From: Atopobium sp. oral taxon 416
GTDB taxonomy: Bacteria > Actinomycetota > Coriobacteriia > Coriobacteriales > Atopobiaceae
Direction: 5' to 3'
Length of the DNA: 64,000 nucleotides
NCBI RefSeq assembly: GCF_018128285.1
Contig: NZ_CP072380.1
Coordinates: forward strand, 1,302,001 to 1,366,000
The notes below the pieces were generated by a model, which had not been told where the DNA came from, made no database searches, and saw nothing but the letters and a program-made list of their open reading frames with translations. Positions 1-64,000 of this stretch are shown here, piece by piece (within the stretch, counting starts at the first letter, position 1; every line of letters starts with the position of its first letter). Made by a program: the position numbers and the translations under genes.

Positions 1-268
1 CTGGTAACAGTTCGAACACGACCACCTCTGTCATATGTCCAAGATCTGTGCCGATGCCTGGAAGCGGGATATCGGCAGGGTTGGATTGCTTCTGCGGGCT
101 CGTCCAGAAAAAGTACGACAGCTCAGACGATGACGCCTCGCTTCCCCATGGCCCACAGGATCCTCTCGAATATCAAGGCATATGTCGAAGGAGCGTTCCA
201 CGACCTTCCGAAGGCCCATATACAAGTCGTATGCCGACTCGTTCAGCTAAAGATACAGCCACAGGGAT
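1..268 (+). pseudogene. C-terminal remnant of an IS1595-type transposase
   Basis: Frame 1 of the plus strand reads without a stop from the window edge to a stop near 268. It contains a segment of the form PMAHRILSNIKAYVEGAFHD followed by LPKAHIQ. This resembles the end of IS1595/ISXO2-type transposases, where a conserved V-H-x-x-I-S-N-x-K region precedes a K-H-L-Q segment. The usual tail after that segment is not recognisable, so the copy is probably decayed. The stretch 269-412 up to the next gene shows nothing I can assign. The family call rests on remembered motif similarity only. Confidence 0.4.
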
Positions 269-412
269 TCTTTTGATGCTTGGTGCCGATCTCCTCCACG
301 GGATGTGCCTCACACGCATCCCGCTTGCAGGCATCGCAACCACATCCACGGTGCAGCCAAAGCAGCTTACAGTTCATGGAGCCTAACTGTGCCGCAAGTC
401 CTTAGCCATTAT

Positions 413-2173
413 CTATGATTCAAGTCCGAGCAGGGCGGCGCCGATCGCTCCGCACAGCTGCGAATCCTTATGGGTGGTGACCTCGGATTTCAGAGCGTCG
501 GAGAGCGCGTGGACGGCACCGATATTGTGTGCCACTCCTCCGGTCATCACATAGGGTGGCTCTGCATGGACGCGGCGGGCGAGCATCACGGTTTTCCGGG
601 CGACTGAATTATTGAGTCCGTGGATAATATCAGGGATCGGAGTGTCCTTGGCCACAAGAGAGACAACTTCAGACTCTGCAAAGACCGTACACATGGAGCT
701 GATACGGACGGGGTGTTTCCACTCAAGCCCAGCCTTGCAGAAGTCAGACAAGGGCATCTCCAAGGTGCGCGCCATCATCTCCAGGAATCTGCCGGTTCCG
801 GCGGCGCATTTGTCATTCATAACGAAGGATAAGACCTCACCGTTGTCCCCGATATGGATGACTTTGGAGTCCTGTCCTCCGATATCGATAATGGTATGGG
901 CCTTCGGGAAGAGGTAGTGCGCGCCTTTAGCGTGGCAGGTGATCTCGGTGATCGTGCTGTCTACGCCCTCGACCATATCTCTGCCATAGCCGGTAGCGAC
1001 GGTGCAGCTGATCTGGCCAGGAGTGAGTTTGGCTTGCTCCAGTACACTCTGGATAGCCTTGGCTGATGCCGTTCCGGCTTTCGCGCCGGTCGGGATAATC
1101 ACCGAGGAGAGGAGGTGCTTGTCTGAGTCCATCACCACAGCATCGGTCGAGGTGGACCCACAGTCGATGCCGATCACGTAGCGCTTTCCAGGGGAGCCTG
1201 GCTGTGACGGGGTCTGAACTTTAGGCTCTGTTCTCGGTTCAGTCTTCACAGTTTGAACATCTAGGGTCTCTCCGAAGGCTTCGAGGCGGGTGCGCAGCTG
1301 TCCGGTGCTCTGCGTCGTGGGGTCTGTCTCAATTTTCACGAGCGGGAAGCTCTGGTGAGCGGCGATGCGCGCATACTCGAAGCCGTAGTAGTCGCAGAAC
1401 TTCATCGTGTGATAGACTACGCCTTTTTGGTGGGGATCTGCGAAGAGTTCCTTGCGCCTTGAGACATCCTCCATACGCATGCAGGGCATCTGTTTAAGGA
1501 GTGCCGGTGCATACCAATCGAGGAAGGTATCGAGCGGATCCTGCCCACCAGTATCTGCCTGATCACACCCTACGCAGTCGTAGGGCGACTTGAGGCGTGC
1601 CAGATCATTGGGGACCGGTGTATCGATGTGGCGGGCGGTGCAGGTCTCATTGGCCACCGGAAGTGGGAGGCTCGCCTGCACTTCCTCGAGCAGTTCAGGA
1701 TAACCATGGGCTCCGATCAGGGAGACATGGTCAGCTGTGGTCGGAACTGAAGGAGAAAGCGCGCCGATCGCACGGGTGATATCGAAGGTGGCGCTGGAAT
1801 AGGCGGCATATGCCTGTGCGAGATCCTTCAGCTGCTTCTTGAAGAACTCAACTTCCTTTGGTCCCGTCTTATGCGGAATATCCAATAAGAACAGAAACAT
1901 GTCAGGGTCTGCACGGTCCTGCACGATATCGAATACTCTTCTCACTGTATCGCAGCAGGTGGTGAGGACTGCGGCATGGACATCCGGTTTGAGGAGCCGC
2001 TCCAGCAGCCCCTTACCGAAGCCGCAGATATTCTTAGAGGCAAGCAGGTTGGTTGCCTCAGCGTTGTTTGAGGGATGGACCTCACACAGCTTAGGGTTTA
2101 CCCCGTAGCCTGCCAAGAGCTCGAGGGGCGTATACTTGCACGCGTAGAAGACTGTATTGTCAGTGGTTGACAC
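413..2173 (-). CDS. Fused 2-hydroxyacyl-CoA dehydratase-like domain plus BadF/HgdC-type activator ATPase
   Basis: The protein has about 586 residues. Residues 1 to about 320 resemble the D component of 2-hydroxyacyl-CoA dehydratases, including a YHTMKFCDYYGFEYARI segment close to the family C-terminal signature. Residues from about 330 onward are an ASKHA-fold ATPase of the BadF/BadG/HgdC family, opening with GIDCGSTSTDA. Two cysteines, in NDKCAAGTGRF (about 455) and SSMCTVFAES (about 494), match those that bridge a [4Fe-4S] cluster at the activator dimer interface. The family uses ATP hydrolysis to push single low-potential electrons into a partner Fe-S protein. A longer ATG reading exists at 2203, but GTG at 2173 sits behind a strong GGAGG and overlaps the upstream stop, suggesting translational coupling. 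The likely partner is the adjacent 2160-3491 product. Substrate unknown. Confidence 0.8.
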   Translation of the reverse strand: MSTTDNTVFYACKYTPLELLAGYGVNPKLCEVHPSNNAEATNLLASKNICGFGKGLLERLLKPDVHAAVLTTCCDTVRRVFDIVQDRADPDMFLFLLDIPHKTGPKEVEFFKKQLKDLAQAYAAYSSATFDITRAIGALSPSVPTTADHVSLIGAHGYPELLEEVQASLPLPVANETCTARHIDTPVPNDLARLKSPYDCVGCDQADTGGQDPLDTFLDWYAPALLKQMPCMRMEDVSRRKELFADPHQKGVVYHTMKFCDYYGFEYARIAAHQSFPLVKIETDPTTQSTGQLRTRLEAFGETLDVQTVKTEPRTEPKVQTPSQPGSPGKRYVIGIDCGSTSTDAVVMDSDKHLLSSVIIPTGAKAGTASAKAIQSVLEQAKLTPGQISCTVATGYGRDMVEGVDSTITEITCHAKGAHYLFPKAHTIIDIGGQDSKVIHIGDNGEVLSFVMNDKCAAGTGRFLEMMARTLEMPLSDFCKAGLEWKHPVRISSMCTVFAESEVVSLVAKDTPIPDIIHGLNNSVARKTVMLARRVHAEPPYVMTGGVAHNIGAVHALSDALKSEVTTHKDSQLCGAIGAALLGLES

Positions 2174-3491
2174 GTTTCGCCTCCAATTGCTCCAGGAAGG
2201 CATCGAATCTTGTTTTCATCTGACCCGCCATGCAGTTTGCGCGGTCACAGCCGTCACCGGCCAGGATCAGGGTGGGGAATCCCGCTTCCTCTGCCCGTGC
2301 CTGGATGATCCCTGAGGCGCCTTCAGTCTGCCGGCAGCCCCAGTGGGTGAAGACTACGACGCCGTCGGCGTGGGTTGCCTTGGCCAGTCTCACGACGGTG
2401 TCGGCGCGGCGCTCAGAGGAGCCGTTGAAGCAGTTACGCACGACCCTTTCCGCCATGAACTCATAGGGTTTGCCCGGATCGAAGAGCCAGCCGTTCTCAT
2501 GGGCTCCGGGAAGCTTCGCTTCGGCGCCCGTCGGAGGCAGGCAATCATACATCATATCTGAGGCGATGATCTGTGCGCGCTGAGAGAAGTTGATCTGCTC
2601 ACCTAAGACCGACAGGAAGAAAGGCTGTACATGGACCCAGACTAAATTGAGGCCATGGTACGGCTCTGCCTGGGCAAAATCACGGTCCATCGTCTGAGCG
2701 AGGTGGAGGGCACCTTTGGTGCCGAGCAGCAAGTGAAAGTTGAGCATCTCCATCTGGTCTACGGTCATTTCATTGTGCAGGTTGTGCCCTGCTCTGTGCC
2801 TCAGGGCTTTGAGGAGCGTCTCTTGCGTCTGTTTGGAGAGGGCACAGGACTCTTTTAGCTTTTGCTCATACAGTTTGGCGTGGAAGGCATCCTCTGCCAT
2901 ATCCCTCATGCCGCGCAGCTCGTCGGCTACGTATTCAATTGAGTCCCGTGAGACTTCAAAGGGGACCTCAACATAGTAGAAGGGGATTCGCCACTTGTCG
3001 GCCAAGGTCTTGAAGGTCAGATTGTTTGCATCGCAGGCTACTGAGGTTGCCGCAAGCATGCGGGGCGGGTCGGCTACGCCTGAGAGGCTTAGGCCCAACA
3101 GTGTCTTGTGATAGCTACAGTAGGTCTCCGGAATGCCCATGCCCTCTGCGGCGTTGATTGTCCAATGCTCCGCCTGGGCGCCGCTCACGAAGGCGGCAAC
3201 CGCTTCAGCAGTGAGCGGAAGAACACCCATGTTGTGGAAGATCTCGTTGGGCGTAAAGATAGAGGTGATGACCGAACGGTTAGGATGGGCCTGTCCCTTT
3301 ACGATTTGGTCCATAAAGAGGGCATAGCCTTCATTGCCGGAGGGGAGGTAGCGTTTGTCGGCGTTGATCTGGGTCTTTTTTGCCATGAGCTCATAGCCCA
3401 TCATCAACCAGTTATGGGTAAAGCGCGGATGCGCGACGAGATTGGTTCCTGCCACGCGTCCGTACCAAGCAACAATGTCGTCAGGACTCAA
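2160..3491 (-). CDS. 2-hydroxyacyl-CoA dehydratase D-component-like Fe-S protein (possible double-cubane cluster protein)
   Basis: This 443-residue protein belongs to the HgdB/FldC-type family, which binds Fe-S clusters and accepts electrons from an HgdC-type activator. Several cysteines are suitably placed, for example in ETYCSYHKTLLG, SVACDANNLTF and FTHWGCRQTEGA. The start is a TTG two bases after the M16C stop codon, and the end overlaps the start of the fused activator gene, so the three genes form one minus-strand operon. No second dehydratase subunit, CoA-transferase or amino-acid dehydrogenase lies nearby, so amino-acid fermentation is not supported by context. A two-gene partner-plus-activator arrangement is also typical of double-cubane cluster proteins and their reductases, which is an equally good reading. 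Family firm, substrate unknown. Confidence 0.8.
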   Translation of the reverse strand: MSPDDIVAWYGRVAGTNLVAHPRFTHNWLMMGYELMAKKTQINADKRYLPSGNEGYALFMDQIVKGQAHPNRSVITSIFTPNEIFHNMGVLPLTAEAVAAFVSGAQAEHWTINAAEGMGIPETYCSYHKTLLGLSLSGVADPPRMLAATSVACDANNLTFKTLADKWRIPFYYVEVPFEVSRDSIEYVADELRGMRDMAEDAFHAKLYEQKLKESCALSKQTQETLLKALRHRAGHNLHNEMTVDQMEMLNFHLLLGTKGALHLAQTMDRDFAQAEPYHGLNLVWVHVQPFFLSVLGEQINFSQRAQIIASDMMYDCLPPTGAEAKLPGAHENGWLFDPGKPYEFMAERVVRNCFNGSSERRADTVVRLAKATHADGVVVFTHWGCRQTEGASGIIQARAEEAGFPTLILAGDGCDRANCMAGQMKTRFDAFLEQLEAKRVNH

Positions 3492-3493
3492 GT

Positions 3494-6445
3494 TTATTTC
3501 TTCTCTTCCATAAGTTCGTGGATCTCGAAGTCATGCTTCGAGGCTTTGATAGCCTCAGCAGAGCCGAATACGCAGGTTACATGGTGCTTATTCGCGTAGT
3601 CCAGAAAAGGCGCCAGAGCGCGGATGTCTTCCTCGGTGGTATTGAGCACTTGGCGGCGCAGCTTTTGGATATAGTCTGCGGGGCGTCCCTGGAAACGCAA
3701 CGCATCCTGGAGACGGGCTTTGGCTTTCGGTTTCTTCGGGGCATCGAGACCGGCGACGGTGGAGACAATATAGCCATCCAACTCATTGGGTCTCGCCTTC
3801 CAGTTTGCAAGCCAAGTCCCCTCTTGTTCATAGCGTCGCATCGTGGCATCGATGGAAGGGTCGCGGAAGGAGGTATTTTCCGTCATGCCGTTTGCCTGGT
3901 GCCTGATGTCTACGCCGTAGGCTCCACCCTTCACACGCACTTCATTCCATAGGTAACTATAGGTAAGTGGACGGGTGGCTACCTGCCAGGTTCCCGGCAC
4001 AGTTGAATCATGGGGAGCAGGAAGAGAAACCTCGGCGACGTAGTTGACCTTGGAGGGGATAATGAAAGCCTGATCCTTGGGGGCGACCTCAGGGATCTTA
4101 AGGCGTGTGGCAGAGATGTAGTCGGTGCCTTTCTCTTTCAGGTTGAGGTCGCCGGCGGCCTTCCAGAAGCGGCTGCAGTCCTCTTTGGAGCCGGTGAAGC
4201 TCACGATCGTGCCTTCCTTCGTAAAGATGCGGGATGCGAGGTTGTAGAGGACTTCGGTGGTCGGCTGCTTGCGGTACCGCCAGCGGTCGAGGAGCTTCTT
4301 CAGGAATTCGTAGAACTCTACGCCGCTCAGTTTGGCGTTGAGACGGGCGCCTGGGGTGAGCTGCGCCACGGCTGCGTTCACCGCAGCCGTGTGTCCGGAG
4401 TTCACGAAGCCCCGCTCCAGCGAGATGCGGCGCTGCTGCAGGATCTCATAGATTCTATCGAGGTTTGCGTCGAAGAGGGTCTCTCTCCAGATCTCCTCGG
4501 GGATTGAAGCTAAGGACTCGACGTTGTCGCTCAAAGCTGAGGCGGCGACCACAAGCTTCGGATTGACGACCGTGAGATCGTTGTCCTGGCCGTAGTTGTC
4601 GTAGAACACGTCGAAGCTGCCGAGCTTGGTCTCGGTCAGGGTGTCGAGTTCAGAGGCGGTGTGGTGCTGGGTTCTGAGGTTGCCCAACAGATCGGTCAAG
4701 AGCGAGACGTACGGCATCTCCTCGAAGCCGATACGCTTCAGATCGAAATAGTAATAGACGTAGCCGATCCCGTGGGTATCCATCTCATGGAACCAGCAGG
4801 GGATCGGGGTTGAAAGATCCGTGGTGGTCGGCTCTGCCGGAGCATCGGTGATATCGGAGACATGGAGCTGCGGCAGTTTTGCGAGGTCTTCCGGGGAATC
4901 GGGGGTTGCTTGCTCCTGGTGAAGCGCCTGCGCCTCCTGGATCACCTTGTTGATCTCCTCGTCGCTCAGCTGGGCTTTACGCTCTGCGAGTACTTTGGTC
5001 TCCTCGGACTGCGTACCGGCCTCAGTCGGAATCAGCTCGACGGCGGCGGTGTGTTTGGAATCCAGGATCAGCTCCCGGAGCAGATCCTCAAAGTAACCGT
5101 TGTCGAGGCCTTCACGCATATGCTTCAGGGCGTCGGCATAGTGCAGATAGAGCGTTGCGTCATCCTCGTTGTAAAGCCAGCCGGACAGTGCTTGGATGGA
5201 GAGGGCTACGCCGTCGGAGATACTCCAATCACCTTCGCGCAGGTTGAACTCTGCCTGTGCGAGGGAGGCCTTCAGTTTGTCGTGATCCAGACCTTGCTCA
5301 ACGAGCTTTGTGCACTGCTCCTCCAGGAACGGACGGAACTTCGCTGCGGCGCCCTCCTGCAAGCCTTTGAGCTCAAAGAAGGCGAGCGGCTGCTGGATAC
5401 CGTCAAGGAGCTGTGCCTGGAAGTCATCAGCCAAATCCGCGTCCATCACTGCACGCTTGAGCGGTGCTTCATTGGAGCCCGCAAGGGTGTCGAGCAGTAC
5501 GTCGACGGCGAGGACCTTCTCACGGTCGCGGGAGCTGCCGATCACATAGCTGAGGGCTGCGGAGGCATTCTTCTGTGCGGTCGCCATCTCTACCTTAACT
5601 GGATCCTTCACAACCAAGGGTTTCTGCAGCTTGAGCGGGTTGGGGTCGCCGGCCTTGCGGTCGGTCGCCTCGTCGAAGCGCTTGCCGATGAAGGCGAGCT
5701 CACGCTCGATATCGATGGCGCCGTAGAGGATCGTGTAGGAGTTGGAGAGCTGATAGTGACGGGCATGGGTGTTCAGGAACTGCTGGTAGGTGAGGGTCGG
5801 GATGACCTTCGGATCGCCGCCGGAGACGTAGGCGTAGCCGTTGTCCGGGAAAAGCGTCGACTGCAGTTTCTGATAGAGCACCTCATCCGGGTCGGAGAGC
5901 GCACCCTTCATCTCATTGAAGACCACGCCGTTGTAGGTAAGTGGTGCGTCCTTATCCGCCATCTCATAGTGCCAGCCCTCCTGCTCGAAGATCCTCGGGC
6001 GATGGTAGATAGCCGGATGCAGCACGGCGTCCAGGTAGACGTCCATCAGGTTCTCGAGGTCCTTCTCATTGGTGGAGGAGACCGGGTAAACGGTCTTGTC
6101 CGGGAAAGTTAGGGCATTCAGGAAGGTCTGCATAGAGGTCTTGAGCAGATTGACGAAGGGCTCTTTGACCGGATACTTGTCGGACCCATCGAGGACAGAG
6201 TGCTCCAAGATGTGGAAGACGCCGGTTGAGTCCTTGGGCGGGGTTTTAAAACCGATTGCGAAGGACTTGTTGGTGTCAGCAGTGGCCAACCACATGAGTC
6301 GAGCCCCGGTTGCATCGTGCTTGAAGATATATGCCGTCCCGGAGAGCTCCTGGATTGGCTCTATGCTCTGCACGGTGAAGCCGGCATGGGTGCTGCCGAC
6401 GCTTAAGGTTGGATCGGGCTCAAGATAGCTTTTGGTTGAAGACAT
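3494..6445 (-). CDS. M16C zinc metallopeptidase, presequence-protease (PreP/Cym1) type
   Basis: At 983 residues this is the usual size for M16C proteases, which fold as two similar halves forming a closed chamber that degrades peptides. The inverted zinc motif HxxEH is present as HILEH at residues 78-82, with the distal ligand glutamate in NEMKG at about 178. No signal peptide is visible, so the enzyme is probably cytoplasmic and clears oligopeptides. It is the first gene of a minus-strand run with the two dehydratase-like genes, two bases apart from the next. A possible promoter, TTAACA and TAGAGA 17 bp apart, lies upstream around 6460-6490. Long ORFs antisense to this gene are composition shadows. 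Confidence 0.92.
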   Translation of the reverse strand: MSSTKSYLEPDPTLSVGSTHAGFTVQSIEPIQELSGTAYIFKHDATGARLMWLATADTNKSFAIGFKTPPKDSTGVFHILEHSVLDGSDKYPVKEPFVNLLKTSMQTFLNALTFPDKTVYPVSSTNEKDLENLMDVYLDAVLHPAIYHRPRIFEQEGWHYEMADKDAPLTYNGVVFNEMKGALSDPDEVLYQKLQSTLFPDNGYAYVSGGDPKVIPTLTYQQFLNTHARHYQLSNSYTILYGAIDIERELAFIGKRFDEATDRKAGDPNPLKLQKPLVVKDPVKVEMATAQKNASAALSYVIGSSRDREKVLAVDVLLDTLAGSNEAPLKRAVMDADLADDFQAQLLDGIQQPLAFFELKGLQEGAAAKFRPFLEEQCTKLVEQGLDHDKLKASLAQAEFNLREGDWSISDGVALSIQALSGWLYNEDDATLYLHYADALKHMREGLDNGYFEDLLRELILDSKHTAAVELIPTEAGTQSEETKVLAERKAQLSDEEINKVIQEAQALHQEQATPDSPEDLAKLPQLHVSDITDAPAEPTTTDLSTPIPCWFHEMDTHGIGYVYYYFDLKRIGFEEMPYVSLLTDLLGNLRTQHHTASELDTLTETKLGSFDVFYDNYGQDNDLTVVNPKLVVAASALSDNVESLASIPEEIWRETLFDANLDRIYEILQQRRISLERGFVNSGHTAAVNAAVAQLTPGARLNAKLSGVEFYEFLKKLLDRWRYRKQPTTEVLYNLASRIFTKEGTIVSFTGSKEDCSRFWKAAGDLNLKEKGTDYISATRLKIPEVAPKDQAFIIPSKVNYVAEVSLPAPHDSTVPGTWQVATRPLTYSYLWNEVRVKGGAYGVDIRHQANGMTENTSFRDPSIDATMRRYEQEGTWLANWKARPNELDGYIVSTVAGLDAPKKPKAKARLQDALRFQGRPADYIQKLRRQVLNTTEEDIRALAPFLDYANKHHVTCVFGSAEAIKASKHDFEIHELMEEKK

Positions 6446-6581
6446 GAACTCTAAACTCTCTTTTCTCTACGGGTGCAAAGACAAATTGTTAAGCCTCTGC
6501 TTATATTCCCAAATATGTGGGGATCCATAAGGGAAGCATATCGGGAATGGAACCTCACTTCATGGTATCAGGGCTAAGAAG

Positions 6582-6609
6582 AAAGCCTTTGCATCAACAC
6601 AAAGGCTTT
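6582..6609 (-). terminator. Intrinsic terminator of the universal stress protein gene
   Basis: A ten-base-pair stem with an eight-base loop (arms AAAGCCTTTG and CAAAGGCTTT) lies 26 bp downstream of the usp stop codon. On the minus strand it is followed by a pyrimidine-rich tail. The A/T-flanked arms could also work on the plus strand. Confidence 0.75.
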
Positions 6610-6634
6610 TCCTCACACTTCTGTAGAGTGGCCG

Positions 6635-7084
6635 TTACTTCACGACCAAGACGTCGCATTTGGATGCGCGTACCAGGTAGCTTGAGATGGATCCCAGAAG
6701 CGCATACTTAATGGAGGACAGGCCGCGGGCGCCGCAGATCACGATATCCGGCTCGATCTTGTCGAGCATCTCTTCCTTTAAGGTCTCACGGATGCGTCCG
6801 GCCCGGATGATAACCTTAACCTCTTGGATATCTTTGTTGCCTTCAGCCTGTTTCAGCAGGGCTGCAATGGAATCCCTGAACTGCGCTTCCAGTGTCGGGA
6901 TCAGCTCCAAAGGATAGTTACCGGCGGTTTCCAGCGCGGTGGAGTCGATTACGTGACCGATATAGAGCCTTGCATAGTTGGTTGCCGCGATGCTTATGGC
7001 ACGTTTCAGTACTTTATCCTGCTGTTCGGTTCCATCGAGCGAGACGAATACTTTGTCATAGTCGAGAAGATTGTTATCTGCCAT
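6635..7084 (-). CDS. Universal stress protein (UspA family)
   Basis: This 149-residue single-domain protein has the Usp Rossmann-like fold pattern. It carries the nucleotide-binding signature G-x2-G-x9-G-S at residues 118-132 (GARG, then GS), which marks the ATP-binding subgroup. The N-terminus DKVFVSLDGTEQQDKVLKRA matches the beta1-alpha1 region with its conserved aspartate. Such proteins act in the cytoplasm as dimers during starvation or stress, and specific partners are unknown here. The gene is a single unit with its own terminator and is divergent from uppP across about 190 bp. Family certain, physiological role not deducible. Confidence 0.9.
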   Translation of the reverse strand: MADNNLLDYDKVFVSLDGTEQQDKVLKRAISIAATNYARLYIGHVIDSTALETAGNYPLELIPTLEAQFRDSIAALLKQAEGNKDIQEVKVIIRAGRIRETLKEEMLDKIEPDIVICGARGLSSIKYALLGSISSYLVRASKCDVLVVK

Positions 7085-7272
7085 ACGTGCCTCCCTGATC
7101 TGTCCGTGTCCTCACATGAATTGTGGGCACTTTCTACCTGTATATCCTAGCAAACGTGCACTTTACGAGGAAGCCTGCAGGTCCGGCTTTTCCAAGAGCG
7201 GTCGGTGAATATCATAGAACGTTAGGTTATTTGAGAGAGTTTCAAAAGATCAATGCGAATGTGGGAGGCATC

Positions 7273-8202
7273 GTGAATCTAGTAGAGCTCATCATTTCCG
7301 CGATCTATGGTGTTGTCGAAGGTATCACCGAATGGCTGCCGATCTCATCAACGGGCCACATGCTCCTGTTGAACGAGTTCCTGCCGCTTCAGGTTTCGGC
7401 GGATTTCTGGGATATGTTCCTCGTTGTTATCCAACTCGGGGCAATCCTCGCCGTCGTTGTACTCTTCTTCTATCAGCTGAATCCGTTTTCACCCAGCAAA
7501 GGGAAGGCGGGACGCAGACGCACCTGGCGTATGTGGGGGCAGATCATTGTCGCCTGCCTGCCGGCAGCGATTATCGGCGTTCCCTTCAATGACTGGATGA
7601 CCGATCACCTGTCCAGCCCCTTTGTGATTGCGGCAGCACTTATCGTCTACGGTGTTCTATTCATCATTATCGAAAACGTCCGCGAGAGCAAAGTGAAGAG
7701 GATCCTCGAAGGAGGAGGCGCACGCCCCCAACATATGGCAGCGCCTGAGGTGGAAGATACGAACAACCTTTCCGAGCTCGCAGACAGCGAAGCCGCGGTC
7801 CAGCGGGTGCAGGATATGCCTTGGAAAACCGCGTTCGGTATCGGCTGCTTCCAGGTCCTGTCCCTCGTCCCGGGCACTTCACGCTCCGGCTCCACCATTA
7901 TCGGTGGCCTGCTGCTCAACTGCTCCCGCAGCGTCGCGGCTGAGTTCACCTTCTATCTGGCAGTGCCGGTGATGATCGGCGCTTCAGGGCTGAAACTATT
8001 CCGCTTCTTCTCTAAGGGCAATGTCTCTACAAGCGAGGAAGCCGCGATTCTGGGTGTTGGCTGCATCGTAGCTTTCCTGGTCTCGCTGATTGCGATCCGC
8101 TTCTTGATGAATTTTGTGAAGAAGCACGACTTCAAGCCGTTCGGTTGGTACCGCATCATCCTCGGTATCGTTGTTATCGCTTACTTCGCCCTGACGGCTT
8201 AA
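7273..8202 (+). CDS. uppP: Undecaprenyl-diphosphatase
   Basis: UppP (BacA) dephosphorylates undecaprenyl diphosphate so the lipid carrier can be reused in peptidoglycan synthesis. It also gives bacitracin tolerance when abundant. The family catalytic segments are visible as EGITEWLPISSTGH near the N-terminus and PGTSRSGST around two-thirds along. Multiple hydrophobic helices indicate an integral membrane protein. I place the start at GTG 7273, behind GGGAGG, giving about 309 residues. The ATG 50 codons upstream would add a non-membrane stretch with no family counterpart. A hydrophilic loop of about 50 residues after VRESKVKRILEG lengthens it relative to the roughly 270-residue norm. The U32 gene starts 7 bp downstream. 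Confidence 0.93.
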   Translation: MNLVELIISAIYGVVEGITEWLPISSTGHMLLLNEFLPLQVSADFWDMFLVVIQLGAILAVVVLFFYQLNPFSPSKGKAGRRRTWRMWGQIIVACLPAAIIGVPFNDWMTDHLSSPFVIAAALIVYGVLFIIIENVRESKVKRILEGGGARPQHMAAPEVEDTNNLSELADSEAAVQRVQDMPWKTAFGIGCFQVLSLVPGTSRSGSTIIGGLLLNCSRSVAAEFTFYLAVPVMIGASGLKLFRFFSKGNVSTSEEAAILGVGCIVAFLVSLIAIRFLMNFVKKHDFKPFGWYRIILGIVVIAYFALTA

Positions 8203-8209
8203 CACGTTC

Positions 8210-9460
8210 ATGACCGAGAGAACCAACACTGCAAAACCTGAATTACTAGCACCAGCGGGTGGCTCCGAGCAATTGCGCGAGGCTATCCATTTTGGTGCGG
8301 ATGCAGTTTACTTAGCAGGAAAGCGCTGGAGTATGCGTGCCGCAGCGGACAACTTCTTCCCAGAGGAGTTGGAGCGGGCGGTCTCCTATGCACATGCACA
8401 TAACGTGCAGATACATCTCACACTCAATACCATGATGAGCGACGAGGACATCGCAGAGCTGCCTGGATATCTGCGCTGGATCCAGTCGGTCGGGGTGGAT
8501 GCGATCATCGTCGCCGACCTCGGCGTAATGCGCCTGTGGAAGAAATATGCCCCGCAGGTTGAACTGCACGTCTCAACGCAGGATTCCGTAATGAATGCAG
8601 AGGCCGCACGGGCCTATGCCGCGCTTGGAGCTTCGCGAATTGTCGTGGCACGCGAGTTGAGCATCGAGGCAATCAAACGCATGAAGGCCGCCTTGCCCCC
8701 GACGCTCACCTTGGAGACCTTTGTGCACGGCTCGATGTGCATGGCGTACTCGGGAAGATGTCTGCTGTCCGCAGCATTGGTCGGGCCTGAACGCTCTGCA
8801 AACAGAGGCGCCTGCACGCAACCCTGCCGTTGGAACTGGAGGATCGCCGAGGGCGACGATCCCCAGCGGGCTCTGCCGGTTGAGGAGGAAGGTGGTAGGT
8901 CCTATGTCTTGTCCGCCAGCGATCTGTGCATGCTCGACCATCTCGAAGAGCTGCAGGATGCTGGTATCGATTCCTTCAAGATCGAGGGACGCAACAAGGG
9001 CGCCTACTACGTGGGCTGCGTCACGAATGCCTATCGCCATGTTCTTGACGGGGAAGATCCTGAACTGTGGCGTTCTGAATTGGACAAGGTGAGCCATCGA
9101 CCCTACAGCACCGGCTTCTACTTCGGGCAACCCAAACAGGTGGGAGCGTTTGGAAGAGGGGAAGACTACATCCGCGACCGTCTCTTTATTGGATCGATCA
9201 CCAAGACGTATGCAGACGATGGGGGAAATCGGTGGACAGAGTTTGTATCGCGCAACAAGGCGGATATGACAGAGCCGTTGGTGGTGCTTTCTCCTCATCA
9301 TCCAATCAGAGCCATCTCGCTCACTGATCTTGAACAGTGGGACGAGAAAACACAGGGGTGGGTACCGTGTGTGGCAGTTCATGCTACCTCTGCCCGGTAC
9401 CGTTTCACCAGTGAGCTGTCACTTGAGACACTGGACATGCTGGCGCAGGATGTTGAGTAG
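8210..9460 (+). CDS. Peptidase family U32 protein (TrhP/RlhA-like tRNA or rRNA hydroxylation family)
   Basis: The 416-residue protein has the U32 TIM-barrel pattern starting ELLAPAGGSEQLREAIHFGA. The signature region ETFVHGSMCMAYSGRC followed by RGACTQPCR supplies cysteines known to be conserved in this family. Members were first described as collagenases, but well-studied ones (TrhP, RlhA, UbiU/V) are Fe-S or prephenate-dependent RNA or quinone hydroxylation proteins that work without oxygen. An RNA modification role is therefore more likely than proteolysis. It follows uppP by 7 bp, so they are probably cotranscribed. The C-terminal part is shorter than in the large U32 proteins. Family certain, reaction inferred. 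Confidence 0.88.
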   Translation: MTERTNTAKPELLAPAGGSEQLREAIHFGADAVYLAGKRWSMRAAADNFFPEELERAVSYAHAHNVQIHLTLNTMMSDEDIAELPGYLRWIQSVGVDAIIVADLGVMRLWKKYAPQVELHVSTQDSVMNAEAARAYAALGASRIVVARELSIEAIKRMKAALPPTLTLETFVHGSMCMAYSGRCLLSAALVGPERSANRGACTQPCRWNWRIAEGDDPQRALPVEEEGGRSYVLSASDLCMLDHLEELQDAGIDSFKIEGRNKGAYYVGCVTNAYRHVLDGEDPELWRSELDKVSHRPYSTGFYFGQPKQVGAFGRGEDYIRDRLFIGSITKTYADDGGNRWTEFVSRNKADMTEPLVVLSPHHPIRAISLTDLEQWDEKTQGWVPCVAVHATSARYRFTSELSLETLDMLAQDVE

Positions 9461-9605
9461 GACGCTCAAGGTACTACTTTGATTTGCGTTGTTAACAACA
9501 AAGCTACCGCGAAGATGGCTTCGTTTGACTATACCGTCCTGATCGAGACAGAGTCTTTTCACACCGCATGGAGTGCACCATATATAGGGCACGGTGACGT
9601 GAAAG

Positions 9606-9956
9606 CTATGATTCCCTATAGTCAACCAGCAGGCTTGAAAGTATCCAGAATACGACGGAAATTGAGGCAATCGACGAAGAGACGATCGCGAAGAAGAGCG
9701 AAACCGTCGCAGCGAACTGTGCCTGTGCTATCGGGGCCGTAAGATTTTGCACTGAGGAAGAGTAGGTTGCCTGTGCTGATGGGGTGACTGACTCAATGCC
9801 TCCATATACCAGCATGCAGAGTGCGATGGTTGCGACAATAATACTGATGATCGCAATGACTATGGCTCTCAGTTTGAATGACTGTAATTTTGAGCGCTTG
9901 GCGTCGGCCTTGACGATAGATTCCTGTCCGGTTTGATCATCTGTTTGACTCTTCAT
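9606..9956 (-). CDS. Small two-helix membrane protein of unknown function
   Basis: This 116-residue product has a charged, disordered-looking N-terminus (residues 1-30), a hydrophobic helix at about 31-52, a polar Ser/Thr/Gln-rich linker, and a second long hydrophobic segment at about 82-112. I do not recognise the family. The start ATG at 9956 has a GGAGAG site just upstream. The IS1634-type element sits about 30 bp upstream and has separated the gene from its original 5' region. The element's transposase frame also runs straight into this gene, so a fused product is possible. It is convergent with the U32 gene across 145 bp. Confidence 0.6.
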   Translation of the reverse strand: MKSQTDDQTGQESIVKADAKRSKLQSFKLRAIVIAIISIIVATIALCMLVYGGIESVTPSAQATYSSSVQNLTAPIAQAQFAATVSLFFAIVSSSIASISVVFWILSSLLVDYRES

Positions 9957-9986
9957 GGCTCTCTCCATTCTTATTGGTACAGTTCG

Positions 9987-10012
9987 CCCATTGAGACGAT
10001 GCAGGTAGTATA
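9987..10012. repeat. Left copy of a 26-bp direct repeat (target duplication of the IS1634-type element)
   Basis: The sequence beginning CCCATTGAGACGATGCAGG is repeated perfectly at 12001-12026, flanking the element on both sides. IS1634 and IS1549 relatives are known for unusually long, variable target duplications, which fits a 26-bp repeat. Confidence 0.85.
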
Positions 10013-10013
10013 C

Positions 10014-11828
10014 CGGACTTTGGTTTTTCGATCCCCGATATGGTGCTATGAGGCCCTTCAGTCGCGCTTCCTGCCGGCAGAGGGGCCTTTCCCTTCGCCG
10101 CGCAGCATGGGCGAGCGTGCAGGAGGAGATCGCCTTCACGTCGCCCTCGGTGAGGTTGAAGTGAAGCAGCGGCAGCCCTGTCCTTGACGCCAGCTCCTCG
10201 ATGATGGGGCTTCTCCTGGATATGTTGGCATACCTCCTCTCCGAGGTGCGGCACACATCGAGGCCGCGACAGAGCCCCATGATGTCTCTGGAGGAGAACT
10301 TATCTCCCAGCACCTTCATCTGCAGGAGCCTCATGAGCAGGACCGCGATGTAGCAGACGAGGAAGTGGCCCGATATCGTGCTCTGCCTCTGAAGGTAGAC
10401 AGGCCTCGCATCGAGCTCGGACTTCATCACCCTGAAGCTCTCCTCGATCCTCCAGAGCCTGTGGTAGGTGCTGTATATGGCCAGGGGCTCCATCCTGGTC
10501 TCCGAGGTCACGATCATGCTGTAGCCGGCAAGGGCCCTGGCCTTCCTGATCGCCTCGTGGTTTAAGGTGGCCGCGACCTTCATGTCCTCCCTGAGCTCGC
10601 CCTCGGCGTCGACGGGGGAGAACGTGACATACTTCGCGCTGTCGCCGTAGTCGGACCTCTTCGCGGCTGCGGCCTTAAGCGACCTCGCCTTCTCCACCTG
10701 CCGGTCTATCTCGTATTTCTGCTTCCTGGCAAGAGATGGGCTGTACGTGACGACGCGCCTCTCGGGGAGGCTGACCTTCCTCTTCCTTCCGTCCTCTCCC
10801 TCTACCGTGTACTCGAAGTCGCCGTCCGCCATCTTGTAGCGAAACGATGTCTCGCCCTTCCCGTCGGCGACGTCCGTCCAGCCATCTCCCGAGAGCGCCC
10901 ACGTGCGCTCCTTGGCAGGGAGCGCCTTCACCGACTTCGAGAATATGTAGCCGTCCCCTGCAAGCACCGCCTCCGCGATGTTGGCTGCGCAGCTGAGCCC
11001 CTTGTCGGCGACCCTCACGGTCCTGCCGGATATGGAGCCCCTCTCCTTCATCTGGGCGATGCATCTCCCCAGCTGCGGCCTGTCGCTCTCGTTGCCGGGA
11101 AACAGGCTCATCGCCACCGGGATGCAGTTGGCGTCGAGGAGAAGACCCATCGCGACTGTCGGCTTCGGCCTGTGCTCCTTCGAGGGGCCCTTCCTCCTGA
11201 AGGAGTCCTTGCGGTCGATCTCGAAGTAGAAGTTCGTGCAATCGAAGTAGGCCAAGGACATGTCGTGGCCGAAGGCCTCCTCCACGTGCGCATTGTAGAT
11301 CTCGACGACCTTGTCGTACTCATCGCCCAGATAGGCGAGTCCGTCTCAGAGCTGGTCCAGCGTGAACTGCGCATCGATGCCCTCCATCTGGGGCAGCACG
11401 CCCTCGAATGTCCTGAGCTTCGAGCAGGGGGCGACGGCCCTCGCATAGACGAGCGAGGAGAGGAGATCGTGCAGCGAGAAGCGCAAGCCCGAGGGGGTTT
11501 GGAGCAGCGCCATGTCGCCTGCAGCTACAAGCGCCGTGTCCTCTGCCTTCAGGGCGAAGTGGCCGAGATGCCTCGTCGCCGGGACATCGGAGATCTCCCG
11601 CACCCTCTCCCTCTCCATGCCGGCCTTGCGCTCGGCATTCATGCGGGCCACCTCGCGCTTGTAATGGGAGACGGGATCGGCGATGCCCTTCTCCATCAGC
11701 GCGTCGGCATAGCCCAGCGCCTTCACGGACCTGTGCGCGGTATGCCTTCGCTCGGGGTCCCAGTGGCTCTCGTAGATCTGGAGATAAAGCCCCTTCTTGT
11801 TGCGCGTCTGCTTGAGGAAGTAGGCCAT
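10014..11828 (-). pseudogene. IS1634-type transposase with one in-frame TGA
   Basis: Translation starts at ATG 11828 behind GGGAG and reads AYFLKQTRNKKGLYLQIYES, typical of the family N-terminus. After about 160 residues, a TGA at 11346-11348 interrupts the sequence between DQL and DGLAYLGDEYDK. The same frame then continues for over 400 residues with DDE-type features, including FDCTNFYFEID, VADKGLS and the C-terminal YxxR/E region in YHRLWRIEESFRVMKSELD. The frame has no stop inside the element. It exits through the left inverted repeat and target duplication and runs into the downstream membrane protein gene. A single nonsense mutation is the simplest explanation. Programmed readthrough is possible but unsupported. 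Confidence 0.85.
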
Positions 11829-11914
11829 CTGCCACTCCCTGTCAACGTAAAGCACCATAGCACCATGTATATATTCTATCAGGGAGCGATTTCCGGATCA
11901 AGCATACAGGCATG

Positions 11915-11941
11915 AAAAAAGCCAGCTCAGGGCTGGCTTTT
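11915..11941. terminator. Hairpin terminator just inside the IS1634-type element
   Basis: Six A residues, the arm GCCAGC, a five-base loop, the arm GCTGGC and a run of T form a symmetrical terminator between the right inverted repeat and the transposase start. In this position it would block transcription entering from outside, a common way for insertion sequences to keep transposase low. Confidence 0.7.
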
Positions 11942-12000
11942 GCGGTTCCGGGCCATGTCCCGGGTCCTGAAGAATCGTGGTGCTAAACGCTAAAGACGGG

Positions 12001-12042
12001 CCCATTGAGACGATGCAGGTAGTATACGATGCAGGTAGTATA
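12001..12042. repeat. Right 26-bp target duplication and overlapping 16-bp tandem repeat
   Basis: Positions 12001-12026 repeat 9987-10012. Its last 16 bases (CGATGCAGGTAGTATA, 12011-12026) are repeated in tandem at 12027-12042. Read on the minus strand this gives two TATACT boxes 16 bp apart, a plausible original promoter region of the small membrane protein now separated from it by the element. The following stretch to 12256 is the pcrA upstream region, where I see no clear promoter. Confidence 0.75.
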
Positions 12043-12256
12043 GAGTGGAGTGTAGCGGCTACAGTATTGATGCAACTTTCTTGCTTTCACCTGGGCGATG
12101 GGTATTTATGCTTGGATGGTCAGCAGGGGTCCTGCATGAGTGATGCTTGGATGTGCGCCTTTTGCTTGAAGCCTGGCCGTTTTCCTTTTTTTCGTCGGTT
12201 CTGCCCGCTACACTTAACCTTCGGGAATATGACTTGTTTTTCAGGAGTTAGAGGAC

Positions 12257-14746
12257 ATGCTACTGACAGCGCATAATTATTATTCAAGCGACGATGTGAA
12301 TGAATCCGAAGGTGGACAGAACAAACCAGCCATCGACCTTTCGAGCCTGAACCCACAGCAGCGTGAAGCGGTGCTATGCACCAAGGGGCCGCTGCTGGTT
12401 CTTGCCGGGGCAGGCTCAGGTAAGACGCGGGTGCTGACGACTCGCATTGCACACGTGATTGCTGATGAGGGCGTCCGCCCCTGGCAGATCTTGGCCATCA
12501 CCTTCACCAACAAGGCTGCCAATGAGATGCGGGAACGTCTGCAGGCATTGGTTCCCGGTGGTATCCGTGGCATGTGGGTTTGCACCTTCCATGCAATGTG
12601 CGTCCGGATGCTGCGTGAGGACGGGGATCGGCTTGGCTATACGAGTCAGTTCTCTATCTACGATGACAGCGATTCAAAGCGCTTGATTACGGCGATCATG
12701 GACCGGATGGATATCGATAAGAAGCGCTATCCGGTCAATGCGATCCGTTCCAGGATCTCCAATGCGAAGAATGCACTGAGAAGCCCTGATGAGCTCTCTG
12801 CAAGCGACAATCCGCTCGATCAGAAAGCGGGTCGTGTCTACCGCGCCCTGGATCAGGAGCTTTCCCGCTCCAATGCGATGGACTTCGACGATCTGCTGCT
12901 CAACGCTTTGAAGCTGTTGCGGAACAATCCGGATGTCTTACAGCGCTATCAGCGCCGCTTCATCCAGATCAGCGTGGATGAGTATCAGGACACCAACGCG
13001 GTGCAGTATGCCCTGACCAATCTGCTTGCCTCGGCGCACTGCAACCTGATGGTCGTGGGCGACGATGACCAGAGCATCTACTCCTGGAGAGGCGCCGATA
13101 TCAGAAACATCCTCTCCTTCAAGAAGGACTATCCGGATGCCAAGATCGTCAAGCTGGAACAGAACTACCGTTCTACTGGGCATATCCTGCATGCTGCGAA
13201 TGCGGTGGTGGCCCACAACTCACACCGCACCGCAAAGAAGCTGTTTACCGACCGGGGAGATGGCGAGAAGGTCAGAGTTTACCAGGCTGCCGATGAGCGT
13301 GACGAAGGGCGTTGGGTCGGCGCAGAGATCGAGAAGCTCCATGACAAGGGGACGAGCTACAACGATGTGGCGGTCTTCTACCGCACCAATGCACAGTCCC
13401 GTGTACACGAGGATATGCTGCTGCGCGCCGGCGTTCCCTATAAGATCGTCGGAGGCACCCGCTTCTTTGACCGTGCGGAAATTAGAGATGTGATGGCATA
13501 CCTGAAGCTGGTTGTCAATCCCAACGACGATGTCAGCTGCGGCCGTGTGATCAATACTCCGCGCCGCGGTATCGGCTCCACCTCGATTGCCAAGATTCAG
13601 GGGTACGCCACCAAGCAGGGCATCTCCTTCTTCAGCGCCTGTGAGGCCTGTGCGGGTGATGCTGGGGTCTTAGGCGCCCGTGCCCGCAATTCCCTTGCGA
13701 GCTTCGTCAATATCATCCACGAAGCACGCACCTATTCAGGCGAACTGGTCCAGGTCGTGCAGATGATCATCGATAAGACCGGACTGATCCAATCTTTGGA
13801 GGCAGAGCATACCGACGAGGCGGACAGTCGTATCGAAAACATCAAAGAGTTTTTCAGCGTAGCGAGTGACTTCGACGAGACGCACGATGACGCAGAGGCT
13901 ACACTTGAGAGCCTGAAGCAATTGGAAGAAGCCGGAGCGATCGACGCAGCGGAGGCAGGTACCCCTGATCAGCAGGAACCTGCAGCGCAGCCTTCGTCGA
14001 CGAATCCCGCAGCGCAGCCGCCGGCATCCGAACAGCTTCCTGCCTTCATGGAGTGGTTGGCACTTAGAAGCGATCTGGATGCGCTCTCCGGCTCCACAAG
14101 CGCGGTGACGCTCATGACCATACACTCGGCAAAAGGTCTGGAGTTCCCGGTCGTCTTTGTCGTGGGTATGGAGGAAGGCATCTTCCCGCACTCCGGCCAT
14201 GAGCAGGATCCGGCTGGATTGGAAGAGGAGCGCAGACTTGCCTATGTCGCGATCACCCGTGCACAGAAGCGGCTTTACCTTACCTATGCGGTGACGAGAC
14301 GCCAGTATGGTACGATGACCGCAAATCCGAAGAGTCGCTTTATCGATGAGATCCCGCGTGAGGATGTGGAGAATGTCGGTGTCGGATCACAAGGCTTCGG
14401 TGGCGTTGGTTGGGAGAAACGGGGAGACCGGCGTGGCACCTACGGTAGCGGACGAGGCTCCGAGGTCTACGGCGGGCATGTCTTTGGCTCCTATACGCGT
14501 TCCACCAATGCCGGCAATGCACAGACGCAAGGCCAGTACCTTGAATCCCAGCGTCTGGCTGACCAAACTAAGCGTAAGCGGGTAGCCTCAGAGCTCAAAA
14601 AGGGAGACAAGGTCACACACAAGATCTTTGGGCCCGGGGTGGTCCTCGCGGCTGACCAGGATACGGTGAGCGTGCACTTTGAACGGACCGGCAAGACCAA
14701 GAAGTTGATGAAAGGGTTTGCCCCCTTAGTGAAGATTGAGGGTTGA
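12257..14746 (+). CDS. pcrA: ATP-dependent DNA helicase PcrA/UvrD
   Basis: This 829-residue superfamily 1A helicase unwinds DNA 3' to 5' in nucleotide excision repair and in clearing recombination and transcription intermediates. Motif I is AGAGSGKT at residues 50-57. Motif II is DEYQDTN near 238, followed by GDDDQSIYSWRGAD (III), EQNYRST (IV), and late motifs in VVFVVGMEEGIFPH and ERRLAYVAITRAQ. The C-terminal tail with KKGDKVTHKIFGPGVV is the Tudor-like RNA polymerase-binding region typical of PcrA. A low-complexity Ala/Pro/Gln insert follows about residue 570. The start ATG follows AGGAG and GAGG. The MscS-type gene follows at once, so the two are probably one operon. Confidence 0.95.
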   Translation: MLLTAHNYYSSDDVNESEGGQNKPAIDLSSLNPQQREAVLCTKGPLLVLAGAGSGKTRVLTTRIAHVIADEGVRPWQILAITFTNKAANEMRERLQALVPGGIRGMWVCTFHAMCVRMLREDGDRLGYTSQFSIYDDSDSKRLITAIMDRMDIDKKRYPVNAIRSRISNAKNALRSPDELSASDNPLDQKAGRVYRALDQELSRSNAMDFDDLLLNALKLLRNNPDVLQRYQRRFIQISVDEYQDTNAVQYALTNLLASAHCNLMVVGDDDQSIYSWRGADIRNILSFKKDYPDAKIVKLEQNYRSTGHILHAANAVVAHNSHRTAKKLFTDRGDGEKVRVYQAADERDEGRWVGAEIEKLHDKGTSYNDVAVFYRTNAQSRVHEDMLLRAGVPYKIVGGTRFFDRAEIRDVMAYLKLVVNPNDDVSCGRVINTPRRGIGSTSIAKIQGYATKQGISFFSACEACAGDAGVLGARARNSLASFVNIIHEARTYSGELVQVVQMIIDKTGLIQSLEAEHTDEADSRIENIKEFFSVASDFDETHDDAEATLESLKQLEEAGAIDAAEAGTPDQQEPAAQPSSTNPAAQPPASEQLPAFMEWLALRSDLDALSGSTSAVTLMTIHSAKGLEFPVVFVVGMEEGIFPHSGHEQDPAGLEEERRLAYVAITRAQKRLYLTYAVTRRQYGTMTANPKSRFIDEIPREDVENVGVGSQGFGGVGWEKRGDRRGTYGSGRGSEVYGGHVFGSYTRSTNAGNAQTQGQYLESQRLADQTKRKRVASELKKGDKVTHKIFGPGVVLAADQDTVSVHFERTGKTKKLMKGFAPLVKIEG

Positions 14747-14747
14747 G

Positions 14748-15557
14748 ATGAATTTTAGTGATATTGGTCAATTCTTTGCCCCGGGGAGCATCGGGGGACG
14801 ATGTTTCTATTTGGCTTGTGCGATTGCGATCGCTTACCTGATCCAGACGATTGTTGTCAAAGCCCTGAACAAGGCATTTGATTCGACGCGTATTCCGGCA
14901 GCCTCGATCTTTATCAACATTATCAAAGGCCTGATTTGGATCTTTGCGTTGCTGGCAGTCCTACAGCCGGTCTTCGGCGTTGAACCTACCGCCTTTGTCG
15001 CCGCCCTAGGCGTCACCTCTGTGGTAATCTCCTTCGGCCTGCAGGATACGATCTCTAACATCATCAGCGGTCTTGGCCTCATGCTCGGCCAGGTTATCAA
15101 GCCGGGTGACCACATCCAAGTAGGGGACCTGGTCGGGGTCGTGCTCGATGTGACGTGGAGGCATACGCAGGTGTGTGACGTCTCAGGGTCAGTACAACTC
15201 ATCCCTAACTCTGTCTTGAATAAGACGGCAGTGACGATTCTCTCTGACTCTGCGGTGAGCCAGTGTACGGTACCGCTGTCCCTTACGGCGACCGGGGATA
15301 TCGATCACATCACCCAGGAGATTGTGAAGCGGGGACAGAGAGCCTTAGAGAGCTGGGAAGCCGAAGATGATAAGCCCTCAGTGCTGCTCAAAGGTTCCTC
15401 AGCCCTGGGCATAGAAGCGCAGGCAATATTCCATATCAAACAAAATAAGAGCGTCGATCAGGCACGGGATCGCGTCCTGCGCTCCCTGATCGGGGCTCCC
15501 TGGCTTATGAATCTCTCTGTTGAGGATACCGGTGCAGCCGCACCATCTAAAATCTAA
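14748..15557 (+). CDS. Small-conductance mechanosensitive channel (MscS family)
   Basis: MscS channels open when membrane tension rises and release solutes during osmotic downshock. The 269-residue protein has hydrophobic helices at about 10-35, 45-70 and a pore-lining helix in the segment AALGVTSVVISFGLQDTISN. The beta domain follows with GDHIQVGDLVGVVLDV and VQLIPNSVL, characteristic of the family. I choose ATG 14748, one base after the pcrA stop and behind GAGGG, over a TTG four codons upstream. Coupling to pcrA is likely. luxS follows after 14 bp. Confidence 0.9.
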   Translation: MNFSDIGQFFAPGSIGGRCFYLACAIAIAYLIQTIVVKALNKAFDSTRIPAASIFINIIKGLIWIFALLAVLQPVFGVEPTAFVAALGVTSVVISFGLQDTISNIISGLGLMLGQVIKPGDHIQVGDLVGVVLDVTWRHTQVCDVSGSVQLIPNSVLNKTAVTILSDSAVSQCTVPLSLTATGDIDHITQEIVKRGQRALESWEAEDDKPSVLLKGSSALGIEAQAIFHIKQNKSVDQARDRVLRSLIGAPWLMNLSVEDTGAAAPSKI

Positions 15558-15571
15558 GGATGCGAGGTCCT

Positions 15572-16060
15572 ATGGAAACCGTTCAAAGCTTTACGATCAA
15601 TCACCTGTTGCTGGAGCCCGGTGTCTACCTGTCACGCAGAGACAAGGACCCGGACACCGGCTGCATTGTCTCAACCTTTGACTTAAGGATGACTGCCCCG
15701 AACCGTGAGCCGGTCATGAATACCGCAGGCGTTCACGCGATCGAGCACTTAGGTGCGACATTTCTGAGAAACGACAATGAGTGGGGCTCCCGCATCATCT
15801 ACTTCGGGCCGATGGGATGCCGGACCGGCTTCTACCTCGTCGTCTTTGGGGACTATGAGTCCAAGGATATGGTGGACTTAGTGAAACGGCTCTTCGAGTT
15901 TATCGTAAACTTTGAAGGGGACATCCCAGGAGCGACGCCGAAGGACTGCGGTAACTGGCATGACTCTGACCTCAATGAGGCCAAATGGTGGTCAAAGCGC
16001 TATCTTGAGAAGACGCTTGATACCATTGATAGCAAACACCTCACCTATCCTGCGGCGTAA
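15572..16060 (+). CDS. luxS: S-ribosylhomocysteine lyase
   Basis: LuxS cleaves S-ribosylhomocysteine to homocysteine and the precursor of autoinducer-2. In the 162-residue protein the metal ligands are visible as HAIEH (His55 and His59) and Cys126 in DCGNW. The catalytic cysteine is Cys83 in GCRTG. The length matches the family. The ATG at 15572 has GAGG at good spacing, whereas an ATG four codons upstream directly abuts its AAGG. It is followed 21 bp later by mtn, which makes its substrate, so the two form an activated-methyl-cycle unit. Whether AI-2 is a signal or only a by-product here cannot be told. Confidence 0.96.
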   Translation: METVQSFTINHLLLEPGVYLSRRDKDPDTGCIVSTFDLRMTAPNREPVMNTAGVHAIEHLGATFLRNDNEWGSRIIYFGPMGCRTGFYLVVFGDYESKDMVDLVKRLFEFIVNFEGDIPGATPKDCGNWHDSDLNEAKWWSKRYLEKTLDTIDSKHLTYPAA

Positions 16061-16081
16061 GGAGAAGGAAGACACACGCAT

Positions 16082-16792
16082 ATGGCACAGGCAAAAGTCG
16101 GCATCATTGGGGCTATGGGCATTGAGGTCAACTACCTCAAAGGGCAGCTCAAGGATGCGAAAACCACCACGATCTCACAGCGCGATTTCTATGAGGGCAA
16201 GCTTGGAAGCACGGACGTCGTAGTTGTCGAGTGCGGCGTCGGTAAGGTAAATGCCGCTATGGTGGCGCAGACGCTCTGCGAGCGCTATAGGGTCACGCAT
16301 CTGATCAACACCGGTGTCGCGGGCTCCCTCAACAACGCAATCAACATCGGTGATATCGTCGTAGCGAAGGACGCTGTCCATCACGATATGGACGTCACCA
16401 ACTTAGGCTATAAGCCGGGTGAGGTCCCGGGCATCGGCTCTGTCGCGTTCCCGGCTGATAAGCACCTGCAGGAGTTGGCGCTCGAGGCGGTCAAGAACGT
16501 GGCCCCTGACATCGAGGGCTTCTCCGGCAGAGTTGCCTCAGGAGAGTTCTTCGTGAGATCCGATGAGAAGAAGCAGCGCATCATCGATACCTTCCATGCG
16601 GACTGCACCGAAATGGAAGGTGCTCCGATCGCGCAGGTTGCCTTCCTCAACAAGGTTCCGTTTGTGATTGTCCGTGCAATCTCCGATAAGGCAGACGGTT
16701 CCTCCTCGATGGACTACAGGACCTTTGAGAACAAGGCCGCTGAGCACTGTGCACAGATCGTCGAGTACCTGGTATCCCATCTGACTGACTAA
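16082..16792 (+). CDS. mtn: 5'-methylthioadenosine/S-adenosylhomocysteine nucleosidase
   Basis: Mtn (Pfs) removes adenine from S-adenosylhomocysteine and methylthioadenosine, giving the S-ribosylhomocysteine used by LuxS encoded just upstream. The 236-residue protein begins KVGIIGAMGIEVNYLK, the family N-terminus with its acidic substrate contact. The conserved CTEMEGAPIAQVAF supplies the Met-Glu pair that binds the ribose, and ISDKADGSS supplies the catalytic aspartate. It is cytoplasmic. A strong hairpin follows its stop and separates it from the convergent nitrilase gene. Confidence 0.95.
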   Translation: MAQAKVGIIGAMGIEVNYLKGQLKDAKTTTISQRDFYEGKLGSTDVVVVECGVGKVNAAMVAQTLCERYRVTHLINTGVAGSLNNAINIGDIVVAKDAVHHDMDVTNLGYKPGEVPGIGSVAFPADKHLQELALEAVKNVAPDIEGFSGRVASGEFFVRSDEKKQRIIDTFHADCTEMEGAPIAQVAFLNKVPFVIVRAISDKADGSSSMDYRTFENKAAEHCAQIVEYLVSHLTD

Positions 16793-16815
16793 CTTTAAAA
16801 CACCTGGTTCGAAAA

Positions 16816-16851
16816 CAGGGAGTTCAGCTCATATGTGAGCTGAACTCCCTG
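16816..16851. terminator. Bidirectional terminator between mtn and the nitrilase gene
   Basis: A perfect 16-bp stem with the loop TATG (arms from CAGGGAGTTCAGCTCA) lies between two convergent genes. On the minus strand it is followed by TTTTC, so it fits the nitrilase gene best. On the plus strand the tail is not T-rich. Confidence 0.8.
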
Positions 16852-16855
16852 CGTC

Positions 16856-17698
16856 TCACTGTTCGTAGTGATCGGGTCGCCGTTGCTGCAAATAGGGCCG
16901 CTTGGCGCGGGCAGCATCTGACTGCGCAAGATCGATCGTGGCCACAAAGAGGCTCTCTGCATCCTCCGCTTTGCCGATGATTTCACCGTCGGGGTTAATA
17001 ACGAGAGATTGGCCTGCAAAGGTCGGCCCCTCGGTGCTTTCCTGCGGGACCTCTTTGCCGCAACGGTTGCACAGCGCGATATAGCAGCCATTCTGGTAGG
17101 TGGCAGCACGTAGCTCCGCTTCGAAGATCCCGAGTGGCTCATCGGTCCGGTTGACCGCTGGTATGAGCACTAACTGGGCTCCTTGGAGTGCGACGCTGCG
17201 GATACTTTCCGGGAAGTGGCGGTCATAGCAGATTACAACTGCGATTTTTCCCCACGGCAGATCATAGGTGATAAAGCCGGAGGGGGAAGGGGCATAGTAG
17301 TCTCCCTCGAAAAAACCTTTATTCTGCGCCACGTGCACCATACGCGCGGGCTCTCCCGCGAGGGTACCGGTGTGATCGACAGTGATTGAGGTGTCGTAGG
17401 CGTTGCCATCGGGCCAGCGCATCCACAGGTTAAAGGAAGCAGCGATATCTTGAGAGTGGCATATCCCCAAAAGTTGAGCCACCTGAGGTGACTGAAACTC
17501 GAGGCACCATTGGTCAAGGCCGTCTCGATAGGGGGAATCCTCTCTGCGATAGGTCGGAAAAAACGGCGTGAGCTGAACCTCGGGGAACATGATCATGTCC
17601 GCGTCTGCGGCTTTTGCCTGGCGGATATAGGCTTCGGTGGTCTCCATGTTGTCGTTGAGTGAGGGGGATATATTCATCTGTGCAAGAGCAAGATGCAT
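16856..17698 (-). CDS. Carbon-nitrogen hydrolase (nitrilase superfamily), catalytic Lys apparently Arg
   Basis: This 280-residue protein has the nitrilase/amidase fold pattern: Glu40 in MFPE and the nucleophile Cys157 in VVICYDRHFPES. The third member of the Glu-Lys-Cys triad normally sits in a R/K-x-x-H segment about 35 residues before the cysteine. Here that segment reads ARMVHV, so the lysine seems to be Arg119. The following FFEGDYYAPSPSGF resembles a branch related to N-carbamoylputrescine amidases. Substrate is unknown. If the lysine is truly absent, activity may be reduced or altered. The gene is separate from the DUF349 gene upstream (40 bp) but on the same strand and possibly cotranscribed. 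Confidence 0.8.
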   Translation of the reverse strand: MHLALAQMNISPSLNDNMETTEAYIRQAKAADADMIMFPEVQLTPFFPTYRREDSPYRDGLDQWCLEFQSPQVAQLLGICHSQDIAASFNLWMRWPDGNAYDTSITVDHTGTLAGEPARMVHVAQNKGFFEGDYYAPSPSGFITYDLPWGKIAVVICYDRHFPESIRSVALQGAQLVLIPAVNRTDEPLGIFEAELRAATYQNGCYIALCNRCGKEVPQESTEGPTFAGQSLVINPDGEIIGKAEDAESLFVATIDLAQSDAARAKRPYLQQRRPDHYEQ

Positions 17699-17738
17699 GG
17701 GTGTTCCTTAACAATATTGGTAGTCGTGTAATTGTGGC

Positions 17739-18989
17739 CTATGAGAGCTTCTTGGTGATGTCGGCAATCTGATCATTGAGCTCATTGATGCGGTCCTGCT
17801 TCTCCTGGATCCAGGTTCGCATGTTGACGAGGTAATCCTCGCTGATCGTGTCGTCGTTCATCTGCGCATTGAGATGATCGATCTGTTGCTGCAAGTGGGC
17901 GATCTGGTCTTTACGCCGATCAATCGCGGCTTCGGACCTCTCCTTGCGGATCTTGTTGCGCTCTTCGAAGTATGCCTTCTTCTCAATCCAGAATTTTTCC
18001 TTTGCATCGCGGAAGGCTTCCCACAGCTCGTTGTCGGTATGGGCACCTGCGAAGCCGATCTGCTTCCATTGGATATCGAGGTCACGCATGGTCTGCGTAT
18101 TCTGTGGGCTGAAATCCATCGTGGCGGAGATCGTCTTGGCAGTTTCGATCAGCTTACGCTTTGCCTTCGCATTGTTCTCGTAGACCTGATCGAGTCTCTC
18201 AAAGTGGGCGTGCTGAGCCTCAAAAAAGGCCTGGCGGGAAGCATTGAATGCCTCCCACAGCTTATCGTTATCTTTACGATTCGCCTGCCCGGCAGCCCTC
18301 CACTGTGTCATCAGGTCATGGATCTTGTTAGACTGCTCTCTCCACTGCTGCGTCTTCCAGCTGTCGTTGGGCACAGGCAGATTCTGGATCTCCTTGATAA
18401 GCTCTTCTTTTTTCTCTTTGGCCCGCTCGTGCTCCTGGTTGATCTTCTCAAAGTGGGCGCTGCGTGCGGCAAAGAACTTCTGACGGGAGCCGTTGAAGTC
18501 TGCCCAGAGGCGTTCATTTGCCTCACGTCCAACCGTGCCAACCGCTTTCCACTCATCCATCAACTGGTGGAACCGCTCGCTGGTCTCTTTCCAGTTCTGG
18601 GAGTTAGCGAGGGTTCGCGCTTCCTGGCAGATCTTCTCCTTGGCAGCCTCAGCAGCCTTGCACTCTTTTCCGCACTCGACATAGATTGTATGTCTAAGCT
18701 CCTGGAAAGCGCTCCAGAGCTGATCCTCTTCCGGTATGTGCCAGGTATGGATTGACTTCCATTCGTTCATGGTCGGGTGCAAGAGGGATGAGCCACCGCG
18801 CCAATCCTTTGCGTCGACTGCTTGCTTTAGTTTATTAATAAGGTCCTGTTTATGGTTAAGATCCGCATCCTTCAACGGGTTGGGTGCAGGTTGAGCGGCA
18901 GCGGTTGGCTGTGAGATAGGTTCTGCAGGTGTTTCCTCTCCGGTCGCCTGATCGGCGGTAGCCTCACTTGCATGTTCGGACGAAAGCAT
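17739..18989 (-). CDS. DUF349 repeat protein
   Basis: The protein of about 416 residues is built of four to five repeats of the DUF349 helical unit, each with a W-K-x-x-x-x-R or E-x-W-K pattern such as WRAAGQANRKDNDKLWEAFN and WKAVGTVGREANERLWADF. It is highly charged and predicted to be coiled-coil. The C-terminal 60 residues form a separate coiled coil. The first 60 residues are Ala/Pro/Thr-rich and probably disordered. I choose ATG 18989, preceded by AGGAG, over the ATG 17 codons upstream. The molecular role of DUF349 proteins is not established to my knowledge. Confidence 0.85.
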   Translation of the reverse strand: MLSSEHASEATADQATGEETPAEPISQPTAAAQPAPNPLKDADLNHKQDLINKLKQAVDAKDWRGGSSLLHPTMNEWKSIHTWHIPEEDQLWSAFQELRHTIYVECGKECKAAEAAKEKICQEARTLANSQNWKETSERFHQLMDEWKAVGTVGREANERLWADFNGSRQKFFAARSAHFEKINQEHERAKEKKEELIKEIQNLPVPNDSWKTQQWREQSNKIHDLMTQWRAAGQANRKDNDKLWEAFNASRQAFFEAQHAHFERLDQVYENNAKAKRKLIETAKTISATMDFSPQNTQTMRDLDIQWKQIGFAGAHTDNELWEAFRDAKEKFWIEKKAYFEERNKIRKERSEAAIDRRKDQIAHLQQQIDHLNAQMNDDTISEDYLVNMRTWIQEKQDRINELNDQIADITKKLS

Positions 18990-19274
18990 ACGATCTCCTG
19001 TAGCTTGAAACGCGTACTGATCTTGAGCACAGAATACCACGGAAAGTAGTCTTTATGTGGTCGTGAGCCGTCCGCGTACCGCTTTTCGTAGCAATTATTT
19101 AAGTGAAAGGAAGCTGTCTAATCAGGAACTGACAGGTTTATGGCATAAGCGCGGATTGTACAATGTAGGGACTGCAGGTGCTGATAGGTGCTAGGCGATA
19201 AGGACATACCGTAAGGTTGTGCGATAAGGAGAGCGACTGAGCACATCACGCGCCCTTAAGCGGTTCAGTTTAAT

Positions 19275-19284
19275 AACAAGCAAT
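19275..19284. repeat. Left target duplication of the IS1595-type element
   Basis: AACAAGCAAT at 19275-19284 matches AACAAGTAAT at 20314-20323 with one difference, flanking the inverted repeats of the 1.03-kb element. The mismatch suggests an old insertion. Confidence 0.6.
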
Positions 19285-19285
19285 T

Positions 19286-20313
19286 ACGAGAGTCTACGAG
19301 TTAGGTGATAAAACGTCGAACCATCCGTCTCATGCTACGATATCTGTGCCAAACAGAGCCGCCTGAGAGGCCACCTTCTTCTTTGTTTGGCGACATCCCG
19401 GGAGGTGGCCGCCCAGGCGGGAATCCAGGATGTCGGAGGAGCGCATGGAGCGCGGTTCCCTCGACTTGCGCTTTCTCTTCGACGGCCTGGATGCCGATGG
19501 GCTCGACGAGCTGAGGGACGCAGTCGCCTCGCGGCTGTGCCGCGAGAAGTACGGCGCGGACACGATAGAGGGCCTGCTGGCCAAATGGGGCCATGAGGTC
19601 CGCTGCCCGTCCTGCGGCGCCAGGTTCAGCCTGCTCTCCGGGACCATATTCGCGAACTCGAAGCTGGCGCTGCACAAGATCATGAAGATCGTCGAGATCA
19701 TGTGCTGCAAGGTCTTCTCCACACTCGGCGGTTGGCAGGACTGTGTCATGCTGTCGGGACGTGTGTGAGTCGACGAGATGTACTTCGAGGACATGCGGGC
19801 CGAGCACGAGGATGGAAAGCCCAGGAAAAGGGACTCTCCAAGGACAAGGTTTGCGTCATCGTCGCGATCGACTCATAACAAGCAGGCCCTGGCAATCGTC
19901 AGTGAGAACGGGAAGCCTTCCACCAAGCAGATCAACGAGGCACTCAAGGAGCATATCAGGGAGGGCTCGACCATCGTCCACGACTGCGAGAAGGCCCACA
20001 ATGCGCTCGTCAGAGACCTCAGGCTCGTGGACGAGTGCTACAAGGCCGTCACTACCGACCCCGTCTACCTTCGAGCAGATGGCCCTCGTAAACCACCTGT
20101 GCTTATAGATCCACCGGATATGTCGAGCACTTCGCCTGCATGAAGCTCGAGAGCCTGCAGGCATATCTGGACTGGTTTGTCTACCTGCACCGGGTCCACC
20201 GGGACGAGGGCAGATAGCCTGTGGAGAAAAGGGTCGTCTGCCATCTGGCGCTGTCGAATGGCACGTACCTGCGCAAATGGTGAGAATCAATCACCTAACT
20301 CGTAGACCCTCGT
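19286..20313 (+). mobile_element. Decayed IS1595-type insertion sequence, 1.03 kb
   Basis: The ends are 24-bp inverted repeats with one mismatch, based on GTCTACGAGTTAGGTGAT preceded by ACGAGA (left) or ACGAGG (right, complement). Near-identical 10-bp repeats flank them. The internal gene is a zinc-ribbon DDE transposase on the plus strand, ruined by stops and frameshifts. The right end lies only 17 bp before the first helix of the candidate large RNA at 20331. Confidence 0.85.
19430..20217 (+). pseudogene. IS1595-type transposase, frameshifted
   Basis: The first part (to a TGA at 19766-19768) has the family zinc-ribbon region CPSCGARFSLLSGTIFANS followed by a helical segment. After the stop, the same frame continues with VDEMYFED, which holds the first catalytic acidic residue. 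A shift to another frame gives GLSKDKVCVIVAIDS. A shift back gives TIVHDCEKAHNALVRDL, the region of the second acidic residue. A further shift gives the C-terminal LQAYLDWFVYLHRV. At least one stop and three frameshifts make it non-functional. Confidence 0.85.
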
Positions 20314-20330
20314 AACAAGTAATAAAACGA

Positions 20331-20996
20331 GGCCTTCTACCTAGTACTTTACCGTTGGTCGCCAAAAGACGACCGCTGACCTGAGGTGATGATAATACGG
20401 TAGGACTTGGGTACGCTATAAGCGAAGACAAAAAGCGTCGCAGACAGAGCCAGCGACAGAAACAAGGAGGTGAGTCCGATGGGCATAGATGATTGCTTTA
20501 CGGTACGTCTGCCCGAGGATCACTGATTTATTTGGGTGGGCTCGGTTGTTGCCACCACAAGTTGATTGTCCGAGACAGTTAAAGTCTGGTAGACGATCGA
20601 GCAGATGTAGATTCTTTAAGCCGGGTAAGCTCCGGTATCTCTCAGAAGTAAAAATCACGTGAAGTGTTTGAGATAGAGCATCGGTGACCCGAAGACGGTT
20701 CCAAAGCTTTCAATTGGAGTTCTGAGAGGTAATGTGGGTCGAGAATTTATCTGATATCTGATCTGCTTTGTATTTGCAACGGAGTCGCGTGTTCAGAAAT
20801 GAGTTGAGTCCGTTGGACAGCTAAACGTTGCAAAGGGTTTTGTTCCAGTTGGGACTTTCACACTTCACGAGAAGGTGGAAGAACTAAAGGAGGAGAGTCC
20901 AAAGTATTAGGTAAGGTCTAAGGGAGTGCCCCTAGACGATAGAGATGAGTAAAGGAGAGGCAAGCAGACTTCCGCTGCTTGCCTCTCTTTCTTCTA
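20331..20996 (+). ncRNA. Candidate large structured non-coding RNA (about 570-nt folded core plus terminator)
   Basis: No convincing reading frame exists here, but the sequence folds well. The segment 20340-20350 (CCTAGTACTTT) pairs with 20901-20911 over 11 bp with one G-U, closing a 572-nt domain. GGCCTT at 20331-20336 can extend it with 20913-20918. Immediately inside, 20351-20355 pairs with 20397-20401 around a GGTCG/CGACC hairpin, and GGACTT at 20403-20408 pairs with GAGTCC at 20895-20900. This forms a three-way junction with one unpaired base. Further stems include TGCAACG/CGTTGCA (20775-20781/20826-20832), a GTCC-GTT-GGAC hairpin (20808-20818) and a nine-position hairpin at 20916-20937. 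A strong terminator ends it. The size recalls ROOL- or GOLLD-class RNAs, but I cannot assign a class. It is too long for RNase P RNA or tmRNA. No clear promoter is visible. Confidence 0.65.
20955..20995 (+). terminator. Intrinsic terminator of the large RNA
   Basis: A perfect 13-bp stem (GAGAGGCAAGCAG with its complement) around a seven-base loop is followed by TTTCTTCT. It faces the plus strand and has no coding sequence in front of it, which supports a transcribed RNA upstream. Confidence 0.85.
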
Positions 20997-21010
20997 TCCT
21001 AACAGTCTAG

Positions 21011-21080
21011 GGAAACGATGATTAATTCGGCTCGATGAGGTAGCTGGAGCTGCACGCTGTGTGCTGCCTGCTCAAAATGT
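21011..21080 (+). mobile_element. Truncated left end of an IS5-group element
   Basis: After CTAG at 21007-21010 comes GGAAACGATGATTAAT, the terminal repeat shared with the two 1344-bp copies. Similarity to their left end continues to about 21080, where the sequence jumps into the next transposase relic. Confidence 0.75.
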
Positions 21081-21083
21081 TTG

Positions 21084-21950
21084 ACTCTGTTAGACCACTG
21101 TGGATATGAGGTCATGTCGCCTGCTCCCAGTACTTAAGGAACGCAATCGGCATGCCCACGTAGCCTCTCTGGGTGGTGTGGTAGACACCGTCTCACTTGT
21201 GCCTGTAGATCTGCTCGCGCTTATCGCCGTCCGATTTGCGAAACTGCTCCTTGTAGCAGAACTACTCTGGGTAGTGTTAGAGATGCTTGGTCGAGACCTT
21301 GCGGATGCGATCCATGAAGTGCTTAAGCTGCAAGTGCATGGAGTTGACCTGTGACGTGCGCTGCGCCGAGGTTGACCAGGCCGCTTGCATAGTGGCTCTT
21401 ACCGTCGCGCCGAGCTCGTCTACGCCGTAGACAACGCAGAGCTGTAGGTTAGAGAGCCCCCGCACACAGATGTTGTGGGCACTGCGCTGCTTGAGGGAAC
21501 ACCATCTTGAATGAGCCTGCCCCATCGTGGCTGGCTAGGCTCTTTGTGAAGTGTTTGCCGACGGCGCGCAACAACTTAAGCCTTAACGCTATCGCCTCAC
21601 ATGCGTGCTGGCGCATGAACTAGACGCTGTACAGACACCCGCCGCATCTCTTCTCACACCTGTACAGTGTGAGCCTGCCAGCTAGGCATACACTGCAGAT
21701 CAGAAGTAGGTCACTTCCGACGATTCCTTTGTGATTGTGCCAGGCCATCTGGCAAATGAAGAGGGTACACTGGTGGCGACGCCGGTTGCTCCCGCTTTCC
21801 GCCATGCCACACTGATTGAAATAGATACGGCGGATGGATGAGGTGCCTTCGGAACGGTTACACAGCCTCAAGCCAAGGGAGACTGTGCACATTGAACTTC
21901 GCTACCCCTACCAGCACCTGTAGAGAATAGAGCTGCACATGGGTATGAGT
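21084..21950 (-). pseudogene. IS1595-like transposase relic, minus strand
   Basis: On the minus strand several frames carry pieces of a DDE transposase. They include VVYGVDELGATV, VNSMHLQLKHFMDRIRKVST and KHLQHYPEWFCYKEQFRKSD, which resemble the N-S-x-H-x-x-L-K and S-T-K-x-L-Q end of IS1595-like enzymes. The end next to the IS5 fragment is GACTCTGTTAGACCACTGTG, the same terminal sequence found at 49456. Stops and frameshifts are numerous. The upstream boundary is not visible, so the end is approximate. Confidence 0.6.
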
Positions 21951-21995
21951 GGTATCGTTACGACTGAAAGCTGCAAACGATTGAGAGACTGAACC

Positions 21996-22466
21996 ATGGA
22001 CGACGATAAGAACTACCAAAACGACGATAGCTACGACGAGGACGACGGTATCTACAGCTATCCTGATGAGGTACAGATAGCAGAAGCCCGTGAGGCGGGA
22101 AACCAGGCGCTTGCAAGCCTTCAGGTGGCGCGCGAGAGCCTTACAAAGGCGAGCGGCTGGGGAATGGTCGATCTCTTCGGCGGTAACATTATCTCTGGAG
22201 CAATGAAGTATGCCCGCATCAACGATGCGAAGAAACAGATTGCGCAGGCCAAGTTGGATGTGCAGGTTCTCTCGGAGAAGCTGGGCAATCTCCCGGGCGT
22301 AGATTCAATCCACCTGAATGTGGACGGGTTCCTCACGTTTGCAGATTTCTTCCTGGATGGTGCAGTCGCGGATATCTTGGTCCAGGCTAAGATTGAACGG
22401 GCGCGGGGCTCGGTGGATACTGCAATCGCTTCAATTAAAGACGCCTTGAATAACCTACCCGCTTAG
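21996..22466 (+). CDS. Conserved hypothetical protein
   Basis: This 156-residue cytoplasmic protein has an acidic, tyrosine-rich N-terminus (residues 1-25) followed by helices. The central segment ASGWGMVDLFGGNIISGAMK resembles a motif I have seen in hypothetical proteins of Firmicutes and Actinobacteria, where W-G-x-x-D-x-x-G-G precedes a helical K-H/Y-x-x-I-x-D-A region. Its function is unknown to me. The stop codon overlaps by a few bases the stop of the convergent lipoprotein gene. It lies beside IS relics, but its base composition is like the core genes. Confidence 0.7.
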   Translation: MDDDKNYQNDDSYDEDDGIYSYPDEVQIAEAREAGNQALASLQVARESLTKASGWGMVDLFGGNIISGAMKYARINDAKKQIAQAKLDVQVLSEKLGNLPGVDSIHLNVDGFLTFADFFLDGAVADILVQAKIERARGSVDTAIASIKDALNNLPA

Positions 22467-22963
22467 GAAGCCTTGGTAATCTGCAGTGCTTTGAGCACTT
22501 CCTGCATGGTATCTGATCCGTTGTAGCCGACCAGACGGATATGCGTTGACGCGTCAGGCACGCTGATCAGCGCTTCGTAGATGTCGTCCTCGTGCACCAC
22601 ACACACCTGGTAGTTGTTAATGGTCTGTTCTTCATACGTCTCACTATCCTGGAAGTTAGTCTTGAACTCTTCAAAGGTGGCTTCCGATTGCAGGGTACCC
22701 CGTGCCACGGTGTCGTCGCCGCGAGTGACGATAAAGTTGACACCTTGCTGCAGGAGGTTAAGGCCCGAGGAAGAGTCGAGGGTCACAATCAGAGATTCGT
22801 TGCATTGAATGTTGAGCGTCAGTGTTTCGAGCGAGGAATCTTCGGTATCGTCCTCCTGCCCGCAGGCAGTCAGTCCGAAGAGGGCAAGGGCACAACTCAA
22901 GATGGTTATAAGGCACAGGCGCCAGACGCTCATGGATAATCCTTTCATTCGGTGAGCCTTCAT
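22463..22963 (-). CDS. Putative lipoprotein of unknown function
   Basis: The N-terminus has a basic region, a hydrophobic stretch and a lipobox LTAC (Cys34 counting from ATG 22963), so the product should be lipid-anchored on the outer face of the membrane. The mature part of about 130 residues is acidic and likely beta-rich, and I do not recognise it. Two starts are plausible: 22963 (GAGG three bases upstream) and 22933 (GAAAGG seven bases upstream). Both keep the signal peptide. It is convergent with the preceding gene, with overlapping stop codons. Confidence 0.7.
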   Translation of the reverse strand: MKAHRMKGLSMSVWRLCLITILSCALALFGLTACGQEDDTEDSSLETLTLNIQCNESLIVTLDSSSGLNLLQQGVNFIVTRGDDTVARGTLQSEATFEEFKTNFQDSETYEEQTINNYQVCVVHEDDIYEALISVPDASTHIRLVGYNGSDTMQEVLKALQITKAS

Positions 22964-23087
22964 TATCCTCTTGCCGTGGAAGCGAAGCTTAAAGGCCATG
23001 AGGATTCAATAATTTTTTACCGTTGCGATATTGGCACGCGGTAGCCTTGTTTGCATGAATCTTATCGGTGCGGAAAGGATATGTGCG

Positions 23088-23768
23088 ATGGATAGCGCTG
23101 AGGTCGATAGGTTGGCGCAGCTGCTCTTTGAGTATCAGATCTCCTCTAACAAACTTGAACACTGCGCCGCAATGCTAGTGTTTGGCAGCCACGATGAGCG
23201 GGTCGCACACTATGCTGCAAAGCTCTGTCGGCAGGGCTGGTCATCGAAGATCGTCTTCACCGGAGGCTTGGGACGCATCACCAAGCGCCTCTGGCATGAG
23301 TCGGAAGCGGATCGGTTTGCCCGAATTGCAGAGCAAGAGCAGGTACCGGCTTCGGCAATACTCAGGGAAAACAAGTCCCGCAATACCGCAGAGAACATCC
23401 GAAATACCCAGAAACTTTTAAAGCAGGAGGGCCTCGAGGAGAAGAAACTGCTGGTAATCGAGCGCCCCTATCGCGCATTACGTACCCGCGTCACCCTCAC
23501 CTGCCAGTGGCCGGAGCTTGACTTTATTATCTCGTCTTTGCCTCTTACCTACGAGGAGTATGCTCACTGGTATGAAAGCGGACGAGCACCGATTTCAAAG
23601 CATGAGTTTATCTCGATATTGGTAGGAGACACCCAACGTAACCTCATCTATCCGAGCCGGGGATGGCAGGATCCTGTGGAGATCCCAGAGGTGGTACTTT
23701 CCGCAGCCCATGAGCTGGCACGGCAGGGCTATACTGAACAGTTACTGAGCGATGTGAGCTCTTGGTAA
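23088..23768 (+). CDS. YdcF/SanA-like DUF218 protein
   Basis: The product of about 226 residues has the DUF218 fold pattern: AAMLVFGSHDERVAHYAA with a nucleotide-like loop, IVFTGG, the ENKSRNTAENIRNTQKLL region and VIERPYRALRTRVT. Family members include E. coli YdcF, which binds S-adenosylmethionine, and envelope-associated ElyC/SanA. This one lacks a membrane helix and is probably cytoplasmic, like YdcF. ATG 23088 follows AAAGGA, and upstream starts have no ribosome site. Its 3' end overlaps the convergent EamA gene by 27 bp. Reaction unknown. Confidence 0.8.
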   Translation: MDSAEVDRLAQLLFEYQISSNKLEHCAAMLVFGSHDERVAHYAAKLCRQGWSSKIVFTGGLGRITKRLWHESEADRFARIAEQEQVPASAILRENKSRNTAENIRNTQKLLKQEGLEEKKLLVIERPYRALRTRVTLTCQWPELDFIISSLPLTYEEYAHWYESGRAPISKHEFISILVGDTQRNLIYPSRGWQDPVEIPEVVLSAAHELARQGYTEQLLSDVSSW

Positions 23769-24707
23769 TGCCTGCGTATTACCGGCTTTGAGCACGGTCT
23801 GGGCCCGCGCAGAAAATCTTCTGTGATGGATTTTGTGGCCTGACAGGTGGTCGGAGAGCTCTGGGAAGGCGGCTCCGGAAAGGATCAGCACAGCGCCGAA
23901 GGCCTGCAAGAGCGATATCGGCTCATGTAGGGCGATCACGGAGAGGACGACAGCGGAAAGCGGCTCGAGGTAGCCGCAGACCGAAACCGTCTGGACGCTC
24001 AGTGCATTCATTGCGGAAAAGTAGAGGTAGCATCCGAGGCCGGTGTTCACGAGGCCGAGGATCAGGATCGGGGCAATATCGTTCAGCTCAAGCTGAGGAG
24101 CTGCTTGGCCGGTTGCCAGAGCGTAGAGCAGGGCGGTGAAGAAGGCCCCGAAGAGCTGGATTGCGGCGTTCTCCAATCCTTTGATGTGGGTGACCTTCTT
24201 GTCGGCGATCACCATCGTCGCATACATGATGGCACTCATGAAGCTCCTTGCGAGACCGAAGGAATTGAGGGAGCCTGAGGCGTTTTGGCCCATCACCAAG
24301 AGGGTGCCGGCGACCACTGCGGCAAACCCTAACAGTTTCTTGGTGCCGAGATGGGAATGGAAGAGCAGCGGGCTGACTAACATGACCAGCACCGGTCCTA
24401 TGTAGTAGACCAGTGAGGCGATCCCGACGCCGACTAAGGTATAGGCCTGAAAGAGGAAGATCCAACCGCCACCCAGGCCTGCTCCGCCAAGCAGCAGGAA
24501 GAGGGCTTCTTTGAGGTGGGCGGGGGAGGCGAACTCAGTGTCGTTGCGGTGCGCCTGTAGAAGCAGAATCAACGCGAGAAGAGAACTGCCGAGGAAGGTG
24601 CGGCACAGGACGATCTGTGCGGAAGGCAGGAAAATGTGAGTTGCGACAATACCGTTCGAACCGAATAACAGCAGCGCCAATACGTACCGAATCAGAGGCT
24701 TCCGCAT
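23742..24707 (-). CDS. EamA/DMT-superfamily membrane transporter
   Basis: The 321-residue protein has ten hydrophobic helices in two EamA repeats, with family features such as GIASLVYYIGPVLVMLVSPL and the second-repeat YLEPLSAVVLSVIALHEPIS. DMT transporters usually export amino acids or metabolites. The gene is divergent from an adjacent LysR regulator across about 120 bp, the common arrangement for a regulated exporter, so the LysR product probably controls it. A TATAAT box at about 24777 lies in the shared intergenic region. Substrate unknown. Confidence 0.85.
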   Translation of the reverse strand: MRKPLIRYVLALLLFGSNGIVATHIFLPSAQIVLCRTFLGSSLLALILLLQAHRNDTEFASPAHLKEALFLLLGGAGLGGGWIFLFQAYTLVGVGIASLVYYIGPVLVMLVSPLLFHSHLGTKKLLGFAAVVAGTLLVMGQNASGSLNSFGLARSFMSAIMYATMVIADKKVTHIKGLENAAIQLFGAFFTALLYALATGQAAPQLELNDIAPILILGLVNTGLGCYLYFSAMNALSVQTVSVCGYLEPLSAVVLSVIALHEPISLLQAFGAVLILSGAAFPELSDHLSGHKIHHRRFSARAQTVLKAGNTQALPRAHIAQ

Positions 24708-24825
24708 CCTGATTGCTCCCTTCCCCTCGCTTGAGCGACCCTATTGTGCACGCCATAGCGCTACTTGAAAAGCGCATATAATGCAAGTGTAGTATGAATA
24801 TTCCTCATAGATAAAGGACTTGCCG

Positions 24826-25704
24826 ATGGATCCTACGATTCAGAAATATCGGGCCTTGCTCGAGGTCGTTGACCAAGGGAGTTTTTCAAGAGCGGCGGAG
24901 GTGTGTCAGTACTCCCAGTCGGGTATCTCGCGCATGATTGCCGATTTGGAGCAGGGGTGGGGCGTGCGGATCGTTGAGCGGAGCCGCCGCGGCGTCAAGC
25001 TCACCGCCGAGGGCGAGCGGATCGTACCTTTGGTGCGGGACGTGGTGGAAAAGGACCGGACGCTGCAGGCGAAAGTCCATGAGGTATGCGGACTCAAGGT
25101 GGGGACCATCCGGATTGGGTGCTTCTCGAGCGTGGCGACGCACTGGATGCCCTGCATCATCGCGCAATTCAGGGTGCACTATCCGAGCGTCGACTATGAG
25201 CTGATGATGGGGGACTTTGAGGAGATTGAGCGCTGGACCCAGGAGGGCAGGGTCGATCTCGGGCTCATCGCTGACAAACCGAAGCACTCTGTGCGCTCGC
25301 GCCGCTTGGCCTCTGATGAGATGCTCGCGGTAGTGCCCCAAAACCATCCGCTTGCACAGGTAGATTGCGTTTCACTTAAGGACCTATGTCAGGACCCCTT
25401 TATGCTTCTGCAGCAGAGCGGGGACAGTGAGGTCTCTGGCATCTTTGCTGCAGCAGGGCTCAAGCCCAACGTCAAATTCGTCACCTGGGATGACTATGCG
25501 ATCATGGCAATGGTGGAAACAGGGCTTGGGGTCTCACTCTTACCGTCCCTGATTCTGCAGCGTAATCCCTACCACCTTATAGCGAAACACCTGGTAAAAC
25601 CGCAGTACCGTGAAATCTACCTGTTGGTTCGGCCACACCTGTCGCGCATGGCAGAAGTCTTTACCACGTTTCTGGAGGAGCAGCTCACTTCACTGCATCG
25701 ATAA
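24826..25704 (+). CDS. LysR-family transcriptional regulator
   Basis: The 292-residue protein has an N-terminal winged helix-turn-helix (residues 1-60) with FSRAAEVCQYSQSGISRMIADLE in the recognition region. A linker helix and a periplasmic-binding-like effector domain follow, containing VRIGCFSSVATHWMPCI-type and GLGVSLLPSL segments. ATG 24826 with AAAGGA upstream is preferred to the TTG two codons earlier. It is divergent from the EamA transporter, its probable target. Its 3' end overlaps the convergent macro-domain gene by 20 bp. Effector unknown. Confidence 0.9.
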   Translation: MDPTIQKYRALLEVVDQGSFSRAAEVCQYSQSGISRMIADLEQGWGVRIVERSRRGVKLTAEGERIVPLVRDVVEKDRTLQAKVHEVCGLKVGTIRIGCFSSVATHWMPCIIAQFRVHYPSVDYELMMGDFEEIERWTQEGRVDLGLIADKPKHSVRSRRLASDEMLAVVPQNHPLAQVDCVSLKDLCQDPFMLLQQSGDSEVSGIFAAAGLKPNVKFVTWDDYAIMAMVETGLGVSLLPSLILQRNPYHLIAKHLVKPQYREIYLLVRPHLSRMAEVFTTFLEEQLTSLHR

Positions 25705-26242
25705 TAAGGCGGTCTCCCTCTTGGTGGGTGGTTGCGACGCAGTTGATAATGGAAACGCCGCGACGGTATTCGCTTGCCGTGTAGAGGCAGAAGAGCAGCG
25801 GATCGAAGGAGTCCGCATACTCAAATAAGGTGCTGATCGCGATGGGGAGTGCATCCTCCGCCGGATATCCGTAGACTCCGGTGGAGATGGAACAGAAGGC
25901 GAGGCTTGTATCGTTTGATTCGAGCGCCATCTCACAGGAATTGCGGTAGCAGGCCTCCAGCAGTTCCGCATTGCGCTTGCGGCTATAGCGTGCATAGATC
26001 GGGCCTACAGTGTGGATAATGTGGCGGGCGCCGGTGGCACGCTGCAGGTTGAAGGAAGGGGTGATCACAGCCTCACTGGTGTTGCAGTGGCCGATCGCCC
26101 GACAGGCGAGATCGAGTTCGGGGCCTGCAGCATCGTGGATTGCGGCATCTACACCTCCGCCCCCGGCGAGCGCCGCGTTAGCGGCATTGACGATCGCATC
26201 GACGGGTTGATCCACAACTGAGGCGTGAATGACGGCAAGCAT
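25685..26242 (-). CDS. Macro-domain protein (ADP-ribose/O-acetyl-ADP-ribose hydrolase type)
   Basis: The protein of about 185 residues carries the macro-domain core: AIVNAANAALAGGGGVDAA near the N-terminus and ISTGVYGYP later, which form the ADP-ribose pocket. MacroD-type members remove ADP-ribose from proteins or deacetylate O-acetyl-ADP-ribose. ATG 26242 follows GGGAGGG and matches the family start, and an upstream start would add 26 unmatched residues. There is no partner enzyme such as a sirtuin or ADP-ribosyltransferase beside it. It is divergent from murI. Confidence 0.9.
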   Translation of the reverse strand: MLAVIHASVVDQPVDAIVNAANAALAGGGGVDAAIHDAAGPELDLACRAIGHCNTSEAVITPSFNLQRATGARHIIHTVGPIYARYSRKRNAELLEACYRNSCEMALESNDTSLAFCSISTGVYGYPAEDALPIAISTLFEYADSFDPLLFCLYTASEYRRGVSIINCVATTHQEGDRLIIDAVK

Positions 26243-26472
26243 GTGAGGCTCCCTCCCTGGTATTCCTTCATCTCTCACCTTACTCCAACACTCTTCCGTT
26301 AGTGCCGCGCCACACGTCAATGGGGCAGATAGCCGATTGAGCGCAGGGTTTTGTAAGGATCTCCGGTGCTCAGGTGTGTGGCCGCCTACAATGGATAAAG
26401 TGCGTACGTATTCGGTCAGGTTTGGGTACGATACGTTGCAGTGACAATACCACCAGGGTAGAAAGCGATAGC

Positions 26473-27252
26473 ATGACTCAGCGTTCTCTCAAAGGTTGGA
26501 TCGGCGTCTTTGATTCGGGCGTCGGTGGGATATCGGTGCTGAAAGCACTGGTGGCTGAGCTCCCGCATGAGAACTTCTATTTCTTTGGGGACTCTGCGAA
26601 TGCCCCCTATGGGGAGAAGACGGATGGGGAAGTCTATCAGCTCTCCTCCCGCATCGTGGAGAACTTTCTGGAGCGTGGCTGCAAAGCTATCATTATCGCC
26701 TGCAACACCGCCAGCGCGGTCGCAGCGGCGCCCCTGCGCCACCGATTCCCTGATGTGCCGATCATAGCGGTGGAGCCCGCACTCAAACCGGCGACCTTGG
26801 CGCCGAAGCACGATCGGATTTTGGTGATGGCGACACCGGTGACGCTGAGGCTTGTGAAGTATCACAAGCTAGCGCAGCGGTGGGGCTCCCGCTCCCACGT
26901 AATCTCTCTGCCCTGTCCGGGGCTTGCAGGCAGGATCGAGAAAGGTAACCTCGACGCGCCGGACCTGAAAGCGCTCGTCGAGAAACTCGTGGGGTCCTAT
27001 GCGGGTACTGTCGATTCCGTAGTGCTTGGGTGCACGCACTATCCCTTTATCAAGGGGACAATCCGTGAGGTTGTGGGGGATGTGCCGTTCTTTGATGGGG
27101 GAAAGGGTACTGCCCGGGAGCTCAAGCGGAAGCTCGCCCAGCACGGCCTTCTGTCCTTCTCGTCCGGGCCGGGACAGGTGGTGTTTGACTCCTCAATTAA
27201 AACTGATCAAGAGCTGAAACTGTATGGGTGGTTCTTCCGCCAGGAGGTTTAA
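26473..27252 (+). CDS. murI: Glutamate racemase
   Basis: MurI converts L- to D-glutamate for peptidoglycan. The 259-residue protein has FDSGVGG at 13-19, the first catalytic cysteine in ACNTAS (Cys77) and the second in GCTHYPF (about Cys187). ATG 26473 fits family starts, and upstream in-frame codons lack homologous residues. The ribosome site is weak. A HAD-family phosphatase gene starts 4 bp downstream and a small membrane protein gene follows, so these probably form an operon. Confidence 0.94.
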   Translation: MTQRSLKGWIGVFDSGVGGISVLKALVAELPHENFYFFGDSANAPYGEKTDGEVYQLSSRIVENFLERGCKAIIIACNTASAVAAAPLRHRFPDVPIIAVEPALKPATLAPKHDRILVMATPVTLRLVKYHKLAQRWGSRSHVISLPCPGLAGRIEKGNLDAPDLKALVEKLVGSYAGTVDSVVLGCTHYPFIKGTIREVVGDVPFFDGGKGTARELKRKLAQHGLLSFSSGPGQVVFDSSIKTDQELKLYGWFFRQEV

Positions 27253-27255
27253 ACG

Positions 27256-27930
27256 ATGATTGGAGCCGTTATCTTTGATATGGATGGGCTGCTCGTCGAC
27301 TCAGAACGTCTCTATCTGCATTTTTTGCCGGAGGCATTGAAACGATTCGGCCTGCCCTTTCGTGAGGAAGTCGCCGATAGAACCCGTGGGGTTACCAACG
27401 AAGAAGGAGGGCCCATCGTTGAGGAGATCTACAGTGACTATCCGGGTACCGACGGCTATGCCGTACTGAGCACGCTACAGAAAATCGTCGATGATTATAG
27501 CTTTGAGCATGGGGTACCTGCGAAAGACGGCGCGGTTGAGCTCCTCAACTTCTTGGGTGGAAGACAGGTGCCTCGTGCGCTCGCCTCTTCCTCCGGCATG
27601 GACATCATACGCAATAATTTGGATCACCTGCATTTGACGGAGGCATTCAATGTCTTGGTGAGTGGGAGAGACCCCAGTATCAAGAACAGTAAACCCGCTC
27701 CTGATATCTTCCTCGCTGCTGCCATGCAGCTGGGAATCGATCCTCAGAACACTCTCGTGTTGGAGGATTCCTATGCGGGTGTCAAAGCCGGAGCTGCCGG
27801 TAACTTCAAGACAATCATGATCCCCGACCTTTCTCCGGTAACCGACGAGATGCGCCACCTTGCGTATGGGATCTATCCTTCACTCAACGACGTGACGGAT
27901 CTCCTTGAGATGACGGATATGGATATTTAA
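27256..27930 (+). CDS. HAD-superfamily hydrolase (beta-phosphoglucomutase/phosphatase type)
   Basis: The 224-residue protein has the HAD motif I FDMDGLLVDSE (nucleophile Asp8, acid/base Asp10), a helical cap, motif II ASSSG, a motif III lysine in KNSKPAPDIF and motif IV VLEDSYAGVKAG. This is the subfamily of sugar-phosphate phosphatases and beta-phosphoglucomutases. It follows murI by 4 bp. Substrate cannot be deduced. Confidence 0.9.
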   Translation: MIGAVIFDMDGLLVDSERLYLHFLPEALKRFGLPFREEVADRTRGVTNEEGGPIVEEIYSDYPGTDGYAVLSTLQKIVDDYSFEHGVPAKDGAVELLNFLGGRQVPRALASSSGMDIIRNNLDHLHLTEAFNVLVSGRDPSIKNSKPAPDIFLAAAMQLGIDPQNTLVLEDSYAGVKAGAAGNFKTIMIPDLSPVTDEMRHLAYGIYPSLNDVTDLLEMTDMDI

Positions 27931-27962
27931 CCTGAGCAATACAGACAGAGGTTTGTTGACCT

Positions 27963-28415
27963 ATGGGCAAAAAGAAACTGATGGGAAGCCTGCTTGCGGC
28001 AGGGATCGTAAGCGCGGCAAGTATTGTCATGTATTTTGTGTCACAGAGTGTGGGCGCTTCCAATGAGGCGGTGTTGACCGCCTCAAGCCCGCGACTCTAC
28101 GCTTACATCGTGAGCCTGCCGATGCTTTTGTGGGCCATGGGGTTCGCGGGAGGCATCGTCCTCGACCGCACGCTACACCTGTACACCCTCAACGTGATCA
28201 AGCTGATCTGTCTGGTATTCGGATGGGTCGCCGTTGGTCTCGTGGTTGGTTCCGCGTGGATCGCGCCGCTGATTCCGTCAATGGGACAGCTGGTGCTGGG
28301 CGCCGGACTCTTTCTCGCAGCCTGCCATCCCCTCATTATGCTGGTCATGGGCTTTGTCTTAGGAATCGGGTTTGCCCCTCCCAAGGAACCCTTCTTGGTC
28401 AAGAAATCTGAGTAG
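27963..28415 (+). CDS. Small four-helix membrane protein, unknown
   Basis: The 150-residue product begins MGKKKL and has hydrophobic segments at about 7-29, 44-66, 76-98 and 105-140, with short loops. I do not recognise a family. It lies 32 bp after the HAD gene in the murI direction and may be cotranscribed. The cysteine genes follow after a regulatory gap. Confidence 0.6.
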   Translation: MGKKKLMGSLLAAGIVSAASIVMYFVSQSVGASNEAVLTASSPRLYAYIVSLPMLLWAMGFAGGIVLDRTLHLYTLNVIKLICLVFGWVAVGLVVGSAWIAPLIPSMGQLVLGAGLFLAACHPLIMLVMGFVLGIGFAPPKEPFLVKKSE

Positions 28416-28462
28416 CTCAGCTCTATGGTCGGATCATGAAGACGAAGGGCATTCTGTTTTAA

Positions 28463-28490
28463 TCTAAATTCCTACTTGCATGGTGGGAAT
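28463..28490. promoter_or_regulatory. Candidate cysteine-regulon operator upstream of cysK
   Basis: TCTAAATTCCTACT followed by TGCATGGTGGGAAT contains 14 bases shared, with one difference, with a site upstream of cysE (29633-29660). ATTCC and GGAAT at its ends form a short dyad. Rrf2-type cysteine regulators bind dyads of this kind, but the regulator here is not known. Confidence 0.5.
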
Positions 28491-28614
28491 ATAAGTGACA
28501 TAGTAGTTGACAACGAGCTTGCATTTGCCACACGCTCACCGGTACAGAAGCATGCACTGCATCGGTTGTGGTGACACCCTCGTTTCCAGTCAACGAATGA
28601 GAAAGGTCTTACTG

Positions 28615-29526
28615 ATGAAATTTGCGCAACAGATTGAGGGACTTATCGGTACTACCCCGCTGGTGGATCTCTCCGTCCTCGCAGACAACAAAGCGACAAT
28701 TTACGGTAAGTACGAAGCAACCAACCCCGGTGGATCCATAAAGGACCGTATCGCTCAGGCGATGGTCGATGCCGCTGAGGCAGATGGATCTCTGAAGCCG
28801 GGTGGTACGATCATCGAGCCGACCTCCGGCAACACCGGCGTCGGTCTCGCAATGGTCGGAGCGGCGCGCGGCTACCATGTGATTCTGGTTATGCCTGAGA
28901 CTATGTCCATCGAGCGCCGCAAGCTTGCTGCCGCCTATGGCGCAGAGATTGTTCTGACGTCCGGCGAGGGTGGTATGAAGGGTGCAATCGCGAAGGCAGA
29001 CGAGCTGAAGGCGCGGACCCCGGGTGCGATCATCGCAGGTCAGTTTACAAATCCTGCCAACCCGAAGGCTCACTATCAGACCACCGGTCCTGAGATCTGG
29101 AAAGACACTGAGGGTACCGTCGACGCGGTTGTCGCAGGCGTCGGCACCGGCGGCACCATCTCCGGCACCGCCAAATTCCTGAAAGAGGAGAAGCCTTCCG
29201 TCAGGGGCATCGCTGTTGAGCCGTATGAGTCCCGCGTCCTTGAGGGTGAGCCCGCTGGCCCGCACAAGATTCCGGGCATCGGCACAGGCTTCATTCCGAA
29301 GACCTATGACGCTTCTGTTGTCGATGAGGTTGTCGCAATCACCTCACAGGATGCTATCGACACGAAGAAGAAGCTCTCCGATGGCTACGGCCTTCTGGTC
29401 GGTATCTCCTCCGGTGCGGCGGTCGCGGCAGCCGTTGAGCTTGCCAAGCGTCCTGAGTATGCAGGCAAGGTCATCGTCGCAGTCCTTCCGGATACCGGCG
29501 AACGTTACCTGTCCCTTGACCTCTAA
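28615..29526 (+). CDS. cysK: Cysteine synthase A (O-acetylserine sulfhydrylase)
   Basis: CysK replaces the acetate of O-acetylserine with sulfide to give cysteine, using pyridoxal phosphate. The 303-residue protein has the PLP lysine in NPGGSIKDRI (Lys43), the substrate loop TSGNTGVGLA and the phosphate-binding GTGGTISG. ATG 28615 follows GAAAGG at good spacing. In-frame ATGs upstream would add a Cys-containing extension (MHCIGCG) with no ribosome site. cysE, making its substrate, lies 212 bp downstream with a related upstream motif, so both are probably coregulated by cysteine supply. Confidence 0.95.
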   Translation: MKFAQQIEGLIGTTPLVDLSVLADNKATIYGKYEATNPGGSIKDRIAQAMVDAAEADGSLKPGGTIIEPTSGNTGVGLAMVGAARGYHVILVMPETMSIERRKLAAAYGAEIVLTSGEGGMKGAIAKADELKARTPGAIIAGQFTNPANPKAHYQTTGPEIWKDTEGTVDAVVAGVGTGGTISGTAKFLKEEKPSVRGIAVEPYESRVLEGEPAGPHKIPGIGTGFIPKTYDASVVDEVVAITSQDAIDTKKKLSDGYGLLVGISSGAAVAAAVELAKRPEYAGKVIVAVLPDTGERYLSLDL

Positions 29527-29610
29527 GCCAGAGAACCTGTTTATTGAATGCTGAGGCGGTTCCTTTCTGTAAGGGCCGCCTTACTGCATACCGGGATCAA
29601 TATGTGCTTC

Positions 29611-29630
29611 TGGAATGCAGAGACATTCCA
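29611..29630. promoter_or_regulatory. Perfect inverted repeat upstream of cysE
   Basis: TGGAATG, six bases, CATTCCA: a 7-6-7 dyad just before the shared cysK/cysE motif. It is suitable for a dimeric repressor or activator. Confidence 0.45.
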
Positions 29631-29632
29631 TT

Positions 29633-29660
29633 TCTAAATACCTACTCATTGGTATGAATT
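29633..29660. promoter_or_regulatory. Candidate cysteine-regulon operator upstream of cysE
   Basis: TCTAAATACCTACT then CATTGGTATGAATT matches the cysK upstream site in 13 of the first 14 bases. ATACC and GGTAT form an 8-base-spaced dyad. Confidence 0.5.
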
Positions 29661-29738
29661 TGATGAACACGGATTCTTTTAGGGCCTGTATGGCATACAC
29701 TGTGTAGTATGGGATGTACTAAAAAGGGAGAGGCAGTT

Positions 29739-30443
29739 ATGGGTCAAACACAGACGGTACAGCGGGTATGCGAGGTGAAGCAGCCCTCGCAACGTGTCGG
29801 TCTTTTCCAAGTGATGCGTGAAGATGCAGAAGCCGTCGTGAACCGCGATCCTTCTGTCTCATCTGTGCATGAAGTGGTATTCTTTGCGGCGGGACTCAGA
29901 GCTGTGTGGGCCTACCGTCGCCAGCACTGGCTGTGGACCCACGGGATGCATGGGCTCGCGATGTGGTCGCAGAGCCACACCCGCAAGAAGTATGCGATAG
30001 ACATCCATCCGGCTGCCCAGATCGGCCGCCGCTTTGTCATCGATCACGGTATCGGTATCGTCGTCGGCGAAACCGCAGTGATCGGGGATGACTGCATGCT
30101 CTACCAGGGCGTCACGCTCGGTATGACCGGACACCACGGCGGTAAACGCCACCCAACCCTCGGTAACAACGTTATGGTCGGAGCCCGCGCCACCGTGCTG
30201 GGCAACATCCATATCGGTGACGGAGTGAGGATCGGCGCCAATGCAGTGGTACTGCACGATGTGCCGTCCAATGTGACCGTGGCGGGTATTCCGGCCCACA
30301 TCGTTAAGGACCGTCGCTGTTGGCAGAACCCGAAATTCTCCCTTGTCGACGGCGAGAGCGTGGAACACGCTGATCCGCTGGAAGGTCAGAGAGGGACGCA
30401 CCTCAATGAGGAGGAGAACGAACGGTGGTCCTGCGGCCTCTGA
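29739..30443 (+). CDS. cysE: Serine O-acetyltransferase
   Basis: CysE acetylates serine to O-acetylserine, the substrate of CysK encoded just upstream. The 234-residue protein has the N-terminal helical domain and the left-handed beta-helix of hexapeptide repeats, with IDIHPAAQIG, the catalytic histidines in DHGIGIVVGETAVIGD and in HHGGKRHPTLGN, and VAGIPAHIV. ATG 29739 follows AGAGG, and an ATG ten codons upstream is less likely. The C-terminus, which binds CysK in other bacteria, ends here in CGL rather than the usual Ile. Confidence 0.93.
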   Translation: MGQTQTVQRVCEVKQPSQRVGLFQVMREDAEAVVNRDPSVSSVHEVVFFAAGLRAVWAYRRQHWLWTHGMHGLAMWSQSHTRKKYAIDIHPAAQIGRRFVIDHGIGIVVGETAVIGDDCMLYQGVTLGMTGHHGGKRHPTLGNNVMVGARATVLGNIHIGDGVRIGANAVVLHDVPSNVTVAGIPAHIVKDRRCWQNPKFSLVDGESVEHADPLEGQRGTHLNEEENERWSCGL

Positions 30444-30535
30444 GGTGCGCACTTAGTTTCAAATTGTTTACAAATTTTAATATGTTGTTTCTTGTCCCCC
30501 TCTTTACTTTAGGATTGAACCATATATGACACATC

Positions 30536-30572
30536 TAAACGTTGAGGGGGAGACATATGTCTGCAACGTTTA
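30536..30572 (+). promoter_or_regulatory. Hairpin or operator enclosing the DAHP synthase ribosome site and start codon
   Basis: TAAACGTTG at 30536-30544 is the exact complement of CAACGTTTA at 30564-30572. Between them lie the AGGGGG ribosome site (30545-30550) and the 12-base palindrome AGACATATGTCT (30551-30562), which contains the ATG at 30557. In RNA this gives a 9-bp stem, an internal loop holding the Shine-Dalgarno sequence, and a 4-bp stem with the start codon in its tip. As DNA it is a nested palindrome. Confidence 0.6.
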
Positions 30573-31588
30573 AACGGCGGTTGCCGATTCCAAAAGAGAT
30601 CAAAGCCGAGATGCCGCTCTCCGTGGCCTCTGCGGAGCGTAAAAAGGCAGTCGACGAAGAGGTTGCCGCCATTATCAAAGGTGAGAGCCCCAAGAAGCTC
30701 CTGATCGTCGGTCCGTGCTCTGCGGACAATGAGGATGCAGTGCTCGAGTACGCGAGCCGTCTCGCAAAAGCGCAGGATGAGGTAAAGGACAAAATCCAGA
30801 TCGTCATGCGCGTCTACACCAACAAGCCGCGCACCAAGGGTACCGGTTACAAGGGCCTGCTCCACCAGCCGGATCCGGAAGGGGCGCCTGACCTGCTTGC
30901 AGGCCTCAAGGCAATCCGTCACATGCACCTGCGCGTGGTTGAGGAGACCGGCCTCTTCACCGCCGATGAGATGCTCTATCCGGAGAATGACCGCTTCCTG
31001 AACGATATGCTCGCCTATGTGGCGGTCGGTGCACGCTCGGTAGAGGACCAGCAGCACCGCCTCGTCGCCTCCGGCATTGAAGTACCGGTAGGCATGAAGA
31101 ACCCGACCGGCGGCAGTATGTCCGTAATGCTCAACTCCGTCTATGCGGCACAGCATCCGCAGACCTTCATTTACCGTAACTGGGAAGTGGAGACCACCGG
31201 CAATCCGCTCGCTCACTGCATCCTGCGTGGTTACAAGGGTCTCGACGATATCAACTACCCGAACTACCACTACGAGTACCTGGAGCGTCTGGCAGCAGCC
31301 TACGAGGACGATAAGAACTACCAGAACCCTGCTGTGATCATTGACACGAACCACGACAACTCCGGCAAGCGTCCGCTCGAGCAGATCCGTATCTGCAGCG
31401 AGGTACTCGATTCCGTTGCGCGCAATAAGGATATCGCAAAGCTGTTCCGTGGCTTCATGATTGAGTCCTACCTCGAGGACGGTAACCAACCGATCGGTGG
31501 TGGCGTCTTCGGTAGGTCCATCACCGACCCTTGCCTCGGCTGGGACAAGACGAACAGGCTGATCCACGATATGGCAGATCGTCTCTAA
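30557..31588 (+). CDS. 3-deoxy-7-phosphoheptulonate (DAHP) synthase, AroF/G/H type
   Basis: This enzyme joins phosphoenolpyruvate and erythrose 4-phosphate, the first step of aromatic amino-acid synthesis. The 343-residue protein is a class I alpha DAHP synthase: LLIVGPCSADNEDAVLEYA, the PEP-binding region KPRTKGTGYKGLLHQPDP, the metal-ligand cysteine and histidine regions, and GRSITDPCLGWDKT at the C-terminus. ATG 30557 follows GGGGGA, and a TTG five codons upstream is the only alternative. Which amino acid inhibits it cannot be told. It has its own terminator, and the start codon lies inside an unusual nested palindrome. Confidence 0.94.
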   Translation: MSATFKRRLPIPKEIKAEMPLSVASAERKKAVDEEVAAIIKGESPKKLLIVGPCSADNEDAVLEYASRLAKAQDEVKDKIQIVMRVYTNKPRTKGTGYKGLLHQPDPEGAPDLLAGLKAIRHMHLRVVEETGLFTADEMLYPENDRFLNDMLAYVAVGARSVEDQQHRLVASGIEVPVGMKNPTGGSMSVMLNSVYAAQHPQTFIYRNWEVETTGNPLAHCILRGYKGLDDINYPNYHYEYLERLAAAYEDDKNYQNPAVIIDTNHDNSGKRPLEQIRICSEVLDSVARNKDIAKLFRGFMIESYLEDGNQPIGGGVFGRSITDPCLGWDKTNRLIHDMADRL

Positions 31589-31629
31589 GCTTCAGGACGT
31601 TAGACATACAGCTGGCAGACAGTAATGTG

Positions 31630-31670
31630 AGAAGGCCGAAAGGAATATCCCTTTCGGCCTTCTGTTGTTC
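31630..31670 (+). terminator. Intrinsic terminator of the DAHP synthase gene
   Basis: A perfect 14-bp stem (AGAAGGCCGAAAGG and its complement) with a five-base loop, followed by GTTGTTC, lies 42 bp after the stop codon. Confidence 0.85.
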
Positions 31671-31723
31671 TATGGTGAGAACGTATTGGACTGTATAGGG
31701 CAGGTTGGTGAGGTTGATTCGGC

Positions 31724-32140
31724 GTGAAACTGATCGAGCAGCTTCGTGATAAGAATTCTTGGCTTCACAACCTCATTATGTACGCACTGATCGGCATAAT
31801 CTCCTCAGGGCTCGATTTCACAATCTTCACTCTTGGCAGTACCGTCCTCGGATTTCCCTGGCTGTTCGTGAATATCGTATCGGTGACCTGTGGCATCACG
31901 GTCAGCTTCTTCTTGAACCGGCGCTACAACTTCCGGGTGTTTGACCATCCCGCCATCCGTGCAGTTCTGTTCTTCGCGGTCGGGTTTACGGGGCTCATAC
32001 TCTCAGAGCTCGTCCTTTTCTGGCTCACATCGCTGGCGCTGCCGCTACTTTGGGCCAAATTTCTGTCTTTGATTATGGTCGGATTCGTCCAGTTCTGCCT
32101 GAACCGGCTGCTCTCGTTCGGTATTCACTTTGACAGCTGA
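31724..32140 (+). CDS. GtrA-family membrane protein
   Basis: The 138-residue protein has four hydrophobic helices at about 16-36, 43-63, 82-102 and 108-128, and the family pattern YALIGIISSGLDFTIF then FFLNRRYNF. GtrA-like proteins are linked to lipid-carrier-bound sugar transfer across the membrane in cell-surface glycosylation. It starts with GTG at 31724 behind a distant GAGG. No glycosyltransferase lies beside it. It is convergent with the following HAD gene, 7 bp apart. Confidence 0.85.
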   Translation: MKLIEQLRDKNSWLHNLIMYALIGIISSGLDFTIFTLGSTVLGFPWLFVNIVSVTCGITVSFFLNRRYNFRVFDHPAIRAVLFFAVGFTGLILSELVLFWLTSLALPLLWAKFLSLIMVGFVQFCLNRLLSFGIHFDS

Positions 32141-32147
32141 GGGCCAG

Positions 32148-32966
32148 CTAGTTAATGAACTGCTCGACGACCTCTTTGAGCACACCGTCGTCGCAGCTTG
32201 CCTTTGCGACGTAGTCTGCATCTGCTTTGACATCGTCGTCCGCATTGCTGACGCAGACACCGACGCCGGCTACTTCCATCATCGGCATATCGTTTTGGGC
32301 GTCGCCGCAGGCGATGCTGTCCTGCGGGTCGATATGGAGGAGCTCAAGCAGCTGCTTCAAACCGGTGCCTTTGTCAACCCCGAGCGGATTGAACTCAAAG
32401 TAACGGTTTGAGCTGAAGGTATAGGTGACCTGGTCTTTGAGGTCTTTCGGCATTATGTCGCACATGTGGCGCAGGTAGGGCATACCGTCAGGCTTCACGA
32501 CGAGCATCTTGGCCAGTGGCACATCCTTCAGGAAAGAAAGCGAGTCGTCAGTGAAATCAGTGTACGGCATGTGGCCGCGCAGGTAGTCGATCTCGGACTG
32601 CTGCAGGTGGCTTCCCCACACTTTGCCTGTGGTCTCATAGATGTGAAAACCCACATCGAACTGCATGGCCCAGTCATAGATCGCTTTGACGAGATCGAAG
32701 GGCAGCTGATGCGAGGTAATCGGGGTATCGTCGCTGATCTTATTGATGCAGCCGCCGTTGTAGGAGATCACATAGGAGCCTTCGAGGAGCTCTTTCGGGA
32801 TCGCCGCGCAGCTCTGCAGCACCGAATGGTAAGCACGTCCAGAGGCGGGGACAAAAAGGACGCCCTTGGAGCGCATCTCAGCGATTGCGTCGATGTTCGC
32901 CTGGGGGATCTTGTGTTCCTGATTGAGAAAGGTCTCATCCATGTCTGAAGCAACAAGGCGGTACAT
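32148..32966 (-). CDS. Cof-type HAD hydrolase
   Basis: The 272-residue protein belongs to the Cof/YidA HAD subfamily of sugar- or nucleotide-phosphate phosphatases. Motif I is ASDMDETFLNQE, followed by FVPASGRAY (motif II), the C2 cap, a lysine region with FNPLGVDKGTGLKQLLE, and motif IV in ACGDAQNDMPMMEVAG with the metal-binding aspartates. It is cytoplasmic and divergent from the C69 dipeptidase across about 140 bp. Confidence 0.9.
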   Translation of the reverse strand: MYRLVASDMDETFLNQEHKIPQANIDAIAEMRSKGVLFVPASGRAYHSVLQSCAAIPKELLEGSYVISYNGGCINKISDDTPITSHQLPFDLVKAIYDWAMQFDVGFHIYETTGKVWGSHLQQSEIDYLRGHMPYTDFTDDSLSFLKDVPLAKMLVVKPDGMPYLRHMCDIMPKDLKDQVTYTFSSNRYFEFNPLGVDKGTGLKQLLELLHIDPQDSIACGDAQNDMPMMEVAGVGVCVSNADDDVKADADYVAKASCDDGVLKEVVEQFIN

Positions 32967-33103
32967 ACGGTGTTTCAGCCCCCTCTATCTGTAATCTTCA
33001 CGTCGCCTCTTAGTGTACTCTTATGTTCGCGCTAGGATAAGAACTGCCTGAAAGTGCAGTTTGGGTCCGTATCGAACTGTTAGAGATAAGGAAGTGTTAA
33101 AGC

Positions 33104-34600
33104 ATGCCGTGCACAACATTATTGGTCGGTAAAGACGCGAGCTTCGATGGGTCGACCATTATCGCACGCAACGAGGATTCCGGGAACGGGACCTTCAATC
33201 CCAAACGGTTTGTCGTCGTGAATCCTGAGGATCAGCCACACACCTACAAGAGCGTTCTGGCCCACCTCACGATTGATCTGCCGGACAACCCACTACGTTA
33301 TACCGCGGTCCCGAATGCGATCACCAATGAAGGCATCTGGGCTGAGGCCGGCGTCAACGAGGAGAACATCTCGATGAGCGCAACTGAGACCCTGACCACC
33401 AACGAGCGCGTCTTGGGTGCCGACCCGTTTGTCACCTATGAGCCGGAGAAAGGAAAACCCGGCGACGATGGGTACGAGCCGGAGCTGATCGGCGGCATCG
33501 GCGAGGAGGATATGGTCACGATCGTGCTGCCCTACATCCACTCTGCCCGTGAGGGCGTCCTTCGTTTAGGCAAGCTCTTGGAGCAGTATGGCACCTACGA
33601 GATGAACGGAATCGCCTTCAACGACGTCAACGAGATCTGGTGGCTTGAGACCGTGGGCGGCCACCATTGGATCGCCAAGCGCGTGCCGGATAACATGTAC
33701 GTGACGATGCCCAATCAGCTCGGCATCGATTCCTTTGACTTCGAGGATGCCTTTGGTGAGCGGGAAAACTATATGTGCTCCGTGGACATGAAGCAGTTTG
33801 TGGCAGATAATCACCTGGATCTGACGCTTGAGGGCCACGCCTTCAACTCGCGTGAGGCCTTCGGCTCCCATTCCGATTCTGACCACGTCTACAACACCCC
33901 GCGCGCCTGGGCGATGCAGCGCTTCCTGAACCCGCATGCGATCCAGTGGGACGCGTCTGACGCGCTGCTCACCCCTGCGTCTGATGATATCCCCTGGGGC
34001 AGGGTCCCGGAGCGCAAGGTCACGATCGAGGACGTCAAGTACGCCCTGTCACTGCACTACCAGGGCACCAGGTATGATCCCTACGGCCGTGATGGGGCGG
34101 CGACACGCGGCATGTACCGCCCGATCGGTATCAACCGCAACTCACAGCTTTCCGTGGTGGAGATCCGCCCGGATGTAGACGATCGCTACGCCGCGATCCA
34201 GTGGCTGGCCTTCGGCAGCAACGTCTTCAACGCGCTCGTACCCTTTTACGCGAATGTGACCACGACGCCGGAGTACCTCTCCAATACGACCGCACAGGTG
34301 ACCACTGAAAGCTTCTATTGGGCAAATCGCATCATTGCAGGGCTGGCGGATGCGCACTTCCACGAGTGCCAGGCGGGTATCGAGCGCTATCAGGAAAAAA
34401 TGGGCGGCATCGGTCACCAAATCATCCACGAGACCGATGCGGCGGCCGACCAGCAGGTGGCTGATGTGAAGCCACTCTTGGAAGCCGGGAATCAGAAGGT
34501 AGCGGATTACCTCAAGCGTGAGACTGATTCCTTACTTTCAAAGGTGCTCTATGAGGCTTCGATGGGGATGAAAAACGGGTTCTCTAAAGACGATATGTAA
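33104..34600 (+). CDS. C69-family dipeptidase (PepD-like)
   Basis: The 498-residue protein is an N-terminal-nucleophile hydrolase of family C69. It begins MPCTTLLVGKDASFDGST, where the cysteine at position 3 becomes the catalytic N-terminal residue after trimming, followed by the typical IIARNEDS. It should hydrolyse a broad range of dipeptides in the cytoplasm. ATG 33104 follows AAGGAAG. Its length matches lactobacillar PepD. It is a single transcription unit with a terminator and fits the peptide-using lifestyle shown by pepC and the M32 gene. Confidence 0.92.
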   Translation: MPCTTLLVGKDASFDGSTIIARNEDSGNGTFNPKRFVVVNPEDQPHTYKSVLAHLTIDLPDNPLRYTAVPNAITNEGIWAEAGVNEENISMSATETLTTNERVLGADPFVTYEPEKGKPGDDGYEPELIGGIGEEDMVTIVLPYIHSAREGVLRLGKLLEQYGTYEMNGIAFNDVNEIWWLETVGGHHWIAKRVPDNMYVTMPNQLGIDSFDFEDAFGERENYMCSVDMKQFVADNHLDLTLEGHAFNSREAFGSHSDSDHVYNTPRAWAMQRFLNPHAIQWDASDALLTPASDDIPWGRVPERKVTIEDVKYALSLHYQGTRYDPYGRDGAATRGMYRPIGINRNSQLSVVEIRPDVDDRYAAIQWLAFGSNVFNALVPFYANVTTTPEYLSNTTAQVTTESFYWANRIIAGLADAHFHECQAGIERYQEKMGGIGHQIIHETDAAADQQVADVKPLLEAGNQKVADYLKRETDSLLSKVLYEASMGMKNGFSKDDM

Positions 34601-34624
34601 GGCATACCGCTCAGATTTTCTCAG

Positions 34625-34665
34625 GCGGCAGGTACCAGGAAGTAGTATACCTGCCGCTTGTTTAT
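34625..34665 (+). terminator. Intrinsic terminator of the dipeptidase gene
   Basis: Arms GCGGCAGGTA and TACCTGCCGC enclose a 13-base loop and are followed by TTGTTTATT, 24 bp after the stop codon. Confidence 0.85.
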
Positions 34666-34702
34666 TAAGAGCATGTTTCGTGTTTGTGCAGGTGACAGAG
34701 CA

Positions 34703-34872
34703 TAAAATCAAAAAATAAAGTGGTTAGAACCACTTACGACAAAAGACCACACGTTTACAGAGAAATATGCGAAAACCCTCCTGTTCGGGAATAATAACCA
34801 TCAAACGAGGAGGAGAAGAGAAAAAGAAAGAGGTTCTCGATTTTCAACGATCAGCCGAAGGAGGGAACCACT
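34703..34872 (+). promoter_or_regulatory. Long 5' leader with mutually exclusive pairings around the ribosome site (candidate RNA switch)
   Basis: A TAAAAT box lies at about 34703. AGTGGTT (34719-34725) can pair with the adjacent AACCACT (34728-34734) or with a second AACCACT (34866-34872) directly before the ATG. CCCTCCT (34776-34782) can pair with a decoy AGGAGG (34808-34813) or with the true Shine-Dalgarno AGGAGGG (34859-34865). The two distal pairings are nested and contiguous on the 3' side, masking the whole initiation region. No known riboswitch class is recognised. Confidence 0.5.
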
Positions 34873-35388
34873 ATGTCATCTGCACAGAAACTATTCAGAG
34901 CATTTATCAGAGCACTTGAAAATAACGATTATCGTTACGATGTCGTGCGGCAAGGGACATCGCCGGTTGTGGCTGTTTCGTTTGATCACCGTGCACGTCC
35001 GGGACGCTTCAATGCGTTTATGCATGTTGGTACCGAGGAACTGCCGCAAATGTCCGTCTATACAGTTTTTGACGCGAACGGAGAGGAAGCTCATTTCCAG
35101 ACATCTCCGCTCGTTTCAGTAAACCAGGATATGCGACAACGCGCAATCAACGTCTGCAACGAGATCAATACCCAGCAGCGTTGGGTCAAGTTCGATCTCG
35201 ATGAGACTGGCGCGATTGTCGGGCACTACGATCTCTTGCTCCCCGATAGTGGGGCAGGGGATATGTACATGCGGGTTATGCGTCGCATCGCAAAGGTCGT
35301 CGATGATGCAGTGCCGAAGCTCGTTGAGTGTCTGGCTCCTGAGGCTGTTGAGGGTGAAGATTCCGCAGACGATGATTCGGTAGCGTAG
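34873..35388 (+). CDS. YbjN-like protein of unknown function
   Basis: The 171-residue protein has an alpha-beta pattern like the YbjN/type III secretion chaperone-like fold: an N-terminal helix (AQKLFRAFIRALENNDYRYD), beta strands (MSVYTVFDANGEEAHFQ), a helix (QDMRQRAINVCNEINTQQRW), a further sheet and a C-terminal helix with VDDAVPKLVECL. The last 15 residues are acidic and disordered. YbjN proteins are associated with stress and motility phenotypes without a known mechanism. The start has a strong AAGGAGGG. The long structured leader suggests translational control. Family assignment is by pattern, not by motif. Confidence 0.65.
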   Translation: MSSAQKLFRAFIRALENNDYRYDVVRQGTSPVVAVSFDHRARPGRFNAFMHVGTEELPQMSVYTVFDANGEEAHFQTSPLVSVNQDMRQRAINVCNEINTQQRWVKFDLDETGAIVGHYDLLLPDSGAGDMYMRVMRRIAKVVDDAVPKLVECLAPEAVEGEDSADDDSVA

Positions 35389-35462
35389 GGTACCTGAGAC
35401 GTCTCAAAGGCAGCCTGGAGTATATGAGCCTGCCAACCTAGTTGATCATATCGATATGAAAA

Positions 35463-35540
35463 AAGGATCCAGGGGAGAGTGAACTGCCTCCCATTCCCTG
35501 GACATAGGAAATGGGAGGCAGTTCAGAGGGCCATTGGACC
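35463..35540. repeat. Long nested inverted repeat downstream of the YbjN-like gene
   Basis: GAACTGCCTCCCAT and ATGGGAGGCAGTTC form a 14-bp stem around about 16 bases, flanked by AAAAGGATCC and a near-complementary GGACCCTTTTC. It could serve as terminator of the YbjN-like gene, as an end of the ISL3 relic that follows, or both. Confidence 0.5.
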
Positions 35541-36640
35541 CTTTTCTTGTAATTCGGGAATTGCCGACCCAGGAGAGGAAAGAATCAGCTAAAACTCTGT
35601 TCTGTATATTCCGAAATCCATACACCTTGCGAACAATCAGCTTGATCTTGTTGTTGGTTGCCTCAACCCTGGCATTGCTCAGCCCTCCAGTCGGATCGTA
35701 TTCAGGATATGATCCTTATGGCGCCTGATCTTCTCATACAGGTCGTAGAGTGCCGCTATTCTGCTGTAGCTCTCCCACCTGAGCCAGTATTTTCAGACTC
35801 GGCTTCAATCTGCGTGATATCGGTTGATTTCAAAAGCAGATGCAAAGATTCTTTCAGACACTATGCCTGCTACAGCTTCAAATCATTTGCCTAAATCATA
35901 TCCAGACGGATCTTTTTGTTCTGCGTCAGGGGATTTGGCACTTTGCCAGAAAAATAGACTGATCGCTGTGGCTTTCTTGCGAGCTGCCTGTACCCTGGAG
36001 AAAGCCTGATCATTTGCCTTGGGGCGAGCGTGCTTCTGCGGGTTTTCTTTGGCTAGCCGTTTTTCCTTGTCATAAAGCAGCACGCCAGCAGTCTTTGCGG
36101 ACTTCATCCAGCACATCTGTGGCCCACTCAGCGACATGGAATGAATCGACACAGCGCTTGCAGAGTGCGCAGGCTCGTTTGCGCACTCTGTGATCTAGCG
36201 TGTAGCGTCGCCGCTGACAGTCCGGATGCTGGCAAGCTGCTCCTTACTGAGACCTTTGTAGAACTGCTCCAGGACAGATTTGTCGTAGCCGTCAGCAACC
36301 CAGACAACGATAGTGGTGTCGCGGTTTGCGACAACCGTAATGTATTTTGTGTCCCTTTGCGCTAGTTGGTCTTATCGATACCGATGCAAACAAGGTCGTT
36401 CGGGCTTTTTGAATATGCAGTTTAACCGTCTGCCAGCCGATGCGCATGGATGTTGCCACGCCACTTCTGGGCAGCTATTCTGCAAGCCAGCTGACGGTAA
36501 GGTCAAACTTCCTTGGTAGAGCATCTTTCTGGGTAAGCCCAGAGGCACGCCAGCAGTTACCACATTGTGTTTCGGACAGAAAAGCCTGTGGGTAGGACAT
36601 TCAAACTCTGCCAGGATGGCGCCCCAGTCCAGAGCACGTC
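35540..36640 (-). pseudogene. ISL3-family transposase relic
   Basis: Minus-strand fragments in different frames align with ISL3 transposases in the correct order. There is a cysteine/histidine N-terminal region (CPTHRLFCPKHN), then KYITVVANRDTTIVVWVADG and YDKSVLEQFYKGLSKEQLAS, the catalytic region DSFHVAEWATDVLDEVRKD, the linker ARPKANDQAFSRVQAARKK and the C-terminal YGFRNIQNRVLADSF. Multiple stops and frameshifts exclude function. The 5' boundary may extend to about 36900, where a further fragment is open. The relic isolates the ferritin-like gene from the YbjN-like gene. Confidence 0.75.
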
Positions 36641-36951
36641 AGACTTTGGGATTTACCGATGCGCTATCATAGCCAGATCAGTGCCTGTCGCACTACGAAC
36701 ACTCATCCATGCGGATGTGGATTGTGCCCCATTCTGGTCATTGTAGATGTCGTGAGACTCTACAGCAGTATTTTTGATGTCGAGCAGTTTTTTACATGAA
36801 GTATCAAAGAAGGCCACCCTGTCTTCTGTTTGTTGCAGTTTTGACGCTGATACTTTACAGGAGCCAGGGTGGCTTTTGCAATATGTAGTTGTAGTCATAG
36901 GCGGGGTGTGTTACACACAATCCTGCCCCAAGCCTCAACTATCTGCATTCA

Positions 36952-37287
36952 TTATTTATTATTTGTTGAAGAATCAAAAAGTTCACCGACAGTAATGCCC
37001 ATCTCTTTCAACTCATCCATAACTTCCTGCTTACCTTCTTTATAGTGTACTCCTTCAGAAGGATCCAGATATTTCAACAGAGTTAAAAGCTCACCCATGT
37101 GAGCCCTTTCCTCATCGCGAATATCAGACAGGACTGCCTTCGCTACCGGGTCGTCTGTGGCCTGCACGTGTGCATCGTAGCCGTAAATGGCCTCCAGCTC
37201 TCCAGAAAGATCTGCACGGATTGCTTGTACCAGCTCTTCTTTCGTCATTTTTCTTTCCACATTAGCAGAAAAAGGATTTCCGAACAT
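36952..37287 (-). CDS. Encapsulated-ferritin-like protein
   Basis: The 111-residue, two-helix protein has ferritin-like metal residues spaced as in encapsulated ferritins: Glu30 in SGELEAIYGYDAH, then Glu60 and His63 in RDEERAHMGELL. Such proteins oxidise iron and are normally packed in an encapsulin shell through a C-terminal tail. Here the tail VGELFDSSTNN could play that role. No encapsulin gene is in the window. The start ATG 37287 has a perfect AAGGAGG nine bases upstream. The gene and its promoter are clearly more AT-rich than the neighbours and are boxed in by IS relics, suggesting acquisition by transfer. A rubrerythrin-like annotation is the alternative. Confidence 0.75.
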   Translation of the reverse strand: MFGNPFSANVERKMTKEELVQAIRADLSGELEAIYGYDAHVQATDDPVAKAVLSDIRDEERAHMGELLTLLKYLDPSEGVHYKEGKQEVMDELKEMGITVGELFDSSTNNK

Positions 37288-37329
37288 CAAATAATACCTC
37301 CTTGATATTTTGTAATTATTTACATTCTT

Positions 37330-37358
37330 ATCATACCAGACAGAAAATGAAATTCCAA
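37330..37358 (-). promoter_or_regulatory. Promoter of the ferritin-like gene
   Basis: On the minus strand TTGGAA and TATGAT are separated by 17 bp and lie about 45 bp before the start codon. This is a near-consensus housekeeping promoter. Confidence 0.7.
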
Positions 37359-37383
37359 ATGAAATTGCATGTCTGACTGCTAA

Positions 37384-37470
37384 GGAAACGATGATTAATG
37401 CCCCCTGACATGCAGAGAGGACCGACCACACGGCCTTTCGCAGCCGGCATGTGGGTCACGTCCGTAAGAT
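37384..37470 (-). mobile_element. Truncated end of an IS5-group element
   Basis: Following CTAA, the terminal repeat GGAAACGATGATTAAT and about 70 further bases match the right end of the 1344-bp copies in reverse orientation. The rest of the element is missing. It ends 25 bp upstream of the ferritin-like gene's promoter. Confidence 0.75.
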
Positions 37471-37563
37471 GGTATAAATGGAGAAACGAGCTAGGGGCTC
37501 GAGCTTCAAGTATCATTTGCAATTACCAAAAGCCAACTCTATGTTAGACCACGATTGACCTAG

Positions 37564-38907
37564 GGAAACGATGATTAATTCGCCTCGATGAGGTAGCTGG
37601 GGCTGTACGCTGTATGACATCGGCTTAAAATGTCTCGAACCACGCAGTGCCCATACCCACATAGATGCCTATCTGTCTTCTGGATATGGTATAGCTACAT
37701 CCACGTATTCCAACATATCCAGAAGACAGATATGGATAGCCTGATGAGCTTTTAGGACCTTAAATTCTAAGGTCTAAGGAGAAAAACTCGGCGGGAGGCA
37801 CTCCTGGAGCGGATGGATACAATCGTTGTGTGGGATAGCTGGATTGCACTGGTAGATACCAGCTACCACTGACAGGCTCTGGTCAGGCATGTGCGTGCTG
37901 CAAAGACAAAGCTTTAGGATGTATCTGTTGCAGGTCATGTTTGCTCTCTTAAGACGAGGGAACTTAAAGATGCTATCCTGGATTGCCGCTCCTGGTAGCG
38001 CTTCTGTGCACGTAGACCTCATGCAGGCGCAGGTGCCAGATGCGACGACACTTGCGAAGATGCGCCATAGCCTTAAAGCGAGAGGAGTTCGGCAAAGCTT
38101 GTGCTTCACGACCTGAACTTAGAGCTCGAAAAGGCAGGGATCACAGCGCGGGGTGGCTCCATAGTGGATGCGACCTTCATCTGGGCCCTTAAGCTTAACG
38201 AAGAACCAAGACCTTGCACGTAACCCTTAAAGCGCACCAGTCCAAGAAGGGGGAGCCTGGCGTATCGGATACAAGGCGCATATTGGCGTGGATGCCGCAG
38301 GTGGCCTTGTGCATGGTGTGGAGACGAACCGCTTAGAATGTATCCGACATATCCTGTGGCACACACACTCGTAAGGGAAGATGACAGGTTCTGCTGCGCA
38401 GACTTTAGGCTATATAGGTATAGCGAAGCGCCCTTAAGGACGCATAAAGACCCACACCTCTCATCTATGCGCTAAAGCGTTGCTAAGAAAGCCTTCGACT
38501 AGAGAGGGCCTTGCCTGTGCGCTCTTGTCCGAGAAGGGCATCGAGTCCAGGAAGGCATGCGTTCGCTCAAAGGCAGAAGCACCCTTCCTTATCGTGAAGC
38601 GGCGCTTCGACCCCTTAAGGAAGCGCTACTAGGGGATAGAGAAGACCTCCTGTATGCTCAAGTCTTTCTTGCCCTTGCAAACCTTACCCATGTGCATCTT
38701 TTGCCGGCAGGCTGCACCTCCCGGCTCCCAGAGTCGCTTGATCCGTCTTGGAGCCTTATTGCGGTGCATGGGGCAGAACGGATGTAAGGATGGCGGCTCC
38801 TGTACGTGCTGGATGAGCAACCTTTCCCGCCTTTCCCGCATACCGGCTTAGAAAGGCCGTGTGGCCGGTCCTCTCTGACACGTTATGGGGCATTAATCAT
38901 CGTTTCC
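37564..38907 (+). mobile_element. IS5-group insertion sequence, copy A (1344 bp), transposase decayed
   Basis: Both ends carry the 16-bp inverted repeat GGAAACGATGATTAAT, and CTAG is duplicated at 37560-37563 and 38908-38911, matching the YTAR targets of the IS5 group. Plus-strand fragments in shifting frames include MRHSLKARGVRQSLCF, a SIVDATFIWALKL region, YKAHIGVDAAGGLVHGVET and a C-terminal FLIVKRRFDPLRKRYRG, in family order. Several stops and frameshifts are present. Confidence 0.85.
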
Positions 38908-38911
38908 CTAG

Positions 38912-40005
38912 GTCCTCCTTGCTTTCCATCAGTCCCAGAGAGGGCTGGGACCTGTCGACAAGCGCGCCTCGTGTGTACATAGCTGCCTTCCGCAAGCTGG
39001 CCGGAAAGGATCGCCTTGCTGTCCTGTGCAGCATGCCTCGCCTGCTTTGTCCACAGGAAGCAGGCGAGGCATGCTGCAGCCACTTTGTCGACACCCCATG
39101 GAATGGGAGCAAGAACTTGTCTGAGCCTTCGCTGCATGGCATTGGTAAGGCTGCTCTCACCGTCTCTGGACGTGGCCGCAGGCTGCGTGATCCCGAGTGA
39201 GGAAAGGATACGCACATATTCTGCATGGTTGTCGGCTACGACCTAGGAGCTGTCAGTGATGCCTGAAAGGGCAACCTTTAGCTTTACGCATCGGGTGGGC
39301 CTTCCCCTCCCGTGAAGCGTTGTATATTCGTCTCTAAGGTCATCTGCGGCACACGCTGCGCAGACCTTCTCGCTCGATGTCGCGCACGAATACACAACAT
39401 GGCCGTGGCCTGTGTGCCTTTAGGGTATCTGCACATGCGACCTTTCCCTGTTGCCCGCAAGCGACTCGCCGAGATAGAGCCTGCCTGGCAACAGCAGATG
39501 GCATGGGCGCTCCTGGGTGACTGAAGCGGCGCCTGCATCACCTCAAAGAGCCTGATGCACATGGAACCTACGAGGTCCTTAAGGCTCACATGGCAGACAA
39601 AGGAAAGCTCCTTAAGTGTCATGCCTGCAAGGGTGCCTTTTGCATACGTTGTCCCTGTGGTGGCGAAGGGCTTCGACGCCGAGATGGCGGATTCTGTCTT
39701 GGCTAAGAAGGTCCTTCCGCACGACCTGCACTTCTATCTTTGGAGGCTATATCAAACGTACCTCTTGCAGCAGAAGTCAGCCGATTCGCATCTTAGGCAC
39801 CCCTTGGGTTTACCTGCAAGCGCAGACCCCGCCCATCTCCTTAGCGATGAGGGCCTTGAGCTTCTCTGAGAGTTCGCGCTTCTTTGCGATGCCTATCTCT
39901 TCTACGCGCTGCAGTATCATTGAGTCCGGCCCTTTCGCTTCTCGATGCCCTTGTTTGGCGACATGCATTGTAGGCAAAGGTCCGGACACTTTTGGGCCCT
40001 TCTCA
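38912..40005 (-). pseudogene. IS1595-like zinc-ribbon transposase relic
   Basis: Read from 40005 downward, fragments show a zinc ribbon (CLRCESADFCC, then KCRSCGRTFLAKTESAIS), a helical region with GMTLKELSFVCHVSLK, and a C-terminal piece LLPFHGVSTKWLQH followed in another frame by ACFLWTKQARHAAQ. This order matches zinc-ribbon transposases of the IS1595 type. Frames change several times, so the gene is dead. Its 3' end is cut by IS5 copy A. Confidence 0.65.
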
Positions 40006-40187
40006 GGTCAATCGTGGTCTAACGGAGTGTAAGAAAAATATGGGCGTTTAACCTGCGCGTGTTTCAGAGTTGAAAATATATCGCCCATCTGATGTTGTAT
40101 AGAATTTTGTGTACTAAAGTAATCGAATATACAAAATAAAAAGCTGGGACCGATCAGGCCCCACACAGCGTCTGAGAGGGGACGAAC

Positions 40188-40250
40188 ATGAACTACGTAC
40201 ATGCATGCATAGACCCGGTCCTCGACGTTGTAGTGCTACGAATTATTTAG
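40188..40250 (+). CDS. Leader peptide of the liv operon, rich in Val/Leu/Ile
   Basis: A 20-codon ORF starts at ATG 40188 behind AGAGGGG at optimal spacing and ends with TAG at 40248-40250. Ten of its twenty residues are branched-chain: valine at 4, 11, 14, 15 and 16, leucine at 12 and 17, isoleucine at 8, 19 and 20, with eight of them in the last ten codons (VLDVVVLRII). It lies 142 bp before the branched-chain amino-acid transporter operon and is followed at once by a hairpin with a T run. This is the arrangement of ribosome-mediated attenuators, so the peptide is probably translated only to sense charged tRNA. Too short for homology evidence. Confidence 0.7.
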   Translation: MNYVHACIDPVLDVVVLRII

Positions 40251-40290
40251 GCCAAAGCGGCCCTTTTTCGGTTCGGCATTACTGCCGATT
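40250..40290 (+). terminator. Possible attenuator hairpins of the liv operon
   Basis: GGCC, five bases, GGCC and CTTTTT form a small terminator-like hairpin whose 5' arm begins in the leader stop codon. A second small hairpin (CGGC-ATTACT-GCCG, 40274-40287) follows, with T-rich sequence after it. The stem is short, so termination efficiency is uncertain. The remaining stretch 40024-40187 holds a possible promoter (TTTGTG and TATACA about 16 bp apart near 40105-40132) and otherwise nothing I can name. Confidence 0.45.
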
Positions 40291-40391
40291 CATAGTCTTT
40301 TGTGTTTTTTCCAGTACAATTAGTTGAGCAATTTATTGAATGTGCAGCAGGGCAGACGCTCTGTTACATAGCTAGGGACAAAGGAGAAGGT

Positions 40392-41579
40392 ATGACTAGC
40401 GTTACACGTCGTTCATTTATTAAAGCATCAGGCGTCTCTGCCCTCGCAGTCGGGATGGCCTCTGCACTGGCAGCCTGCGGCAATGGTGGCGGCTCGGGTG
40501 ACTCGAGTACCATCAGCCTCGGCGTCTTAGGGCCGTATTCCGGCAACGTCGCGCAGTACGGCTTAGCGGTCCGCAACGGCGTCGAGCTCTACTTCGACCA
40601 GAATCCTCAGATCAACGGTAAGGATGTCCACTTAGACGAGATGGACGAGAAGGGCGACGCCACTGAGGCCGTCAACGCCTACAACAAGATGGTGGAGAAT
40701 GGGGATGTCGCAATCCTCGGCGACGTCACGTCAACCCCGTCGGTGGCTGTGGCGCAAGCTTCCGTCAACGACAACATGCCGCTTGTTTCCGCGTCTGCAA
40801 CGGTCTCCAACTTTATCGATTACGGCAAGAACGCCTTCCGTGCTTGCATCACTGACCCGTATCAGGGCAAGCTGATGGCGGACTTCGCGGCAGATCAGGG
40901 CTACAGCAACATCGGCACCATCTTCAACTCTGGCGGCGATTACGAGAAGGGCGTCAACGACGCTTTCGTCGAGGAGGCCGGCAACCGTGGCCTTACGATC
41001 ACTACACAGCAGGGCTATGCCGACGGCGACGTCGACTTCAACAGCCAGCTGACCACGATCATCGCCACCAACCCTGACGCGATCTTCTGTCCGAACTACT
41101 ACCAAGACGACGGCAAGATCGTCACCCAGGCCCGTCAGCAGGGCTACACGGGCGTTTTCCTGGGTGCTGACGGTTGGTCCAACATTGTGGGTGGCGACGA
41201 GGAGTACGCCTCCATGGAGGATCTGGAAGGCTGCTACTACGACTGCTCCTTTGTGACTGAGAATACAGATCCGAAGGTCCAGCAGTTCATCACCGATTAC
41301 CAAAACAAGTTCAACGATTCACCGTCTAACTTCTGCGCCCTGGGCTACGATGCCGCAATGGTGCTCGCCCACGCAATCGACACTGTCGAGAAGGATGGTC
41401 AGGCACAGCCTGGAACCCCGGACTACAGCCAGGCGATCATCGACGCGATCGCTTCCGGCCAGGTCGACGGTGTGACCGGTTCGATCAGCTACGCGGGCAC
41501 CGGTGACCCAGTGAAGCCGACTCTGGTCATCACCTTCCATAATGGCGCACAGGAAGTCTTCGACACGATCGAGGCGTAA
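40392..41579 (+). CDS. livJ: Branched-chain amino-acid ABC transporter, substrate-binding lipoprotein
   Basis: The product of about 395 residues has a twin-arginine signal (TRRSFIKASG) ending in a lipobox LAAC (Cys29), so it is probably exported folded by Tat and lipid-anchored. The mature part is a type I periplasmic-binding fold: ISLGVLGPYSGNVAQYG, VAILGDVTSTPSVAVAQ and FCALGYDAAMVLAHAID are typical of LivJ/LivK. ATG 40392 follows AAAGGAG. It is first in the five-gene livJHMGF operon and is preceded by a leader ORF that probably controls it. The exact ligand (Leu, Ile or Val, or another amide amino acid) is inferred from the family. Confidence 0.92.
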   Translation: MTSVTRRSFIKASGVSALAVGMASALAACGNGGGSGDSSTISLGVLGPYSGNVAQYGLAVRNGVELYFDQNPQINGKDVHLDEMDEKGDATEAVNAYNKMVENGDVAILGDVTSTPSVAVAQASVNDNMPLVSASATVSNFIDYGKNAFRACITDPYQGKLMADFAADQGYSNIGTIFNSGGDYEKGVNDAFVEEAGNRGLTITTQQGYADGDVDFNSQLTTIIATNPDAIFCPNYYQDDGKIVTQARQQGYTGVFLGADGWSNIVGGDEEYASMEDLEGCYYDCSFVTENTDPKVQQFITDYQNKFNDSPSNFCALGYDAAMVLAHAIDTVEKDGQAQPGTPDYSQAIIDAIASGQVDGVTGSISYAGTGDPVKPTLVITFHNGAQEVFDTIEA

Positions 41580-41656
41580 CAAGCTGTTATTTCGGTATAC
41601 GCCCATGCGGCGTATACCGGTGCTTTTGCACATTTGGTTTAAAGGAGTTGATGGGA

Positions 41657-42532
41657 ATGACGTTTCTCACGCAAGTCGTCAACGGCTTGCAGTTGGGCAG
41701 TATTTATGCCCTCGTCGCCCTGGGTTACACGATGGTGTACGGCATCATTCTACTGCTCAACTTCGCACACGGTGACATCATTATGGTCGGCTGCTACATC
41801 TCCTGGATTGTGATGGCGCAACTCGGGTGGCCACCGTTTGCGGCAGTGATTCTGTCGATCGCAGGCTGCACCCTTCTGGGTGTCCTGATCGATAAGGTAG
41901 CTTACCAGCCGTTGCGTGACGCGCCGCGTATGTCGCTGCTGATCACCGCAATCGGCGTATCCTACTTCCTCGAGAACGGCGCGCAGCTGGTCTTCGGCGC
42001 GGATGCAAAGGTCGTCCCTCCTTTTATTGATGCAACGCAGATCAATGTCGGTGCAGCGCAGATCTCCTCGGTGGCACTGCTTACGATCGGCGTGACGCTC
42101 ATCGCGACGATCGGTACGACGCTTTTGGTCAACAAGACCAAGCTGGGCAAGGCTATGCGTGCGGTGTCTGAGGACATGGGCGCAGCGCGCCTCATGGGCA
42201 TCAACGTGAACCACACCATTTCCTTCACCTTCGCTCTGGGCTCCGGTTTGGCCGGCATCGGCGCGGTGCTGTACTCGATGGCGTACTCACAGGCTACCCC
42301 GACTATGGGCATCATGTTGGGCACCAAGGCCTTCGTCGCCGCGGTCTTAGGCGGTATTGGATCGCTTCCGGGCGCCGTGCTCGGCGGCTTTTTGGTCGGC
42401 TTTGCAGAGGTCTTTGTCTCCGCAATCGGCCTCTCCGTGTGGCGTGACGCAATCGTGTTCTTGTTGATGATTATCGTGCTGGTCGTGCGGCCGACGGGTA
42501 TCCTTGGCCGTCCGGTGATTGAGAAAGTGTAA
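41657..42532 (+). CDS. livH: Branched-chain amino-acid ABC transporter permease
   Basis: The permease of about 291 residues has eight or so hydrophobic helices and the LivH signature near its N-terminus: NGLQLGSIYALVALGYTMVY followed by LLNFAHGDI. The coupling region is in KTKLGKAMRAVSEDMGAARLMGIN, and GGIGSLPGAVLGGFLVG is conserved. ATG 41657 lies nine bases after AAAGGAG, and ATG 41651 is an alternative. It pairs with LivM to form the membrane channel. livM starts 15 bp downstream. Confidence 0.93.
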   Translation: MTFLTQVVNGLQLGSIYALVALGYTMVYGIILLLNFAHGDIIMVGCYISWIVMAQLGWPPFAAVILSIAGCTLLGVLIDKVAYQPLRDAPRMSLLITAIGVSYFLENGAQLVFGADAKVVPPFIDATQINVGAAQISSVALLTIGVTLIATIGTTLLVNKTKLGKAMRAVSEDMGAARLMGINVNHTISFTFALGSGLAGIGAVLYSMAYSQATPTMGIMLGTKAFVAAVLGGIGSLPGAVLGGFLVGFAEVFVSAIGLSVWRDAIVFLLMIIVLVVRPTGILGRPVIEKV

Positions 42533-42547
42533 GGAGGGCTCAAACAT

Positions 42548-43717
42548 ATGGCTGACGCAATAAGTAGCACCTATCGCAAGCTCTCCACCAAGCAGCGCTA
42601 CATCATCAACTCAATCCTGGTTGTGGCGTTTCTGGCGATCGGCGAAGCGATGATTTCCGGCGGAGTCATCTCCCGCTACCAGACGACCGTCCTCGAACAG
42701 GTCGGCATCTACATCATTATGGCCGTGTCCCTGAACATCGCGACCGGCTACCTGGGTCAGCTGCCCTTAGGCCATGCAGGCTTCATGTCCGTAGGCGGCT
42801 ATGCGTGCGCAATCTTTATCATGCGCATGAGCTCTGTCATGGGTGTCGGCGCCCGTGACTTTGTGACGGGGTCTCCGGCGGCAGCGCTCCTGTTCGTGCT
42901 TGGCTTGATCTTCGGCGGTCTCTGTGCAGGCCTCGCTGGCCTTATCATCGGTATCCCAGCCCTGCGCCTCAAAGGCGACTACCTCGCAATCGTGACCTTG
43001 GGCTTCGCTGAGATCATCCGCGTCATTATGCAGAACATCGACGGCGTCCTGGGCTTTGAGCTCACCGGTGGCGCGAAGGGCCTGACAGGCATTCCGGCCT
43101 ATACGAACTTCCTCAATACCTTTATCGTCGTCGCGATCTCGCTCTTCTTGATCCATACGATGATGAAGAGCCATCACGGACGCTGCATCCTCTCCATTCG
43201 TGACAATGAGATCGCGAGCGAGTCCGTGGGCATCAACGTGACCTATTACAAGACGCTCGCCTTCGTGGTGTCCGCTTTCTTTGCCGGCGTCGGCGGCGGC
43301 CTCTACGCAGGCTGCATCGGCGTTATGATGCCGGCACGCTTTGGCTTCATGCGTTCGATCGAGATTCTGGTCATGGTCGTCCTCGGCGGCATGGGCTCCA
43401 TGCTCGGTTCCGTGATCTCTGCAACCGTCCTCACGATCCTGCCTGAGGTGCTGCGTGCCTTCGCAGACTACCGTATGGTCGTCTACGCGGTCGTCCTGAT
43501 CGTCGTTATGATCTTCCGTCCGCAAGGACTACTCGGTACCTACGACTTCTCGATGGGTGATACGATCGAGAACATCATGAACCACCGTCCTCCGTTCATG
43601 AAGCACACCGATGTGGAGCTTGAGGAAGAGGATGCACAGGATACCACCGCTGCGGGTACTTCGGTAGCAGCAGCAACGAGTGAGCAGGAAGGAGCGAGCG
43701 ATGCCAAAGAAGAATGA
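42548..43717 (+). CDS. livM: Branched-chain amino-acid ABC transporter permease
   Basis: The 389-residue permease shows the LivM pattern SLNIATGYLGQLPLGHAGFM, about nine hydrophobic helices, the coupling segment GRCILSIRDNEIASESVGIN and VLGGMGSMLGSVISA. It partners LivH. The last 60 residues form a hydrophilic acidic tail (LEEEDAQDTT and on), longer than usual, lying inside the cell. The gene's end overlaps the start of livG by 17 bp, suggesting coupled translation. Confidence 0.93.
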   Translation: MADAISSTYRKLSTKQRYIINSILVVAFLAIGEAMISGGVISRYQTTVLEQVGIYIIMAVSLNIATGYLGQLPLGHAGFMSVGGYACAIFIMRMSSVMGVGARDFVTGSPAAALLFVLGLIFGGLCAGLAGLIIGIPALRLKGDYLAIVTLGFAEIIRVIMQNIDGVLGFELTGGAKGLTGIPAYTNFLNTFIVVAISLFLIHTMMKSHHGRCILSIRDNEIASESVGINVTYYKTLAFVVSAFFAGVGGGLYAGCIGVMMPARFGFMRSIEILVMVVLGGMGSMLGSVISATVLTILPEVLRAFADYRMVVYAVVLIVVMIFRPQGLLGTYDFSMGDTIENIMNHRPPFMKHTDVELEEEDAQDTTAAGTSVAAATSEQEGASDAKEE

Positions 43718-44603
43718 GACAGCGGCTGACATCAACCGTAAGCGCAAGCGTGAAGTGCTGTTGCCGGTGCCCTCACCCAACTTGGTGACCGAGCGTGACT
43801 TCGGCAAGCCCCTTGTCCTGGAAGTGCAGCACTTAGGCATTGACTTCGGCGGCCTTAAGGCAGTCGATGACTTCAATATCGCAATGGGCCCCACTGAGAT
43901 CGCCGGTATCATCGGCCCGAACGGCGCAGGCAAGACCACAGTCTTCAACCTGCTCACAAAGGTCTATGAGCCAACGCGCGGCACGATCATGCTCAACGGG
44001 ATTGACACCGCCGGCATGAACACGATGCAGGTCGCCCGTTTGGGTATCGCCCGTACTTTTCAGAACATCCGTCTGTTCGACCAGATGTCCGTGATCGACA
44101 ATATCTTGGTGGGCATGACGAATCACATGAGCACTTCACTGGCCACAGATATGCTCCGTCTGCCCAAGCACTGGAAGCAGGAGAAAGGGTTTCATGACCA
44201 GGCGATGGACCTCCTGAAGTTCTTCAATATGGAGCGCTTTGCCGAGGAGAAGGCTAGCAACCTGCCCTACGGCGGACAGAGAAGGCTTGAGATCCTGCGT
44301 GCCCTGGGCACCCATCCGAAGCTGCTGTTGCTCGATGAGCCGGCAGCAGGCATGAATCCGAACGAGACCGATGAGCTGATGGAAAACATCCAGAAGATCC
44401 GCGATGAGTTCCATATCGCGATTCTGCTGATTGAGCACGATATGTCACTGGTTATGCGCATCTGCGAGATTGTGGGCGTTCTCGACTATGGCAAGATCAT
44501 CTGCAAGGGCACTCCGGAGGAGGTCCAGCAGGATCCGCGTGTTATCGAGGCGTACCTGGGCAAGCAGGGCGCGCGTGCCGCAAAGGAGGCGCTGAAGAAA
44601 TGA
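43701..44603 (+). CDS. livG: Branched-chain amino-acid ABC transporter ATP-binding protein
   Basis: The ATPase of about 300 residues has Walker A GPNGAGKTT, the Q-loop region, the family-typical GIARTFQNIRLFDQMSV, the signature LPYGGQRRLEILRAL and Walker B LLLLDEPAAGMNP. It opens with about 35 lysine- and arginine-rich residues before the nucleotide-binding domain, an extension not usual in LivG. ATG 43701 follows GGAAGGAG. It overlaps livM and is overlapped by livF by 4 bp (ATGA type). Confidence 0.93.
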   Translation: MPKKNETAADINRKRKREVLLPVPSPNLVTERDFGKPLVLEVQHLGIDFGGLKAVDDFNIAMGPTEIAGIIGPNGAGKTTVFNLLTKVYEPTRGTIMLNGIDTAGMNTMQVARLGIARTFQNIRLFDQMSVIDNILVGMTNHMSTSLATDMLRLPKHWKQEKGFHDQAMDLLKFFNMERFAEEKASNLPYGGQRRLEILRALGTHPKLLLLDEPAAGMNPNETDELMENIQKIRDEFHIAILLIEHDMSLVMRICEIVGVLDYGKIICKGTPEEVQQDPRVIEAYLGKQGARAAKEALKK

Positions 44604-45307
44604 GCATGCTGAGTGTTTCGAACCTTCAGGTCTACTACGGTGCGATCCATGCGGTGAAGGGTATTTCGTTTGAGGTCAACGAAGCGGAGATCGTTTCGCT
44701 GATCGGCGCCAACGGCGCGGGCAAGTCCACGACGATGAACACGATCGCAGGATTGATCAAGCCGAAGTCCGGCACCATCAAGTACAAGGGTGAGGATATC
44801 ACCGGCGTTCCAGCGCACAAGATCGTCGTCAAAGGCTTGGCACTCTGCCCGGAGGGCCGCCGTGTCTTTACTCACCTGACGGTCGAAGAGAACCTGGAGA
44901 TGGGCGGCTATCTCAGGAGCAACGCTGAGAACGACGAGACCATCGAGCGGGTCTTCAAGGACTTCCCACGTCTGAAGGAGCGCCGCAGCCAGGTGGCAGG
45001 CACGCTTTCCGGCGGCGAGCAGCAGATGCTGGCTATGGGCAGAGCACTGATGTCACACCCTTCGCTGCTGATGCTCGATGAGCCCTCTATGGGTCTGGCC
45101 CCGATTCTGGTCGACGAGATTTTCGAGATCATCCAGAACCTCAACAAGCAGGGCACTACAATCCTGCTGGTTGAGCAGAACGCACAGATGGCCCTCTCGA
45201 TTGCAGACCGAGGCTATGTGCTTGAAGTTGGCAACATCGTCCTGGAAGGCACCGGCAAAGAGCTGCTCAACAATAATGCTGTGAAGAGCGCGTACTTGGG
45301 CGGCTGA
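44600..45307 (+). CDS. livF: Branched-chain amino-acid ABC transporter ATP-binding protein
   Basis: The 235-residue ATPase has Walker A GANGAGKSTT, the LivF-typical LALCPEGRRVFTHLTVEENL, the signature LSGGEQQMLAMGRAL and Walker B LLMLDEPSMGLAP. Its ATG overlaps the livG stop. It completes the importer, with LivG as the second nucleotide-binding domain, and is followed by a terminator that closes the operon. Confidence 0.94.
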   Translation: MSMLSVSNLQVYYGAIHAVKGISFEVNEAEIVSLIGANGAGKSTTMNTIAGLIKPKSGTIKYKGEDITGVPAHKIVVKGLALCPEGRRVFTHLTVEENLEMGGYLRSNAENDETIERVFKDFPRLKERRSQVAGTLSGGEQQMLAMGRALMSHPSLLMLDEPSMGLAPILVDEIFEIIQNLNKQGTTILLVEQNAQMALSIADRGYVLEVGNIVLEGTGKELLNNNAVKSAYLGG

Positions 45308-45335
45308 TAAAGCCGACTTTATATAGTAGATAGGA

Positions 45336-45375
45336 AAATGGGTGGTCTCGCATCGGTGTGAGGTCACCCGTTTTT
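45336..45375 (+). terminator. Intrinsic terminator of the liv operon
   Basis: A stem of about 12 bp with one mismatch (GGGTGGTCTCGCA against TGTGAGGTCACCC) is followed by GTTTTTA, 30 bp after livF. Confidence 0.8.
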
Positions 45376-45381
45376 ACTAGT

Positions 45382-46981
45382 CACAACAATTCGGCTTCTT
45401 AGGTAACCGAATACAGCATGCCCAGCCGCACCGAGGGAGGAATGCCCCATCTATCAGGCATTCCTCCCTCTTCCTGTCTTGGTTTCCTGCCTTTCCGCCG
45501 CTGTGGTATAGGTATGCTGTAAGGCTCCATGGGAAGGTATTCCGTGCCAGCAAAGATCCGCGCGATGAAGCCGAAGGGCACGATGGTCAAGGCGATATCG
45601 AGCCACTACTGTGTCTGCGAGTACTGAAGCATACGAGAGGGCGCGGAAGGCGCAGGACAAAGATGGGCCGCTGCATCGGCAGGATCACCGAGGCGGAGGG
45701 CTACCTCAGCAATGCGGGGACGAAGGTCGCAAACAGCGAGCTTGCCTGCGTCGAGTTCGGCCAGTATGCAATCGCGCTTGCCTGCTTACAGGGGACCCTT
45801 ACCCTGCTCAGGAAGCATTTTACACGTGCCGATGCCGACAGGATATATGCCTGCGCGCTCATCCACTTCGTCGAAGGCTTCCAGCGCATGGGGGCGCTCG
45901 CGAGGCTCTACGAGATGAGCGTGCTCTCGCTTTAGGATGCCCAGGCTGAAGATGGGATACGATGCGCTCTCGGGCCTCTACGGGGGCCTCAGCAGGAGGC
46001 AGGGGCTGCTCATCTCCTTCGAGCAGGACCTTGTCGAGCCGTGCTCGGGCGAGGTGGCCACAGACGGTCACGTGATAGGCTCGCGCTCCTGCGCCAACTC
46101 GCTTACCGAGAAGGGGTACAGGCTCTAAAAGCTCGGGGAGCCACAGGCCAGCATGCTCATGGCCTACGACGTGCGCACCGGCATGCCGTTGCTGTCGCGC
46201 ATGTATAAGGGAGGGGATACAGACGCCGTCTTTGTGAGGGAACTCTTTTGGCAGGCACATCTTGCGGGCATACTCTTCCTCGCGGATAAGGGCTTTCTCA
46301 GCGAGGAGAACATAGCCCTCTTCACGTCGGACAGCCAACCAGTACGTGATCCCGCTCCCCAAGAGCGACAGGCGCTGCAGGGCATCCGTCGCCCTCGAGG
46401 CGAAGGAGGGCTCCCAGGGGCGCTTCGTCTGGACGCGCTACAGGAAGGCATGCGTCGTCGAGTGGCGCGACGACATGCTCGCAGGCAGGCGCGCTCTGCA
46501 CTTTTGCGACCTCTTACAGCAGGCGCAGATCCAGGAGAGCTACCTGAGACACATGGAGATGGGCACGTCCGGATACACACAAGGAGGGGCTCGATGCGAT
46601 GCTTCCCTACATGGGTGTGACGCTGCTGCAGGCAAGCCTCGGCGCCGGCCGCCCCGCCCAGGACATATGGGCGCTCTACAAGAGGCGCTGGTCCATCGAG
46701 ACTCTCTTCGACTACTGCCACAAGCAGGGACTGACGTTCGTCCTGCTCGTGAGCGCCCTCATCATGCGGGAGGTCTCTGACGCCGCTCAGGCATCGGGGC
46801 AGGAGATGTCTGTCGGGGACATCCTGCTCGATGCCAGGATGGTCAAGGCATGCAGGCGCTTCGGGCAGTGGGAGGCGCTCAACTGCAAGAAGAAGCGGCT
46901 CGAGCTCTTCTCGAAGATGAAGACGGGCCTGGAGGTCGTCCCCAGGCCCGAGCAGCATACCTAGCAATCCGGATTGTTGTG
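45382..46981 (+). mobile_element. Decayed IS4-family insertion sequence, about 1.6 kb
   Basis: The ends are CACAACAATTCGG at 45382 and, in reverse complement, CACAACAATCCGG ending at 46981, with imperfect similarity continuing inward. They enclose a single broken transposase gene on the plus strand (about 45530-46964). I see no target duplication. Confidence 0.7.
45530..46964 (+). pseudogene. IS4-family transposase, frameshifted
   Basis: Fragments in order include AKIRAMKPKGTMVKAISSHY, a region with SELACVEFGQYAIALACLQG, LMAYDVRTGMPLLSRMYKG, GILFLADKGFLSEENIAL and YMIPLPKSDRR-like sequence. The signature Y-x2-R-x3-E-x6-K is seen as YKRRWSIETLFDYCHK. The last 115 codons are open. At least three frameshifts and one internal stop (near 45606) break it. 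Confidence 0.75.
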
Positions 46982-47019
46982 GCTAACGATGATTTGAATC
47001 CATCGATGTGAGCTTGTGC

Positions 47020-47472
47020 TTACAGCTGGTCCGTGTCGATCCAGATCGTGCAAGGGCCTTCGTTAGCGAGCTCTACGCTCATATCCGCCCCAAAGACACC
47101 GGTGCCGACGTTCCCAGCTCCGAGATCTTTACGGGCCAATTCGCACACATAGTCGTAGAGCTCGGTTGCCTGCGTGTGTCCGGCTGCCTCAGTAAAGGAA
47201 GGTCGGTTGCCGTGTTTGACCGAGGCATAGAGTGTAAATTGGCTGATGATCAGCACTTGGCCCTCAATATCGTGGAGGGAGCGGTTCAACTTGCCTGTCT
47301 CATCGGGGAAGACTCGAAGGTTACTGATCTTATGCCAGAGCTTGTCTGCGGTTGCTTTGGTATCAGCGGGTTCGACGCCGAGAAAGATACAGAAGCCACA
47401 CGAACAAGCGCCGACCACCCGGTGATTGACGCTAACCTGTGCCTTGCTGACTACTTGAAGAAGTGCACGCAT
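47020..47472 (-). CDS. dtd: D-aminoacyl-tRNA deacylase
   Basis: Dtd hydrolyses D-amino acids (and glycine) wrongly attached to tRNA. The 150-residue protein has the conserved SQFTLYASVKHGNRPSF motif and the C-terminal GVFGADMSVELANEGPCTIW with the Gly-Pro motif that reads the chirality of the substrate. It is cytoplasmic and acts as a dimer. It begins 6 bp after the M32 carboxypeptidase gene, so the two are likely cotranscribed. Confidence 0.95.
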   Translation of the reverse strand: MRALLQVVSKAQVSVNHRVVGACSCGFCIFLGVEPADTKATADKLWHKISNLRVFPDETGKLNRSLHDIEGQVLIISQFTLYASVKHGNRPSFTEAAGHTQATELYDYVCELARKDLGAGNVGTGVFGADMSVELANEGPCTIWIDTDQL

Positions 47473-47478
47473 GGCTGC

Positions 47479-49194
47479 CTATTTCAGATCGTAGAGATCG
47501 GTGAACTTGTCAGTCAGGTAATTGGTGTAGTAAGTGGCCGAGAAACCCTCACCGCAGGCATTCTCGATCAGGTCCTGCGGGGAGTAGATGTGGCCCCACT
47601 GCCAGATGTTCTTGCGCAACCACTCACAGATTGGGGTAATGTCTCCGGTCGCGAGGACGCCGTCGAAGTCCATCCCGTCCTTGATCATCTGGTTATGTAG
47701 CTGCGCGCCGTAGGCGCCGCCCAAGGCATAGGTGGGGAAGTAACCGATCATACCGTTGGCCCAGTGCATATCCTGCAGGGCTCCGTGGGTGTAGTCCTTG
47801 ACAGTGACGCCGAGATACTTCTTGTATCGGTCGGCCCACTCTCTTGGTACGTCGTGCGCTCTGATCTCACCGGCCATCAGCAGCTGCTCGATCTCGTAAC
47901 GAATGATAATGTGGAGGGGATAGGTAAGCTCGTCGGCCTCCGTGCGCAGCAATCTCGGCTCGACGCGGTTTGCCGCCTGATAGAACTGACGTGCGGAAAC
48001 CCTCACAAACTGTCCCGGGAAGTTCTTACGGAGCAGCTCCAACAGCGTCGGGGCGAAGGCCTCTGCTCTGCCGACATGGTTCTCGAAGAAGCGGGATTGC
48101 CCCTCGTGCATGCCCATGGAAACCCCACCCTTAAGGGAAGTGTAGTTGAGTTTCGGATCGACACCGGTCTCGTAGAGGCAGTGGCCTCCCTCGTGTAGCA
48201 TCGTGTAGAGGTTGGAGAGCACATTGTCCTCATAGACATGCGCGGCGATGATCGCATAGTTGGTCGTAAGACCGTCGGAGAAGGGATGCTCGGTGCTGGT
48301 TAAGACCATAGCATCGGGATCGAGCCCCTCGAGAACCATCAGGTCACGGGCAAGGTGCCACTGGCGGTTCGCCTCAAAGTGACCCTCCACACAGGCGCGT
48401 GAAAGCTGGGGGCGCTGCTTGATCTCATCCAAGAGTGGGACAACGGTCTCCTTGACCTGTGAGAAGAACGAATCGTAGAACGTGCGGTCCGTACCTTCCT
48501 CGAAATAGTCGAGCCACATATCGTAGGGGTCGTTGCCGGAATCGATTTCCTGCGCGATCGAGCGCATTGCTTCCACGATCTGGTCGAGGTAGGGCTCAAA
48601 GCTTTCCCAGTCGTTAGCATGCTTCGCTGCTCGCCAAACGGCGTCAGCCTTGGTGAGCAGCCGTGTGAAGGCTGCCTGATCTTTGATCGGGATCGGAAGC
48701 TGTTGGGCGCGCTTGCGCTTCAGGACTCTGACCTGTGCCTTTTGGACCTGATCGAGTGAGTCGGCATCCGCATCGAGGCGGTTGAACAGTCTGCCCGTGC
48801 TTCTCCTGCAGAGTAATTCCTGGTCCTCCCGCTCGAGCATCGACAGAGCTTCGCCGCGGTCCTCCGTCGCATTCTTTGGGTCGATAGAGGGGCCGTAGCA
48901 ACTCATCATCGTCTCACTGTAGCGGTGGGCATAGAGGCGCATCTCAAGCGCATTGAGCGAAGCGATGTCCCGCTTCGGGTCAGGCCTCCGCTCTTTGGGA
49001 TACTCGGCGCCGTTCTTGACCTCTTTGATGCCTTCTGGCTCGTCTAAGGGGATATCGTCCAAGCCGGCATACTCGCGCTCAAATGCTAGACTCTTGACAT
49101 CAAGGTTAACTTGCTCCTCTGGAGTGGAAGCAGTCTCCTTGGTTTCGTTGTCCCCAACAGTAGTATTCTTCTCGCTCGCGGTACTTTCTTTCAT
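47479..49194 (-). CDS. M32-family metallocarboxypeptidase (Taq type)
   Basis: The 571-residue enzyme removes C-terminal residues from peptides. The zinc motif HEGGH is at residues 334-338, with family motifs HPF (TSTEHPFSDGL), GMHEGQSRFFEN, IIRYEIEQLL and ALQDMHWANGMIGYFPTYALG. It has an extra N-terminal segment of about 75 residues, rich in Glu, Thr and Lys, before the region homologous to the usual 500-residue proteins, probably disordered. ATG 49194 follows AAAGG. It is cytoplasmic and part of the peptide-degrading set. dtd follows after 6 bp. Confidence 0.93.
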   Translation of the reverse strand: MKESTASEKNTTVGDNETKETASTPEEQVNLDVKSLAFEREYAGLDDIPLDEPEGIKEVKNGAEYPKERRPDPKRDIASLNALEMRLYAHRYSETMMSCYGPSIDPKNATEDRGEALSMLEREDQELLCRRSTGRLFNRLDADADSLDQVQKAQVRVLKRKRAQQLPIPIKDQAAFTRLLTKADAVWRAAKHANDWESFEPYLDQIVEAMRSIAQEIDSGNDPYDMWLDYFEEGTDRTFYDSFFSQVKETVVPLLDEIKQRPQLSRACVEGHFEANRQWHLARDLMVLEGLDPDAMVLTSTEHPFSDGLTTNYAIIAAHVYEDNVLSNLYTMLHEGGHCLYETGVDPKLNYTSLKGGVSMGMHEGQSRFFENHVGRAEAFAPTLLELLRKNFPGQFVRVSARQFYQAANRVEPRLLRTEADELTYPLHIIIRYEIEQLLMAGEIRAHDVPREWADRYKKYLGVTVKDYTHGALQDMHWANGMIGYFPTYALGGAYGAQLHNQMIKDGMDFDGVLATGDITPICEWLRKNIWQWGHIYSPQDLIENACGEGFSATYYTNYLTDKFTDLYDLK

Positions 49195-49455
49195 TGATTT
49201 GAGCCTTTCTTAAATCTACATGTTCTTCAATATTATACAGTTTGGGTTTCTGAAATCCTGCTGCATGGGGGACATGAGATAAGGGATTGCTGACAAATAT
49301 CCGCACATCAGACGAAAAGATTGGAACATCTGATGTATACGGAAGAGATAAAGAGACGTTTCGGTGAAGGACATGAACACAATGTTCACTTCATCACGAG
49401 AGTAATGAGAATGCTTGGTTAGTCTCTCAGTAGATCTATAACACTTTCATTTTGA
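49195..49455. other. Non-coding stretch with two inverted repeats
   Basis: No gene is visible. ACATCAGA and TCTGATGT lie 16 bases apart (about 49304-49335). TGAACA-CAA-TGTTCA (about 49371-49386) sits inside a longer imperfect dyad from GTGAAGGA to CTTCATCAC. They may be operators or ends of lost elements. Confidence 0.4.
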
Positions 49456-49766
49456 CTCTGTTAGACCACTGTGGATATAGGGAAGCGAAAAGATGTCACG
49501 GGGTCACCCTACAATCGGGTTCGACCAAGAAACCGACCTGAAGAAGGCCCCGCATGCTCGACATGATACGACAGCTAGCAACGTAGCTGACCCGCAAGGA
49601 GAAGGTGTCGCACTTACCGCCGACCTCAAGCAGATGATAGCCGAGAAGCTAACATTGCAGGCCGACAAGTCCGCCACATGCCCGCACTGCGGATGCCCTG
49701 AGTTCACCAGGTGTGACGCTAGGGGTTCGCAGCGCTATCTCTGCAAGGGATGTTGTTAATGGCAAT
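49456..49766 (+). pseudogene. 5' fragment of an IS1595-like transposase cut by an IS5-group element
   Basis: GACTCTGTTAGACCACTGTG at 49456 is the same terminal sequence as in the relic at 21084. An open frame from ATG 49493 encodes a zinc ribbon, CPHCGCPEFTRC followed by RYLCKGCC, the N-terminal domain of IS1595-type transposases. It ends at a stop (49759) just before the CTAG where IS5 copy B begins, and the catalytic part is missing. Confidence 0.7.
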
Positions 49767-49770
49767 CTAG

Positions 49771-51114
49771 GGAAACGATGATTAATGCCCCATAACGTGT
49801 TAGAGGGGACCGGCCACACGACTTTTCTAGGCCGGAATGCGGGAAAGGCAGGGAAGGATGCCTATCCAGCACGTGCAGGAGCCGCCATCCTTACATTTGT
49901 CCTGCCCCATGCACCGCAAGAAGGCTCCAAGATGGATCAAGCGACTCTGGGAGCCGGGAGGTGCAGCCTGCCGGCAAAGATGCACATGGGTAAGGTTTGC
50001 AAGGGCGAGAAAGACTTGAGTGTGCAGGCATCTTCTCTATCCTCCTGTAGCGCTTCCTTAAGGGGTCGAAGCGCCGCTTCACGATAAGGAAGGGTGCTTC
50101 TGCCTTTGAGCGGATAGATGCCTTCCTGGACTCGATACCCTTCTCGGACAAGAGCGCACAGGCAAGGCCCTCTCTAGTCGAAGGCTTCCTTAGCAACGCT
50201 TTAGCGCATAGATGAGAGGTGTGGGTCTTTATGCGTCCTTAAGGGCGCTTCGCTATACCTATATAGCCTAAAGTCTGCGCAGCAGAACCTGTCATCTTCC
50301 CTTACGAGTGCATGTGCCACAGGATATGTCGGATACATTCTAGGCGCTTGGTCTTTACACCGTGCACAAGGCCGCTACCGGCGTCTACGCCGATATGCGC
50401 CTTGTATCCGATACGCCAGGCTCCCCCTTTCTTGGACTGGTGCGCCTTAAGGGTCGCGTGCATGGTCCTTGTTCTTCGTGGAGCTTTAAGGCCCAGGTGA
50501 AGGTCGCATCCACAATGGAGCCACCCCGCGCCGTGATCCCTGCCTTTTTGAGCTCTAAGTTCAGGCGCAAAGCACAAGCTTTGCCGAGTCCCTGCCGCTT
50601 TAAGGCTATGGCGCATCTTCGCGCTCGTCGTTGCATCTGGCACCTGCGCCCGCATGAGGTCTGCGTGCACAGAAGCGCTGCCAGGACCGGGAATCCAGGA
50701 TAGCATCTTTAAGTTCCCTCGTCTTAAGAGAGCAAACATAACCTAAAGCAGGATACAGCCTTATGCTTCGTCTTTACAGCGCGCACATGCCTGACAAGAG
50801 CCTGTCTGTGGTAGCTGGTATCTACCAGTGCAATCCAGCGATCCCACACAACGATCGCACCCATCTGCTCCAGGAATGCCTCTCGCCGGGTCTTTCTCCT
50901 CAGACCTTAGGATTTAAGGTCTTGAAAGCTCATCTGGCTGTCCATATCTGTCTTTTGGATATGCTGGAATGTGTGGATGTAGCTATACCATATCCAGAAG
51001 ACAGATAGGCATCTATGTGGGTATGGGCAACTGCGTGGTTCGAGACATTTTGAGTCGATGTCATACAGCGTGCAGCCCCATTGGCCTCATCGAGGCGAAT
51101 TAATCATCGTTTCC
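49771..51114 (-). mobile_element. IS5-group insertion sequence, copy B (1344 bp), transposase decayed
   Basis: Same length, same 16-bp ends and same gene order as copy A, but inverted. Flanks are CTAG (49767-49770) and TTAG (51115-51118). The minus-strand transposase keeps an open fragment at 50302-50739 with MRHSLKAAGTRQSLCF, HQSKKGGAWRIGYKAH and IGVDAGSGLVHGVKT, but upstream and downstream parts are in other frames. In the fragment the start of the DDE region is also frameshifted. Confidence 0.85.
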
Positions 51115-51118
51115 TTAG

Positions 51119-51430
51119 GGAGATGTTGCACTCAGTTTGACAATCTGCCGTCCGAAATATTGACACAGGTCACTCGAGGGACACTCCAAGCTCGAGGCGA
51201 TCTGATGCATCAAGCGATACATTGCACGCGAGCTCTATTACGACATTATCACTCAGAATCGCATGCTGAAAACAACTTGACAATTAGAAGGGCATCACAG
51301 GGGTACTTCCCGAAGGGTGCCGACCTGTCGGGTGTCAGTGGCGCGGAGGTCCAGGTGGCGTATGATGGACTCAATCACAGGCCACGCAAGTGGCTCGGGT
51401 GGAAGTGCCCCCTGGGAAGTCTATCATAAC
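51119..51430 (+). pseudogene. IS30-family transposase relic
   Basis: A piece resembling the N-terminal helix-turn-helix (a frame with CIKRYIARELYYDII) is followed by a C-terminal piece containing RRASQGYFPKGADLSGVSGA and LNHRPRKWLGWKCPLG. The latter closely fits the IS30 end, where F-P-K-G-T-D and N-x-R-P-R-K-R-L-G-W are conserved. The catalytic middle is deleted. The stretch 51431-51635 after it holds nothing I can assign. Confidence 0.7.
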
Positions 51431-51635
51431 CAGTCGTTGTACTTGCTCTGAACAAAGTCATAAACGAATAAGAACTAGGCAGGCTGGCCTCCTAATTGTT
51501 CTGCTCTACTTTTCTCTTTACTCACTGGGATTCTCCTGGAACCATGTATATTCCAAACGTACAGATGAAGATTTAATTACTTAATATTCATCCCATTATG
51601 ACATCCTTATAAGGTACCTTGAATGAGCTGTCGGA

Positions 51636-52862
51636 TCACTTCGATGTTTTTGTTACCAGGAAGTCAGTCAAGCGGGTGAGAGGCCAGGACAGTGGTTCCC
51701 CGTCCATAGCATCGGCGATAAGCTGACTGAGTGCAAGCTCCTTTGCGGCATGATCGAAATAGCGCTGCAAGGTCTCTTCATCGCCCCTCATGCTGATCTT
51801 TGGCAAGGCACTGACATAGTTGACGTTTCGGACAACTTCGTTCGTCCAGGTTTTGTCAAAACTCAAGATAATCTGGAACCCTTCAGGATGCTTCCTTGTT
51901 GGAATTCGCATGGTCATGCCATTCTGGCCCGTAGTCATGTTCGAGGAAACGCTGTCAAACAGGAAGAAGCGCTCTGGGCATTGGAAGTGGAGAAGCTTGC
52001 TGCTGAAGGAGATGCAGATGGATTGTTTCCCTTCCTGGATCGTGTCCCTCCAGTCGTTGAGGACCTCTTTCCAATTAGTGAGATCAGCTGATATCTGGGC
52101 TCTCTGAATAGGGTCTTTCAGGATGATCGAGGATTCTTTGAGAATCGCGGCATCTCGCAGGAGCCGGGCGCTCATAATCAGCTGGGTGAACTGGGCAATC
52201 AGCTTTGTTGTCTGTGCCGTTGCGTCGATCAGTGACTTTTGAGACGTAACCCATGGGTTCTCACCATAGAGCTTATAAAACCGCAAGAAGAAAGATTTCC
52301 GATATTCCTTCCTCAATAGGTAGCAGGCATTCCTGACCGACTGCATACGCAGATAGTCGAAAAAATCCCCGTCATATAGCACATCTCTGTCCTCAGTGAG
52401 CGGTACCGCACAATCTCTGAGGTACCCCACGGGAATACTTCCGTCCTTTTCTGGGCCCCTCATTAACAAGAGTGCGATGTCACCATAGAACGAGCCATGC
52501 TCCTTGTCTGGAAGATATTGTTCTGTCGGTCTCACAAAGGAATTCCGATAGTGATAGCGCTGCACTGGAGGTGGGCATCTTCTTCCGATGAGCCACAACT
52601 GATCTGCGAGGGTGACCTCTTGGCTTGTCGGTCTGACACGGGAAATGTGCTGCTCCGCCTGCTCATAGGGAGACGTAGACTCACTCTCGAATGCAGGGTT
52701 GTCGAGGTCTTCGGGCTGGGGAAACGCATACCTTTCGTATGCGTCATAGAGCGCCTGATAGCCGGGATCATAGCTGCTGACGGAGGTCTCGATATACGAT
52801 CTGATAGCCTTCAGCGCCAAGCGGTATTCTCCATCGGTCATGAAGGGATACGATTTAGACAA
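51636..52862 (-). CDS. Large hypothetical protein of unknown function
   Basis: The protein of about 408 residues starts at TTG 52862, seven bases after GAGGAG. A TATAAT box lies about 50 bp upstream. No signal peptide or membrane helix is visible. The region SICISFSSKLLHFQCPERFF followed by LFDSVSS resembles a motif (S-K-L-L-H-F-x-x-P-x-x-F-x-x-x-D) I have seen in uncharacterised proteins near mobile or defence genes. No catalytic motif is recognised. The gene is lower in GC than its neighbours and sits between IS30/IS5 relics and a truncated HAD gene, so it was probably acquired. It may be a remnant of a defence or toxin-like system, but this is only a guess. Confidence 0.65.
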   Translation of the reverse strand: MSKSYPFMTDGEYRLALKAIRSYIETSVSSYDPGYQALYDAYERYAFPQPEDLDNPAFESESTSPYEQAEQHISRVRPTSQEVTLADQLWLIGRRCPPPVQRYHYRNSFVRPTEQYLPDKEHGSFYGDIALLLMRGPEKDGSIPVGYLRDCAVPLTEDRDVLYDGDFFDYLRMQSVRNACYLLRKEYRKSFFLRFYKLYGENPWVTSQKSLIDATAQTTKLIAQFTQLIMSARLLRDAAILKESSIILKDPIQRAQISADLTNWKEVLNDWRDTIQEGKQSICISFSSKLLHFQCPERFFLFDSVSSNMTTGQNGMTMRIPTRKHPEGFQIILSFDKTWTNEVVRNVNYVSALPKISMRGDEETLQRYFDHAAKELALSQLIADAMDGEPLSWPLTRLTDFLVTKTSK

Positions 52863-52932
52863 TGTGATTCTCCTCAGCTGCTCTAACCCACTGTCGTATT
52901 ATATTTCTTGTGTTCTAGTTTAGTCCGTTTCT

Positions 52933-53349
52933 CTATGGGATCGGCTTGGGGATTGACACCAATAGAAGCGTCAGGAGCATCGCCGTCAGCTCGTTTGTCT
53001 CAGGGATTGGCGTGCAGTAGAGGTCCCAGTCGGCTAGCGCGGTGTTGGCTGCCTTCCACAGTCGCTTGAGGAGATGGGCGTGAGCGATCACCAGGGCGCC
53101 GTGCTCGGTAAGTGTACCGGTGTCCATGAACTGCAAGTTGACGTGGTGGAAGAGAATCTGATCGATCGCATGGGCATCCCTCTCATTGCCGGTCAGCATT
53201 CGGCACAATTCCATCGCGTCGAGCTTCATCAGTACGTCGCCCACATCGAACACGATAGTTTTGATTATTCCCGCTTCCTGGTTTTCCCTTATCTCGGTTA
53301 TAGGCTTTCTGGTATGCGAAAGCCCGACTAAATGTTGTCTGTACAACAT
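52933..53349 (-). pseudogene. Truncated HAD-family hydrolase
   Basis: The frame carries the HAD motif I region IKTIVFDVGDVLMKLD and a helical cap down to DWDLYCTPIPETNELTAML, then changes to unrelated LLTLLLVSIPKPIP and stops. Motifs III and IV are missing, so the gene is cut or frameshifted at its 3' end, next to the unknown gene. The apparent ATG at 53349 lies inside a palindrome and has no ribosome site. Confidence 0.6.
53332..53349. promoter_or_regulatory. Palindromic operator upstream of the GNAT-hcp operon
   Basis: ATGTTGT, four bases, ACAACAT: a perfect 7-4-7 dyad 54 bp before the GNAT start. The spacing is like that of CRP/FNR-family sites, including HcpR sites that control hcp genes in other anaerobes, though the half-site is not the classical one. 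Confidence 0.5.
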
Positions 53350-53402
53350 ATCTTGGACGTGATATTGCTAGCCTAATAAAGGAGCACGGCGAGAGGGGCA
53401 CA

Positions 53403-53666
53403 ATGGATACTTTGACATGGATGGCGACTGAGGACGGTATCAAAGTGATCGATGAAACGGGCACAACGGTCGCGCGCCTCGATATGAAGCGTGTTGACTC
53501 AACCACCGTGGCAATCACGCACACATATGTGTGCGAACAACGGCGGGGCCAAGGCATTGCTGGAAAGCTCATGAGCCGTGCGGTGGATCTGATCCATACA
53601 AGTGGCTCGCGCGTGAGACCTGACTGCTTGTACGCGAAGCACTGGCTCGAGAAACACGGATGTTGA
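53403..53666 (+). CDS. Small GNAT-like acetyltransferase (YjdJ/NATD1 type)
   Basis: The 87-residue protein matches the minimal GNAT group: VDSTTVAITHTYVCEQRRGQ, the acetyl-CoA loop R-R-G-Q-G-I-A, and the C-terminal RPDCLYAKHWLEKH. Substrates of the group are unknown. It is read with hcp, which starts 13 bp downstream, and the pair is common enough in anaerobes to suggest a link to nitrosative stress. The ATG follows GAGAGG. Confidence 0.85.
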   Translation: MDTLTWMATEDGIKVIDETGTTVARLDMKRVDSTTVAITHTYVCEQRRGQGIAGKLMSRAVDLIHTSGSRVRPDCLYAKHWLEKHGC

Positions 53667-53679
53667 TTGGAGAGATCTA

Positions 53680-55251
53680 ATGTTTTGTTTTCAATGTGAA
53701 CAGACACTCGCCTGCAAAGGATGCATGGGTAAGGCTGGCGTCTGCGGAAAAAGTGCACAGGTAGCGCAGGACCAGGATGAGCTAGTTGGAGCGCTTGTCG
53801 CCTTTGCGCAGATGGTGCCGCAAGACGCACAGCTTAAGCCTGCAGCCTGGGATTCGCTGATCGATTCGCTGTTCATGACGCTGACGAATGTGAACTTCGA
53901 CGACGAGTCGATCAAGAACGAGTTGAACGCGATTCATGCTCTCAAGGATTGCCTCATCAAGGAGCGCATCACTGACAAGCTACTCGACGACTTCGATATG
54001 AATACAGTCTGGAATGCGGATGAGGATACCCGTTCACTCAAGTCCCTCATCCTCTTCGGTATGAAAGGCATCGCCGCCTATGCGCACCATGCCGCGCTGC
54101 TCGGCTACCGTGACCGCGAAGTGGATAACTTCTTTCTAGAGGGCCTGCGCGCCCTGGCAAGCGATATGAGTACCGATGAGCTGCTGCAGACCGCACTCAA
54201 CGCAGGCAAGGCAAACCTCGCCTGCATGAAGCTGCTTGACCAGGCCAATACCGAGACTTACGGCGATCCTGAGCCGACGCAGGTGCCGCTCGATATCGAG
54301 CCTGGCCCCTTCATCGTCGTCTCCGGTCATGACCTAAGCGATCTGAAGCTGTTGCTTGAGCAGACCAAAGGCACCGGCGTCAACGTCTACACTCATGGCG
54401 AGATGCTGCCGGCGCACGCTTATCCAGAGCTCAAGAAATACCCGCAGCTCAAGGGCAACTTCGGCACTGCGTGGCAGAACCAGCAGAAGGAGTTTGCAGA
54501 TATCCCGGCTCCGGTGCTCTTTACCACCAACTGTCTGATGCCGCCCCGTCCCTCTTATGCGGATCGCGTCTATACGACTGATGTAGTGAGCTTCCCGGGT
54601 CTGGTCCATATCGGAAAGGATAAGGACTTCACGCCGATTATCGAGAAGGCAAAAGTGCTTGGCGGCTATCCGAAGAAGCACGAAATGACCGGCATCAACG
54701 GTGGTCACCAGGTAACGACTGGCTTCGGTCGCGCGGCTGTTCTCTCCCACGCAGGAGATATTGTACAGGCAGTCAAAGACGGCAAGATCTCTCACTTCTT
54801 CCTGGTTGGTGGCTGCGACGGTGCACGTCCGGGCAGAAACTACTACACCGAGTTCGTGAAGCAGACTCCGAAGGATTCCATCGTCCTGACGCTGGCCTGT
54901 GGCAAATACCGCTTCAATGATCTTGACCTGGGTACGGTTGCAGGCTTCCCACGTATCCTCGACGTAGGTCAGTGCAACGACGCCTACGGTGCGGTTCAGA
55001 TCGCCCTTGCGCTTGCTCAGGCCTTTAACTGCAGTGTCAATGAGCTGCCGCTCTCCTTCAACATCTCCTGGTACGAGCAGAAGGCCGTCGCGATTCTCCT
55101 GACACTTCTGTATCTGGGTATCGAGAATATCCATCTGGGACCCACGCTTCCGGCTTTCATCTCACCAAATGTCCTCAAGATCTTGGTCGACAAGTATCAC
55201 ATCGCCCCGATTTCTACGCCTGAGAAGGATCTTCAGGAGATGCTCGCATAG
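53680..55251 (+). CDS. hcp: Hydroxylamine reductase (hybrid cluster protein)
   Basis: Hcp reduces hydroxylamine to ammonia and nitric oxide to nitrous oxide, protecting anaerobes from nitrosative stress. The 523-residue protein has the N-terminal cluster cysteines at 3, 6, 15 and 22 (MFCFQCEQT, then GCMGKAGVCGK). Hybrid-cluster ligands lie in later segments such as VLFTTNCLMPP, FFLVGGCDGARPGRNYY, TLACGKYRFN and the GQCNDAY region. The length is typical. It is preceded by the small GNAT gene and a palindromic operator and followed by a strong terminator. No hcr reductase gene is adjacent. Confidence 0.96.
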   Translation: MFCFQCEQTLACKGCMGKAGVCGKSAQVAQDQDELVGALVAFAQMVPQDAQLKPAAWDSLIDSLFMTLTNVNFDDESIKNELNAIHALKDCLIKERITDKLLDDFDMNTVWNADEDTRSLKSLILFGMKGIAAYAHHAALLGYRDREVDNFFLEGLRALASDMSTDELLQTALNAGKANLACMKLLDQANTETYGDPEPTQVPLDIEPGPFIVVSGHDLSDLKLLLEQTKGTGVNVYTHGEMLPAHAYPELKKYPQLKGNFGTAWQNQQKEFADIPAPVLFTTNCLMPPRPSYADRVYTTDVVSFPGLVHIGKDKDFTPIIEKAKVLGGYPKKHEMTGINGGHQVTTGFGRAAVLSHAGDIVQAVKDGKISHFFLVGGCDGARPGRNYYTEFVKQTPKDSIVLTLACGKYRFNDLDLGTVAGFPRILDVGQCNDAYGAVQIALALAQAFNCSVNELPLSFNISWYEQKAVAILLTLLYLGIENIHLGPTLPAFISPNVLKILVDKYHIAPISTPEKDLQEMLA

Positions 55252-55301
55252 GAGTAGCTTCACCGATCAATCAACTGATACGCGTACATCTTCCCTCTGT
55301 G

Positions 55302-55346
55302 TGGAGCCAGATCAGCACACTACAAGCGCTGGTCTGGCTCCTTTTT
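55302..55346 (+). terminator. Intrinsic terminator of the hcp operon
   Basis: A 14-bp stem (GGAGCCAGATCAGC against GCTGGTCTGGCTCC) with a 12-base loop and TTTTT, 51 bp after hcp. Confidence 0.9.
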
Positions 55347-55439
55347 GTACTTCTTTTTGGCTGGAGGGTTGCATGCCTGTATTTCAGGCTTACAGAATGT
55401 GCAATACACTCGGTAGAGGAAGCTAATGTTGTACAGCAG

Positions 55440-55690
55440 GGGTGGTAACGGGAATTCGTACCTGTATCTCCTAAGCCGCAAGCCCCAAGCTGTGCCTGTA
55501 TTGGAGCGGGCTTATGCTTGCGAGTGACATTTTCTGGCACTTCTCGTTGCATCAGACGATATATTTGTCTATCTTTGCCTCCAGCTCATCCAGCGTGGCG
55601 GCTGACCAGCCCCTTCCATAGAGCATCTCGCTCTTCATGGTCCCAAAGAACCCATTACAGTGGGAGAGCCAGCCCCTGGGGGACTTCTTA
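55440..55690 (-). pseudogene. C-terminal relic of an IS3-family transposase
   Basis: On the minus strand one frame reads SHCNGFFGTMKSEMLYGRGW, then TLDELEAKIDKYIV, then after a stop CNEKCQKMSLASISPLQYR. This is the typical end of IS3 integrase-type transposases (F-F-G-T-M-K-x-E, Y-N-x-K-R, L-S-P-x-x-Y-R). The upstream part of the element is absent. Confidence 0.75.
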
Positions 55691-55945
55691 AAGCTTTAGG
55701 GTTTTCGACAATGAAGTACCTGCGGATTCCCTAACCTTATAGATGGCCCTGAAAGGGGCTGCTGGCTAACCTTCCCCGGATAGCCGTGTACCCCTGCCTC
55801 TTACGAAGGCCCGGGGAGTGTTGCTGCTAAGGGATGGTGGTCTGTCTGAGAACGGCTGATAGGGATGTGCCTCACGATAAGCAGGGTAGTGTGGATGCTG
55901 CCCCTCAGACACGCTGGCCTGCCGGCAAAAGAGGAGATGACCACC

Positions 55946-57140
55946 ATGGAGCGCAAGCAGAAAGACTGGTTCGGGCCGCAGCGCTTCTATCTCGGAATAG
56001 ATGTGGGAAGGCCATTTCACTGGGCAGTGGGCCTGAAACTGGGTGGCACCATCGCGATCAGCCGCAGGCAGGACAGGTGCCAGGAGAACATCGAGGCTCT
56101 GCTCGACGAGGCGGGAGAGGGTGCCCTGGTCAATTGTGGACCAGAAGAACAACATCGGCTCGCTTATCGTGTACAGGTGGTGCGCGAAAAGGATCGATGT
56201 TAGATACCTTCCGAGGAAGGCGATGAAGTACGCCTGGGAGATGTTTCCCGGGACGGCCAAGAGTGACCGAACAGATACCGAGGCCATCGCGCAGATGGGC
56301 ATAGGCGGCAGGACGGCCATCAGGCCCATAGCCGAGACCGACGACCTCAGCACCTGCGTATCGCTGCTGTCCTTACAGCTCTTATATGCCACGAGGCGCT
56401 CCGGCCTGCAACAGGCTCCATGCGGTGCTGCTTAAGTCCGAGCCGCCGTGCAGCTCTCGAGCGCATGGCAGCTCGCGGCCATAGCCGACGGAGGGGCGAC
56501 AGGGCTTGCCGCTGCAGGCAGGAGACACTACTGCACGCTGTGCGCGAGGCATGGCGTCTCCGCCCGGGCAAGGGATGCCTTCTGGAAGCTGTCCCACGCT
56601 CCCCCCACGTCCTTCCATCCCGATGCGAAGGACATGCTGGCAAGCAGCCTTGCCAGGGAGATCCTTGCGGCCGATTCCGAGAGGGCGGAGTTCTCCGCCG
56701 AGCTGGGCCGCCTGCTCCAGGACGATAAGACCTACCGCTGCCTGCTCACCATCCCGGGGATAGGCCCCAAGAGTGCCTCGGCGCTCGCCACTTCGATCGC
56801 CACCTCGCTCTTTCCTAAGAGACAGCAAGCTCGCCGCATACTGCGGCCTTACTCCCGCAGACCATGACTGCAGGTCCTCCATCAGGTCGCAGAAGAGCGC
56901 CCATAAAGGCAACAAGGCCCTCAAGAACCTCTTTATACTCAGCTGCAACTCCCTTGTGGGGACGAAGAACCGCTTCGGGAAGCACTACGATGCTTGGCAT
57001 CGCAAGGGGCATGAGGCACAGCAAGGCGCTCAAGGCAGTGGCCCGCAAGAGGCTTTGCGTGATCTATGCGGTGATGCGCGATGGGGTGCTGTATGTGGAT
57101 CCGCCGGCAGGCGATGTAGAAAAGTCACCTGCTACGGCTT
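55946..57140 (+). pseudogene. IS110-family transposase, frameshifted
   Basis: The N-terminal RuvC-like part begins RFYLGIDVGRPFHWAVGLK with the first catalytic aspartate. It shifts frame at about 56140 and continues IDVRYLPRKAMKYAW and SDRTDTEAIAQM. Further shifts lead to the C-terminal Tnp-IS116-like part with YRCLLTIPGIGPKSASALAT, KLAAYCGLTPADHDC and NKALKNLFILSCNSLVG. At least four frame changes make it inactive. IS110 elements lack terminal inverted repeats, so the ends are not defined. The stretch 57141-57341 holds a run of eight C and nothing assignable. Confidence 0.8.
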
Positions 57141-57341
57141 GACAGAACTATAGGGACACCCCCCCCAGCAAACCATAATGTCCTCGCGCTTCTCGATGCT
57201 AAGATGGCTGTAGCGGTCCCTGCCTGCCTCCAAGATGGTATCTTCGCAAGTACCATCTTAGGTCGTGCATGGGTCGCTACCTCGTAATTAGTTGTTGCAC
57301 TTAGAATGTGGATTCGCCCTGTAAAGAGATATGGTTAGCAG

Positions 57342-57372
57342 AAGGCCTCCCGCGCTCAGCGTGGGAGGCCTT
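57342..57372 (-). terminator. Intrinsic terminator of the pepC genes
   Basis: Arms AAGGCCTCCC and GGGAGGCCTT with an 11-base loop lie about 30 bp after the second pepC stop on the minus strand. The tail is CTGCTAACC, so it is weak in T. Confidence 0.7.
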
Positions 57373-57403
57373 TGTAATAGCTCGGTTCTACGTCTGGGTG
57401 GAA

Positions 57404-58849
57404 CTACTGGCGGTTGCGACCATAGGCTTGGGCCATGCCGCTCCAGGGAGTGACGTCCTCAACAGGGGTCTCATCCCAGGCTTTGAGGATCTCAGGATCT
57501 ACGAACTCGCGGCGTACGATAACCTCGCCGCCGTAAAGGTGGAACCAGTCGGCGGAGGCGATCAGATAACCGTCTTTTCCCTGATCCTTGCCCCAGGAGT
57601 TTTCGATCCTCCAGGCTTTCGGAGCGCCGTTCTCGTTGAGTTCAACGCCCTCAAATGTCATTGCATGTGTGAGAGAGGTCTCACGCATATCGATCATTGA
57701 GGCGCGGTCCATCTTGAACTCGACGTTGAAGAGGCCATCGAGGTCTATACCGTCAGTGGAGAGGATGTACTTGTAGTCCTCGATGTGGCGCGGGAACTGC
57801 TGCATTACGTCGCAGGAGAAGCTGACCGGCACACCGGCCTTGAGCGATGCGATGGCTGTCTTGTCGAGCTCCTCTGACTTCACATTGAGCAGGTGGTTCG
57901 GCTTGCCGTCGACGACGGAGTCGGTAAGCGTCAGGTGGTAGGCGTGGCCGTAGGGGCGGGCGTCTCCCGGCATGGAGACCAGGTCGACATAGTCGTTTGG
58001 GTCAAACGGGGCGTAGTGGCTCGCGAACTCGAGTGGGGTGATATCGAAATCACGCAGGATGCGCTTGGGCTTGCTATCTTTGGCGTCCTCGTGCTCAGGC
58101 TTTGGGGTGACCTCCTGGATCTTGGATTCTTCAGCCTTGCAGTTGGGTCCTACCTCGACCTCGAGGTCGAATTTCGCAGGGGGCTCGCCTAAGCAGATAG
58201 CGAGGACACGGTAGACCTCGTCCAGCATGTCGCCCTTTTGGGACTCGAGGAGCTCTTCGCTGGCACCGTCTTTGTAAGCTTTGCGCAGGATCCCGGCGTC
58301 ACGGTGAAGTAGACGGTTGAGCTGTGCGTCCATCTCAGAGGAGTTCTTGGAGGCTGCAGTCTCGGGCATTGCGGATTTTGGGACCAAGCCCCACTTGGAG
58401 ATTAAGTTCATCGCGAAGCTGTAGTAGCCGCCATCGGACATCCCATTGTCTAAGATCTCGCAGACGCTGCGGTCGTCGTAGGGGAGGTCTTTGGTCTCAA
58501 TGATGCGTTCGAGCATCGCGTTGGCTTTCTCAAGCTTGTCATAGAACATGCCATAGGCCTGGCTGAACTCGAAGGTGTCGACGTCTAGATAGTCCATCGC
58601 GGCGTGGCGGGCGACGTTGAAGGCGCTGAACATCCAGCAGCGGCCACTCTGGCGCTGGTTGGTGATGTCGCCGGTCTTAGAGATGGAAATCCCGTAAGTG
58701 TCGTGGTAGGTGCGCATCACGGAGGTGTCACGGGCGGCCTGCATAACGTTGGTGGCGGTCACCGCGTTGCGGGCGATGTGGTTGGCACGGCTCTCCTGAA
58801 ACTCTTGGTTCTGTTGCGCCGCCCAGTCGGGATCAAGTGCTTTCCCCAT
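57404..58849 (-). CDS. pepC: Aminopeptidase C (peptidase family C1B), paralogue 1
   Basis: This 481-residue cytoplasmic cysteine aminopeptidase of the bleomycin-hydrolase family releases N-terminal residues from peptides. The catalytic cysteine is Cys71 in NQRQSGRCWMFSAFN, the histidine is in SLTHAMTFEG, and the asparagine is in RIENSWGKDQG. A Lys/Glu-rich insert of about 35 residues (around 235-270) is absent from its neighbour. It lies 48 bp after a second pepC, so they form a tandem pair from an old duplication. The family works as a hexamer with the active sites inside a ring. Confidence 0.93.
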   Translation of the reverse strand: MGKALDPDWAAQQNQEFQESRANHIARNAVTATNVMQAARDTSVMRTYHDTYGISISKTGDITNQRQSGRCWMFSAFNVARHAAMDYLDVDTFEFSQAYGMFYDKLEKANAMLERIIETKDLPYDDRSVCEILDNGMSDGGYYSFAMNLISKWGLVPKSAMPETAASKNSSEMDAQLNRLLHRDAGILRKAYKDGASEELLESQKGDMLDEVYRVLAICLGEPPAKFDLEVEVGPNCKAEESKIQEVTPKPEHEDAKDSKPKRILRDFDITPLEFASHYAPFDPNDYVDLVSMPGDARPYGHAYHLTLTDSVVDGKPNHLLNVKSEELDKTAIASLKAGVPVSFSCDVMQQFPRHIEDYKYILSTDGIDLDGLFNVEFKMDRASMIDMRETSLTHAMTFEGVELNENGAPKAWRIENSWGKDQGKDGYLIASADWFHLYGGEVIVRREFVDPEILKAWDETPVEDVTPWSGMAQAYGRNRQ

Positions 58850-58897
58850 AGTTCTTCGCTCAAATCCTTTCGTATGCCGAATGTTTTGTTGTTGTGC

Positions 58898-60256
58898 TTA
58901 ATCTGAAAGCGCCAGTGAGCCCATCGGATCCCACGGCTGTAGCACTGTCGGTTTCTCAGTCTCAAAAATATGGCGCTCTTCCTCGGTCAGGTATTTCTTA
59001 TCGATGACGACCTGATAAACGTACTCGTCAAACCAGGGGTTGGTCAGGGTATCGAAGCCGTTGCGGCCGTGGTCCTTGCCCCAGGAGTTCTCGATCTTCC
59101 ACAGAGTCGGCTGACCGTCCGAATCGAATCTCACGCCTTCGATCACCATCGCGTGGGTCATCAGACTCTCGCCGTAGTCAAGGCGCGCGGCCTTGTCGAG
59201 GCAGGTCTCCACCGGGAAGCCGAAGAGGGAATCAACGTCCACCGCGGCGGTGTCCATGATACCGTCAGTGGTAAGATAGCTCTGCATAACGTCAGAGCCG
59301 AACCAGACCGGCAGGTTGTCCTTGAGCTGGGCGATCGCGACGCGCTTGAGCTCTTCGGCCTCGAGGTTCAGATACTTGACGCCGCCGGCTTCCACGACGT
59401 TGCCGAGTCTGCTCACCGTATAGGTGTGCATGAAAGGCTTGTCTTTGGTAGGGGCAGAGATGAGCGAGATATAGTCGTCGAGGTTCATGCCGACGGCCTT
59501 GTCAAAGAACTCCTGCGGGGTGAAGGTACCACTCAGGACAAGCTTGTCGTCCTTGTCGTGCAGGCGCACCTCAAAGGACGCAGGAGGCTCACCTAAACAG
59601 GTGACGAGAATGTGGTAGACATCCTCGAGCATGGCCTTCTTCTGAGCGCGGAGATCGTCCGCTGATTTGCCCTGCTCGGCTGCGTCGCGTAGCTGCTTGG
59701 CGGTGCCGCGCAGGTAGCGGGTGAGGTACATGTCGAGCTCACGGGTGTTCTTGGAGCAGGCAGTCTCAGGCATAGCCTCTTTGGGGACGACGCCGTACTT
59801 CTTTACCAAAGCCTTGAACATGTCCCACTGGCCACCGTCGCCGATCGGGTCGGTAAGGAGGTAGGAGACTAAGCGACCGTTGAGGGGCTCCTTAACGGTG
59901 TCGATAATGTTCTCTAAGAACCAATTGCTCTTCTCGAGCTTGTCCCAGAAGAGAGGATAGGCCTGTGAGAGCTCAAAGGTCTTGAGGTTGAACTTCTTGA
60001 TGGAGCGATAGCGCATGGTGTTTAGTGATGCGAACATCCAACAGCGGCCGGAGTGCATCTGGTCGGTGCGCTCGCCCTGGGTGAGGTCGATATCGAAGTC
60101 AAGGGAGTTCTTTGCCACAGCCTCCGGGACGCGTGCGGCGGAACGGATACCTTGTGAGGTTACGGCATTCTTCGCCACGATATCGGCGCGCTCGGAGAAG
60201 AAGCTGTCTTTCGACCTCTCCAGATCCTGCGCGCTGATTGACGTATCAGGTGTCAT
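58898..60256 (-). CDS. pepC: Aminopeptidase C (peptidase family C1B), paralogue 2
   Basis: The 452-residue protein has Cys72 in QMHSGRCWMFASLN, the histidine in LMTHAMVIEGV and the asparagine in KIENSWGKDHG. It is the upstream member of the tandem pair and is clearly diverged from the downstream copy, so the two may differ in specificity. The C-terminus, which in this family reaches into the active site and sets aminopeptidase activity, ends here in GSLALSD against YGRNRQ in the other. It is divergent from cca with about 130 bp between them. Confidence 0.93.
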   Translation of the reverse strand: MTPDTSISAQDLERSKDSFFSERADIVAKNAVTSQGIRSAARVPEAVAKNSLDFDIDLTQGERTDQMHSGRCWMFASLNTMRYRSIKKFNLKTFELSQAYPLFWDKLEKSNWFLENIIDTVKEPLNGRLVSYLLTDPIGDGGQWDMFKALVKKYGVVPKEAMPETACSKNTRELDMYLTRYLRGTAKQLRDAAEQGKSADDLRAQKKAMLEDVYHILVTCLGEPPASFEVRLHDKDDKLVLSGTFTPQEFFDKAVGMNLDDYISLISAPTKDKPFMHTYTVSRLGNVVEAGGVKYLNLEAEELKRVAIAQLKDNLPVWFGSDVMQSYLTTDGIMDTAAVDVDSLFGFPVETCLDKAARLDYGESLMTHAMVIEGVRFDSDGQPTLWKIENSWGKDHGRNGFDTLTNPWFDEYVYQVVIDKKYLTEEERHIFETEKPTVLQPWDPMGSLALSD

Positions 60257-60387
60257 AGTGATCCTTTCTATAATTGACCTCTACAAGCATATCAGACAAG
60301 AGCCTTAAAATACCGGTGAGTCAACAAGCCCACAGCTTGCGGTATGCTTAAGAGTCCGCTTTGATTGTTGCTGTAAGGATCTGTCCT

Positions 60388-61719
60388 ATGACTATGCCGA
60401 AAACGCTTTCCCCTGGCCTGTTGCCTGCCTATGCCATGCGGGTGCTCTCCGCTCTTGAAGATGCAGGCTGGGAAGCCTGGATTGTCGGTGGTTGGGTCAG
60501 GGATGCCCTGCGAGGGGACCCGGCGCACGATGTGGACATGGCATCAAACGCACCCTGGAAGAAAAGCGAACAAGCACTACGTGAAGCAGGCATCGACGTG
60601 CATGAAACCGGGACTGCCCACGGAACCATCACCGCGGTGGTCGACGATAAACCGATCGAGATCACGACCTACCGCACTGAAAGCACCTACTCAGACTTCC
60701 GGCATCCGGATTCGGTCACTTTTGTCGACACGATCGAGCAAGACCTCTCAAGGCGTGATTTTACGATTAACGCGATGGCCTGGCATCCGATACGGGGACT
60801 CAAAGACCCCTTTGGGGGGAGAAAAGACCTTGCAGCGGGGATTATCCGTGCCGTGGGGGATCCACAGAAGCGGTTCCACGAGGATGCCCTCAGAATCCTT
60901 AGGGCGGTACGGTTTGCCGCTCGCTACAGCTTTGTGATCGATCCGGAGACGCAGCAAGCCCTTGAGAAATGCTCCGGTGAGCTTGCCCTCATCGCCTCAG
61001 AACGTATCGGACAGGAACTGAACAGGATCCTTGAGAGCAAACGGTTGGGATGGGCCCTGAAGTACGAGCGCATCGTGCTGCGTGCGGCAGTGTCTGAGCT
61101 TGCCAAACTCTCGAAACAGCAGTGGGAGGAGCTCTGTGAAGAGGCCTCCCTCATAGAAGCTCTCGCAGGAGGGCTCTGCCCTCAGACGCTTCGTTGGGCT
61201 GCCCTGTTCTCTCAGAATACGGTCAAGGAGGCGCAGAATGCGCTCAAGCGGATGGCACAGCGGACTGAAGTGGTGGCGGGTGTCGAGGCACTCCTCATGG
61301 AGAATGAAGCTGCTGCAGACCTGCTTGAAAGAAAATCAGTGACGCGTGAGAAGGTGCTCAACCTGGTCAGTGAGCTTGAACGGATGTCAAAGGGATCCGG
61401 CTTCCCGCTGAGTTTTCAACTGGTTGAGCTGTGGCAGGCGCGCTCGATTGTGGAGCGCTGGACGGATGAACGCCGAAGAAATATTGCCACCATAAAGACA
61501 CTGCTCACTGAGCTGTGTGCAGAGAAGCTTCCGCTGAAGCCGGCTGAGCTTGTCCTCTCTGGGTGTGAAGCGATGGAGCTCCTGAAGCTTGAACCCGGAC
61601 CTAAGGTCGGTAATGTTATGAATGAGATTCTCCATCAGGTGACGGCCGGAGCTGTTTCGAACAATCACGACGAACTGGTCAGCTTCGTTCGCAATCATGC
61701 TGCAGAGCTGACAGATTAG
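60388..61719 (+). CDS. cca: CCA tRNA nucleotidyltransferase
   Basis: This enzyme of about 443 residues adds or repairs the 3' CCA of tRNA. The nucleotidyltransferase motif is IVGGWVRDALRG with HDVDM supplying the metal-binding Asp48 and Asp50. SRRDFTINAMAW and DALRILRAVRFAARY follow, typical of class II enzymes. The C-terminal 250 residues are helical tRNA-binding domains. ATG 60388 follows AAGGA at eight bases, and a start nine codons upstream is less supported. The tRNAs encoded nearby already contain CCA, so here it mainly does repair or serves other tRNAs. It is convergent with the GNAT gene, with a 4-bp overlap. Confidence 0.93.
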   Translation: MTMPKTLSPGLLPAYAMRVLSALEDAGWEAWIVGGWVRDALRGDPAHDVDMASNAPWKKSEQALREAGIDVHETGTAHGTITAVVDDKPIEITTYRTESTYSDFRHPDSVTFVDTIEQDLSRRDFTINAMAWHPIRGLKDPFGGRKDLAAGIIRAVGDPQKRFHEDALRILRAVRFAARYSFVIDPETQQALEKCSGELALIASERIGQELNRILESKRLGWALKYERIVLRAAVSELAKLSKQQWEELCEEASLIEALAGGLCPQTLRWAALFSQNTVKEAQNALKRMAQRTEVVAGVEALLMENEAAADLLERKSVTREKVLNLVSELERMSKGSGFPLSFQLVELWQARSIVERWTDERRRNIATIKTLLTELCAEKLPLKPAELVLSGCEAMELLKLEPGPKVGNVMNEILHQVTAGAVSNNHDELVSFVRNHAAELTD

Positions 61720-62144
61720 TTGAGATACTTGATCAGCAGGTAGTCGATCTGAGGGTCGTCTCCCACCTGGTAAATATGCTGGCTGATGCGCTTAAAGCCT
61801 TTTTTGCGATAGAAGTGTTGGGCAGGGATATTGTGCTCGTAGACGCCGAGCCACATGGCGGATTTGTATTTTGCGCGGGCAATGGACTCGGCTTTATCGT
61901 AGAGCAGGTTCCCCAAGCCCTGGTGTTGATAGGGGGCATCCAGATAGATACGTTCCAACTCTAGTGCATTCCTGGCGATGTGCTCTGTTTGGGCCGATCC
62001 CACATTCACTTTGAGGTAGCCGGCAACGGCACTATTGACGAGCAGAAAGAAAAATTTGCTCTCCGGATTTTCAATTTCCTTACGCAAGACGTTGGTATCG
62101 TATTTGGTATCGAGGAAGCGGGCCATATCATCCGGAGCGATCAC
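61716..62144 (-). CDS. GNAT-family N-acetyltransferase, N-terminus without a standard start codon
   Basis: The acetyl-CoA-binding core is clear: LELERIYLDAPYQHQGLGNL (motif A, with Q-x-x-G-L-G), then SIARAKYKSAMWLGVYEHN and AQHFYRKKGFKRI. The first standard start in frame is GTG 62144. Upstream, the same frame keeps coding a typical GNAT N-terminus (TEIRAVTADDIAPLRRIS, then FKRTFDAV) back to a stop at about 62241, with no ATG, GTG or TTG. The true start may be non-standard (a GTC lies at a good distance from AGGGGG), or the start codon has mutated. Without these 30 residues the fold would lack its first strand. Substrate unknown. Confidence 0.7.
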   Translation of the reverse strand: MIAPDDMARFLDTKYDTNVLRKEIENPESKFFFLLVNSAVAGYLKVNVGSAQTEHIARNALELERIYLDAPYQHQGLGNLLYDKAESIARAKYKSAMWLGVYEHNIPAQHFYRKKGFKRISQHIYQVGDDPQIDYLLIKYLN

Positions 62145-62259
62145 CGCATCGAAGGTCCTCTTGAAGGTGACGCGGGAGATCCTCCGAAGCGGTGCAATAT
62201 CGTCAGCCGTGACCGCTCTGATCTCCGTCTTCGTGACTTAAGCCCCCTAAGTCTCAAGG

Positions 62260-62289
62260 TTTAAAAGAAACCCCGCTTTGAGCGGGGTT
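62260..62289 (-). terminator. Intrinsic terminator of the tRNA genes
   Basis: AACCCCGCT, three bases, AGCGGGGTT, followed on the minus strand by TTCTTTTAA, directly after tRNA-Glu. Confidence 0.85.
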
Positions 62290-62296
62290 GTACGTT

Positions 62297-62373
62297 TGGT
62301 AGCCCGTAGCAGGTTCGAACTGCTGATCTCCGCCTTGAGAGGGCGGCGTCCTAGACCGCTAGACGAACGGGCC
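62297..62373 (-). tRNA. tRNA-Glu (anticodon CUC)
   Basis: The 77-nt minus-strand sequence folds as a tRNA: acceptor GGCCCGT/ACGGGCT, anticodon stem CCGCC/GGCGG with loop CTCTCAA (anticodon CTC), T-arm with GTTCGAAC, and an encoded 3' CCA after discriminator A. It is second of two tRNAs in one transcript. Confidence 0.95.
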
Positions 62374-62376
62374 ATA

Positions 62377-62450
62377 TGGCTGAGATAGAGAGAGTCGAAC
62401 TCCCATTGACGGAACCAGAATCCGCTGTCCTACCATTAGACGATATCTCA
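62377..62450 (-). tRNA. tRNA-Gln (anticodon CUG)
   Basis: The 74-nt minus-strand sequence has acceptor TGAGATA/TATCTCA, a T-arm with GTTCGACT, and an anticodon loop TTCTGGT giving CTG. The 3' CCA is encoded after discriminator G. The unusual U1-A72 pair is characteristic of bacterial tRNA-Gln. tRNA-Glu follows after 3 bp. Confidence 0.95.
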
Positions 62451-62487
62451 ATGCACTACTCATGCGCCTTTTCAGGTGCGGCTTAGT

Positions 62488-62516
62488 AATATAACTGAGG
62501 GGGGAGATTTGTGCAA
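62488..62516 (-). promoter_or_regulatory. Promoter of the tRNA-Gln/tRNA-Glu operon
   Basis: TTGCAC and TATATT on the minus strand, separated by 17 bp, lie about 38 bp before tRNA-Gln. The spacer is C-rich next to the -10 box. Confidence 0.75.
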
Positions 62517-62705
62517 GCGACGATTTGTATAATATCGAAAATTCTGCGCAAGAGCCGTCCTTCATCACATTCTCCCCATAGTCTCACCCGAAGTTTTCGG
62601 TCTTTTCTGATTTTTATCCGATGGAAACCCCTACGGGTCATAATTTAAGACACTTACAGTGTGCTTGATAGCAAGAGCACCACGATATGAGAGGAGTCGT
62701 GACCG

Positions 62706-63866
62706 ATGCCGAACGCGCGCAAGCGGGCACACGTCAATCAAAGGCCGAGAGGAAATACGTACAGATCCCCATCCCCTCAGAAGATCGGTGCGGATGAGAA
62801 CAAGAGCCGTGCCGCCAAAGGCATGCTCTTTATCATTGCAGTCGTGGGCATCTATGTCCTCTACCTTGTGATTAGCGGGCAGATGGGCACGTTTCTCGAT
62901 TCGATGCACCACGTCTCAACCCCGTGGATCATTGGGGCAATCATCTGCTACTGCCTCTACTACGTGGCAGGCGTCTCTTCCTATGCGGTGGCGGTATGGC
63001 TCGACCATGACTCTCCGGTTGGCATCCGTGACCTGATGAGCGTGGAGGCCTCCGGTGCTTTCTTCGGCAACCTGACCCCAGCGCAGATCGGATCGGCTCC
63101 TGCACAGATCCTGCGTCTCACCAATGCGGGCTTGGATGCAGGTGAGGCGACGGGTACCCAGCTGACCCGTGCGCTTATGCTCCAAATAGCTTCAGTTACC
63201 TACAGCCTCATCGTCCTGCTGATCGGATTCATTTCATTCCGCGCCATCTACGGCAATCTGATCTTCCTGGCGCTCGTCGCCTGGGTGATCGGCTTCCTGA
63301 TGATCTTTGCTCAGATCGCAGTGTGCGTCTTTCCGAACCAAGTGATGAAATTCGGTAACGCTGCAGTGAAGACCTTAAGCAAGCGGGGTTGGCTCAAGAA
63401 CTACTCGACTGCCTACAACTTCGTGAACAATGAGGTAGGGGAGCTCTCTGCAGCCTTCCAGCGCGCGACGCAGTCCCACCAGGGTCTCTTCGTTACACTC
63501 GTTATCGACTTCATTCAGCTGACTCTGCTCTACATGATTCCTTGGTTCATCGCGAATGCTTTTGGATGTGACATCAATCCGATCGTCTCCCTCGAGCTCT
63601 GTGCCCTGGTCCAGATGGTCGGTGCGGCAGTGCCCCTGCCGGGCGGTACCGGCGGCGTCGACTTGGCCTGGAACATCTTCTTTGGTCCTACCTTTGGGAG
63701 CCTGACGATGGCAGGATTCATCATGTGGCGTTTCATAGCCTACATCGGTCCGATCTTCTTGGCGATCCCGTTTCTCAACCTGCATTCCCACTCAACCCAG
63801 TCGCTCTATCAGCGCTGGAACGACATCACACACGGCGTGAAGTCAAAGGAATCCCCATTTAAGTAG
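62706..63866 (+). CDS. Lysylphosphatidylglycerol synthase transmembrane-domain-like (UPF0104/YbhN) flippase family protein
   Basis: The 386-residue protein has a basic N-terminus of about 38 residues and then about seven or eight hydrophobic helices. It contains family segments such as SVEASGAFFGNLTPAQIGSA and GAAVPLPGGTGGVDLAW, where the P-x-P-G-G-x-G motif is conserved. Relatives are the membrane half of MprF, which flips aminoacylated lipids, and stand-alone YbhN proteins linked to lipid movement. It lacks the synthase domain, so it probably moves rather than makes a lipid. ATG 62706 follows AGAGGAG. An IS5-group end lies just after it. Confidence 0.85.
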   Translation: MPNARKRAHVNQRPRGNTYRSPSPQKIGADENKSRAAKGMLFIIAVVGIYVLYLVISGQMGTFLDSMHHVSTPWIIGAIICYCLYYVAGVSSYAVAVWLDHDSPVGIRDLMSVEASGAFFGNLTPAQIGSAPAQILRLTNAGLDAGEATGTQLTRALMLQIASVTYSLIVLLIGFISFRAIYGNLIFLALVAWVIGFLMIFAQIAVCVFPNQVMKFGNAAVKTLSKRGWLKNYSTAYNFVNNEVGELSAAFQRATQSHQGLFVTLVIDFIQLTLLYMIPWFIANAFGCDINPIVSLELCALVQMVGAAVPLPGGTGGVDLAWNIFFGPTFGSLTMAGFIMWRFIAYIGPIFLAIPFLNLHSHSTQSLYQRWNDITHGVKSKESPFK

Positions 63867-63885
63867 TCTGAGTGGTGCAGACTAG

Positions 63886-64000
63886 GGAAACGATGATTAA
63901 TTCGGCTCGATGAGATCGCTGGGGCCACACGCTGTATGCCATCGGCTTAAAATGTCTTGAACCACACAGTGCCCATACCCACATAGATACCTATCTGTCT
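63886..64000 (+). mobile_element. Left end of a further IS5-group element, running off the window
   Basis: CTAG at 63882-63885 is followed by GGAAACGATGATTAAT and then by sequence nearly identical to the left end of copy A as far as the window edge. It has the same orientation as copy A. Confidence 0.8.

Follow-up and report, generated by a model that had tools for sequence, protein, structure and literature searches.

The stretch of DNA that was analyzed (64,000 nucleotides of Atopobium sp. oral taxon 416, here called the window) carries, between positions 20331 and 20996, a series of features on the forward strand: an operator-like site, a promoter-like block, a small hairpin (H1), an open reading frame (ORF) of 15 codons behind a Shine-Dalgarno sequence, a long-range helix (P2) with one arm inside this frame, an element near the 3′ end that resembles a translation start site and an intrinsic terminator (Table 1). 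A first-pass annotation had described the locus as the gene of a structured RNA that carries a terminator of its own, and this was borne out: the 13-bp terminator stem is perfect (20955-20967/20975-20987), relatives keep the gene, and its conservation is not accounted for by a long coding frame or by insertion sequence (IS) DNA. The same annotation had stated that the locus lacks an ORF, which is wrong; the ORF listing used had a 60-amino-acid limit, and the 15-codon ORF lies below it. Judged from its sequence, the locus is a free-standing structured RNA gene belonging to a family without a match in Rfam 15.

Table 1. Features of the RNA locus in window coordinates
Feature	Position	Strand	Sequence or form	Remarks
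Operator-like site (putative)	20351..20361	+	ACCGTTGGTCG, degenerate form of CCGNNNNCGG	Centre 55 bp before the -10-like element; inexact, 8/10 positions of CCGYYYRYRG by eye
-35-like element (putative)	20390..20395	+	TGATAA	16 bp before the -10-like element; by eye, unscored
GGG and -10-like element	20409..20417	+	GGG + TACGCT	Predicted transcription start near 20424
Hairpin H1	20437..20457	+	GTCGC/GCGAC	Stems in relatives varied, though paired, by eye
Shine-Dalgarno sequence	20464..20473	+	AAGGAGGTGA	Part of model R2, so present in members partly by selection
15-codon ORF	20479..20526	+	MGIDDCFTVRLPEDH, TGA stop	Open frame behind the Shine-Dalgarno sequence
P2 5′ arm	20504..20512	+	UACGUCUGC	ORF codons 9 to 12; family-level support
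P2 3′ arm	20601..20609	+	GCAGAUGUA	74 nt past the stop codon; family-level support
3′ element	20893..20912	+	GAGAGTCCAAAGTATTAGGT	Like a Shine-Dalgarno/start site; matching element in 85/107 members
Intrinsic terminator	20955..20987	+	13-bp perfect stem, T-rich tail after it	Counterpart found by script in 94/108 members

Distribution and genomic context of the family

When 100 relatives were searched at the nucleotide level, 4 genomes matched, the window's own included. A conserved 46-nt pattern was present in 6 of 140 genomes of the host family, these six being every genome of the window's genus (three) and of a second genus (three). A genome-collection scan with a shorter exact pattern returned 10 stretches. 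Four were real (an uncultured Olsenella, an uncultured actinobacterium, a Coriobacteriaceae genome, and Parafannyhessea umbonata, which belongs to the Atopobiaceae, Coriobacteriales, Coriobacteriia), and six were rejected as chance on the basis of length and flanks. More distant members were brought in by a covariance model built from the core (R1) and run on 395 genomes of the order. Among the 30 genomes matched by R1 at an E value of ≤0.1, L030 to L036, L038, L042, and L048 looked coding or due to chance, and L029 was left out (ACG start, no terminator seen).

A second model (R2), built from ten members found by R1, was applied to genomes of the class with a completeness of at least 85%. It matched 144 of 383 class genomes at an E value of ≤0.01, some of these matches being false, and 124 of 320 among the good ones. 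Strong matches were confined to two families, that of the window (f1) and f10; those in other families were weak (best E value, 3.2e-5), and some inspected matches were false, including one at 2.9e-9 in f1. The final set comprised 108 members: 92 of 100 fetched loci, which were part of the matches listed at an E value of ≤0.01, plus 16 from earlier searches. Eight fetched loci were dropped. Three of them (L152, L153, and L154) contain an ORF that we take to be rubredoxin-like, although R2 scored one of them at 2.9e-9; here, a Shine-Dalgarno/start context near that of the family stands before the presumed rubredoxin-like gene and produced false R2 matches. The others (L171 to L174 and L113) were doubtful; for L113, membership with a shifted start is possible. 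Since the Shine-Dalgarno site and the initial codons are part of R1 and R2, these features occur in members partly by selection, while ORF length, stop codon, P2, the 3′ element, and the terminator lie outside the search models. Second family copies were seen in all three genomes of genus g30 (L161, L162, and L163), and genome G108 holds two copies 10.7 kb apart (L159 and L160).

The RNA is not tied to one genomic place. At 29 loci the longest flanking ORFs looked unlike each other, and the neighborhood gave no functional lead. What lies downstream of the terminator differs: an IS1595-like remnant in the window, a same-strand gene at L004 and L016, and opposite-strand ORFs at, e.g., L045 and L156, all four loci being judged by their longest ORFs. 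An uncharacterized gene follows the RNA in the window (21996-22466, forward strand) and at locus L002 of genome G002 (2258-2686), with 56% identity over 116 residues, and the RNA of Parafannyhessea precedes a different gene. The window gene at 21996-22466 had no Pfam match, and among the window's neighbors Pfam recognized no family except DUF349 (17739-19040). Matches to IS1595 transposases on either side of the RNA (19778-20140, forward strand, and 21277-21522, reverse strand) were weak, with E values of 0.006 and 0.009, below the cutoff; they look like transposon debris. The RNA found no match in phages or plasmids and, by exact pattern, none in viral contigs.

This context bears on whether the locus might be a cis-acting leader, in which a leader peptide and an attenuator control the next gene. 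A translation-coupled attenuator is made up of a short ORF, alternative helices, and a terminator, all of which would be at hand; however, the terminator stands directly behind the RNA, and what comes next differs between the loci inspected. We regard this explanation as very improbable.

Predicted transcript, 3′ element, and fold

The transcript probably starts near 20424. A GGG[ACT]A block was found at -80 to -45 in 84 of 107 members (19 to 31 in shuffled sequences), mostly 65 to 70 nt ahead of the start codon; the GGGTA of the window lies at -70 by this count. Further upstream, the motif CCGYYYRYRG occurs in 55 of 107 distinct members, compared to 0 to 2 in five shufflings and 0 in a control stretch. 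The spacings between the two motifs cluster at 43 to 45, 54 to 55, and 64 to 65 bp, about one helical turn apart, and this helical-turn spacing of the operator-like motif suggests a bound activator. We also considered CCGYYYRYRG as a general promoter element and dismissed this idea, the exact form being no commoner than the control in five genomes. Contrary to a start near 20424, short blocks upstream of it are conserved in three genus-mates. An inverted repeat of 8 bp (GCTCAGCG/CGCTGAGC) lies upstream at L003, and other inverted repeats are present in the window and at L002. The upstream blocks and repeats could be DNA sites or could be transcribed.

At the other end, a script identified a terminator-like hairpin with a T-rich tail in 94 of 108 members, 84 of which have it 200 to 370 nt after the start codon. 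Longer start-to-terminator distances (415 to 653 nt) were obtained for the window (511 nt), L002, L003, L004, L010, L016, and L028; those in L093, L107, and L167 are possibly wrong terminator picks. By its predicted ends, the window copy is an enlarged form, of about 570 nt compared to about 300 nt. Ahead of the terminator lies the 3′ element, a look-alike of a Shine-Dalgarno/start site with AAG, CCG, or CAC at the place of the start codon. Its form, G.GANUCC(A/G) with AAG, CCG, CAC, or similar, was detected in 85 of 107 members and in 3.5% of shuffled segments; the search did not find it in the other 22 members. At 10 of the 100 fetched loci, R2 scored a second site, weaker than the first. 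Several copies of the 3′ element are present in each of L003, L004, L010, and L016.

The 3′ element also supplies one side of two helices named in the first-pass annotation, which had proposed an 11-bp closing helix (20340-20350/20901-20911) around a three-way junction. All are present as complementary sequence: the closing helix has 11 pairs with one G-U, and the two inner helices have 5 pairs (20351-20355/20397-20401) and 6 pairs with one G-U (20403-20408/20895-20900). The longest helix within 20331-20935, with G-U allowed, measured 13 bp, and 12 shuffled versions gave 11 to 16 bp; thus, because the region is long, the outer helix falls within chance. In a narrower test, in which a partner of the 3′ element was sought within the 138 nt upstream, the window's match was equalled by 2 of 200 and 0 of 100 shuffles. 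When 77 members, counting the window, were put through this test, each represented by its last 3′ element, no other member reached 2/100 (0 of 76 relatives) and one other reached 5/100; the genus-mates L002 and L003 showed nothing comparable to the outer helix of the window. As a closing stem the outer helix was rejected after 22 loci, of which L003, L116, and L156 had been scored with an element other than the last before the terminator, and again with the 77 members under the stricter choice of element. The 5′ arms of the named helices coincide with the operator-like site, the spacer between the -35- and -10-like elements, and DNA further upstream; being at or before the promoter-like block, they are probably not transcribed. 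The earlier limits of the locus are wrong, with the 5′ arm of the outer helix upstream of the predicted promoter, and the three-way junction, which showed no conservation in relatives, probably lies outside the transcript.

The locus as a whole nonetheless folds more stably than shuffled sequence. A z-score of -4.39 was computed for 20331-20996 (20 shuffles) and one of -3.26 for 20424-20950, the terminator excluded (40 shuffles). It had been suggested that the RNA is either ROOL, GOLLD, or OLE or else a new class. At gathering level, Rfam 15 recognized only two tRNAs in the whole window, at 62.3 kb. Up to an E value of 10, the matches of the interval 20200-21100 were all to short families, for the most part microRNA models that hit the terminator palindrome; the best match, also to this palindrome (E value, 0.0016), remained below its cutoff. 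No Rfam match to ROOL, GOLLD, or OLE was obtained up to an E value of 10 for this interval or for L002 to L004, up to 5 in L028, L029, L037, L039, L043, and L044, or up to 1 in 10 more loci. The locus likewise matches neither RNase P RNA nor transfer-messenger RNA (tmRNA), whose own copies in this genome lie elsewhere on contig C1 (1259378-1259731, 300 bits, and 2773634-2774004, 148 bits, respectively). The motifs GAGGUGAGUCC and AUAGAUGA give the core what we took to be an RNase P-like look, an idea that was dropped once the RNase P RNA of the genome had been located. Of the two options, the three known classes thus fell away and a new class stood, in the sense of being new to Rfam 15, but with predicted translation. 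A purely noncoding ornate RNA, of the kind of ROOL, GOLLD, or OLE and closed by the 20340-20350/20901-20911 helix, would fit the fold z-score and the existence of the named helices as sequence. It conflicts with the lack of an Rfam match to these three classes, the absence of the outer helix from all 76 relatives at 2/100, the conserved ORF, and the lack of matches in the phages, plasmids, and viral contigs searched, and we give it hardly any credence.

The micro-ORF and its pairing

Every one of the 108 members kept has an open frame behind the Shine-Dalgarno site, with a length of 15 to 26 codons in 107; the exception (L128) is a shifted frame of 32 codons. Start codons are ATG (66), GTG (36), TTG (1), and ACG (5), and stop codons are TAG (71), TAA (25), and TGA (12). 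The ORF length is kept in the five loci with ACG at the start position (L096, L110, L111, L112, and L165). Predicted peptides include MGIDDCFTVRLPEDH in the window, MGLDECHPVRLPMDL in L004, MGSDECSSARLPEDA in L028, VNTEEIAGFGPADRATEAL in L123, MGTEEIAAFGPASGVPEVV in L088, and MYSEENHMDPAADIARPIFE in L149. Among 106 distinct sequences, the position of the first stop varied with a standard deviation of 2.4 codons in the ORF frame, compared to 21.8 and 25.3 codons in the other frames. Codon 4 specifies Glu or Asp in 107 of 108 members (GAA, 59; GAG, 21; GAT, 18; GAC, 9), and codon 3 specifies Ser or Thr in 81, from ACA, AGC, AGT, and TCA. The ratio of nonsynonymous to synonymous changes in frame, calculated from sequence pairs that are not independent, was about 0.42 to 0.61, below that of either other frame in every one of the four length classes; in two classes the shifted-frame ratios came near that of the true frame (0.53 versus 0.48 and 0.61 versus 0.53). 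By these measures the ORF is under coding constraint. The later residues of the peptide vary strongly, while pairing is kept.

In the best helix between the ORF and downstream sequence, taken as P2, the 3′ arm follows the stop codon at a distance of 59 to 83 nt in 83 of 107 members (19 to 26 of 108 in shuffled sequences). Across the family there are 67 different pairs of P2 arms, such as GCGCGCCUGCCC/GGGCAGGCGCGC in L028, GUUUGGACCCGCC/GGCGGGUCCAAAC in L120, and UUCGCGAACGGC/GCCGUUCGCGAA in L163, and the own partner scored above a swapped partner in 86 to 89 of 107 members. Tested individually, the P2 of 62 of 107 members beat 95 of 100 shuffles and that of 45 did not; the window, whose P2 was equalled by 6 of 100 shuffles, is among these 45, and P2 is poorly shown in some genera, including many members of g7 and g9.

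The consensus of an alignment of 30 sequences (A12) contains H1, P2, a further helix (P3), two inner hairpins, and the terminator. P2 joins the ORF to a region about 70 nt behind it, and P3 joins the end of the ORF to a nearer region. In A12, 12 pairs changed on both sides; there were 48 such cells, compared to 15.2 after shuffling, and none of 500 shuffles reached as high a number. As a control, sliding the partners by 1 to 3 columns left 1 to 7 both-side cells. In an alignment of 18 sequences (A13), both-side changes were found for 16 of 36 pairs. H1 is almost invariant within A12 and offers little information there; by eye, its stem in L045 is UCUCG/CGAGA. According to this covariation, one stretch of the ORF is at the same time an arm of the P2 core helix.

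The combination of the two constraints has to be weighed against other explanations. The RNA might be only the mRNA of a small protein, with the peptide as its product and the long structured part controlling translation or protecting the message. The conserved ORF length, frame, and residues 3 to 5 would suit this, as would a start codon that adjoins or falls inside predicted pairing; an mRNA would not, however, be expected to have its 15 to 26 codons followed by some 200 to 560 nt of 3′ sequence that is conserved, with the 3′ element in 85 of 107 members, or to retain its pairing when the later residues of the peptide differ strongly. We consider this explanation somewhat unlikely. The opposite extreme, an RNA-only machine with a functionless peptide, in which translation of the ORF serves just as a switch or loading device, draws on the P2 covariation, the ACG start in 5 of 108 members, and the variable peptide tail. 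Residues 3 to 5, held at the amino acid level across unlike codons, argue against it and make it unlikely.

Proposed function and known RNAs

We favor neither extreme and propose a translation-gated, dual-function regulatory RNA, a reading to which we assign a probability of about 0.5. The promoter and terminator of the gene would give a structured RNA of about 570 nt, from about 20424 to 20994, and ribosomes would start at the strong Shine-Dalgarno site and translate the 15-codon peptide. Because the ORF portion also forms the 5′ arm of P2 (and, in relatives of the 300-nt type, an arm of P3), the RNA would have two states, one closed without translation and one opened with a ribosome on the ORF. 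To occupy the ORF, a ribosome has to open P2 (together with P3 in the short type), which is why we read the fold as translation-gated. The open or closed state would then decide whether the 3′ half with the 3′ element can bind a target RNA or protein, and the peptide may have a separate role. The structure that is conserved outside the ORF is compatible with the role of a regulator, without being proof of it.

More tentatively, the family may represent an order-wide RNA class in which the same stretch is both a translated micro-ORF and a strand of the core helix of a regulatory RNA. The ribosome would be the switching ligand, and the 3′ copy of a Shine-Dalgarno/start site, where AAG or CAC replaces the start codon, would serve as a built-in decoy or partner site. 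The RNA would add a widespread family to the Coriobacteriia, and it offers a natural system, with over 100 versions aligned, where the same 15 to 26 codons are subject to both coding and RNA-pairing constraints. Whether translation of a micro-ORF gates the folding of its own RNA thus becomes a directly testable question.

The literature searches listed no account of such an RNA from the Coriobacteriia; supplementary tables of surveys lie outside this coverage, and a prior listing there is possible. Of two structured-RNA surveys checked for Collinsella and relatives, one offers only a table row for Collinsella-1, RF01700 (PMC2864571), and the other only a 51-bp candidate upstream of L7/L12 (PMC8040213). 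Among ornate RNAs, the likeness to ROOL, GOLLD, and OLE lies in size class and elaborate fold; ROOL and GOLLD are located in phages or prophages, often near tRNA islands (PMC12286853). The present RNA differs in lacking a covariance-model match to these classes, in carrying a conserved ORF, and in being absent from the phage, plasmid, and viral collections searched.

In the leaders and attenuators of amino acid operons, a ribosome on a short ORF decides between RNA folds. The likeness is that here, too, the position of the ribosome on a short ORF would choose between folds; the present RNA, however, ends at its own terminator. Spot 42, which acts by base pairing, is far smaller. In E. coli it also encodes the 15-amino-acid protein SpfP (PMC10339803), so that both RNAs carry a 15-amino-acid coding region. 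The RNA described here has no Rfam match. SR1 of Bacillus subtilis resembles it in type, being described as a dual-function RNA with a small ORF (PMC8501984). Again, the present RNA is without a sequence match in Rfam. RNAIII of Staphylococcus aureus, about 500 nt long, is structured and free-standing; its fold encloses a small ORF led by a Shine-Dalgarno sequence, and it has its own terminator. These three traits are shared with the present RNA, a likeness by description; the difference is that here part of the ORF is, judging from the alignments, an arm of a helix that covaries across the family.
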